Shown piece by piece: positions 1 to 37,045 of a stretch of DNA of 37,045 nucleotides. The notes beneath the pieces were generated by a model, which saw only the letters and a program-made list of their open reading frames with translations, did not search any database and was not told the DNA's origin. The stretch spans positions 1 to 37,045 of the forward strand of contig JAVHLL010000028.1 in NCBI GenBank assembly GCA_031082155.1, read 5' to 3'. Every line of letters starts with the position of its first letter. The first letter of the stretch is position 1. The stretch is from Thermodesulfovibrionales bacterium. GTDB lineage: Bacteria > Nitrospirota > Thermodesulfovibrionia > Thermodesulfovibrionales > SM23-35. The position numbers and the translations under genes were made by a program.

Positions 1-177
1 ACACCCTTTTATTTTTTACCTCAAGATTTTTACACAGAAGATTTTACGCTACCATGCACTGCAGGCTGCTGTTCCTGTCATGACTGGAAAGCGTATGGAT
101 AAGTTCTCTTCTGAAGAGTGCGAAAAGATTCCGGGTCTCCGTTAGGCATATTGACGGATGGAATAACCGAAGCCTTG

Positions 178-843
178 TTACGGCTCTTCAGTAATATCTG
201 TATGCCTGATCATCTTGCCCTTGCACATATAGATGATCATCTCGGCGATATTGGTTGCATGGTCTGCGATCCGTTCGAGATATTTCGCTATGTAGGTTCT
301 TTTAATAGCCAAGGGGATGATCTTAGGGTCCTGGATCATGAGAGCCAGAAGTTCCTCGAAATTTCTCACAGTGAGTTCGTCGACCTCGTCGTCTTTTTTT
401 ATGACCTCATAAGGTAAACGTGAACACCCGGCAACAAAGGCATCAAGAGCGTCTTTTACCATAGACTGAGCAGCTTCAGCCATCAGAGGTATATTTACAA
501 ATGCCTTCAATTGAGGCTCTTCGTTTAATTCAAGGGCTCTCTCTGCAATGTTGACCGCAAGATCTCCCATCCTCTCGAGGTCAGTGGTTATCTTCATGGC
601 GGTGGTGATGAGCCTCAGGTCCCGTGCCATAGGCTGCCTGAGGGCGATCAGCCGTACACATTCCTCGTCGATGCTTACGTCGAGTGCGTTGACGAGATGA
701 TCATTTTTGATGACCTCTTTCGCCAATTCACTGTCTCTTTCAACCAATGCTTTGACAGAATTCCGGATAGCGGTCTCCACCATCAATCCGAGTTTTAAAA
801 CCCTTTCCTTTAACGCTATTAATTCGTTATCAAAGATTGCCAT
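178..843 (-). CDS. phoU: PhoU phosphate-signalling regulator
   Basis: A 221-residue protein of normal PhoU length with two PhoU helical-bundle repeats (roughly residues 10-100 and 115-205). Each carries the acidic metal-binding signature of the family, seen as DLERMGDLAVNIAE near residue 90 and YLERIADHATNIAE near residue 190. PhoU links the PstSCAB transporter to the PhoR kinase and keeps the Pho regulon off when phosphate is plentiful. Its ATG shares one base with the pstB stop codon (TAATG), so it is translationally coupled as the last gene of pstSCAB-phoU. A second, DUF47-type PhoU-like protein is encoded next to pit; this one is the Pst/PhoR partner by context. Bases 1-177 downstream hold no gene I can support. 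Confidence 0.97.
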   Translation of the reverse strand: MAIFDNELIALKERVLKLGLMVETAIRNSVKALVERDSELAKEVIKNDHLVNALDVSIDEECVRLIALRQPMARDLRLITTAMKITTDLERMGDLAVNIAERALELNEEPQLKAFVNIPLMAEAAQSMVKDALDAFVAGCSRLPYEVIKKDDEVDELTVRNFEELLALMIQDPKIIPLAIKRTYIAKYLERIADHATNIAEMIIYMCKGKMIRHTDITEEP

Positions 844-1607
844 TATCCGAACCTTCCTGTGATATATTCTTCTGTAAGCTTGTTCCTGGGGTTGACAAAT
901 ATGGTGTCAGTATCCCCGAACTCAACGAGTTCTCCAAGATACATGAAGGCTGTATATTTCGATATCCGGGCTGCCTGCTGCATATTGTGAGTCACTATTA
1001 TTATCGTAACAGTTTTCTGGAGCTCCTGCAGCAGATTTTCGATGTTTGCGGTTGATATAGGGTCCAAAGCCGATGTCGGTTCGTCAAAGAGAAGCACTTC
1101 AGGTTCCTGCGCAAGTGACCGTGCGATACAGAGCCTCTGCATCTGCCCTCCGGACAGACTCATGCCTGATTCGTTGAGTTTATCCTTCACCTCTTTCCAT
1201 AAATCTGCCCTGACAAGGGCGTTTTCAACAATGCCGTCAAGCTGGCTTTTCTTTTTTATACCCCGGAGCTTTGGGCCGTATGCAACGTTCTCATATACAG
1301 AATTCGGAAAAGGGTTGGGTTTCTGAAAAACCATGCCCACTCTTTTGCGCAGTTCGATAACGTCAGCGTCCCTTTGATAAATGTTTACCCCACGGAACAA
1401 TGTTTCGCCTTCTACCCATGAAGAGACGATCAGGTCGTTCATCCTGTTCAGTGCCCTGAGCAGGGTCGATTTGCCGCAGCCCGAGGGCCCTATGATAGCG
1501 GTTATTTTACTGGCTTCAATATCCACTGTTACATTCCTGACAGCGGCGAAGTCTCCGTAATGGATGCTGAAATTTCTTATCTCGAATATTGCATTGCTCT
1601 CTACCAT
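843..1607 (-). CDS. pstB: Phosphate ABC transporter ATP-binding protein PstB
   Basis: A 254-residue ATPase that powers high-affinity phosphate import at the inner membrane. Walker A is GPSGCGKST at residues 40-48, followed by an ABC signature (LSGGQMQRL) and Walker B ([11 protein letters not shown]). The frame stays open upstream to 1946, but that extension lies inside pstA and has no family similarity. The start at 1607 ([13 protein letters not shown]) gives the usual length and has AGAGGA upstream, so I use it. It overlaps the pstA end by 7 nt, typical of coupled pst genes. Nothing is missing from the catalytic motifs. Confidence 0.97.
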
Positions 1608-2503
1608 GTTCTCTTTTTCCTCTGTCTTGAACGTAAAATAATTCCCAGGAAGTTCATTCCGAGTACCAGCATAATTAATATCAAAGCGGTTCCGTATTGT
1701 ATCGGTCTTGTCTCTTCTATGTGAGTGCCTGCGGTTGCGAGCACGTAAATATGGTAGGGCAGAGCCATAATTGGTTCCAGTAATGACCGCGGCACCCCCG
1801 GAGTGAAGAAAGCAGCAGCGGTAAACATAATAGGGGCGGTTTCCCCGGCTACCTTGGCTGTTCCGAGGATTGCCCCTGTCAGGATTCCCGGCATGGCAGT
1901 AGGCAGGATAACCTTTCTGATCGTCTGCCATTTTGTGGCGCCGCATGCCAGCGAAGCCTCTTTAAAACTGTAGGGAACAGACTTAAGAGACTCCTCCGAC
2001 GTAGAAATAATATAGGGAAGTACCATAATAGCAAGGGTCAGAGAGCCCGCCAGAAGACTCATGCCGAAGTTGAAGGCTACGACAAAGACTGCAAGACCGA
2101 AGAGACCGAAGACAACCGATGGAACCCCTGCGAGGGTATAAATAGACATCATCACAATTTTCAGGAGCAAGCCGGGTTTTGAATATTCCGAAAGAAAAAT
2201 TGCTGTTGTCACACCGACAGGTATCACTACAACCATGCAGAAAAGTGTCAGCAGGACGGTGCCGATAATGACCGGAAAAATTCCTCCCTTTGTCATCGCA
2301 TCGACAGGCGGCTGGGTAATGAATTCCCAGCTTAGAATATTAATTCCTTGATATGCCACAAAAAAAAGAATAATAAACAGAATCAGGGCTCCCATGAATC
2401 CCATTACCCGGATAAGAGAAAGGAAGAAACCCTGTTTCAGGTCAAATTTGTGCTTTTTCAATAACTCTGTATTCTTTTGGTTTGCAGTATTTTCTGCCAT
2501 CAA
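1601..2503 (-). CDS. pstA: Phosphate ABC transporter permease PstA
   Basis: A 300-residue inner-membrane permease with about six hydrophobic segments and a basic, soluble N-terminus of about 25 residues. The binding-protein-dependent transport EAA loop is visible as [20 protein letters not shown] before the last membrane spans. It forms the heteromeric channel with PstC. It overlaps pstC by 4 nt and pstB by 7 nt, so the three are one translational unit. The ending [10 protein letters not shown] is a short basic cytoplasmic tail. Confidence 0.96.
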
Positions 2504-3492
2504 ATTTTTTCCCCTATTCGCACGGACCTGTACTTTTTGGAAATAAAATCAGAGATTAAACTCAGGATGAAAGTCATGAGAAACAAAATAGCTCCCACAC
2601 CGAATAAGGCGTGATAGTGCAAACTCCGGTAGGGCGCTTCGGCCATTTCAGCAGCGATAGCGGACGGCATGGGTCTTGCCGGATCAAATATCCATTCAGG
2701 AATAACAGCAGCACCTCCTGCCACCATGAGAACAATCATGGTCTCTCCGATAATCGTTCCGATGCCGAGAATAACGGCGACACTCAATCCGGACACTGAT
2801 GCAGGGACAACCACTCTCCAGATTGTTTCCCATTTATTTGCTCCGAGAGAATAGGACGCTTCACGATAGGTGCGCGGAACTGCGGTCAGGGCATCCTCTG
2901 CAATACTCGAAATGACCGGTATCGCCCTTACTGTAAGCATCAATGCTGCGGTGGATATGTTCAGCCCTGATGCGATAAACAGTTTGTCATAACAGAAATC
3001 TGCAAGCGTCGTTGAGAGATATGGCAGGTTTGTGCTTCTCAGTATTTCAGGAAGCTTTTCGGAAAGGATGGGAGAGAGCCAATTGGAGAGAATGGGTGCA
3101 ATGATGACCATTCCGAAAAATCCAAGCACGACCGAGGGGAAACTCGCAAGCATTTCAATAAGCGGTTTCAGGAACTCTTTGACTTTGTGATTGGCGACCT
3201 CTGCGATATAGATTGCAGTCGCCAGGCCTAAGGGTATTGCCATGACAGCGGTGAGCACTGTTACCGCGAGGGTGCCGATAACGAGCGGCAACATGCCGAA
3301 GCTCGCCGGATCATAGGTCGGATACCACGCTTTCCCGAAAAGAACGGTGAGGACACCTTCTCGGTAAAAGATGTAAAATGCTTCTTTAAAGAGAAAAATA
3401 GCGATAAGAAGCAATAGGATGACCGATGTCAGCCCCACCGCGCTTACAATTATTTCAACCGTCTTTTCTTTTTTCTGCCAGTATAATTTCAT
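2500..3492 (-). CDS. pstC: Phosphate ABC transporter permease PstC
   Basis: A 330-residue permease with about six membrane segments and the EAA-type loop (REASYSLGANKWETIWRVVV). It pairs with PstA. It is about 30 residues longer than PstA because of a periplasmic stretch around residues 140-175 that contains a Cys (ADFCYDKL). The gap to pstS upstream is 73 bp and contains a strong hairpin, whereas the downstream junctions overlap. AAGAGG upstream of the ATG serves as a ribosome-binding site. Confidence 0.96.
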   Translation of the reverse strand: MKLYWQKKEKTVEIIVSAVGLTSVILLLLIAIFLFKEAFYIFYREGVLTVLFGKAWYPTYDPASFGMLPLVIGTLAVTVLTAVMAIPLGLATAIYIAEVANHKVKEFLKPLIEMLASFPSVVLGFFGMVIIAPILSNWLSPILSEKLPEILRSTNLPYLSTTLADFCYDKLFIASGLNISTAALMLTVRAIPVISSIAEDALTAVPRTYREASYSLGANKWETIWRVVVPASVSGLSVAVILGIGTIIGETMIVLMVAGGAAVIPEWIFDPARPMPSAIAAEMAEAPYRSLHYHALFGVGAILFLMTFILSLISDFISKKYRSVRIGEKI

Positions 3493-3508
3493 TCGTTCCT
3501 CTTCTTAA

Positions 3509-3542
3509 ACAGGGGAAGGAACCATCCGGTTCCTTCCCCTGT
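3509..3542 (-). promoter_or_regulatory. Perfect 15-bp hairpin between pstS and pstC
   Basis: Two perfectly complementary 15-nt arms (3509-3523 and 3528-3542) enclose a 4-nt loop. Read on the pst strand, the right arm is followed only by TTTAAG, so this is not a full intrinsic terminator. Intercistronic hairpins behind the first gene of binding-protein operons are known to protect the upstream mRNA or to attenuate transcription, which would give more PstS than PstCAB. That role is inferred here; the hairpin itself is plain in the sequence. Confidence 0.8.
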
Positions 3543-3565
3543 GTGAATCGATTCCTTCCGATTTT

Positions 3566-4381
3566 TTAATGAATGCTTACGTATTTCACTTCATTAACGA
3601 CCTTCTGGCCTTCTTTTGAAAGCATGAAGTCAATGAATTTTGCAATGGTACCCGCGGGCTTTCCCTTTGTATACATGAGCAATGGTCTTGCAATCGGCCA
3701 TGAACCATCACGCACACTCGCGGCTGTTGCAGTTTTGCCCCCGACTTTCAAGGCCTTCACGGATTTGTCCGTGTAACCGATTCCGATATACCCGATGGCA
3801 AATTTATTCTGTGCAACCGTCTGCACAGCCTGACCGTTGGATGCAACCAAAAGTGCATCAGCTCTCACCCTGTCACCCTTTAATACTTTTTCTTCCCATA
3901 CTTCATAAGTGCCCGAGCTTGTGTCCCTTGAAACTACGGAGACAGGCCGATTCGGTCCGCCGAGTTCCTTCCAGCTTTTAATCTTTCCGTTATAAACGTC
4001 CCTGAGCTGTTCCATGGTGATGTCGGTGAGTTTCATGGAAGGGTGGACAACCGGTATAATGCCGTCAAGCGCAACCTTATGTCCGGTCAAGGTGATCCCC
4101 TTTGCTTTTCCTGAAGCCACTTCCTTGTCTTTTGCTTCCCTCGAACTCGTTGCTATATGGGTTGTGCCGTCGATAAGTGCTTTGATACCGGTTCCCGAAC
4201 CGCTGCCTGATACAAAAATCTTTGTATCGGCATGCTTTTTCATATAGACCTCTGCGGCTTTTTGAGCTACAGGCAGCACTGTGGTGGAACCATCAATTTT
4301 CAGGTCCTCTCCAAAAGAGAGCCCTGCAAGAGAGAATACTATCAAGCCTGCGAATACAGCCGTTAAAAATCTTTTCATCAT
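3566..4381 (-). CDS. pstS: Periplasmic phosphate-binding protein PstS
   Basis: A 271-residue substrate-binding protein of the PstS family. An N-terminal signal peptide (KRF followed by a hydrophobic stretch, likely cleaved near LSFG-EDLK at about residue 24) sends it to the periplasm. The mature protein opens with KIDGSTTVLPVAQ, which carries the phosphate-contacting Ser/Thr motif, and later shows SGSGSGTGIKAL and SRDTSSGTYEVW, both typical PstS phosphate-binding loops. There is no lipobox Cys. AGGAGG at 4388-4393 is a strong ribosome-binding site. Transcription should start from the four-unit Pho box just upstream. Confidence 0.97.
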   Translation of the reverse strand: MMKRFLTAVFAGLIVFSLAGLSFGEDLKIDGSTTVLPVAQKAAEVYMKKHADTKIFVSGSGSGTGIKALIDGTTHIATSSREAKDKEVASGKAKGITLTGHKVALDGIIPVVHPSMKLTDITMEQLRDVYNGKIKSWKELGGPNRPVSVVSRDTSSGTYEVWEEKVLKGDRVRADALLVASNGQAVQTVAQNKFAIGYIGIGYTDKSVKALKVGGKTATAASVRDGSWPIARPLLMYTKGKPAGTIAKFIDFMLSKEGQKVVNEVKYVSIH

Positions 4382-4403
4382 TCCATTCCTCCTTCTTGTT
4401 TTT

Positions 4404-4458
4404 ACCTTACTACGAGATTGTTACAGGTTTGTTACAGTTGTGTTAAATTTCTGTTACA
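4404..4458 (-). promoter_or_regulatory. PhoB-type promoter of pstS: four Pho-box units plus -10
   Basis: On the plus strand the units TGTTACA (4419-4425), TGTTACA (4430-4436), TGTTAAA (4441-4447) and TGTTACA (4452-4458) repeat at exactly 11 bp. This is the 7+4 geometry of tandem PhoB-binding half sites. Read toward pstS, 9 bp separate the last unit from the hexamer TAAGGT (4404-4409), which keeps the key -12T, -11A and -7T. There is no separate -35, as expected when PhoB replaces it. The box overlaps the 3' end of the small Cys-rich gene. The same layout recurs at 7257-7311 and 9975-10029. Confidence 0.88.
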
Positions 4459-4658
4459 TAGCTCACCCCCCTGAGCACTTTGGATAAAAATATCGGACAA
4501 TTGTCATAGTTATCAGTGCTGCAACAGGCTGCCCTTCTATTGCCGTCAATTATCATCGATGAAAGAGAAGCCATGCATACTGTTTTGCCATTATACGGGC
4601 AACCGGTATCAAAGGCCATAATCCTGCTGTTCTCTGCTTTTGTTCTTATCATTTCCAT
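4443..4658 (-). CDS. Small five-cysteine protein, function unknown
   Basis: A 71-residue protein with Cys20, Cys28, Cys45, Cys46 and Cys54 in a C-x7-C ... CC-x7-C pattern (CPYNGKTVC, then CCSTDNYDNC). The spacing suggests a small metal- or cluster-binding module, and I recall similar short Cys-motif proteins from Deltaproteobacteria and relatives, although I cannot name the family. The frame is open up to 4751, but AAGGAG at 4666-4671 fits the ATG at 4658. It has no signal peptide and is probably cytoplasmic. Its stop codon lies within the pstS Pho box, so it sits directly upstream of the pst operon on the same strand but is likely a separate transcript. Confidence 0.62.
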   Translation of the reverse strand: MEMIRTKAENSRIMAFDTGCPYNGKTVCMASLSSMIIDGNRRAACCSTDNYDNCPIFLSKVLRGVSYVTEI

Positions 4659-4894
4659 TTCTTTTCTCCTTTCTTTCTCAAAGGTTAACAGGGGAATGTT
4701 ACAGGATGATGAAAGAGAGGTTAAGATTCTGACATGAAATGTAATTTGCATACGTTTATTACCGTCAAAATTCCTTATAGTTACCTACTAATTCTTTCGG
4801 TCGTTGCGTTGTTCCTTTTGAAATCAAGGGGTTGTGAAATGAAACACAATGGCACAAAATATGCTTACTTATGGGAAAGAACGGTAAAAGATAA

Positions 4895-4960
4895 AGCCCC
4901 GAAAATAGGGGCTGGTTCAAGAGAGCGTCCGGAAGATGGCCGGAGTAAACCGGAGGCTCT
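4895..4960 (+). other. Possible structured RNA leader in a 335-bp gene gap
   Basis: Between the Cys-rich gene start (4658) and the small gene at 4994 I see no convincing gene. The stretch does hold stacked pairing potential: AGCCCC (4895-4900) with GGGGCT (4908-4913), then AGAGC (4922-4926) with GCTCT (4956-4960). Inside the second stem, TCCGG (4928-4932) can pair with either of two CCGGA copies (4940-4944 or 4950-4954), which would allow two alternative folds. It ends about 30 nt before the small gene. It matches no riboswitch consensus I could recall, including GEMM, moco and cobalamin. A short frame (ATG 4839 to stop 4973) crosses it, so coding cannot be excluded. Confidence 0.3.
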
Positions 4961-4993
4961 GTATGGGAAATGAAAAAGAAAGGGGTGAGGAGA

Positions 4994-5227
4994 ATGAATC
5001 ATCTGGATATGGATGCGATCAGTGATATTGTAGCAAAATACGGGTATGTGGAATGGGTGCTTGTTGGTTTTACTCCGGCAAGGGAGTATACGATATTTTC
5101 GTATTTTACCGATCCGTCGGCAATTCCTGTTTTCAGGGCTGTTCTGTTGTCTATGCTGAGGATGGTTGAACGTTCCCTTGAAGACGACCCCGGCGGGTCA
5201 TATGTGAGGAGTTGCGGTACATGCTGA
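4994..5227 (+). CDS. Small hypothetical protein
   Basis: A 77-residue acidic protein beginning MNHLDMDAISDI and ending SYVRSCGTC. GGGGTG seven nt upstream of the ATG at 4994 fits a ribosome-binding site. An ATG at 4970 in the same frame would add eight basic residues and overlap the stop of an upstream short frame (ATGA). There is no signal peptide or clear membrane segment. The C-terminal C-x2-C could bind metal or be coincidental. I do not recognise a family. It converges on the glycosyltransferase gene with about 70 bp between the stops. Confidence 0.45.
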   Translation: MNHLDMDAISDIVAKYGYVEWVLVGFTPAREYTIFSYFTDPSAIPVFRAVLLSMLRMVERSLEDDPGGSYVRSCGTC

Positions 5228-5295
5228 CAGTAAGAAGCGAGTGGAATGTCTCAGGCAGAGATGTTTCCACTGAATTTGTGCTCGTCATGGACCGA

Positions 5296-6546
5296 TCAGG
5301 CGAACCGGGCCTTGATGGCATCGGTAAGCCTGTATGTCCATGACCATCCGGTTTCTTTACAGGGCAAGAGAAAAGAGTCTTTCCCGATGATATATCTGTT
5401 CCCTCTCCATACTACAGTATTGGACAGTATCGGCACAAACCAGATAATGCCAATAATCATATCCTTAACCGGAGAGAGAAAATAGAGCAAAGAACGCATT
5501 GGCGCCCTGATAATCCTTCCGATATAGAGATCACCCATGATCTTTATGCAGCTTGATGCGACCAATAGAGACGCGGTTATTTTTGAAGGTCCCCAAAGGA
5601 ACATCGGAATTGATGACAAGAAGACAGGGTTCCCGATCAATTCAGAAAAGTATCGAAAACCGCCTATTCTCCATCTCAGTTTACCCCAACGTATGTGCCT
5701 GTTCAGGAATTTCCGTATCCCCCAGTAATGATTCACATTCCGGACCATATAGTGTGAAAGTACAACCTTTTTCCCTGTTTCCTTAATCTTTTTCCCTATA
5801 AGATAGTCTTCTGCAAGGACATCCTTCACCGCAGGAAATCCCCCGACAGCTTCAAGATCTCTTTTCCTCATGAGCATTGATTTTCCCACCACACAGGGCA
5901 TCTTCAGAAACCGGTCAAGGAAACAGACGCTTCCCATTATGAACGAATTCAGGTGGAGGTTCTCAAATACTGAACCGAGCGTGCGGCCCCCTGTGCCCTG
6001 TATGAGATTACTCACCAGTCCGACACCCGGGTCCTGCAGATGCTTCACGATCTCCTGCAGGTAATTTCTGCCGACCAGAACATTGCTGTCACTGATAAGT
6101 ATTGCCTCGTATTTTGAGACGTTATAGGACGGCACAAGATTGTTTATCTTTGGGTTGAGCCCTGCATTGCATCGTTCCACGATAATGGTGATATCTTTTT
6201 CAGGATATTTCTCCTTTATCTTTTTTGCGACCTTATAGGCAGGATCATTATAATCCTGGAGCCCAAAAATAATTTCATACATGGGATAGTCCTGCATACA
6301 AATGCTCGCAAGATTATCGAAGAGATTGTCATCAATTCCCTTGAGAGGCTTGAGAATAGAAATACCGGGGAAAGGTACAGGCAGAGAAAAAGAAGCAGGA
6401 GATGCTCCTTGTGATAAACCTCTTTCTCTTTCTTCTTCTCCTGTTCTTCGTTCCTGCAATTTTTTCCTGATTGCCCAGATCTGCAATCCGTATGCTGCAA
6501 GTCCCGCTATGGTGATAAGAACAAAAATAATAAATACTGTTTCCAT
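5296..6546 (-). CDS. GT21-like membrane glycosyltransferase (ceramide glucosyltransferase/HpnI type)
   Basis: A 416-residue protein: an N-terminal membrane helix (residues 3-25), a GT-A domain, and C-terminal hydrophobic segments (about 305-375). The catalytic signature of family GT21 is in order: SILKPLKGIDDNL (63-75), SDSN with Asp153, AEDYLIG with Asp247, and R-x-x-R-W at 283-287 (RHIRW). Relatives transfer sugar from a nucleotide donor to a lipid (ceramide, diacylglycerol or hopanoid). The acceptor here is not decided by sequence. Its ribosome-binding site (AAAGGAG) is 10 nt downstream of the PHP stop codon, so the two genes are co-transcribed from the Pho-box promoter. That context favours glycolipid synthesis under phosphate limitation. 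Confidence 0.88.
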   Translation of the reverse strand: METVFIIFVLITIAGLAAYGLQIWAIRKKLQERRTGEEERERGLSQGASPASFSLPVPFPGISILKPLKGIDDNLFDNLASICMQDYPMYEIIFGLQDYNDPAYKVAKKIKEKYPEKDITIIVERCNAGLNPKINNLVPSYNVSKYEAILISDSNVLVGRNYLQEIVKHLQDPGVGLVSNLIQGTGGRTLGSVFENLHLNSFIMGSVCFLDRFLKMPCVVGKSMLMRKRDLEAVGGFPAVKDVLAEDYLIGKKIKETGKKVVLSHYMVRNVNHYWGIRKFLNRHIRWGKLRWRIGGFRYFSELIGNPVFLSSIPMFLWGPSKITASLLVASSCIKIMGDLYIGRIIRAPMRSLLYFLSPVKDMIIGIIWFVPILSNTVVWRGNRYIIGKDSFLLPCKETGWSWTYRLTDAIKARFA

Positions 6547-6556
6547 ATCTTCTCCT

Positions 6557-7249
6557 TTAATTCCTGAATAAGGTTATCGCTACTCCTTTGTTGTGCCGGA
6601 TGCATTGTTTTACGGACTCGACCTTCTTCTCGCAGTTTAGAAGCGTCTTCCATGAATAGAGGTGCCGTGTCCTGTGAAAGTCGCTGTTCGCGATATAGGG
6701 ATATTTCTTCAGGCTTATAACATTAAAAACGTCGTCCCGGTTTGCAATTTCCCAGGCGTCGATATATTTGGCGTACTTGTCCCTGTTGTTCCATAGGAAG
6801 AGGGTCTCTCTGATCGTCATTTCTGAAGTATGGTGCGGATGGCAGGCGATTACGAGGGCATCCTGTCCCTTTGCTTCACGGAATATTTTTTCATAACTCC
6901 AGCAGGCGGGGATGAATTCCTTTATGTCGAGAATGAGGATATGGGCCGACTTGTCTGATGAGATATAGTTCTTGCTTATCTCAACCCCGGGAATGATCAG
7001 CATCCCGTATTTGTCATACGCCCGTTCCGCTTCCTGCCTGACATGGGCCATATAGTCATCAAAATTGTTTTCATTCACGGTGAATCTGAAGCGGTGGGCA
7101 AGCTTGCCGAAGGAACTGTCGCCGTTTACCACATGGTCGGTGATGGCGATAACATCAAACCCGGCCTGACCGAAGAGATCGACCGCCCTTCTCAGTTCTA
7201 CCGAGCCATCAGAGTATTTCGTGTGAATGTGGAAATCACACAGTAACAT
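6557..7249 (-). CDS. PHP-domain metal-dependent phosphoesterase
   Basis: A 230-residue stand-alone PHP domain with all canonical metal ligands: H7-x-H9, D14, ITDH with H39, PGVE with E90, HPHH with H137, and SDFH with D190 and H192. It has no polymerase or other fused domain and no signal peptide, so it is cytoplasmic or peripherally membrane-bound. PHP proteins hydrolyse phosphoesters of varied substrates; the substrate is not readable from sequence. Residue 7 is already a ligand, so the ATG at 7249 must be the true start. It lacks a Shine-Dalgarno, and the -10 hexamer is 7 nt away, implying a leaderless mRNA. It heads the operon with the GT21-like gene. Confidence 0.9.
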   Translation of the reverse strand: MLLCDFHIHTKYSDGSVELRRAVDLFGQAGFDVIAITDHVVNGDSSFGKLAHRFRFTVNENNFDDYMAHVRQEAERAYDKYGMLIIPGVEISKNYISSDKSAHILILDIKEFIPACWSYEKIFREAKGQDALVIACHPHHTSEMTIRETLFLWNNRDKYAKYIDAWEIANRDDVFNVISLKKYPYIANSDFHRTRHLYSWKTLLNCEKKVESVKQCIRHNKGVAITLFRN

Positions 7250-7256
7250 TAATATG

Positions 7257-7311
7257 ATAATAAGTTTTTTAAATTACAGGAGTATTACGGTAAGATGAAG
7301 TTTTGATTACA
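7257..7311 (-). promoter_or_regulatory. PhoB-type promoter of the PHP-glycosyltransferase operon
   Basis: Plus-strand units AATTACA (7272-7278), TATTACG (7283-7289), GATGAAG (7294-7300) and GATTACA (7305-7311) sit at exact 11-bp steps. The third plus-strand unit is the most degenerate, as it is at the other two Pho promoters. Nine bp downstream is TATTAT (7257-7262), a 5/6 match to the -10 consensus, followed by 7 nt and the ATG. Spacing is identical to the pstS and porin promoters. The box overlaps the last codons of the GH1 gene. Confidence 0.8.
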
Positions 7312-8554
7312 AATTCCTGCTTTTCATCAGGTAGGAGTAATAGAAAGCGGCTTTTGTGGGCTTTCGCTCGAGGGTTGTAAAATCAACCGTGTACAGGCCG
7401 AAGCGTGAATCAAGTCCCTGGAGCCATTCATAGTTGTCGATGAGAGACCAGTAGAAGTATCCCCTCACATCCATTCCCTTGCGTACGCATCGTTCGAGGA
7501 TATCGATGTGGCTTTTCATGAACCGTATCTTCTTCCTGCTGCTGTGTGTTGCAATGCCATTTTCGGTGATGATTAAAGGGACATCCAGTTTCGATGCATA
7601 TCTCAGTACCTTTTCAAGGCCGCGTGGATGTATTTCCCATCCCATATCGGTTAAGCCATAACCGTCAATATCTCTGTGGCGGAGTTCCACCCCCATTTTT
7701 TTGAACGGATTGAATCTCATATGCACCCTTGTGTAATAGTTCACTCCGAGAAAATCGAGCTTATCTTTTATGGGAACAGGGATTTCGAGTGATTTCCTGA
7801 AGGGGAATTTCACGTATACCTTCCCGGTGAGAAATGCATCGAGGAGCGAATGGTTATAGAAGTACTTTGCAATTTTTGCAAGGAGCCTGTCCATAGGGTT
7901 CCATCTCCTCCAGGGAGCAAGCGCTGCCATATTATGAGCAACGCTTACCATTGCATCAGGGATGCTGGAATGGATCATATCGTATGCCTGTCCATGGCAT
8001 ACGAGGATATTGCGGAGAGCATCAAGCGCCAGCACAGCATCGCGTTTACCCGGTGGCATGCACCCCTCAAGGTATCCGCCAAGCAGGAGTACGTAGGGTT
8101 CATTAAACGTTATCCAGTACTTCACCCCCCGGATTGTTGAGAGGACCTTGTCCACATAATCCAGGAATTTTCTGATCGATGGATATTCATGCCAGGGGTA
8201 TTTTTTGATGAACCACAACGGATGGGTGAAATGGTGGAGGGTGACCATGGGTTCAATATTATTCTCGATGAGAATATCGATGATCTCCTGATAATGTGCC
8301 AGCGCTTCATAATCCCATACATTCTCTCTTGGCTGGATCCGGCTCCATTCGAATGAAAATCTGTATGCATTTACACCGAGTTCCTTCAGAAGTTTGAGGT
8401 CTTCTTTATAAAGCGTGTAATGGCTGGTAACATCAGGATTATCGGAGAGGACCGAATCCCAGGTGGTCCAGTCTGCATAGGGAGAACCTTCGAGCTGAAA
8501 AGCTGAAGTGGCTACCCCCCAGAGGAAACGGTCACTTGCTATTTCTGTCTTCAT
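7307..8554 (-). CDS. Family GH1 beta-glycosidase
   Basis: A 415-residue glycosidase starting FLWGVATSAFQLEG, the typical GH1 opening. The acid/base Glu152 is in TFNEPYV and the nucleophile Glu331 in LIITENG, so the retaining mechanism is intact. Length is slightly under the usual 440-480, mostly from shorter loops. It has no signal peptide, so it acts on cytoplasmic glycosides or glycolipid head groups. Specificity (glucoside or galactoside) cannot be read. The ribosome-binding site is poor (AAGG abutting the ATG), and a strong terminator separates it from the porin, so its promoter is unclear. It sits between the porin and the PHP-GT operon, inside the phosphate island. Confidence 0.92.
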   Translation of the reverse strand: MKTEIASDRFLWGVATSAFQLEGSPYADWTTWDSVLSDNPDVTSHYTLYKEDLKLLKELGVNAYRFSFEWSRIQPRENVWDYEALAHYQEIIDILIENNIEPMVTLHHFTHPLWFIKKYPWHEYPSIRKFLDYVDKVLSTIRGVKYWITFNEPYVLLLGGYLEGCMPPGKRDAVLALDALRNILVCHGQAYDMIHSSIPDAMVSVAHNMAALAPWRRWNPMDRLLAKIAKYFYNHSLLDAFLTGKVYVKFPFRKSLEIPVPIKDKLDFLGVNYYTRVHMRFNPFKKMGVELRHRDIDGYGLTDMGWEIHPRGLEKVLRYASKLDVPLIITENGIATHSSRKKIRFMKSHIDILERCVRKGMDVRGYFYWSLIDNYEWLQGLDSRFGLYTVDFTTLERKPTKAAFYYSYLMKSRNL

Positions 8555-8574
8555 CCTTCAGGTTTTGCAGCATG

Positions 8575-8605
8575 AAAAAAAAGCCCTCCCGGGGCGAGGA
8601 GGGCT
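8575..8605 (-). terminator. Intrinsic terminator of the porin gene
   Basis: On the minus strand an 8-bp GC-rich stem (arms at 8598-8605 and 8582-8589) with an 8-nt loop is followed directly by eight U residues (8575-8582). This is a textbook intrinsic terminator 47 bp after the porin stop codon. It should isolate the GH1 gene from porin transcription. Confidence 0.9.
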
Positions 8606-8651
8606 GTGGAGGGTGCTGCAGTGCTCTCTATCTGGTATAAAGAGCAAAAGA

Positions 8652-9848
8652 TTAAAATTTGAAGGCGTAGGTAAGGTCTATCTGGATCCTGTTCTCCTCC
8701 ATCGACCGCTTATCAGCAGGCAGTTGCGTGCTTACGGCCTTGGTGGCGTAGTATTTCAGCGCATGCGCCCATCCTTTGCCGAGTCCGAACCGGTATCCGA
8801 ATGTCCAGCCTTTGTTGTTTGTTCCTCCGCTCCGGAAATCTGAATCCGAGAATTCATCGTATGTTGCATCGCTTTCCACCCTGCTGTAGGTGGTAAATAC
8901 CTGCCAATCCTTGAACTGCTCCACTTTTTTGTTCCCGGCCGTAATGCCGAAAAGATACCCGTCATTGTTCTCATCGGCGGCAGCGTTATATACATAGTCG
9001 GCGGTAAGGCCCACATAGAGCGGCAGGTACAATGACACATTAGCAGTTGCATTGTAGACTCTGAAGTCGCTGATTGTGTTCCCGTGGTATTTGTTGTCAT
9101 CTGCCGAAATGAGGTCGACATTCGAGTAATTATAGTGGGCAAGCCCCACTACCACATCAAATTTGTCTTTCTCGCCGTATTTCAAACCGCCCTGGATACC
9201 CAGAAGCCAGGGATCGGAAGAATCACCGCTCAGTTCATCGAGAGGGAATGCTCCCGCATTGATGAACACCGTGGGTTTCCCGACTTCATGACTGGCCTGG
9301 ATTGCCACTCCCTCAGGGTGAAGGTCGGGGTCAAATACTATCCATGTGTAAGGGGTAAAAGGGTTCTTGAATTTCCCCAGATATACGTCCAGCTTCTTGT
9401 CGAAGAATTTATGTCGTACATAGGCGGACTCAAGCCAGACATTTTTCAGCTCAAAGATGTCTCCTAGGGATTGATTCAGGGTGACCTGATCCTGTTTTTC
9501 TCCGGTGCCGAGTCTGAACCCTACCTGTGTCAGTTCATTGATATCATAGGTAAATCCGAAGCGTCCCTGTATTCTCTCTCTGTGCCTGTCCGCTTTATCC
9601 GGTTTATCGAACCATTGTGAGTCATGTCGCATCCTGAAACTGCCTTCCCACTTTGCTTTTTTTGCCTCGGCTTTTTTCGCTTCGGCCTTCATCTCGTCTG
9701 TTATCGAGATTGCCTCCTGATTTGTAAGTACTCCTTTTTCGACCAGCTTCTTAAGAATCGGGTCCTTAATATCCTCTGCTGCCATTGCCGCCCCAGCTGC
9801 GGAGAGCAGGATACAGAGGCTTACCACGAACGCTGCGAATTTCTTCAT
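8652..9848 (-). CDS. Outer-membrane porin, probably phosphate-starvation induced
   Basis: A 398-residue protein with a signal peptide (KKFAAFVVSLCILLSAAGAAMA, cleaved before AEDIKD). A short helical segment follows (KKLVEKGVLTNQEA plus a Lys/Ala-rich KAEAKKAEAKKAK stretch), as often seen before the barrel in periplasm-anchored porins. The rest is alternating beta-strand sequence with many aromatic residues ending in LTYAFKF, where the terminal Phe is the usual barrel-insertion signal. The family is best described as putative porin (OprP/OprO-like or Porin_5); substrate is not shown. AAGGAGGAG precedes the ATG. A four-unit Pho box at 9990-10029 points to control by PhoB and a role in phosphate uptake. 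Confidence 0.85.
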   Translation of the reverse strand: MKKFAAFVVSLCILLSAAGAAMAAEDIKDPILKKLVEKGVLTNQEAISITDEMKAEAKKAEAKKAKWEGSFRMRHDSQWFDKPDKADRHRERIQGRFGFTYDINELTQVGFRLGTGEKQDQVTLNQSLGDIFELKNVWLESAYVRHKFFDKKLDVYLGKFKNPFTPYTWIVFDPDLHPEGVAIQASHEVGKPTVFINAGAFPLDELSGDSSDPWLLGIQGGLKYGEKDKFDVVVGLAHYNYSNVDLISADDNKYHGNTISDFRVYNATANVSLYLPLYVGLTADYVYNAAADENNDGYLFGITAGNKKVEQFKDWQVFTTYSRVESDATYDEFSDSDFRSGGTNNKGWTFGYRFGLGKGWAHALKYYATKAVSTQLPADKRSMEENRIQIDLTYAFKF

Positions 9849-9900
9849 ACATTCTCCTCCTTTTGTATTGAGATTTCCTTACAGTGAAATCCTTCTGTGA

Positions 9901-9962
9901 TCGTCATGCCGGTTTGTCGGGCATCTTTCTCCGGGAATGATACAAGACAAGCAGGAATGACA
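9901..9962. repeat. Inverted-repeat element in the porin 5' leader
   Basis: About 62 bp with imperfect inverted ends: CGTCATGCCGGTTTGTC at the left and ACAAGCAGGAATGACA at the right. It belongs to the same family as 35053-35126 and a fragment at 36975-36991 (CATTCCGGCTTGC). It lies between the porin's Pho promoter (-10 at 9975-9980) and its ribosome-binding site, so the porin mRNA should carry it as a hairpin in a leader of about 120 nt. Confidence 0.75.
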
Positions 9963-9974
9963 TATGCTGGGAAT

Positions 9975-10029
9975 ACTTTACCCGTGGAATGTTACAGGAA
10001 TATTACGGAGAGGTTAAGTTTTTGTTACG
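9975..10029 (-). promoter_or_regulatory. PhoB-type promoter of the porin gene
   Basis: Plus-strand units TGTTACA (9990-9996), TATTACG (10001-10007), GGTTAAG (10012-10018) and TGTTACG (10023-10029) repeat at 11 bp. Nine bp downstream is TAAAGT (9975-9980). Geometry is the same as at pstS and the PHP gene. The box overlaps the phoR stop region by 5 bp. Confidence 0.85.
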
Positions 10030-11800
10030 TCAGGGGACTGATGAGGCGCACTTTAGTGCCGGAGCCCTCGACACTCTCGATCTTCATATCCCAGCTGTGG
10101 GCAATGACAAGATGTTTGACGATAGCCAGTCCCAGTCCTGTGCCGCCGAGTTCCCGCGACCGTGCCCTGTCAACACGGTAGAACCGCTCACCGAGCCGGG
10201 CAAGATGTTTTCTGGGAATACCAATCCCTGTATCCTCAACAGAAATATTGATGATATTTTGTTGTTCAGGTTCTTTTCCTTCACTTTCAACTTTCAATTT
10301 TTCACCCTTTACTTTAATTGCTACCCCGCCTTTCTCGGTGAACTTAATTCCATTGTCTGTGAGGTTTAGGAGGATCTGTATCAGACGGTCCCTGTCGGCT
10401 CTAATTTCCCTGCAATCCGGAGCAATTTGTTTGCTCAGAGTGAGTCCCCTGTCCCGTGCTTTTTCTTTCAGGGTTGCAAAGACAGCGTCGATAAGCTCAT
10501 CGAGATTCACTAATGTCTTTTTAAGTTTGATGTCGCCAAGCTCGATTCGGGAAAGGGTGAGCAGATCACTGACAAGAGAATTGAGGCGCTCGCTGTGGTT
10601 TTTTATCGTTTCGAGAAATTTCCGGGCATTCTCCCTGTCATCAAGCGCTCCATCGAGAAGTGTCTCAGCAAACCCCTTGATTGCGGTTATCGGTGTTTTG
10701 ATCTCATGAGAGACATTGGCAACAAAGTCTTTCCGCACTTCCTCCAGTTTCCGCAGCCGGGTTATATCATGAAAGGTAAAAACTACGCCGGACAGTTCTC
10801 CTTTGATACTGAACGGGGCTGCTGTTGTCATCAGATAGCGTTCCTTCGTCCCATGTATCTCGATCTCACGGGATATCTTTTCCCTGCCTTGTGATACATG
10901 TTCGACGACTTCCATGAGGTCAGCTCTTCTGAGACCTTCCGTCAGGGTTTTTCCTTCGATGCTTGACTGAATACCGAACAGGTCTCTGATGGCGGTGTTG
11001 CTCAGAACAATTCTCCCATTTGTGTCGGTCAGCACGAGTCCGTCAGACATATTCCGGAGAATTGCCTCTATTTTCTGTCTTTCCTCCACACTCTCTGTGA
11101 GCCGTTCGTGCAGTTCCTCTGCCATAGCACTGATATTTCTGCCAAGCTCTCCCAGTTCACCCTTCTCTTTGGTGAAGAGTCTCTTCCTGAAATTTCCCGC
11201 GGCAATATCTTTCGAATAGTCAGTAATGTCCTCAATTGATCTGGTGATTTTTCTTGTCTGATAAAGACTTATTATAATAGCGATGCATAATACAATGAGA
11301 GAAGAGAAAATTATCCTCATCCGGATAGCATTCAGTGCTTTCTCGATATCCTGAAGGGGTAAGGATAATCGCAGGAATATTTTCTCTGTATCTCCAACTG
11401 CCAGGGCAAGATAGAATAAATTTTTTCTCAACGTACTGCTGTATCTTATGGAAGTGCCGACATCATTGATATCTGCATCCCTTATTTCCGGCCTGTCCGC
11501 ATGATTTCCCATACTCTCTGATGGTTCATCGGAATCCCCCAGGACCTTCCCCGAACTCTCTATGACAGTTACCCGCGCTCCTGTCTTTTCCTTGTATCGC
11601 CTGCAGAAATCGTCGAGATCAGCGCGGGAAGCGGGAATCTGTCCGGCAATCAACCGCGCCTGCTTAAGGAGACTGTCCTGGAGATTGGCTATGAAGTTGT
11701 CTTTGACTGCGCCGGAGATATAAAGTTCAAGGATGATAAGGAGAAGAGATCCTATAATTACATAGGGAATGGCAATCCTTTTGAACAGGAACCGTTTCAT
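10025..11800 (-). CDS. phoR: Phosphate-sensing histidine kinase PhoR
   Basis: A 591-residue kinase: TM1 (12-28), an extracytoplasmic region (about 30-160), TM2 (162-180), HAMP (181-235), PAS (240-345), HisKA with His365 in ANVSHEIKTP, and HATPase with N479/N483, DTGIGIP (523-529) and GGTGLGLAI (552-560). The large periplasmic region resembles the longer PhoR/WalK-type sensors rather than short E. coli PhoR. It overlaps phoB by 4 nt. Residues about 497-507 (KGEKLKVESEG) do not belong to the fold's usual beta hairpin and coincide with a dispersed repeat. It phosphorylates PhoB when PstSCAB-PhoU signals phosphate shortage. Confidence 0.93.
   Translation of the reverse strand: MKRFLFKRIAIPYVIIGSLLLIILELYISGAVKDNFIANLQDSLLKQARLIAGQIPASRADLDDFCRRYKEKTGARVTVIESSGKVLGDSDEPSESMGNHADRPEIRDADINDVGTSIRYSSTLRKNLFYLALAVGDTEKIFLRLSLPLQDIEKALNAIRMRIIFSSLIVLCIAIIISLYQTRKITRSIEDITDYSKDIAAGNFRKRLFTKEKGELGELGRNISAMAEELHERLTESVEERQKIEAILRNMSDGLVLTDTNGRIVLSNTAIRDLFGIQSSIEGKTLTEGLRRADLMEVVEHVSQGREKISREIEIHGTKERYLMTTAAPFSIKGELSGVVFTFHDITRLRKLEEVRKDFVANVSHEIKTPITAIKGFAETLLDGALDDRENARKFLETIKNHSERLNSLVSDLLTLSRIELGDIKLKKTLVNLDELIDAVFATLKEKARDRGLTLSKQIAPDCREIRADRDRLIQILLNLTDNGIKFTEKGGVAIKVKGEKLKVESEGKEPEQQNIINISVEDTGIGIPRKHLARLGERFYRVDRARSRELGGTGLGLAIVKHLVIAHSWDMKIESVEGSGTKVRLISPLT
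10279..10311. repeat. Dispersed GTGAAA/TTGAAA-type repeat inside phoR
   Basis: On the minus strand this reads as short reiterations of GTGAAA, TTGAAAG and TTGAAAGTG. It encodes the extra residues at about 497-507 of PhoR in the ATPase domain. Similar sequence occurs between the tRNA-Gly gene and trpE (26840-26935) and inside waaA (33810-33845). Confidence 0.6.
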
Positions 11801-12498
11801 GCCTTTTCATCGAATACATACCCGATGCCACGCATTGTTTTTATATAGCGGGGATTTGCCGGATTTCGTTCAATCTGGGCCCGCAACCGCCGTATATGGA
11901 CATCTACAGTCCGTGGTTCTACAAAGGCCTCATCTCTCCATATTGCATCAAGAAGCTGGTTGCGGCTGAATACCCTGCCTCTTCTCTCTGCAAGAAAGAG
12001 AAGGAGTTTGAATTCTGTTGCGCTCAGCTTGACCGGGGTTCCTCTTACTGAAGCAATGTATCGCTCCCGGTCTATCTCAAGCTCCCCAATCTTAAGGATC
12101 TTCTCCGTGACAGGTTTCTCCGACGCCCTTCTCAGAACGGCTTTTACACGGGCTACAAGTTCACGGGGGCTGAACGGTTTTGCCATGTAGTCATCTGCGC
12201 CCATCTCCAGTCCGAGTATCCTGTCTATTTCCTCGCCCTTAGCAGTCAGCATGATTATGGGAAGCCCGGCCGTTTTCGGATCATTCCGTACGATGCGGCA
12301 GAGTTCCAGGCCCTGAATTCCGGGCAGCATGAGATCGAGTATGAGAAGGTCATAGTTCTCTTTTCTGATCTTGCCGAGGGCGGCATCCCCGTCAAAGGAT
12401 GAATCTACGGCAAAGCCCTCTTTTTTCAGGTTATATGCAATAAGTTCGACAAGATCAGCCTCGTCTTCAATGACGAGTATATGCTTTAAAGGTGCCAC
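11797..12498 (-). CDS. phoB: Phosphate response regulator PhoB
   Basis: A 233-residue OmpR-family regulator: receiver domain with phospho-acceptor Asp55, acidic pair E11-D12, and Lys87 in MLTAKG, then a winged-helix DNA-binding domain (about 130-230) with the RTVDVHIRRLR recognition helix. It starts at GTG 12498 (APLKHILVIEDE). No Shine-Dalgarno is present, and a -10 hexamer ends 6 nt before the GTG, so the mRNA is probably leaderless. Partner of PhoR, with which it overlaps by 4 nt. It is the likely binder of the three 11-bp-phased boxes in the window. Confidence 0.95.
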   Translation of the reverse strand: MAPLKHILVIEDEADLVELIAYNLKKEGFAVDSSFDGDAALGKIRKENYDLLILDLMLPGIQGLELCRIVRNDPKTAGLPIIMLTAKGEEIDRILGLEMGADDYMAKPFSPRELVARVKAVLRRASEKPVTEKILKIGELEIDRERYIASVRGTPVKLSATEFKLLLFLAERRGRVFSRNQLLDAIWRDEAFVEPRTVDVHIRRLRAQIERNPANPRYIKTMRGIGYVFDEKA

Positions 12499-12504
12499 AC
12501 TATA

Positions 12505-12534
12505 CTTATAGCATTATTAATTATCCCTATGCAA
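12505..12534 (-). promoter_or_regulatory. Promoter of phoB-phoR
   Basis: TTGCAT (12529-12534), 18-bp spacer, TATAAG (12505-12510), then 6 nt to the GTG start. No Pho box is visible here, so phoBR appears not to autoregulate through the same element. Confidence 0.55.
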
Positions 12535-12552
12535 TAAATAAGCTCCCGTTTA

Positions 12553-12581
12553 TTGACTTTACCGGAAATTTTTTATATCCT
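12553..12581 (+). promoter_or_regulatory. Promoter of the DUF47-pit operon
   Basis: TTGACT (12553-12558), 17-bp spacer, TATCCT (12576-12581). The transcript would carry about 17 nt of leader including GAGG before the ATG at 12605. It is divergent from the phoB promoter and has no phased Pho box, so it looks like constitutive sigma-70 control. Confidence 0.6.
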
Positions 12582-12604
12582 AATGTAGCTCCACGAGGTA
12601 AGTA

Positions 12605-13222
12605 ATGAAACTTTTCCCAAAAGAGACTGATTTTTTTTCGATTTTTGAAAAGGCTGCGGCCAATGTCACCCATGCAGCCACGCTCTTCGTCGGAATCATG
12701 GAACATTTCACCAACCTTGAGCTCTGGGCAAAGGAAGTGCATGAACTTGAGCAGGAAGGCGATGTATATACCCATGATATTATCAGGAAGCTTAACAAGA
12801 CCTTTATTACGCCGATTGACAGAGAAGATATCCATGCGCTCGCATCGAGATTAGACGACATCCTTGACCTGCTCTGGAATGCAGCCGACAGGCTTACCGT
12901 GTTCAAACTCACTGAGGCTACCCCATACGCGATCATTATGGCAAAGGATCTCCTTGCAACCGTTGAACTGGTAGAAAAAGCGATAAAGAAACTGAAAGAC
13001 AAGAACTATGCCCATATCCAGGAATACTGCATCGAGATCAACAAACTCGAAAATAAAGTGGACAGGGGGTTTAAGGATGCCCTCTGTCACCTGTTTGATC
13101 AAATCAAAGACCCCATTCTTATTATTAAATGGAAAGAAATCTACGAGCATCTTGAGGACGCGTCTGACAGGTGCGAGGATGTAGCGAATATCCTGGAAGC
13201 CATAGTCCTCAAAAATGCCTGA
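12605..13222 (+). CDS. DUF47/PhoU-like Pit accessory protein
   Basis: A 205-residue all-helical protein of the DUF47 (PhoU_div) family, recognised by FPKETDFFSIFEKAA at the start, the central TPIDREDIHALASRLDDILD motif and the tail EDASDRCEDVANILEAI. Such proteins are encoded directly before Pit transporters and are thought to regulate them. It overlaps pit by 8 nt. It is distinct from the two-repeat PhoU at 178-843. Confidence 0.92.
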   Translation: MKLFPKETDFFSIFEKAAANVTHAATLFVGIMEHFTNLELWAKEVHELEQEGDVYTHDIIRKLNKTFITPIDREDIHALASRLDDILDLLWNAADRLTVFKLTEATPYAIIMAKDLLATVELVEKAIKKLKDKNYAHIQEYCIEINKLENKVDRGFKDALCHLFDQIKDPILIIKWKEIYEHLEDASDRCEDVANILEAIVLKNA

Positions 13223-14210
13223 ATCGTATTCTCTCCTCCTTATTGTTATATTCCTTGCACTAATATTTGATTTCATAAACGGTTTCCACGATTCTGCGAA
13301 TGCTATTGCTACTTCGGTTTCAACGAGGGTCTTGTCTCCCAAAGCAGCGGTATTGATGGCTGCTGCTTTGAATATGATCGGAGCATTCTCCGGCACCGCT
13401 GTGGCTAAAACGGTGGGCGTCGGCCTTGTACAGACCGCCAGCATAACTCAGATAACGGTTATCTCTGCGCTGTTGGCTGCTATCGTTTGGGATCTTATTA
13501 CCTGGTATTTCGGTCTTCCTACGTCATCAAGCCATGCTATTCTTTCCGGTATTGTTGGCGCTGCAGTAGCTACATCGGGTACGGGAATCGTCATCGCGAA
13601 AGGGGTAGAGAAAGTTTTTCTGGGTTTGGTCCTTTCTCCTTTAATAGGGTTCGTGCTCAGTCTATTCCTTATGTTTTTCCTCACTTGGATGTTTAAGAGA
13701 TCTACCCCGACATCGGTCACTAAAATCTTTAGCAGACTCCAGATCATGTCTGCCGCATATATGGCATTCAGCCACGGAAGCAATGATGCCCAGAAAACGA
13801 TGGGAATCATTACTATGGCCCTCGTGAGCTACTACAACCTGAGTGATTTCCATGTGCCGGCATGGGTTATTGTGACGTGTGCAATCGCGATGGCGTTTGG
13901 CACTGCCGGCGGCGGCTGGAGAATTATCAAGACCCTGGGGGTCAGGCTTGCACACCTCAGGCCCATTCACGGATTCGCCGCAGAAAGTGCAGCGGCGACC
14001 GTTATCGAGGTTGCATCAAGGATAGGCCTTCCGCTCTCAACAACCCATGTGATTTCCTCGACAATAATGGGGGTAGGTGCATCAAAAAGGCTCTCCGCAG
14101 TCAGATGGGGAATCGGGGGGAATATCGTGATTGCATGGATATTGACGATTCCCGCGTGTGTGATACTCGCATGGGGTATATGTAAATTACTGCATTTTGT
14201 TCTTGGGTGA
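13215..14210 (+). CDS. pit: Low-affinity inorganic phosphate transporter, PiT family
   Basis: A 331-residue multi-span membrane protein with both PiT signature repeats: GFHDSANAIATSVSTRVLSP near the N-terminus and FSHGSNDAQKTMGIITMAL in the middle, each carrying the conserved ND/DSA substrate motif. PiT carriers co-transport metal phosphate with H+ or Na+. Length is on the short side, typical for bacterial PiT paired with a DUF47 protein. It gives the cell a low-affinity route beside the Pho-regulated Pst system. It converges on aroB with only 14 bp between stops and no clear terminator. Confidence 0.95.
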   Translation: MPESYSLLLIVIFLALIFDFINGFHDSANAIATSVSTRVLSPKAAVLMAAALNMIGAFSGTAVAKTVGVGLVQTASITQITVISALLAAIVWDLITWYFGLPTSSSHAILSGIVGAAVATSGTGIVIAKGVEKVFLGLVLSPLIGFVLSLFLMFFLTWMFKRSTPTSVTKIFSRLQIMSAAYMAFSHGSNDAQKTMGIITMALVSYYNLSDFHVPAWVIVTCAIAMAFGTAGGGWRIIKTLGVRLAHLRPIHGFAAESAAATVIEVASRIGLPLSTTHVISSTIMGVGASKRLSAVRWGIGGNIVIAWILTIPACVILAWGICKLLHFVLG

Positions 14211-14224
14211 TTTCCGGTCTACTT

Positions 14225-15304
14225 TCAGGATACGAATAATTCCCGCAGGGTTTTATCTGATATCCCCTCCTGTATTCTGACCTGTCCGATCTTTTCAGGC
14301 AGGATAAATTTCAGTTCTCCTGCAACCGCTTTTTTATCAAGCTGCATTGACAGGAAGAGACTCTGTTCTTTTATATCATTCGGCTTCTCAACCGGCAACC
14401 CATAGGATTCAATCAGGTTTTTGATCCGCACTGCCTGATCTTCCGGAATGAGTCCCAGCTTCTCCGCAAGCCGGGCCTCAAGGTGCATGCCTATCGCAAC
14501 CGCTTCGCCGTGAAGGAACCGTGTGTATCCGGTGATCGTCTCTATGGCGTGGCCTATCGTATGGCCATAATTCAGGATAGCCCGCAACCCGGCTTCACGC
14601 TCATCCTGAGCGACGACCCCGGCTTTTATCTCGCATGAACGTTTGATGATATGGATCAGGGCCTCTTCGTCGAGATTCATGATTCTGTCTTTATTCCTCT
14701 CGATAAACGTAAAGAGTTCACTGTCATAAATAACCCCATATTTAATGACCTCTGCAAGTCCCGCACGTAATTGTCTCTCCGGCAGGGTTTTCAGGGTATC
14801 TCCATCAATCCATACCAGCTTAGGCTGCCAGAATGCGCCGATCATGTTTTTTCCGAGTGCATGGTCAACGCCTGTCTTGCCGCCAACCGAACTGTCCACC
14901 TGTGCAAGCAGAGTTGTTGGGATCTGGACATAGGGAATGCCCCTCATATAGGTAGACGCAGCAAATCCTGTGATATCTCCGACAACCCCTCCCCCGAGCG
15001 CAACGACGGCTGATTTTCTGTCGAGCCGGTATCTGAGCAGTTCGTTATATATTTGCTGGAGCGTTACAAGGTTTTTGTGTTCCTCGCCATCGGGAATAGT
15101 GACCGTGAGGAGATCGAATCCCGCATTTCTGATTGAATCGGATACCCTCTCTCCATAGAGCGAAAAAACAGTGGGATTGCTCACAATCGCAATTTTGGGG
15201 CTGAGATGAAAGGCTTTGAGCTCTTCTCCTATGCCGTCGAGAATGGCGTTTCCCAGCACAATATCATAGCTTCGCTCACCAAGCTGAACCCTTATTTTTT
15301 CCAT
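14225..15304 (-). CDS. aroB: 3-dehydroquinate synthase AroB
   Basis: A 359-residue cytoplasmic enzyme converting DAHP to 3-dehydroquinate, step two of the shikimate pathway, using NAD and a divalent metal. Visible family motifs are PDGEEHKNL, ALGGGVVGDITGFAAS (NAD site), PTTLLAQVDSSVGGKTGVDH, and the metal ligands around INYGHTIGHAIE and HGEAVAIGM. Full length and intact. GGAAGAG precedes the ATG. It lies 27 bp downstream of aroK in one operon, a common aroK-aroB order. Confidence 0.97.
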   Translation of the reverse strand: MEKIRVQLGERSYDIVLGNAILDGIGEELKAFHLSPKIAIVSNPTVFSLYGERVSDSIRNAGFDLLTVTIPDGEEHKNLVTLQQIYNELLRYRLDRKSAVVALGGGVVGDITGFAASTYMRGIPYVQIPTTLLAQVDSSVGGKTGVDHALGKNMIGAFWQPKLVWIDGDTLKTLPERQLRAGLAEVIKYGVIYDSELFTFIERNKDRIMNLDEEALIHIIKRSCEIKAGVVAQDEREAGLRAILNYGHTIGHAIETITGYTRFLHGEAVAIGMHLEARLAEKLGLIPEDQAVRIKNLIESYGLPVEKPNDIKEQSLFLSMQLDKKAVAGELKFILPEKIGQVRIQEGISDKTLRELFVS

Positions 15305-15331
15305 ACTCTTCCGTTCCTTTTCTATCCTGAT

Positions 15332-15844
15332 TCAGACTTCTGAATCCCGGATTTTATTGATTATCTCCTCTGCGATCTGGAGCGGGGTCTTGTCTTCCGT
15401 ATCGACCACGATATCTGCGTTCTCATAATATGGTTTCCTGAAATTCAAAAGGTCCTTGATAGTCCCGCGAGGATCTTTTCCCTGAAGCAGCGGCCTTGCA
15501 TCGTTCCCCTCGGTCCTTTTCAGGATAGTCTCAGGTGATGCCATAAGACAGACGACTATGCCGTGAGCCTTTAACATGTCCATGTTTTCCTGCTTCAGGA
15601 CAGCGCCGCCTCCGGTTGATATAATGACATTTCTTTTTTGGGATATTTTTTCTATTATTTCCGTTTCTATTTCCCTGAATCTTTGTTCCCCATGTTTTTT
15701 GAAAATTTCAGCGATTGACATTTTCCGGGAAATTTCAATCTCGGTATCAACATCTATAAGTTTCAAGTCCAGACGGCTGGAAAGCTCCTTCCCTACCTCA
15801 GTCTTTCCGGTCCCCATGAATCCTGTCAGCACAATGTTTTTCAT
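15332..15844 (-). CDS. aroK: Shikimate kinase AroK
   Basis: A 170-residue kinase phosphorylating shikimate. GFMGTGKT is the P-loop, D-VDTEIE the shikimate-binding/Mg site, STGGGAV the second substrate loop, and RPLL the LID arginine region. I take the Met at 15844 (MKNIVLTGFMG) because family members begin there. An in-frame ATG at 15871 with GGGAA upstream would add nine residues and is a real alternative, since the inner start has only a weak ribosome-binding site. Confidence 0.93.
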   Translation of the reverse strand: MKNIVLTGFMGTGKTEVGKELSSRLDLKLIDVDTEIEISRKMSIAEIFKKHGEQRFREIETEIIEKISQKRNVIISTGGGAVLKQENMDMLKAHGIVVCLMASPETILKRTEGNDARPLLQGKDPRGTIKDLLNFRKPYYENADIVVDTEDKTPLQIAEEIINKIRDSEV

Positions 15845-15871
15845 TGTCTCAAATATTCCGAATCCGTACAT

Positions 15872-16139
15872 TTCCCGTCATCTTGTAGAGATAGGATACC
15901 TGTTTCGATTGAAAAATTGAAGTATGATATCAGACTACTTGAGGATGCCAAAACAGCGCAACAACGTAAGGAGAGAAAATTCGATTGGAACTCAGTATTG
16001 CTGAAAACTCACAGTTATACGCAAAAGTATCAATTCCTTATATCTATTTAAGTACACGAACACGCAAAATCGAATTGGATAAACTCTTGTCTAATACTTC
16101 ATCTGAAGGCACAATTTAACCTATCACATTTGTTGTAAT
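15872..16139. other. AT-rich intergenic gap with a possible gene remnant
   Basis: About 270 bp without a supportable gene. Plus-strand bases from roughly 15905 to 16050 keep an open frame reading IEKLKYDIRLLEDAK and so on, which is helix-like, but it has no start codon and stops at ISI. It could be a degraded coding fragment or chance. Confidence 0.3.
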
Positions 16140-17744
16140 TTATCGGATCGGCAGGGTTGTTTTAGGGAGGGGGATTTGATATTTTTCAAGTAGCTGTTTT
16201 AACTGCTTGATCTCCTTCTTCAATTCCATCATCCTCAATTCTCTTCCAACTGCCAGATTATAAAATTCTTCAAGTTCATTGATTCTCCCTATAAGCTCTT
16301 TCTTATGCTGTTTTAATGCTTCCTCCGCTCGCTTGCGTTCGGTGATATTGTGAGCTGCCTCAATCACTCCTTTCACTTCCCCCCTGTCGCCAAAGACGGG
16401 ATAAACATGCAATTCCCAGATCCTTCCGTCGGGAGTCGTCGATTCTATAATTTTCGGTTTATGAGAGGTGAAACACTCCAGCACAGAGCACATTTCGCAA
16501 GGCTCTGACCGCCCATGTCGCACCTTGTAACAGTGCTGTCCGATAAAATCATCCAGACTCATATTCATGTTCTTAGCGGCGACCTCATTTGACCAAACGA
16601 CCTTCAAATCACTGGAAAGAAGCACCAGAGCATCAGGAATCGCATTGAGAATCCCGCAGAATTCCTGGTACAAGGATCGATACTTCCCTTCGCTTTCCCT
16701 GATGCCTTCCTCAAGAAGCTTCCGCTCGGTAATGTCACGGTCTATCCCCCGATATCCAACAAAATTACCATTTTTATCGAAAATCGGAATACCACTCGTC
16801 TCAATAATTACCTGTCGACCATCTTTATGGAGATTTACATTCTCCAATGCAGCAAAAGGCTTCAGGGATTCTACTATAGAATTAAATATCTCATGTAAGC
16901 GCTTTGCCTTATCTTTAGACATAAGATCAAAGGGCGTCCTACCGATGATTTCATCTGGCTCGTATCCTAATAAATCCTTCACTTTGGGACTGGAGTAAGT
17001 ATAAACACCATTTTGATCTACTTCCCAAATCCAGTCACTGGTGTTTTCCGTGAGAGCACGGAATCGTTCTTCACTCTTATGCAGAACCTCCTGATCATGC
17101 TTGCGTTCTGCAATCTGCTGCTCAAGTTGTGAAGCATAGGTGCGGGTTTGCTCAAACAGTTTCGCATTCTGGATGTAAATGGCCAACTGATCGGCTGCTG
17201 TTTTTAGAAAGCGTGCTGCTTGCCTGAAATCATGATGATCTGCCGAGGCAATACCCAATACACCGATATGCTGCTTTCCCAGAAGCAAGGGTACAGCGGC
17301 GAAGGAATGGAGACCTGCTTTCTTACATTCTATCCATGTGCAGCGCTTATCTTTATGTATGTTGCTGGAGGCGATCATCCGGCCTGTTCCAGCAGCCAAC
17401 CCGCAGAGGCATTCTCCCACCCTGTGCAATGGAACTGTTTCGGGGTTAAGATACGATGTGTTAGGACCAATAGCTTTCAGTTGCAGTTCATCGCCTTCCT
17501 GCAGGAACAGGACTGCGACTTTCAGTTTAAGTGCATAAGATATTTCTTTAACCACTGCATTGCATGCTTCCTGAAGGGAGAGTTGAGCCGTGACTGTCCT
17601 GGCTAATCTATTGAGTATAGTCAGTTCTTTCTTTGCCCGTACAAGTGCTGTTTTCTTCTTAGTTGTTTTGGGGTTCTTACTTATTCGGCGGGATTCTTTC
17701 AGTGCAACCCTATTTTGTCTCTTTGGCTTTGCCGTAGCTTTCAT
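16140..17744 (-). CDS. GAF-PAS-PAS sensor protein without a kinase domain
   Basis: A 534-residue cytoplasmic sensor: a very basic N-terminus (1-40), GAF (about 45-200), PAS (about 228-345), PAS (about 365-475) and a coiled coil (475-525). The GAF has Cys112/114 and Cys135/140 flanking its ligand pocket. The second PAS carries Cys405 and C416-x2-C419-x4-C424, a pattern fit for a metal or haem/cluster ligand, which is speculation. The coiled coil (ELEEFYNLAVGRELRMMELK) is the linker that normally leads to a histidine kinase or other output, but the protein ends there with no H-box or ATPase. Output is presumably through a partner. No operon partner is adjacent. Confidence 0.88.
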   Translation of the reverse strand: MKATAKPKRQNRVALKESRRISKNPKTTKKKTALVRAKKELTILNRLARTVTAQLSLQEACNAVVKEISYALKLKVAVLFLQEGDELQLKAIGPNTSYLNPETVPLHRVGECLCGLAAGTGRMIASSNIHKDKRCTWIECKKAGLHSFAAVPLLLGKQHIGVLGIASADHHDFRQAARFLKTAADQLAIYIQNAKLFEQTRTYASQLEQQIAERKHDQEVLHKSEERFRALTENTSDWIWEVDQNGVYTYSSPKVKDLLGYEPDEIIGRTPFDLMSKDKAKRLHEIFNSIVESLKPFAALENVNLHKDGRQVIIETSGIPIFDKNGNFVGYRGIDRDITERKLLEEGIRESEGKYRSLYQEFCGILNAIPDALVLLSSDLKVVWSNEVAAKNMNMSLDDFIGQHCYKVRHGRSEPCEMCSVLECFTSHKPKIIESTTPDGRIWELHVYPVFGDRGEVKGVIEAAHNITERKRAEEALKQHKKELIGRINELEEFYNLAVGRELRMMELKKEIKQLKQLLEKYQIPLPKTTLPIR

Positions 17745-17975
17745 GGAAAATACCTGATAAGGCCATAGGGATTCCCCTCTTCAATCCTTAATATAGCGCA
17801 ATGCCTAAATTATTTGTAATTTTATTACCCTTTAGTATATTAATCAATCATTTTCCTTAGGAAAATATGTAATGAATGCCCCATGACCGGCAATGTCTGA
17901 AGCGCTGTTCTTTCCCCGGCAGGCAATGATATCCTCGGAAGAGGCGTTCAATAGTTACCGTGTGTAAGGTCAATC

Positions 17976-17984
17976 TGGTATATT
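17976..17984 (+). promoter_or_regulatory. Extended -10 promoter of mnmA
   Basis: TGG followed by TATATT (17979-17984), then 6 nt to the ATG at 17991. No good -35 and no Shine-Dalgarno are present. The same TGGTATATT occurs before the gene at 24744. Confidence 0.55.
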
Positions 17985-17990
17985 GTACAT

Positions 17991-19211
17991 ATGCAGAAAG
18001 TTGTTGTCGGGATGAGCGGAGGGGTTGACTCCTCGGTAACCGCATACCTCTTGAAAGAAAGGGGGTATGAGGTGGAGGCGATATCCCTGGTTCTATGGGA
18101 ACCGGAGACGAAGACTGAACAGGGAGCATGTTGTTCACTCCGCTCCCTTGAGTCGGCGGCGAGGACTGCCGAAAATATTGGTATCGCCCACCATGTGCTC
18201 GATCTCAGAGATATTTTTCATGAAAAGGTGATTGAGCCTTTTGTGAAAGCCTATCTGTCAGGCATGACCCCGAACCCCTGCATACTCTGCAACAGATTCA
18301 TCAAGTTCCCTCATCTCCTGGGCGAAGCTGCAAAACAGGGGGCTGAGTTCATTGCGACAGGCCACTATGCAAGGGTTGAACCATTTCCCTGTCTTACGAA
18401 CGATTCACGGGTAACTTCCAATGCAACCTGTTTGGGAAATAAAAGCAGGGAAAAGCTGGAGAGTTCTCCATATTTTTGTCTCAAAAAAGGGGTCGATCCC
18501 AGGAAAGACCAGTCCTATGTCTTATATGTTTTATGCCAAACAGAACTGTGCAGATTACTCCTCCCGCTCGGAGTATATGAAAAGGATGAAATCAGGAAAA
18601 TAGCGAAAAAACATAATCTTCCGGCTGCCGATCGGACAGAGAGCCAGGAGATCTGTTTCATTCAGGGGAGGGCTTATTCCTCGTTTATCGAAGAAAGAGC
18701 CCGGAAAACGGGAAAATCTGGCCCGATTGTTGCTTTAAAAAATAATGAGGTGATAGGAGTGCATAAGGGCATTCACGGATACACGGTCGGGCAGAGAAAA
18801 GGGCTTGGCATATCATCTCCCGGTCCGCTTTATGTGGTGAAGATAGATGCCATGGAAAATATCATTTATGTAGGACCACAGGATGAAGCGAGAAGGAAGG
18901 AATTTTTCGTTGCAGACCTGAACTGGGTGAATCCCCTGGAACATTTCTTCCACGAAGAAGGAGAGCGGACGGGTCCTTTCAGAGCAACGGTGAAAGTGCG
19001 TTCTACCATGAAAGACGAACCGGCAATGCTCTATCTGGAAACAACTTCTCCCTCACTTCCCTTTTCTGAGGGGGGAATTGGGGGATTTTCGCATCACAAT
19101 GTCAGGGTTGTGTTTGATGAACCGCAATGGGCTCCTGCTCCCGGGCAATCCGCGGTATTCTACGAAGGAGACAGGGTGATTGGCGGAGGCCTAATAATAG
19201 ATTTTTATTAA
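17991..19211 (+). CDS. mnmA: tRNA-specific 2-thiouridylase MnmA
   Basis: A 406-residue enzyme that installs the 2-thio group on U34 of tRNA-Lys, Glu and Gln. The PP-loop is GMSGGVDSS (7-15), catalytic Cys97 in NPCILCN and Cys222 in ICFIQG are present. It is about 40-50 residues longer than usual because of two insertions: residues 131-160 (PFPC to ESSP), after ATGHYAR, and about 353-367 (SPSLPFSEGGIGG), in the C-terminal barrel. Both coincide with repeat-like DNA. The ATG has no Shine-Dalgarno and lies 6 nt after a -10 hexamer, so a leaderless mRNA is likely. Confidence 0.95.
   Translation: MQKVVVGMSGGVDSSVTAYLLKERGYEVEAISLVLWEPETKTEQGACCSLRSLESAARTAENIGIAHHVLDLRDIFHEKVIEPFVKAYLSGMTPNPCILCNRFIKFPHLLGEAAKQGAEFIATGHYARVEPFPCLTNDSRVTSNATCLGNKSREKLESSPYFCLKKGVDPRKDQSYVLYVLCQTELCRLLLPLGVYEKDEIRKIAKKHNLPAADRTESQEICFIQGRAYSSFIEERARKTGKSGPIVALKNNEVIGVHKGIHGYTVGQRKGLGISSPGPLYVVKIDAMENIIYVGPQDEARRKEFFVADLNWVNPLEHFFHEEGERTGPFRATVKVRSTMKDEPAMLYLETTSPSLPFSEGGIGGFSHHNVRVVFDEPQWAPAPGQSAVFYEGDRVIGGGLIIDFY
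19049..19090. repeat. GC-rich palindromic repeat inside mnmA
   Basis: Arms CCCTCACTTCCCTTTT and GAGGGGGGAATTGGGGGA are imperfect inverted repeats of the family also found at 34569-34599, 35608-35663, 36328-36375 and 36873-36926. It is read through in frame and encodes SPSLPFSEGGIGG. Confidence 0.7.
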
Positions 19212-19260
19212 TTTTGTCAATATAATAAAAAATGAAACAAATGAAACAGCGGAAGACATC

Positions 19261-20118
19261 GTGGTAATAAAAAAAGAAGACCTTACATACGAGAAAATCT
19301 TTGCAGATATCGGACAGGTATACCGGGGAAATTATGGAAGCAGCGATACCGGGCTTGTCGAGATGGTGTTCAATGACATCGTTGCCCTCTTCCTGGGAAA
19401 AAAGAAAGGGTTCCAGAGATGTGATACGCCATACCATGATCTTTTCCACACCCTGCAGGTTGCCCCGCCTTTTATCGGGATTCTTGATGGATGGAACAAG
19501 AGCGGTAAGACACCGTGCATCACGAAAGACTATTTTGATTTAGGCCTCATCGGCGTACTTCTGCACGATACCGGATATATAAAAAGGGAAGGCGATTCTC
19601 AGGGAAACGGGGGCAAGTATACCTTTGTGCATATACAGAGGAGCATTGATTTTGCAGAACATTATCTCCCCCAGATCGGTTTTGACACACGGACAATTGA
19701 GAGTGTGAAGAATATCATCATGTGCACCGGGGTGAGAGTCGACTATTCCAAGCTCCATTTCAATCTTGATGAAGAGCGCATCGTTGGATACGCCCTCGGC
19801 ACTTCAGACCTCATTGGGCAGATGTCTGCTATCGATTACCCGGAAAAATTATCGGCACTCTTCGATGAATTTGAAGAAGCGTACCGCTTTGAAGGGAAAG
19901 AAAAGCTGGAGAGTGAAGGCGCGGTGATCTTCCAGAGCGTCGGTGATCTGATCAACAGCACCCCCCATTTTTATGAGGTTGTGGTGAAGGACAAGTTTCA
20001 GAAGATGGGTTCTTTAGATGCCTGTCTTACCTATCATTATAACGACAGTCATAACCCTTACCTCGAAGCCATTGAGGAAAATATGCAGAGGATCAAACTC
20101 GCTGCGGCTGCTCAATAG
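19261..20118 (+). CDS. HD-domain metal-dependent phosphohydrolase
   Basis: A 285-residue soluble protein. Metal ligands are visible as HDLFH (H59, H63) and LLHDTGY (H102-D103), with further HIQRSIDFAEHYL and TSDLIGQM motifs. The H-x3-H spacing and the overall pattern recall eukaryotic-type cyclic-nucleotide phosphodiesterases more than HD-GYP proteins, but substrate is unknown. It starts at GTG 19261 with GCGGAAG as a weak ribosome-binding site. It follows mnmA by 49 bp on the same strand and runs tail-to-tail into the lipid kinase gene with a 7-bp overlap. Confidence 0.8.
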   Translation: MVIKKEDLTYEKIFADIGQVYRGNYGSSDTGLVEMVFNDIVALFLGKKKGFQRCDTPYHDLFHTLQVAPPFIGILDGWNKSGKTPCITKDYFDLGLIGVLLHDTGYIKREGDSQGNGGKYTFVHIQRSIDFAEHYLPQIGFDTRTIESVKNIIMCTGVRVDYSKLHFNLDEERIVGYALGTSDLIGQMSAIDYPEKLSALFDEFEEAYRFEGKEKLESEGAVIFQSVGDLINSTPHFYEVVVKDKFQKMGSLDACLTYHYNDSHNPYLEAIEENMQRIKLAAAAQ

Positions 20119-20987
20119 ACGAGCCGGAGTATGTTGGGCACGATCTCTATCGTTGCAGGGGTCATCCCCAGATAATCACCGTCAATCTGGATATGCGCGG
20201 AACCTCTCACCTCAAGAGCGGTCGCTTTTGTATGGCTGACATCATGAAACTGCAGATGCCGTCCCCACAAGATGCCCAGAACGTATCGAACAACATCTGC
20301 CCGTCTCTTCCCCTGAAAGAAACAGACTGAGAGCGCAGGGTCGGCGATATCTGCGTCGGGGGTGACGCTAAAATTCCCCCCGTATTTTGCGACGTTTCCA
20401 ATAAGAACGGAAAAACAAGAACGCATCTTCCCATCGATAGTCAGCTGAAGACCTGAAAGTTTCAGCATGAAAAGAGTTTTGAACCCGCTGAAGATATATG
20501 CGCCCTTCCCGGAAAATTTTTTCAGTGTTTCATTGACTCCATGGACTACCGCTCCATCGAATCCGATGCCGGCCATGAGACAGAAATATCGGCTCACCGG
20601 AGGTGAGGAGTGTGTAAGGGTTATTCTCCCGAGTGCAATGGTATGGGGATATCTGCTGAGCGCAAAGTCCACTGCATGCTCTGCATGCTCGGGGACACCG
20701 AGCTCTTTCGCCAGCACATTTGTTGTGCCGAGAGGGAGAATCGCCATCGGAATTACAGATCCGGCAAGACCGTTCATTACCTCATTGAATGTGCCGTCAC
20801 CTCCGGCAGCAAGAACCAGCGAGGGATTTTTCTTCAGAAGATCCCGCGCAAGCAGCTCAGCTTCACCTCTTTGCCTGGTAAGGAATGATTCTACTTCATG
20901 GCCCCTGTCCCGGAGGTACCGGCAGGCGTTTTCGAGTTTTTTTTCTGAAGCCTTTTTTGCTGCAGGATTACAGATTATGACTATCAA
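20112..20987 (-). CDS. Diacylglycerol/lipid kinase, YegS-LCB5 family
   Basis: A 291-residue DAGK-catalytic-domain protein with GGDGTFNEV (nucleotide site, residues 62-70) and PLGTTNVLAKELG. It phosphorylates a lipid such as diacylglycerol in the inner membrane surface. An upstream ATG at 21035 would overlap bioW by 68 nt. I prefer the TTG at 20987 because AGAGGA lies 5 nt before it and IVIICNPAAKK then begins the fold as usual. This leaves a 20-nt overlap with bioW, with which it is co-transcribed. It could recycle diacylglycerol released by phospholipid breakdown, but nothing here ties it to Pho control. Confidence 0.88.
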   Translation of the reverse strand: MIVIICNPAAKKASEKKLENACRYLRDRGHEVESFLTRQRGEAELLARDLLKKNPSLVLAAGGDGTFNEVMNGLAGSVIPMAILPLGTTNVLAKELGVPEHAEHAVDFALSRYPHTIALGRITLTHSSPPVSRYFCLMAGIGFDGAVVHGVNETLKKFSGKGAYIFSGFKTLFMLKLSGLQLTIDGKMRSCFSVLIGNVAKYGGNFSVTPDADIADPALSVCFFQGKRRADVVRYVLGILWGRHLQFHDVSHTKATALEVRGSAHIQIDGDYLGMTPATIEIVPNILRLVY

Positions 20988-21789
20988 GGATTTCCTCTGC
21001 CTGCTGTATACCTTTACATGGTCCGATATGGTCAACCATTACCGGTGTCCTTTCGAGATATTGAATTATCGGGTCAATATCGCTCCCCTCCTGTACAAAA
21101 AAAACCCGACCGCCGATCTTTCTGCCCTTCTGTTTCATACCCGGTATTCTCATATATCCGAATCGTGATGACGCAACATATCCTGTTGTATAATGAGGGT
21201 CATCGGAGATGCAGAGTTCCGCGATTACACGAGAAGAGGAAGCAACCTTCGAGGCCAGAATCAGGGCTTCTTTCACCGTATCAATATTAATCCCAAGCCG
21301 GGCGAGCCTTGATGAAAGAATTCTTAATGCAGGCTTTGCAATGCCAAGGCGCGACACCCTGACTCCTCTCCTGCGGTCATGTTCCAGCCGCATGCCCTTT
21401 TCTGCTGAAATAAGAGCGGCGCCGCGCATATTCCCTTTTTGCAGAACAGCAAAGGCAGACCGCAGTGCTTTTTTGGATATTCCCAGTGCCCGCAACATGT
21501 TCCCTGATATCTTCCTTGCTTCGGATAGAGAGTCCGAAATGACGGTTGATAGGGGCAGTGTTGAGATTGTGAGCGGTTCTTGCCTTACTTTTTCCAGAGT
21601 CAGAGTGATCGTATCCGGCTTCCCTTTCGGATGATGCAATGCCCTTTCAATATATCCCCTGAGCATTCGTTGCATCTCTGAGAGAGTATAGAGCCCCTCA
21701 GCGCCGGAGATATGGATTTCTGAAGTTTTTTGCTTTTCCCCTCTGCCTTCTTGTGATGCCCGCATGCGTATGTTCCATAGCTTTTCCAT
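20968..21789 (-). CDS. bioW: 6-carboxyhexanoate-CoA ligase (pimeloyl-CoA synthetase) BioW
   Basis: A 273-residue protein recognised by its N-terminal WNIRMRAS, the HISGAEGLY motif, ALHHPKGKPDTI, and the RGAALISAEKGMRLE...RGVRVSRL block, all characteristic of BioW. The enzyme joins pimelate to CoA with ATP, the entry step to biotin in organisms lacking the BioC/BioH route. No other bio gene lies in the window, so it is unlinked from the rest of the pathway here. A consensus TATAAT sits 8 nt before the ATG and no Shine-Dalgarno is visible. Confidence 0.88.
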   Translation of the reverse strand: MEKLWNIRMRASQEGRGEKQKTSEIHISGAEGLYTLSEMQRMLRGYIERALHHPKGKPDTITLTLEKVRQEPLTISTLPLSTVISDSLSEARKISGNMLRALGISKKALRSAFAVLQKGNMRGAALISAEKGMRLEHDRRRGVRVSRLGIAKPALRILSSRLARLGINIDTVKEALILASKVASSSRVIAELCISDDPHYTTGYVASSRFGYMRIPGMKQKGRKIGGRVFFVQEGSDIDPIIQYLERTPVMVDHIGPCKGIQQAEEILDSHNL

Positions 21790-21797
21790 TCAAAGTG

Positions 21798-21803
21798 ATT
21801 ATA
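21798..21803 (-). promoter_or_regulatory. -10 hexamer of bioW
   Basis: Perfect TATAAT on the minus strand, 8 nt before the bioW ATG. No convincing -35 at normal spacing. The MITE-like element begins 30 bp farther upstream. Confidence 0.5.
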
Positions 21804-21833
21804 TATCATTGCTGTCCAAAATATTCAGGCGTT

Positions 21834-21997
21834 GGGATATGGCTCTGGTTTCCGAATCGAACTAAACTCCGTCTATTTCTGTGCAAACCTTCTTCTGACT
21901 GAAATGGTAATGAGATATTCAAGCCTGAGCCCTCCGCTCCGTCTCCGGTCTCATCAAAGTTACCCGTGATTTCGATTCGGAAACCGAGCCATATCCC
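21834..21997. mobile_element. MITE-like element, 164 bp, with long terminal inverted repeats
   Basis: The left end reads GGGATATGGCTCTGGTTTCC. The right end, read from the other strand, is GGGATATGGCTCGGTTTCCG, continuing CGAA on both sides, so the terminal repeats match over about 27 bp. There is no open reading frame. A second full copy is at 32224-32385 and a half copy at 22051-22087. It occupies most of the 318-bp gap between bioW and zapA. Confidence 0.8.
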
Positions 21998-22050
21998 TAA
22001 TTGATTTATACAATACTGTACCTGCCATATTCATCTAAATTGTGTATAAA

Positions 22051-22087
22051 GGGAGTTTAGTTTGCTTTGGAAATCGAGCTATGTCCC
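22051..22087. repeat. Half copy of the MITE-like element
   Basis: Inverted relative to the left end of the 164-bp element: read on the minus strand it runs GGGACATAGCTCGATTTCC and ends CTAAACTCCC, matching the element's first 37 bp. It lies just beyond the full copy and before the zapA stop codon. Confidence 0.65.
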
Positions 22088-22107
22088 TGTTTGGGTTAAG
22101 TGCAGGG

Positions 22108-22374
22108 TTAATCGAACAGCGAGACGAGGGTGTCGGTTTTTTCCGCAATATGCTTCGTCAACTCTTCCTGCTCGTTTTTCAGCTTGTACAGTTCATCTGC
22201 AATATCCAGCGCAGCAAGAATGGAAGCTTTTACAGGGGTGATATTCGGCGATGTTGAATATACTTCCTTTAATTTTCTGTCCACAAAGGAAGCGAGTTCC
22301 CTGATGTATTCCTCAGGTTCATCGCCCCGGATGGTATATTTCTGGCCTAAAATGTAGACTTCAGTACTGCCCAT
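22108..22374 (-). CDS. zapA: Cell division protein ZapA
   Basis: An 88-residue ZapA: the GSTEVYILGQKYTIRGDEPEEYI opening is the conserved globular head, and residues about 40-88 form the dimerising coiled coil. It binds FtsZ and bundles protofilaments at the division site. It is 5 nt downstream of the coiled-coil gene, forming a two-gene operon. The typical downstream 6S RNA of gammaproteobacteria was looked for and not seen; the MITE region lies there instead. Confidence 0.88.
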   Translation of the reverse strand: MGSTEVYILGQKYTIRGDEPEEYIRELASFVDRKLKEVYSTSPNITPVKASILAALDIADELYKLKNEQEELTKHIAEKTDTLVSLFD

Positions 22375-22379
22375 GACTT

Positions 22380-22679
22380 TTACTCTGTATGTAACGTTTC
22401 GAGTTCATCGAGAAGAGTTTCGATCTGGCTTCTCACGACATTCTTTTCTGACCGCATCTGCTCAACTTCCTGGTTTTTTTCATCGAGAAGCCGTTCGAGT
22501 TCCTTGATCCGCCGCTCCATCAGTATTTTTTCTTCCTTCAGAGACTTGACCCGTTCAATAGTTGCTGCAATTTTATCTTCAAGAGTTTTGAATTTATCCA
22601 ATGGTGTGCTCTCCTTTTTTATAGTATTGAGTTGTTCCCCATGCTGATTATCGTCGAAGAGGGTCTTCATGAAAACCAT
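22380..22679 (-). CDS. ZapB-like coiled-coil protein
   Basis: A 99-residue, highly charged protein that is almost entirely coiled coil from residue 25 onward (heptads through KFKTLEDKIAATIERVKSLKEEK to the end). Such proteins precede zapA in many Deltaproteobacteria and act with it at the Z-ring; that role is inferred from context. The first ATG (22679) and the Met three codons later are both possible starts. TGGTATTTT lies upstream with the -10 at 22688-22693, 8 nt from the ATG. Confidence 0.7.
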   Translation of the reverse strand: MVFMKTLFDDNQHGEQLNTIKKESTPLDKFKTLEDKIAATIERVKSLKEEKILMERRIKELERLLDEKNQEVEQMRSEKNVVRSQIETLLDELETLHTE

Positions 22680-22714
22680 TTGTACCTAAAATACCAGAAT
22701 GTCCGAAGGATTGT

Positions 22715-24652
22715 CTATAGTTTTTCAAGTGACTCGTCAGGTCTTTCTTCAGCGGGAAAAAAAAGACGATTGTATTCGAAAAAGGTCGTGAGGACGCGTT
22801 TCACGTAATTCCTTGTTTCTGTGTAAGGGATGTCTTCGATGAACTCGTCGACCTGTTTATATTGCCCGTTTGCTGCCCATTTGCGTACTGTTTCTTCTCC
22901 TGCGTTATAGGCGGCAATCGCATGGGGATAGGAGCCGAATTCCTGAATCAGCTGGCTGAGATACGAGATGCCGAGATGGAGGTTGTTTCTGACGTGATAG
23001 ATATCCCTGTTACTCTGTATTTTCAGGTGAACGGTTTTGTCGAGCCGGTATGCGGTCTGGGGCATAAGCTGCATGAGTCCGAGCGCTCCGGCAGGGGATT
23101 TTGCTTCGGCATCGAATCTGCTCTCTTCTCTGATAAGGGAAAGGACAAGAAAGGGATCGACGTGATACCGTTCAGAGAGAGAGATGACAGTATCCCAGTA
23201 TGCAAGGGGATAGAGAAAACCGTAAAGCTGCTCTGAAGAAGGGGATTTTTTTGCGGCCAGCCTTACTGAATGCTTGTACTCATCAAGCTCCTCGAATTTC
23301 GAGCACAGGGAAATAAACTCCTCGAGAGAACCTGTATGTTTTGAAAGATGAATCAGCTCTGAAACCGCTTCCCGGTTCAAACCAAATTCAAGGAGGACTT
23401 CGACCCGCCCGAGCTCTTTGAATGAGTCAGGGGATGCTTTTGCCGGCATCGAGGGCTTTCTGAATTTATGCCGGGTGTTCGCCGCTGCATCCTGCCATAA
23501 TTTTTTGGTCCTTACAAAGGAAAGGAGACTGTAGAAGTCCCGCTTTTCCGGAATTTGGCGGGGATACAAATCTGCGGTATCTTCACCAGCAGACTCTATG
23601 CTCCGTGCTTTCCAGTAGAGATACTGCGGGTCATCATTTATGCTGTGCAGTTTTGTAAATATTTCTGCAGACTTTGCGTATTCTCCAGACAGGTAGTATG
23701 TCCATCCGATCCCCCACAGGGTATCTTCACGGCTTCTGGGAAATGATTCCAGAACATGCTCGTAGAGGTCCAGGGACTCCTTGATGTTGCCTGCTCTTCT
23801 TTTGTCCGCTGCAACTGCCAGAAGGAGCGAGGCGAAGCGGGGATCCTTCATGGTCATCATTTCATCAATGAGCGCATACACGGCCTCTTTGTCCCGTGCA
23901 CGGTACAGCGAACGGACTTCCCAGTATTTCTCGCCGGCCTTTCGATATATGTCTGCCGCCTCACGGTACTTCTTCTGCCTGAAAAGGGAAACCCCCAGTT
24001 TTTTCAGGATTTCGTCTTTAAGCGTGCCGTCGTCTTGTGAAAGGGCTGTCCGGAGAAGGGACTCGGCATCAGTAAAATCCAGCCGGTCATTCAGGTTTGA
24101 ACCGCGCTGGAGCATATCCCCGGTGCTGATTTCTTCGGGGCTTAATTCGCTATACGCCTGGATAGCAAAGGCGCCGGCCCTGATGTAGATATCCTTGAAG
24201 AGAGGCTTGGCCGCCTGTATCTTCCCCTGTTTTTTGAGCCATTTCGCATAGAAATACTTCATTTCCATGTCGCCGGCGTAGTCGCTGAGATATGTTTCAA
24301 ACAGATCTCCGGTTCGGTCTTCAGAGAGTTCCGCAGATTTGCTGATCTCCATGCAGCGGGCTTTCTTGCTTAAGGGTGATTCAGGGTACTTCTTGAGGAG
24401 AGATCGGATTGCGTTAAGTGATTCACGGTGATTCTTATTCTCATTATAGGCTTCCGCTAACCAGAGGAGGGCATAGTCACCCAGGAGAGGAAATTCTTCC
24501 CCGGCGAGAGACAGGCTCGATATTGCCTCTTCGTATCTGCCGTTGTCGAATGCTTTTTTCCCTTTCTGAAGAGAAGCCTTTCCCCCGGTTTCCTCTGCGC
24601 ATGCTGAAGCAGAAAACAGAAGAAAAAGAGCGATAAAAAGAAGATGCTTCAT
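22715..24652 (-). CDS. slt: Soluble lytic murein transglycosylase (Slt family)
   Basis: A 645-residue periplasmic enzyme: signal peptide (KHLLFIALFLLFSASACA), a long helical superhelix of TPR-like repeats (about 30-450), and a C-terminal lysozyme-like SLT domain (about 485-610). Catalytic Glu509 is in IREESRFD, followed by GALGLMQLMP and AIAAYNAGEE. It cleaves peptidoglycan to 1,6-anhydro products. The frame is open to 24745, but the Met at 24652 begins a clean signal peptide and has AAGGGT upstream, so I use it. The Cys before the cleavage site is a poor lipobox. Confidence 0.93.
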   Translation of the reverse strand: MKHLLFIALFLLFSASACAEETGGKASLQKGKKAFDNGRYEEAISSLSLAGEEFPLLGDYALLWLAEAYNENKNHRESLNAIRSLLKKYPESPLSKKARCMEISKSAELSEDRTGDLFETYLSDYAGDMEMKYFYAKWLKKQGKIQAAKPLFKDIYIRAGAFAIQAYSELSPEEISTGDMLQRGSNLNDRLDFTDAESLLRTALSQDDGTLKDEILKKLGVSLFRQKKYREAADIYRKAGEKYWEVRSLYRARDKEAVYALIDEMMTMKDPRFASLLLAVAADKRRAGNIKESLDLYEHVLESFPRSREDTLWGIGWTYYLSGEYAKSAEIFTKLHSINDDPQYLYWKARSIESAGEDTADLYPRQIPEKRDFYSLLSFVRTKKLWQDAAANTRHKFRKPSMPAKASPDSFKELGRVEVLLEFGLNREAVSELIHLSKHTGSLEEFISLCSKFEELDEYKHSVRLAAKKSPSSEQLYGFLYPLAYWDTVISLSERYHVDPFLVLSLIREESRFDAEAKSPAGALGLMQLMPQTAYRLDKTVHLKIQSNRDIYHVRNNLHLGISYLSQLIQEFGSYPHAIAAYNAGEETVRKWAANGQYKQVDEFIEDIPYTETRNYVKRVLTTFFEYNRLFFPAEERPDESLEKL

Positions 24653-24729
24653 ACCCTTATGATAGCGGAAAGGACTTGTTTCAGCAAGAGAGAGCGTTGC
24701 GTTGGAGAATGGCATTTTTCCGGTTGCTA

Positions 24730-24738
24730 TGGTATATT
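24730..24738 (+). promoter_or_regulatory. Extended -10 promoter of the unknown 610-residue gene
   Basis: TGG plus TATATT (24733-24738), 5 nt before the ATG at 24744. The nonamer is identical to the one before mnmA. Confidence 0.5.
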
Positions 24739-24743
24739 TCCCC

Positions 24744-26576
24744 ATGATCAGTGACCTCAGGCTTCACGGCAAGACAGGTTCAGTCGAGTATTTTGCCTTT
24801 ATCGGAGGTGCCAGCGCCTATAACACATATTTCTATGAAGAGATCCCTTCAGGCATCCGGTTTTTTTCACGGGGGAATGAATTTACGATAACTGCCGACG
24901 GGGTGGATTACAAGGGCACCGGCGGGAGTTTCTGCGAGTATATGTTTGGTGTTGATCAGCCGCTCAAGGACCTTCTGAAGCGTGATATCGCGAACAGGCT
25001 TATCATGTCCGGGGCTTTTCTTGACGATAACGAACGGGTTGTTTTTACCAACGAAACAGAGGGGCACGAGTCTTTTTACCGTCTTTTCATTCAGGGGCAC
25101 GCAGTAAAAAACTACTACTTCTTCGTTGCCTCTGATTTCAGCGGAGATTACAAAAAAAGACAGAAACATGTCCTTGGCGCCGTGGGGAAATTTCTCAAGA
25201 GAACCGACCTCCTGCTCGAAAACAGTGACACGGATCTCCTTGAAGGGTTTCTGAACGAACTCCATGAAGAGAACTCTACTGTGTTTCTCTTTAAACTCAT
25301 TCACGAAGGGAACCAGACATTTTACCAGACATACTCCGGTTTTTATGCGAAGGACAGGTTGCTCTCTCCGAATGAAGAGCTCTATATGGAAGATATCGCC
25401 ACGCGGCACCAGATAGACCGTTATCAGCAGGAGCGGATGAAGATCGACGTCATGTACCGGCATATCAATAACAAACATGTTGTTGATGAATACCGTGATA
25501 TCCTCCTGAGCGGAATTTTAAACGATACCCTGCATCATCAGGAATTCGCAAGGCTTGAACGGTTGAGGACACTTGGTATACGGAACAACATCCCGATTGT
25601 ACTGTTCGAGACGCTTGATGACCTGCTCCTAAGGGGGAAGAAGATTCAGGCAATTGAAGAGCCTGAGTATCTCCGTGAGACGAGGACGATACTCCAGAGC
25701 CTTTTCTTTAAGGACCAGTCACTGAAAAAACACATAATCCATGAAGATATCATCAAGCTCCTCAGGGCAAAGCAGATCGCCGATGCGAAAAGAGACAAAG
25801 GGTTTGAGCAAATCCTTCTCGATACCGTGAGGGCCTGTGACGAGATAGCACGTGAGACAAACGATTTCAATCTCTTCGAAGAGTTCACCTCTATTGCCAC
25901 CTATTTTGACCGTTTTGATAATGTCTCAACAGTACTGAGCCAGCTTGCATTCATGGAGAATGTGGAATTTTCCGAGGATTCCCTGCGGAGTCTTTTAGGG
26001 AATAAAAGAGAGTTCGACCTGCTTGATAAGGGTATCTTTGAAAACCTGTTTGTCACTGAGCTTCTGAGCAATAAGTATGTCACGAGTTATGGCCGGAGAA
26101 AAGTCAAAGTACTCGCCAAAGGGATAAAAAAGATAAACGCGGGTGACGCGTCATTACGGGATGTTATCGGGGAACTGACAGCAATTACCGGGGAGGAGAA
26201 GCTCTACCGGCTTATCCATAAGGCACTCAAACAAAGAACCCGGAGCTTTTTCCCCGGCCTTGACACAAAGAAAGGCCGTGAGAAGATACGTGAAGACATC
26301 TCGCAAGAGCTTGGCGGGCAGGGTATTGCGCTGCAAATTCCAAAGAATTTATACGACAAAGTATTTCTGGACATCAAGAAAGAATCTTTCTATCTGAACC
26401 ATCTTTTACCCTCGATCATTCAGAACCGGGATAGTGTTCTGAGAGAAGACTTCCTGAACAACAGCGGGCTTGACCGGTTTTATATAGAAACACTGGAACG
26501 GGAGTACTTCGAACAGAGGAAGCTTGATCCGGCACTGCTTGAAAAACTTCTTGTTGGAGGCGGCGAGCGGATTTGA
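24744..26576 (+). CDS. Large uncharacterised protein
   Basis: A 610-residue protein from the ATG at 24744. It begins MISDLRLHGKTGSVEYF, then has a globular, aromatic-rich region (about 10-160: GGASAYNTYFYEEI, FTITADGVDYKGTGGSFCEY), followed by a long helical region rich in charged residues (DEYRDILLSGILNDTLHHQE, RAKQIADAKRDKGFEQ). There is no signal peptide or membrane span and no catalytic motif I recognise. It resembles an uncharacterised conserved family of Deltaproteobacteria/Nitrospirota, from memory only. The frame opens at 24702, but the start at 24744 has an extended -10 just upstream. It is divergent from slt. Its last seven codons and stop lie antisense to the 3' end of tRNA-Cys. 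Confidence 0.75.
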   Translation: MISDLRLHGKTGSVEYFAFIGGASAYNTYFYEEIPSGIRFFSRGNEFTITADGVDYKGTGGSFCEYMFGVDQPLKDLLKRDIANRLIMSGAFLDDNERVVFTNETEGHESFYRLFIQGHAVKNYYFFVASDFSGDYKKRQKHVLGAVGKFLKRTDLLLENSDTDLLEGFLNELHEENSTVFLFKLIHEGNQTFYQTYSGFYAKDRLLSPNEELYMEDIATRHQIDRYQQERMKIDVMYRHINNKHVVDEYRDILLSGILNDTLHHQEFARLERLRTLGIRNNIPIVLFETLDDLLLRGKKIQAIEEPEYLRETRTILQSLFFKDQSLKKHIIHEDIIKLLRAKQIADAKRDKGFEQILLDTVRACDEIARETNDFNLFEEFTSIATYFDRFDNVSTVLSQLAFMENVEFSEDSLRSLLGNKREFDLLDKGIFENLFVTELLSNKYVTSYGRRKVKVLAKGIKKINAGDASLRDVIGELTAITGEEKLYRLIHKALKQRTRSFFPGLDTKKGREKIREDISQELGGQGIALQIPKNLYDKVFLDIKKESFYLNHLLPSIIQNRDSVLREDFLNNSGLDRFYIETLEREYFEQRKLDPALLEKLLVGGGERI

Positions 26577-26630
26577 ACCGCTGAATAAAGGTTTTGCAGA
26601 CCTCCCCCTTGGCCACTTGGGTACGCCGCC
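26555..26630 (-). tRNA. tRNA-Cys (GCA)
   Basis: A 76-nt cloverleaf including an encoded CCA. The 7-bp acceptor stem pairs 26624-26630 with 26559-26565 (GGCGGCG/CGCCGCC), the anticodon loop is CTGCAAA with anticodon GCA, and the T-loop is GTTCAAATC. Discriminator U, as in tRNA-Cys. The 3' end overlaps the opposite-strand gene by 22 bp. Confidence 0.95.
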
Positions 26631-26639
26631 CTTCAAAAA

Positions 26640-26755
26640 AGAAAGTATGCAGCAAAAAGCAAAAAGCAAGCAGTAAGCAGTATAAAGAAACCACTAAAAA
26701 CCCATCACCGTGGGTGCTTACTCCCTACTCCTTAGTGCATACTGGTTGTTTCAAA
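26640..26755. repeat. AGCA-rich repeat stretch between the two tRNAs
   Basis: Short reiterations (AGTATGCAGC, AGCAAAAAGC, AAGCAGTAAGCAG) on the left are echoed in inverted form on the right (GTGCTTACTCCC, CTTAGTGCATACT), around a small CCCA/TGGG hairpin near 26705. It is non-coding and looks like another short dispersed repeat rather than a gene. Confidence 0.5.
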
Positions 26756-26831
26756 TGGAGCGGGAAACGGGATTCGAACCCGCGACCCCAACCTTGGCAA
26801 GGTTGTGCTCTACCAACTGAGCTATTCCCGC
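26756..26831 (-). tRNA. tRNA-Gly (GCC)
   Basis: A 76-nt cloverleaf with encoded CCA: acceptor stem starting GCGGGAA, D-arm AGCTCAGTTGGTAGAGC, anticodon loop TTGCCAA (anticodon GCC), and T-arm GCGGGTTCGAATCCCGT. It is upstream of tRNA-Cys on the same strand, 125 bp away, so the two may be co-transcribed. Confidence 0.97.
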
Positions 26832-26839
26832 ATTGTAAA

Positions 26840-26935
26840 AACAGTTCAAAGTGAAAAGTTGAAAATTAAAAGTTATAAAATGTATTTTTTAGCTTCTCAT
26901 TTTCACTCTTGACTTTTAACGTTCAACCCTTAACT
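26840..26935. repeat. Inverted GTGAAA/TTTCAC repeat between tRNA-Gly and trpE
   Basis: Left arm: AGTTCAAAGTGAAAAGTTG and so on. Right arm: TTTCACTCTTGACTTTTAACG and so on. They are imperfect inverted copies around an AT-rich centre. The motif units match those inside phoR and waaA. Its right end supplies the -35 hexamer of the trpE promoter. Confidence 0.6.
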
Positions 26936-26959
26936 TATTCAAGGCTGATGAGCTATAAT
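26930..26959 (+). promoter_or_regulatory. Promoter of the trpEGD operon
   Basis: TTAACT (26930-26935), 18-bp spacer, perfect TATAAT (26954-26959). The leader to the trpE ATG is about 38 nt, too short for a leader-peptide attenuator. AAAGGG is the only candidate ribosome-binding site and sits rather far from the ATG. Confidence 0.6.
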
Positions 26960-27004
26960 GAACGGTACTAATAAAAATACTAAGAAAGGGTAGATTTTGT
27001 CAAT

Positions 27005-28549
27005 ATGCTTGTGCCTGACCTTGAGACTTTCAAGTCTTTTTCAAAGAAGGGAAACCTTATCCCTGTCTACCGTGAAGTCCTCGCAGATACTGAAACACCC
27101 GTTTCCGCTGCTATGAAACTGGGGGGGTCTCCCTCGTTTTTACTCGAGAGCATGATCGGCGGAGAGAAATGGGCGAGGTATTCTTTTCTCGGCTCAAGAC
27201 CTTCCCGGATTATCAGGAGTTGGGGGAACAGGATAGAGATAAAAGATAAAAGGACAGGGAATAAGACAGGGAAGGTTGAAAACCCAATCGAAGTAATTAA
27301 AAGAGAGATCACCTCTTTTCAGCCGGTCGATGTGCCGGGACTTCCGAGGTTCTACGGGGGGCTTGTCGGCTACATCGGCTACGATATGGTCAGGTTCTTC
27401 GAGGAGATCCCGGATACGAATACGCAGGGGCTGAAAATTCCCGACATGTTTCTCATGGTTACCGATACCGTGGTGATTTTCGATAATCTCACAGGGAAGA
27501 TCAAGGTAGTTTCCAATGCGCATATCAATGACAAGTCCCCGGAAGAGGCCTATCAGGAAGCAGAGGAAAAAATCGCGAGTATCATAGAAAAGCTCAGGAG
27601 ATCTAAAATCCCTGCGGCCAGAAGAAGCAGGAAATCTGAGGATGCCTTGTCCCCGCTTGAGAGGAAGCCCCCGCAGAAAGATGCTACCGCCGGAAGCGAC
27701 CCGGCTTTTTCAGGATACAAGTCTTCTTTTTTCTCAAGAGATTCATTTGAACAGGCTGTTTTGAGGAGTAAAGAATACGTTATGTCAGGAGATGTGGTCC
27801 AGGTGGTGCTGTCCCAGAGGTTTGAACGCACCTATGAGACGACCCCTTTCAATATCTACAGGGCTCTCAGGGTTATTAATCCCTCTCCCTATATGTACTA
27901 CATAGATACCGGTGACGCCAAACTTGTCGGCTCTTCCCCCGAGATACTCGTGAGACTTGAGGGGAAGAAGATAATCCTGAGACCTATCGCGGGCACGCGG
28001 AGCAGGGGCGAGAGCGAAGAAACAGACAAGTTGCTCGAAGAAGACCTCAAAAAAGATCCCAAGGAGATTGCCGAACATATTATGCTTGTCGATCTTGGGA
28101 GGAATGATGTCGGCAGAGTTGCGGAGACAGGGTCCGTGAAGGTTACGGAATTGATGTCTGTTGAACGGTACAGCCACGTGATGCATCTTGTTTCCAATGT
28201 CGAAGGTACACTCAGAGACGGTCTGGATGCATTCCACGTTCTGGAGGCCTGCTTCCCCGCGGGAACGGTAACAGGCGCTCCCAAGGTAAGAGCGATGGAG
28301 ATTATTGAAGAACTCGAACCGATGAAACGGGGGCCTTATGCCGGCGCGGTCGGATATTTCAGCTATTCGGGCAATATGGATACCTGTATTACCATCAGAA
28401 CGCTCATCATAAAGGGCGGCAAAGTCTATGTCCAGGCAGGCGCAGGTATCGTTGCCGACTCGGTCCCCGAGAATGAATATGCAGAGACGGTCAACAAGGC
28501 GATGGGGATGATGAAGGCGGTAGAGATGGCGGAGAAAGAATTAGGTTAA
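27005..28549 (+). CDS. trpE: Anthranilate synthase component I TrpE
   Basis: A 514-residue enzyme forming anthranilate from chorismate and ammonia supplied by TrpG. The LLES tryptophan-feedback motif is at residues 46-49, and the chorismate-binding core carries [27 protein letters not shown] and [19 protein letters not shown] Lys/Arg/Ser-rich linker at about 200-240 joins the two halves and is longer than usual. It is followed 7 nt later by trpG. Confidence 0.97.
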
Positions 28550-28556
28550 AAACTGT

Positions 28557-29126
28557 ATGTTGCTGATGATCGATAATTACGATTCCTTTACTTATAACCT
28601 CGTGCAGTACCTTGGGGAGCTTGGGGAAGATATCGGTGTTTACAGGAACAATAAGATCACGGTCGGTGAGATCGAAGATATGCGCCCTGACAGGATTGTT
28701 ATCTCTCCGGGCCCCTGTACACCGAACGAGGCCGGGATTTCGGTAGATGTTATCAGATATTTTGCAGGCAAGATTCCGATACTCGGTGTGTGCCTGGGAC
28801 ACCAGGCTATCGGCGCTGCTTTTGGAGGCGAAATTATCCGGGCGCCAAGACTGATGCACGGAAAGACTTCCATGATATACCACGACGGGAAGGGGGTCTT
28901 TCAGGGCCTTCCCAATCCTTTCGAGGCGACCCGGTATCACTCACTTCTAATAAAAAGAGAGACCCTCCCGGAAAGCCTTCAGATAACTGCATGGACGGAT
29001 GTCGGCGAGATCATGGGCGTCCGGCATAAAGAGTTTCTTATCGAAGGTGTCCAGTTCCATCCTGAATCAATATTGACAAGGGTCGGAAAGTCCCTTTTGA
29101 AAAACTTCCTCAGATTGAGTATTTGA
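28557..29126 (+). CDS. trpG: Anthranilate/aminodeoxychorismate synthase glutaminase TrpG/PabA
   Basis: A 189-residue class I glutamine amidotransferase with nucleophile Cys79 in GVCLGHQ and the partner His168 and Glu170 in FHPESI. The oxyanion motif is [10 protein letters not shown]. It supplies ammonia to TrpE and, where no separate pabA exists, also to PabB. The gene starts 7 nt after trpE with only a weak ribosome-binding site, so translational coupling is likely. Confidence 0.96.
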
Positions 29127-29149
29127 TCGGATGTCGAGGATAAAGATTC

Positions 29150-30160
29150 ATGATTAAAGAAGCAATCCATATGCTGGTGGACCGGATCGACCTCTCTGAG
29201 AAAGAGATGGCCGAATGCATGGAAGAGATCATGGAGGGAAAGGCCACCGACGCACAGATAGGGGCTCTGCTCACTGCGTTAAGGGTAAAAGGCGAGACCG
29301 TCGGTGAGATAACCGGCGCGGCAAAGATCATGAGAAAGAAGGCGACTGCAATAAAGGCGCCTGAGGGAGTTCTCGACACGTGCGGCACGGGCGGAGACAT
29401 GTCCCATACCTTCAATATCTCGACTACGACTGCTTTTGTAGTTGCCGGCGCGGGGGTCCCTGTAGCCAAGCACGGCAACCGGTCTGTATCGAGCCGGTCT
29501 GGAAGCGCCGATGTGCTGGAAGCTCTTGGGGTTAAGATAGACCTTCCCCCGGAGAAAGTCGAGAGATGTCTCTTCGAAACAGGATTTGGTTTCCTCTTCG
29601 CGCCCCTGTTCCATCCCGCTATGAAATATGCGATCGGACCCCGTCGCGAGATGGGGATAAGGACCATCTTCAATATCCTCGGTCCCCTCACGAACCCCGC
29701 CGGAGCACAAAGGCAGGTGCTGGGGGTGTTTGCGGACAGGCTCACAGAAACGCTTGCAGAGGTCCTCGGAAACCTTGGGGCAACGGACGTCATGGTGGTG
29801 CATGGTGAGGACGGACTGGACGAAATCAGCATTTCGGGTAAAACCAAAATTTCCCGCTACAGGGACGGGAACCTCGAAACCTTCACCATACAACCCGAAG
29901 ATTTTGGTTTATGGAGGGGCGGAATAGAAGACCTGAAGGGCGGGAATAAAGAAGAAAATGCAGTGATTACCACAGCCATCCTCCAGGGTGAGCAGGGATC
30001 AAAGCGGAATATCGTCCTTATGAATTCGGCGCTCGCCTTCATTGTTGCAGGAAAAACAGGAGACTATAGCACGGCGCTCGATATTGCTGCAGCTTCGATA
30101 GATTCGGGTAAGGCGCAGAAAAAACTGGAAGAGGTGAAGAGGGTGAGCAATGCATTATAG
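29150..30160 (+). CDS. trpD: Anthranilate phosphoribosyltransferase TrpD
   Basis: A 336-residue enzyme transferring phosphoribose from PRPP to anthranilate. DTCGTGGD (76-83) is the PRPP-binding loop, KHGNRSVSSRSGSADVLEAL begins at 107, and RELGIRTIFNILGPLTNPA-type sequence follows (here REMGIRTIFNILGPLTNP). Full length. It ends the trp block: trpC, trpF, trpB and trpA are not in the window. The next gene starts 10 nt downstream. Confidence 0.97.
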   Translation: MIKEAIHMLVDRIDLSEKEMAECMEEIMEGKATDAQIGALLTALRVKGETVGEITGAAKIMRKKATAIKAPEGVLDTCGTGGDMSHTFNISTTTAFVVAGAGVPVAKHGNRSVSSRSGSADVLEALGVKIDLPPEKVERCLFETGFGFLFAPLFHPAMKYAIGPRREMGIRTIFNILGPLTNPAGAQRQVLGVFADRLTETLAEVLGNLGATDVMVVHGEDGLDEISISGKTKISRYRDGNLETFTIQPEDFGLWRGGIEDLKGGNKEENAVITTAILQGEQGSKRNIVLMNSALAFIVAGKTGDYSTALDIAAASIDSGKAQKKLEEVKRVSNAL

Positions 30161-30169
30161 GGAGTATCT

Positions 30170-31093
30170 TTGGCAGTCAAAGTAGCGGTCGTAGGCGTGG
30201 GATATCTTGGCCAGCACCATGCGCGGATCTATTCCGGGATGGGAGATGCTGAGCTTGTCGCAGTCGTTGATATTGACAGGGAGAAAGCTGATACCCTTGC
30301 AGCGAAATATTCTGCCCGGGCTTGCTATGATTTCAGAGATATCCTTGACAGAGTCGAGGCGGTCAGTATTGTAACTCCGACGCCATCCCATTATGCAATA
30401 GCCCTCGAATGTCTGAAGGCAGGAAAAGACCTCCTCATAGAGAAACCGATTTCCGTGACAATCGAAGAAGCGGATGCACTGATCAGGGAGGCAACCAAAA
30501 CGGGGCGTATTCTCCAGGTGGGCCACATTGAACGGTTTAATCCTGCTATCCTCGCTGCTGCGGAACTGATCAAGGATCCGGTCTTTATAGAATCGGAAAG
30601 GCTATCGCCTTTTCTCGTAAGAGCGACTGATATCGATGTTACCCTCGACCTTATGATCCATGATATCGATATTATATTGAGTCTCGTTTCTCTCCCTGTC
30701 AAGGATATCAGGGCGGTTGGCGCAAGTGTCCTTTCAGGGAAGATCGATGTCGCAAAGGCATGGCTGGAGTTCGAGAACGGTTGCATGGCGCTTGCAACGG
30801 TGAGTCGCCTGTCACCCGAAAAGCAGAGAAGGCTCAAGATATTCCAGAAAGATTCCTATCTGTCCGTAGATTATCAGAGTTCGGAGATGAAGCGTTATTA
30901 TAAAACCCGCGATGGGATAGCTGTTGACAGTGCGCAACCGGAGAAGAAGGAGCCGCTTAAGGAGGAGTTGAACGATTTTATCAGATGTGTTCAGGAGAGG
31001 AAACCTCCCAAAGTCTCCGCGGTCGAGGGAAGGGATGCGCTGAAAGTGGTGCTTGAGATAAACAGGATGATCAGAAATACAGAATCAGGATAA
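30170..31093 (+). CDS. Gfo/Idh/MocA oxidoreductase, GnnA-like
   Basis: A 307-residue NAD(P)-dependent oxidoreductase: Rossmann motif VGVGYLGQHHA at the N-terminus, EKPIS at about residue 90, and MIHDIDIILSL in the C-terminal domain. It starts at TTG 30170 with GGGAG 6 nt upstream. Because it directly precedes a DegT aminotransferase and lpxB, the best functional guess is oxidation of UDP-GlcNAc at C3 (GnnA), the first step to UDP-GlcNAc3N. A general Gfo/Idh sugar dehydrogenase of lipid A clusters is the alternative. It is co-transcribed with trpD by spacing. Confidence 0.75.
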   Translation: MAVKVAVVGVGYLGQHHARIYSGMGDAELVAVVDIDREKADTLAAKYSARACYDFRDILDRVEAVSIVTPTPSHYAIALECLKAGKDLLIEKPISVTIEEADALIREATKTGRILQVGHIERFNPAILAAAELIKDPVFIESERLSPFLVRATDIDVTLDLMIHDIDIILSLVSLPVKDIRAVGASVLSGKIDVAKAWLEFENGCMALATVSRLSPEKQRRLKIFQKDSYLSVDYQSSEMKRYYKTRDGIAVDSAQPEKKEPLKEELNDFIRCVQERKPPKVSAVEGRDALKVVLEINRMIRNTESG

Positions 31094-31109
31094 GGGAGGA
31101 TTTACTGAA

Positions 31110-32201
31110 GTGGTTCCGATGGTCGATCTGAAAAAGCAGTTCCATGAGATACAAAAAGAGATATTCGCTACCCTCGCGGAAATACTCGAGAGCAGCCACT
31201 ATATTCTCGGGCCCAGGGTGGCAGATTTTGAAAAGAAGACCGCAGCATATCACGGGGTCAGAGAAGCGGTCGGGGTTGCATCATGCACCGACGCCCTCCA
31301 TCTCGCCATAGCTGCGCTCGGGATAGGGGAGGGCGATGAGGTGATCACTACCCCCTTCACCTTCTTTGCGACAGTTGAAGCCATCCTCTATACAGGCGCT
31401 CTGCCGGTTTTTGTTGATATCGATCCTGATACCATGAATATCGATGCCGGGCAGATTGAAGCGCATATCACGAACAAGACAAAAGCCATTCTTCCGGTTC
31501 ATCTCTTCGGTCATCCCTCAGATATGAAACGGATTATGAAAATTGCAAAGAAACACAGGTTGAAAGTGATAGAGGACTGCGCCCAGTCCTTCGGCGCGGA
31601 AATTGACGGCAGGAAAACGGGAAGCTTCGGGAATGCAGGTTGTTTCAGTTTTTATCCGAGCAAGAACCTCGGTGCATACGGAGACGGGGGCTTGATTACC
31701 CTCGACCACCCGAAAGTGGCCGAGCGGATACGGGAGTTGAGAAATCACGGGTCAAGGAGAGCTTACCGGCATGGAAGGGTCGGATTCAACAGCAGGCTCG
31801 ATGAGCTACAGGCAGGCATCCTGCTCGTAAAATTCAAACATATAGACGAATACAACCGGAAAAGGAGAAACAACGCTTTGCTCTATACTGAACTCCTTTC
31901 CGACAGGCTCTCCTGTCCTGTGGAGCGTCAAGGCGCATACCATGTCTATCATCAATACACAATTAGAAGCAGAAAGAGGAATGAAATCCAGCAGAGACTC
32001 AAAGAGCGGCGAATTTCCTCAGTTGTGTATTACCCTTCGCCGCTTCACACCCAGGAAGCTGTTAAATTTCTGGGCTACCAGAGAGGTGATTTCCCCGCCG
32101 CTGAAAAGGCCGCACGGGAAGTCCTTTCCCTGCCGATGTATCCCGAACTTGAAGAGAAGACGATACGAGAGATAGCCGGAATAATCAAAGACATTGTCTG
32201 A
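31110..32201 (+). CDS. DegT/DnrJ/EryC1 aminotransferase, GnnB-like
   Basis: A 363-residue PLP-dependent sugar aminotransferase. The PLP lysine is Lys185 in FYPSKNLGAYGDGG, with the phosphate/ring contacts ASCTDALHLA and EDCAQSFGA. It starts at GTG 31110 with GGGAGGA upstream; the next Met is four codons in. Paired with the oxidoreductase 16 bp upstream it could add an amino group at C3 of the oxidised UDP-GlcNAc (GnnB), giving the precursor of amide-linked lipid A. Other 3-amino sugars are possible. Its C-terminal end is complete. Confidence 0.78.
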   Translation: MVPMVDLKKQFHEIQKEIFATLAEILESSHYILGPRVADFEKKTAAYHGVREAVGVASCTDALHLAIAALGIGEGDEVITTPFTFFATVEAILYTGALPVFVDIDPDTMNIDAGQIEAHITNKTKAILPVHLFGHPSDMKRIMKIAKKHRLKVIEDCAQSFGAEIDGRKTGSFGNAGCFSFYPSKNLGAYGDGGLITLDHPKVAERIRELRNHGSRRAYRHGRVGFNSRLDELQAGILLVKFKHIDEYNRKRRNNALLYTELLSDRLSCPVERQGAYHVYHQYTIRSRKRNEIQQRLKERRISSVVYYPSPLHTQEAVKFLGYQRGDFPAAEKAAREVLSLPMYPELEEKTIREIAGIIKDIV

Positions 32202-32223
32202 TGCTGTTCACAATATTCCGACA

Positions 32224-32385
32224 TAGGGGTACAGCTCAATTTCCGAACCAAAATAAACTCCCTCAGGTAATATTCAGTCCTGACGCGGACTGTAATGGGA
32301 GTGAAAGAGCGAAGGCTGAGACCTCCGCTTCGTCTCCGGTCTCCTCAAAGTTGCCCGTGATTCTGATTCGGAAACACCAGGTCCT
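32224..32385. mobile_element. Second copy of the MITE-like element
   Basis: About 162 bp, alignable along its length with 21834-21997. The left ends share the core TTTCCGAA...AAACTCC, and the right portions share CCTCCGCT-CGTCTCCGGTCTC and GATTCGGAAAC almost base for base. Its own terminal repeats are more decayed. It fills most of the 240-bp gap between the GnnB-like gene and lpxB and has no coding capacity. Confidence 0.75.
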
Positions 32386-32441
32386 TCCATGATCCACACT
32401 GTTTATGAATTATCTGGGATAGACAGGATCCTTATTCTCAA

Positions 32442-33680
32442 ATGATGAATATGAATACTGTAATGATAATCGCGGGAGAAAGTTCCGGTGAATTATACGG
32501 CTCCCTCCTTGCGCGGGAACTCAAACAGAGGGACCCGGATATGCGCATTATCGGCGTCGGCGGACAGAGGATGCAGGAGGCTGGGGTGGAACTCATCTCG
32601 ACCATATCAGATGCATTCGGGCTTTTAGAAGCGGTTGCGTCGTTGCAGAAGATCAAAGACACCTACAAACGGGTTGTCGCGGCGATGAAGGAACTGTCTC
32701 CGCGGGTTCTTGTGCTGATTGATTATCCGGATTTCAACCTCAAGGTTGCAGGAAAAGCAAAATCGCTCGGCATACAGATTCTCTATTATGTGAGTCCGCA
32801 GGTATGGGCGTGGCGGAAAGGCAGGGTGAGAAAGATCGCGAAGCTTGTGAACAGGATGGCGGTCATCCTCCCTTTTGAAGAAAAACTGTACAGGGATGCC
32901 GGGGTGCCCTGTGAGTTTGTAGGGCATCCGATTATGGAAGAAATCGAAGCTGTGCTAAAGGCAACAGTCATTAGTCAGCGATCATTTATAAAAAACAATG
33001 ACCGATGTCCAACGACCGATGATCTGAAATACTCTGAACTTCGATCGTGTTTCAAATCTGCCCTTGGTCTCAATCCGGAAAAACCGCTCCTTTCTCTCCT
33101 CCCCGGCAGCAGGCCGCATGAACTGGAGAAACTTCTCCCCGTAATGCGCGATGTCATAAGGAAGATAAAGAGCGATGCCGCGCTCAAGCCATTGAAAGAG
33201 TATCAATTCTGCATACCCCTTGCCCCCAATACCGATGAACATAGATACAGTCTTTTTTTCGCGCAGCTGAACGAGGAAGGAGTTGCGATCAGGAAAGGCG
33301 AGTCGGTGAGGGTGCTTGCCGCATCGGATCTCGCGGTAGTTGCTTCAGGTACCGCAACACTCCAGACCGCCTTTCTTGAAGTCCCGATGGTTGTTGTCTA
33401 TAAACTGTCCCCTCTGACATTTCATCTCGGCAGGCGTATCGTAAAAGTCACCCATATCTCGCTCATCAACATTCTGTCGGGGAGGACGGTTGTCCGTGAA
33501 CTCCTGCAGGAAGAAGCGAACCCGGAAGAGATCGTAAAAGAACTGGCAAGAATCCTGCGCGATACTGAGTACAGGGAAGACATGCTCCGTCAGTACAGAA
33601 CCATCAGGGAACAATTCCAGGGGAGGAGTCCGTCCCGAAGGGTTGCAGAGATCATTACGGGGATGATAGGGCGAAAATAA
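32442..33680 (+). CDS. lpxB: Lipid-A-disaccharide synthase LpxB
   Basis: A 412-residue GT19 glycosyltransferase joining UDP-2,3-diacyl-GlcN and lipid X. AGESSGELYG opens the N-terminal domain; SPQVWAWRKGRV, FVGHPI, LLPGSR and SGTATL-type motifs (ASGTATLQTAFL) follow. It is about 30 residues longer than usual because residues 174-200 (ATVISQRSFIKNNDRCPTTD and so on) interrupt the segment between FVGHP and LLPGSR. That insertion is repeat-like at the DNA level. It is a peripheral inner-membrane enzyme. Confidence 0.95.
   Translation: MMNMNTVMIIAGESSGELYGSLLARELKQRDPDMRIIGVGGQRMQEAGVELISTISDAFGLLEAVASLQKIKDTYKRVVAAMKELSPRVLVLIDYPDFNLKVAGKAKSLGIQILYYVSPQVWAWRKGRVRKIAKLVNRMAVILPFEEKLYRDAGVPCEFVGHPIMEEIEAVLKATVISQRSFIKNNDRCPTTDDLKYSELRSCFKSALGLNPEKPLLSLLPGSRPHELEKLLPVMRDVIRKIKSDAALKPLKEYQFCIPLAPNTDEHRYSLFFAQLNEEGVAIRKGESVRVLAASDLAVVASGTATLQTAFLEVPMVVVYKLSPLTFHLGRRIVKVTHISLINILSGRTVVRELLQEEANPEEIVKELARILRDTEYREDMLRQYRTIREQFQGRSPSRRVAEIITGMIGRK
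32961..33041. repeat. Repeat-like insertion in lpxB
   Basis: Contains a direct repeat GACCGATG at 33000-33007 and 33014-33021 and lower GC than its surroundings. It encodes residues 174-200, which have no counterpart in ordinary LpxB. It is read through in frame. Confidence 0.5.
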
Positions 33681-33692
33681 GGAGGAGGGATA

Positions 33693-34991
33693 GTGTTTTT
33701 TCTTTACAGTATAGTGTACCGTATCGTTCTTTTCTTCCTCTTCCCCTTCGAATATTTCAAGAGGCCTGCGGATATCCGAAAACGATGGGTGCGGGAAAAA
33801 TTCGGATTTCTTCACTCTTCACTCTCCACTTTTCACTCTCCACCCATTTGGGTTCATGCGGTTTCAGTAGGTGAGGTGATTGCCGCCGTCCCGCTGCTCA
33901 GAAACTTAATGAAAAAATATCCATCCCGCATGATTCTCCTTTCGACAATCACGGATACAGGGCAGAAAGTTGCGCGTGAGCGGGCTCCGGAGGGTACTAT
34001 CGTGATATATCTCCCTTTCGATATCCCTTCTCTTGTAGCAAGGGCCTTAACAACAGTGAGCCCAGGGCTTTTGATTATCATGGAGACCGAACTCTGGCCC
34101 AATCTTTTTAAAATATGCGCTTCCCGCAAGATACCGGTTATTCTCATGAACGGGAGAATTTCAGAAAATTCCTTCAGGGGATACCGCAGAATATCGTTTT
34201 TCATGAAAAAAGTGCTTTCCTGTGTTGAATTGTTCGGCATGCAGAATGACGAGTATGCTGCAAGGGTCCGGAGTCTGGGCGTGGAGCACAGCAGGATAAT
34301 GAGCCTGGGCAATTTCAAATTCGATGCAGCTCCCCCGGCGAAAATCCCTGAATGGACGGAAAGAGTACACAGACCGGTCCTTATCGCAGGGAGCACCAAC
34401 GAGGGAGAAGAGGAGTTGATAACCTCGGTCTACCTTCAACTGAAAAAAGATTTTCCCGCACTGAATCTTATTCTTGCGCCCCGCCATCCGGAGAGGTTTG
34501 ATGCGGTTGCAGCTATGATTGCTTCAAAAAACATTCCCTATTTGAGGCGCTCGGCTCTTGATGATCAGCCTCCCCTCGAGGGGGAGGGAAGTGGTGGGGT
34601 GGAACTCCAATCACCTGTACTCCAGGAGATAAAGGGGACTGTGATTCTCCTTGATACAGTGGGTGAACTTTCGGCTGTATACGGGGCTTCTGATATTGCC
34701 ATCATCGGTAAAAGTTTTGTGGGATACGGAGGACAGAATCCTCTTGAGCCTGCTTTATGGGGGAAGGCCATTCTCTGCGGACCCCATATGGAGAATTTTC
34801 CTGTTATCAGGGAATTCTATAACGCCAGAGCCGCCCTCGAAGTCTCTGCCGAGCATCTCCATGACGCGCTCCGGGAGCTTCTTATGAGTCCGGAGAAAGC
34901 TGGCGCAATGGGTTCGAGGGCACGGGACTTATACGGAAAGAACTCCGGCGCGGTCGGTCAGGCAATGGAGGTTCTTGCAAAATATCTGTAA
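33693..34991 (+). CDS. waaA: Kdo transferase WaaA (KdtA)
   Basis: A 432-residue inner-membrane-anchored enzyme that adds Kdo to lipid IVA. An N-terminal hydrophobic anchor (2-22) precedes the GT30 domain with VHAVSVGEVIAA (54-65), ETELWPN, GRISENSF and the C-terminal GGQNPLEPALWGK. It starts at GTG 33693 with GGAGGAGGG upstream, 12 nt after lpxB. Two short stretches lack family counterparts and match dispersed repeats: residues 41-50 (HSSLSTFHSP) and about 293-303 (PPLEGEGSGG). How many Kdo residues it adds cannot be read. Confidence 0.95.
   Translation: MFFLYSIVYRIVLFFLFPFEYFKRPADIRKRWVREKFGFLHSSLSTFHSPPIWVHAVSVGEVIAAVPLLRNLMKKYPSRMILLSTITDTGQKVARERAPEGTIVIYLPFDIPSLVARALTTVSPGLLIIMETELWPNLFKICASRKIPVILMNGRISENSFRGYRRISFFMKKVLSCVELFGMQNDEYAARVRSLGVEHSRIMSLGNFKFDAAPPAKIPEWTERVHRPVLIAGSTNEGEEELITSVYLQLKKDFPALNLILAPRHPERFDAVAAMIASKNIPYLRRSALDDQPPLEGEGSGGVELQSPVLQEIKGTVILLDTVGELSAVYGASDIAIIGKSFVGYGGQNPLEPALWGKAILCGPHMENFPVIREFYNARAALEVSAEHLHDALRELLMSPEKAGAMGSRARDLYGKNSGAVGQAMEVLAKYL
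33810..33845. repeat. Pyrimidine-rich repeat inside waaA
   Basis: TTCACTCTTCACTCTCCAC and TTTCACTCTCCACC reiterate short TTCACT/CTCCAC units. The unit family is shared with phoR (10279-10311) and the trpE upstream region. It encodes HSSLSTFHSP in frame. Confidence 0.6.
34569..34599. repeat. GC-rich palindromic repeat inside waaA
   Basis: CCTCCCCTC with GAGGGGGAGG is the central palindrome of the family; only the right flank (GAAGTGGTGGGG) extends beyond it. Read in frame as PPLEGEGSGG. Confidence 0.65.
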
Positions 34992-35052
34992 CAATGCTGA
35001 AATAGAACAACTGCAAGGGGTTACTATAAGAACAGCAATAAAATATCGCTAG

Positions 35053-35126
35053 CTGTCATTCCCGCTTGTCGGGAATCTTTCTTTTCTCCTTGCAAGGAAG
35101 GATGCCGGACAAACCGGCATGACAGA
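35053..35126. repeat. Inverted-repeat element between waaA and the DUF2062 gene
   Basis: 74 bp with ends CTGTCATTCCCGCTTGTCGG and, on the other strand, CTGTCATGCCGGTTTGTCCG: about 25-bp imperfect terminal inverted repeats. Same family as the porin leader element. It is the main content of the 163-bp gap and could act as a hairpin in the operon mRNA. Confidence 0.75.
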
Positions 35127-35154
35127 CTCTATTGAGTGTCCTTAGTAAATCAGC

Positions 35155-35583
35155 ATGAAATATTTTACGAAGCTGAAACAGCATATTATTCAACTTATGA
35201 AAAAAGGTCTGTCTCCGGATGAGATCGCACAGGGGATTGCCGCGGGCGTCTTTATTGCCTTTATCCCCTTTTTCGGCACGCATACAATAACCGCAATCGG
35301 AGCTGCACAGGTACTAAGGCTGAATACACTTATTGTTATCCTCGGGACACAGATATCCAACCCACTTTCTTTTCCATTCCAGATTTTTCTCAGCGCAGAA
35401 ATAGGAAGCCTGCTTCTGAAAGGGCAACTGATCAAAATAACCTACTCGGATAGTATCAGTCTGCTTGGGCATTATCTCCCCCCTATTCTTCTCGGCAGTT
35501 TTGTCCTGAGTCTTGTCGCATCAGGGTTATCCTTTTTCTTGATAAGGTTTTTGTTGAAGAGAAGAAAATCCAACACATACTAA
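35155..35583 (+). CDS. DUF2062 membrane protein
   Basis: A 142-residue protein with about three hydrophobic segments (roughly 30-75 in two blocks, 105-132) and a basic tail. The motif GVFIAFIPFFGTHT near residue 30 and ISNPLSFPFQ near 75 are the DUF2062 signature. Function is unknown; the family is often found in lipid or envelope gene clusters. The ribosome-binding site is weak. It sits between waaA and lpxK on the same strand, which suggests an envelope role. Confidence 0.8.
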   Translation: MKYFTKLKQHIIQLMKKGLSPDEIAQGIAAGVFIAFIPFFGTHTITAIGAAQVLRLNTLIVILGTQISNPLSFPFQIFLSAEIGSLLLKGQLIKITYSDSISLLGHYLPPILLGSFVLSLVASGLSFFLIRFLLKRRKSNTY

Positions 35584-35607
35584 GGAGTTCATAAGTTAGG
35601 ACACATT

Positions 35608-35663
35608 TAAAAACCCTCCCCTTTATCCCTTCCCATCAAGGGAGGAGAAACAGGGGGAGTTTT
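35608..35663. repeat. GC-rich palindromic repeat upstream of lpxK
   Basis: AAAACCCTCCCC at the left and GGGGGAGTTTT at the right are inverted, with CCCTTCCC/AAGGGAGG inside. An intergenic copy of the family that interrupts mnmA, waaA and lpxK. Confidence 0.65.
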
Positions 35664-35711
35664 ATTAGAAAAAACTGGAAAATCATAAAATAACTCTGTA
35701 ATAAAGACATT

Positions 35712-36815
35712 ATGACACCTTTAGAACTACTTTATTTTTTCGGCTCTTCACTCAAAAAGTATCAGGCACTGCAAAGGCGGAAGAGACTTCCCTGCAGGGT
35801 CATCAGCATTGGCAACCTTACCCTTGGGGGCACGGGCAAGACACCGGCGGTAATCTCGCTGGCACGGGAGGCCAAAAATAGGGGCTGGAAACCATGCATT
35901 CTCACCCGAGGCTACAGGGGCAAGGTGCCGGGGCCGTGCTTTGTAAGCAATGGAGAGACCCTCCTCCTCAATGAAGAGCAGGCCGGAGACGAAGCGCTGC
36001 TTATAGCCGGGAAACTGCAGGGGGTCCCGGTTGTGAAGGGCAAAGACCGGTACCGGTCAGGACTGTTCGCCCTCAGTTCCCTGCCCGCCAATCGTAGGCC
36101 GGACCTCTTCATACTCGATGACGGTTTCCAGCATTGGATGCTCTCCAGGGACAAAGATGTGCTTCTCGTAGACGGTACGAATCCTTTCGGAAACAGGAGA
36201 CTCTTTCCCCTCGGACCATTGAGGGAACCGGTGAAGGAGGCGGGACGGGCGGATATTATTGTGATAACGAAGACAGAATCTGGGGATAGACAGCTGTTAC
36301 TGCTGAATAATCAAAAATCAGGAGACACCCCCCACCCATCCCTCCCCCCTCGAGGGGGAGGGATGGGTGGGGGGGACCGTAAGGAAGAAACCAGCCTAAA
36401 TGGTCTTATGGAAGACCTTCAGCGCGTTAACCCCAGGGCTCCGGTTTTCCGTGCCGGGCACAGGGCGACAGGGTTTTTGAGCACCCGTGGAGAGTCGTAT
36501 CCTCTGGAATGGGGATCGGGGAAGGAGTTTTTCGGTTTCTGCGGTATAGGGAGCCCCCGGTCGTTCGAAAAATCACTGATTGCTTCCGGGCTGAGACTGA
36601 AAAGGGTAAAAGCCTTCCGCGACCATTACCGGTTCAGTCAGGGGGATATTGAGGAAATCAGAAGAGAGGCTGAGGAGAAGAGTGCTCAGTGGATTGTCAC
36701 GACAGAAAAGGATATAATGAGACTCAAGAATTTTGCGCTTCCGGAGAATCTGGTATCGTTGCTCATCGAGTTCACTGTCGATGACAGGTTTTATGATGCT
36801 GTGTTGAACTTTTGA
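35712..36815 (+). CDS. lpxK: Tetraacyldisaccharide 4'-kinase LpxK
   Basis: A 367-residue inner-membrane-bound kinase making lipid IVA. The P-loop GGTGKTP is at 39-45, the LTRGYRG motif follows, and FILDDGFQH carries the catalytic/Mg acidic residues. VTTEKDIMRL near the C-terminus is the conserved end motif. Residues about 206-222 (TPHPSLPPRGGGMGGGD) are an in-frame palindromic repeat inside the otherwise normal protein. Completes the LpxB-WaaA-LpxK set; no clear ribosome-binding site before the ATG. Confidence 0.95.
   Translation: MTPLELLYFFGSSLKKYQALQRRKRLPCRVISIGNLTLGGTGKTPAVISLAREAKNRGWKPCILTRGYRGKVPGPCFVSNGETLLLNEEQAGDEALLIAGKLQGVPVVKGKDRYRSGLFALSSLPANRRPDLFILDDGFQHWMLSRDKDVLLVDGTNPFGNRRLFPLGPLREPVKEAGRADIIVITKTESGDRQLLLLNNQKSGDTPHPSLPPRGGGMGGGDRKEETSLNGLMEDLQRVNPRAPVFRAGHRATGFLSTRGESYPLEWGSGKEFFGFCGIGSPRSFEKSLIASGLRLKRVKAFRDHYRFSQGDIEEIRREAEEKSAQWIVTTEKDIMRLKNFALPENLVSLLIEFTVDDRFYDAVLNF
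36328..36375. repeat. Near-perfect 48-bp palindrome inside lpxK
   Basis: Left arm CCCCCACCCATCCCTCCCCC, centre CTCGAG, right arm GGGGAGGGATGGGTGGGGGG: the arms match almost base for base. It is the best-preserved copy in the window and is translated as PHPSLPPRGGGMGGG. Confidence 0.85.
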
Positions 36816-36872
36816 ACGCTGAACAAGACAGCGCATCATAAATCCTTATTTATAGTCTGTTTACGAACTGTT

Positions 36873-36926
36873 AAACATCCTCACCCTTGCCCTCTCCCTT
36901 GAGGGGAGGGGTTGGCGAGGGTGTTT
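36873..36926. repeat. GC-rich palindromic repeat downstream of lpxK
   Basis: Arms CATCCTCACCCTTGCCCTC and GAGGGGTTGGCGAGGGTG around a TTGA centre, flanked by TTAAAC/GTTTAA. The rest of 36816-37045 holds a fragment of the GTCATTCCGGCTTG repeat family and a lone TATAAT at 37018-37023 without a -35; no gene is seen. Confidence 0.7.
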
Positions 36927-37045
36927 AAATATCGACTTTATACACAGACACTATTTATAGTATGTTTATATTCATCGTCATTCCGGCTTGCAGACTGTGT
37001 CACAATTGGCAAGGTGATATAATAGACGGCAAAACAAGTAGGAAG

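Follow-up and report, generated by a model that had tools for sequence, protein, structure and literature searches.

A Pho-boxed pair of PHP-phosphoesterase and GT21-glycosyltransferase genes in Thermodesulfovibrionales: a candidate operon for phosphorus-free glycolipid synthesis

We propose that a gene for a PHP-fold phosphoesterase and a gene for a GT21 glycosyltransferase, found side by side in a thermodesulfovibrional genome, form a PhoB-controlled operon that would make a phosphorus-free glycolipid under phosphate scarcity, with ceramide as the likeliest acceptor; on balance, we lean towards this reading of the sequences. The window, that is, the whole stretch of DNA analysed (37,045 nt), corresponds to contig C31 of a genome of 2.65 Mb, which has its relatives among the Thermodesulfovibrionales (Nitrospirota). 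On its minus strand the order of the genes is phoB, phoR, porin, GH1, PHP, GT21 and pstSCAB-phoU (Table 1). In the scenario that we propose, PhoB would occupy the box ahead of PHP and switch on both genes. The GT21 enzyme, presumably an inner-membrane protein whose catalytic domain lies on the cytoplasmic side, would take a hexose from a UDP-sugar and attach it to a neutral lipid, most likely a ceramide supplied by an unboxed dehydrogenase-SPT-N-acyltransferase operon elsewhere in the genome, and the resulting glucosylceramide-type lipid would take the place of a phospholipid. The PHP enzyme would most likely remove a phosphate or a phospho-headgroup, thereby freeing the acceptor and/or recovering phosphate, which is the weakest step, and the neighbouring GH1 enzyme would probably trim or turn over the glycolipid at the membrane. 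We infer the glycosylation of a lipid and the choice of ceramide, and the parts that we assign to PHP and GH1 are the least secure.

Table 1. Features of the window, with their positions and the evidence for each.
Feature	Position	Strand	Evidence
Pho box of the PHP-GT operon, CCGTAATACTCCTGTAAT	7273..7290	-	Consensus scan and conservation in relatives
PHP-fold metal-dependent phosphoesterase, TM0559 subfamily, 230 aa, intact	6557..7249	-	Pfam PHP, E 3.7e-8
GT21 membrane glycosyltransferase, 416 aa	5296..6546	-	Glyco_transf_21, E 9.2e-47
GH1 beta-glycosidase	7307..8554	-	Pfam GH1, E 5e-84
Porin (Porin_5), Pho-boxed	8652..9848	-	Pfam; Pho box CCGTAATATTCCTGTAAC upstream
phoR and phoB, two-component regulator	10025..12498	-	TIGR02154 PhoB and PnpS/PhoR models
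pstSCAB-phoU with its own Pho box	178..4381	-	TIGR00972, TIGR02135; ORFs; pstS box

The regulatory part of the proposal was addressed by scanning the entire window on both strands with a Pho-box consensus (about 74,000 positions, maximum score 14). The Pho box that had been predicted ahead of the pair proved real: it scores 13.0/14 and is surpassed only by the box of pstS (13.2/14), while the third place (12.6) is shared by the porin box and two other sites. It begins 41 nt upstream of the PHP ATG, within the 57 nt that separate GH1 from PHP, and weaker half-sites with an 11-nt spacing extend upstream of it as far as position 7312. Because the box is placed between GH1 and PHP, the Pho-controlled unit is PHP-GT. 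The two genes are separated by 10 nt (6547-6556), as the original prediction had it, and a ribosome site, AAGGAGA, precedes GT. PHP-GT therefore has its Pho box at promoter distance, as members of the Pho regulon do, and we infer that PhoB induces the pair. The window's own PhoB scores 272 bits against TIGR02154, the PhoB and PnpS/PhoR matches both being slightly below the cut-offs of the models. A terminator-like hairpin, recognized by eye, precedes GH1. Pho control of GH1 was considered and rejected, since no Pho box of its own was found within 250-320 nt upstream, in the window and in most relatives. Since no ribosome site is visible upstream of PHP (7247-7290) and the ATG is only about 41 nt from where the box starts, the PHP transcript may be nearly leaderless.

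The box is conserved. We collected 79 PHP, 52 GH1 and 67 GT upstream regions from relatives, counts that are approximate because some genomes entered the set twice, by different routes. A score of at least 11.4 was reached by 66% of the PHP regions, 10% of the GH1 regions and 1.5% of the GT regions; 76%, 10% and 10%, respectively, beat 95% of their own shuffles, which preserved base composition only. Many of the sites ahead of PHP stand 41-46 nt from its start. A lack of Pho boxes in relatives, named beforehand as an outcome that would count against the original prediction, was thus not what we observed. In Desulfurella, a clear Pho box was not found upstream of PHP.

The pair itself is conserved too. 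PHP is present in 63 of the 396 sampled Nitrospirota genomes, its full-length copies sharing 71-85% identity, and GT lies within 1 kb at 62 of the 65 PHP copies, with a median gap of 9.5 nt. The three copies without an adjoining GT consist of two contig-split fragments and one second copy; the latter (L078:6001-6690, from UBA665) lacks GT and Pho box and has a Cas4-like gene nearby. Conversely, a single genome (G280) carries GT without PHP beside it. The arrangement recurs outside the phylum: Desulfurella acetivorans has GH1-PHP-GT-pstS, with phoA farther along, and in the tree its GT groups in the same clade as the PHP-paired enzymes of Nitrospirota. The search for conserved PHP-GT21 pairs, suggested earlier as a check, therefore came out in favour of the pair, and its near-obligate adjacency in Nitrospirota and Desulfurella suggests that PHP and GT share one task. 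When only loci of at least 8 kb were counted (n=45), 25 had at least one pst, phoBR or phoA gene no farther than about 6 kb from PHP-GT. We found no description of a PHP-GT pair in the literature searched, the coverage of which was partial, so that this is weak evidence of novelty. An alkaline phosphatase gene, phoA, lies near the pair in 11 loci (e.g. L067:7878-9428), mainly in Thermodesulfovibrio, and in most of them immediately behind GT. A calcineurin-like phosphoesterase (Metallophos_2), absent from the window, stands beside or near GT in 16 loci, L075:9452-10168 among them, and is possibly a further member of the system.

Readings diverge on what the PHP enzyme acts on. That it is a PHP-fold phosphoesterase with a complete metal site, as originally claimed, is borne out by the Pfam match and by the metal-motif residues H7, H9, D14, H39, E90, H137, D190 and H192, all invariant among 30 relatives, the most distant of which is 48% identical. 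The protein matches TM0559 (PDB 2anu), a member of the same subfamily, over its full length (E 7e-63). Both proteins were modelled by AlphaFold with high confidence (mean pLDDT 86 for PHP and 88 for GT), and the PHP model aligns with 2anu in Foldseek with E 2e-28 and 44% identity. In the fold search only TM0559 was close and other PHP enzymes were distant; no known lipid-acting relative was found among the fold matches. The PHP enzymes that have been characterised use nucleotides, histidinol phosphate or nucleic acids as substrates. These data are in line with a PHP protein that is a soluble phosphatase or phosphodiesterase of the nucleotide or sugar-phosphate type, recovering phosphate or clearing a by-product, so that only GT would be lipid-acting; this reading, which is compatible with either acceptor, is a serious possibility, though short of likely. 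It also agrees with the occurrence of PHP relatives without GT. Thermotoga maritima, one of our control genomes, carries TM0559 and gave no match to the HpnI/GT21 model (E 1e-40) or to SPT (E 1e-50), and a Freyarchaeota archaeon has a relative with 47% identity (L079:6001-6675) in a genome where neither GT nor SPT was found. The chemistry of PHP is therefore not bound to this GT. The near-obligate adjacency described above nevertheless points to a joint task and speaks against a soluble enzyme working apart from GT. We suggest more tentatively that PHP strips phosphate from a phosphosphingolipid or a phospholipid, that GT21 glucosylates the released lipid and that GH1 serves in turnover or transglycosylation, the whole being an independently evolved Pho-controlled system of sphingolipid remodelling; in this full form the scheme is doubtful.

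As foreseen from its D-D-D-RxxRW signature, the glycosyltransferase matches Glyco_transf_21, and D101, D153, D247 and the motif R283-H-x-R286-W287 are invariant in 25 relatives, in agreement with the D, D, D, (R/Q)xxRW pattern of GT21. Its nearest relative of solved structure is the ceramide glucosyltransferase 26qf (150 bits, E 7e-43, over the catalytic domain), which shares its family and motifs, but which is not known to have a partner gene for a PHP protein or to be under Pho control; an HpnI from the same phylum reaches only 99 bits against 26qf. The top NCBIfam model is HpnI (TIGR03472), which would make GT a hopanoid enzyme acting on bacteriohopanetetrol. Its score of 252 bits is however below the cut-off of 310, and in a tree of 54 GT21 proteins the PHP-paired enzymes form one clade (100/100) apart from HpnI, its position among the other GT21 proteins being unsure because of long branches. 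Moreover, a hopene cyclase was found neither in this complete genome nor in 22 of the 26 PHP-bearing relatives examined. The four relatives that do have a cyclase encode, besides the PHP-paired enzyme, another GT21 of the HpnI type, and in three genomes (G022, G035 and G054) an HpnI-type GT21 shares a contig with the cyclase, at most 8 kb away. We therefore rejected this assignment: hopanoid glycosylation, one of the acceptor options offered originally, is very improbable, and refuted for the host barring a non-homologous hopene cyclase. The Foldseek search with GT returned only enzymes of the GT2 fold, hyaluronan and cellulose synthases among them, as would fit a Pho-controlled synthesis of exopolysaccharide or of undecaprenyl-linked sugars. 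The synthases, at 12-16% identity, share only the common GT2-like fold, no polysaccharide genes adjoin the pair in the window, and the match in sequence is to ceramide glucosyltransferase, which leaves such a role improbable. The fold search did not list the ceramide glucosyltransferase entry, which probably reflects the April 2026 end date of the structure library. Altogether, GT is likely, from its sequence, to be a glycosyltransferase of ceramide or another lipid.

A source of ceramide can be proposed. The host genome encodes an SPT-type enzyme (580 bits against NF047600, for which the equivalog cut-off is 640 and the BioF paralogue reaches 287 bits), whose gene clusters with those of an NAD-dependent dehydrogenase and a GNAT N-acyltransferase (G000:C39), and the cluster is kept in relatives. 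The Caulobacter ceramide genes provide the same three activities (PMC11324152), and the cluster is likely to be a ceramide operon. Pho control of this operon was also considered and rejected, as no Pho box was found upstream of it; the lack of a box matches the pattern in Caulobacter, where phosphate starvation induces glycosyltransferases and not the first ceramide gene (PMC6445935). SPT occurs in 60 of the 63 pair-bearing Nitrospirota genomes as against 87 of the 333 others (Fisher p 2e-26), a co-occurrence confounded by ancestry since SPT is near-universal in the order, and SPT or the N-acyltransferase is found in 61 of the 63. Among the exceptions, one (G315) has no SPT and an N-acyltransferase at a contig end, and another (G133) has the pair without SPT in a genome that is 74% complete. 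The third, G262, is a real counter-example: in this pair-bearing, 99% complete genome neither SPT nor N-acyltransferase was found. Two Desulfurella-group genomes carry SPT and the acyltransferase.

Because GT is nearest to a ceramide glucosyltransferase and a ceramide pathway is present, ceramide is a likelier acceptor than diacylglycerol, and the likeliest product would be a glycosphingolipid, its main rival being glycosyl-diacylglycerol. To our knowledge, the acceptor of those GT21 relatives whose function is known is ceramide or bacteriohopanetetrol and not diacylglycerol. This background, the proximity to ceramide glucosyltransferase and the want of a lipid-acting relative among the PHP fold matches all weigh against a route in which PHP, as a PlcP-like enzyme or a phosphatidate phosphatase, would yield diacylglycerol or dialkylglycerol for GT21 to glycosylate. 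Such a route would parallel plcP-agt in its obligate pairing with a Pho-controlled hydrolase (PMC4796936), and it would account for G262, which carries the pair without ceramide genes; we consider it rather unlikely. In a published lipid survey of fluids whose phosphate was below detection, Thermodesulfovibrionia were associated with 1G sphingolipids and with 1G diether lipids, the latter glycosyl diether glycerolipids as the glycerol route would produce (PMC10667739); this link is a correlation only and is compatible with the ceramide and glycerol routes alike. Against the preferred ceramide explanation stand G262, the SPT score below 640, the PHP proteins of T. maritima and the archaeon that occur without GT, and Desulfurella with no clear box.

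GH1 is a conserved neighbour: in 38 of about 50 loci its gene stands no more than about 6 kb from PHP-GT. Its nearest solved relative is BGPh of Pyrococcus horikoshii (PDB 1vff, E 6e-88), an enzyme reported to be membrane-associated and to prefer long-alkyl glucosides (PMC4687101); BGPh resembles GH1 in sequence, but it is archaeal and a link to phosphate control is not known. It is plausible that GH1, usually without a Pho box, is a glycolipid enzyme.

How does the pair compare with known systems? PlcP-Agt of Sinorhizobium, Agrobacterium, SAR11 and Phaeobacter likewise couples a Pho-controlled hydrolase to a lipid glycosyltransferase. However, PlcP is calcineurin-like and yields diacylglycerol, whereas the hydrolase paired with GT21 in the window has a PHP fold by Pfam and Foldseek, a difference that the original prediction had rightly pointed out. 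Among the five PF00149 proteins that the host genome encodes, none stands out as a PlcP in a comparison of size and layout only. Caulobacter Sgt1 and Sgt2 (PMC6445935) glycosylate ceramide in a starvation-switched manner while the first ceramide gene stays uninduced, but they are GT4 enzymes, and a PHP or GH1 partner is not described. HpnI is a GT21 relative from which the window's enzyme differs in clade, in cut-off and in the missing hopanoid pathway of the host. PHP-GT would work like Pho-controlled glycolipid substitution and is a member of neither PlcP-Agt nor HpnI. The original idea of a lipid-remodelling pair stands as regards a conserved, Pho-boxed pair with a lipid-type glycosyltransferase; its acceptor is amended from diacylglycerol to, more likely, ceramide, an option that it had also listed. 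Most likely, judging from the genes, these deep-branching sulfur-cycle bacteria use PHP-GT to add sugar to a ceramide-type lipid with genes unrelated to the known ones. If so, PHP-GT would be another non-homologous toolkit for replacing phospholipids by glycolipids, and would give a role to the TM0559 subfamily, for which a structure, but no function, is known. It would also provide candidate genes for the glycosphingolipids and glycosyl diether lipids of phosphate-poor subsurface fluids, which are rich in these largely uncultured bacteria. If PHP does act on lipid, it would be the first enzyme of its family with a membrane-lipid substrate.

Other features of the locus were noted. No Pfam match was found for a 102-aa ORF between GT and pstS (4443-4751). 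The porin box, in the porin region 8652-10010, is near-identical to the PHP box, upstream half-sites included, and the protein is likely to be a phosphate-starvation porin. Finally, phoB is adjoined by a gene pair for DUF47 (PhoU_div) and a Pit phosphate transporter (12605-14210), which places the regulator between two systems of phosphate uptake.
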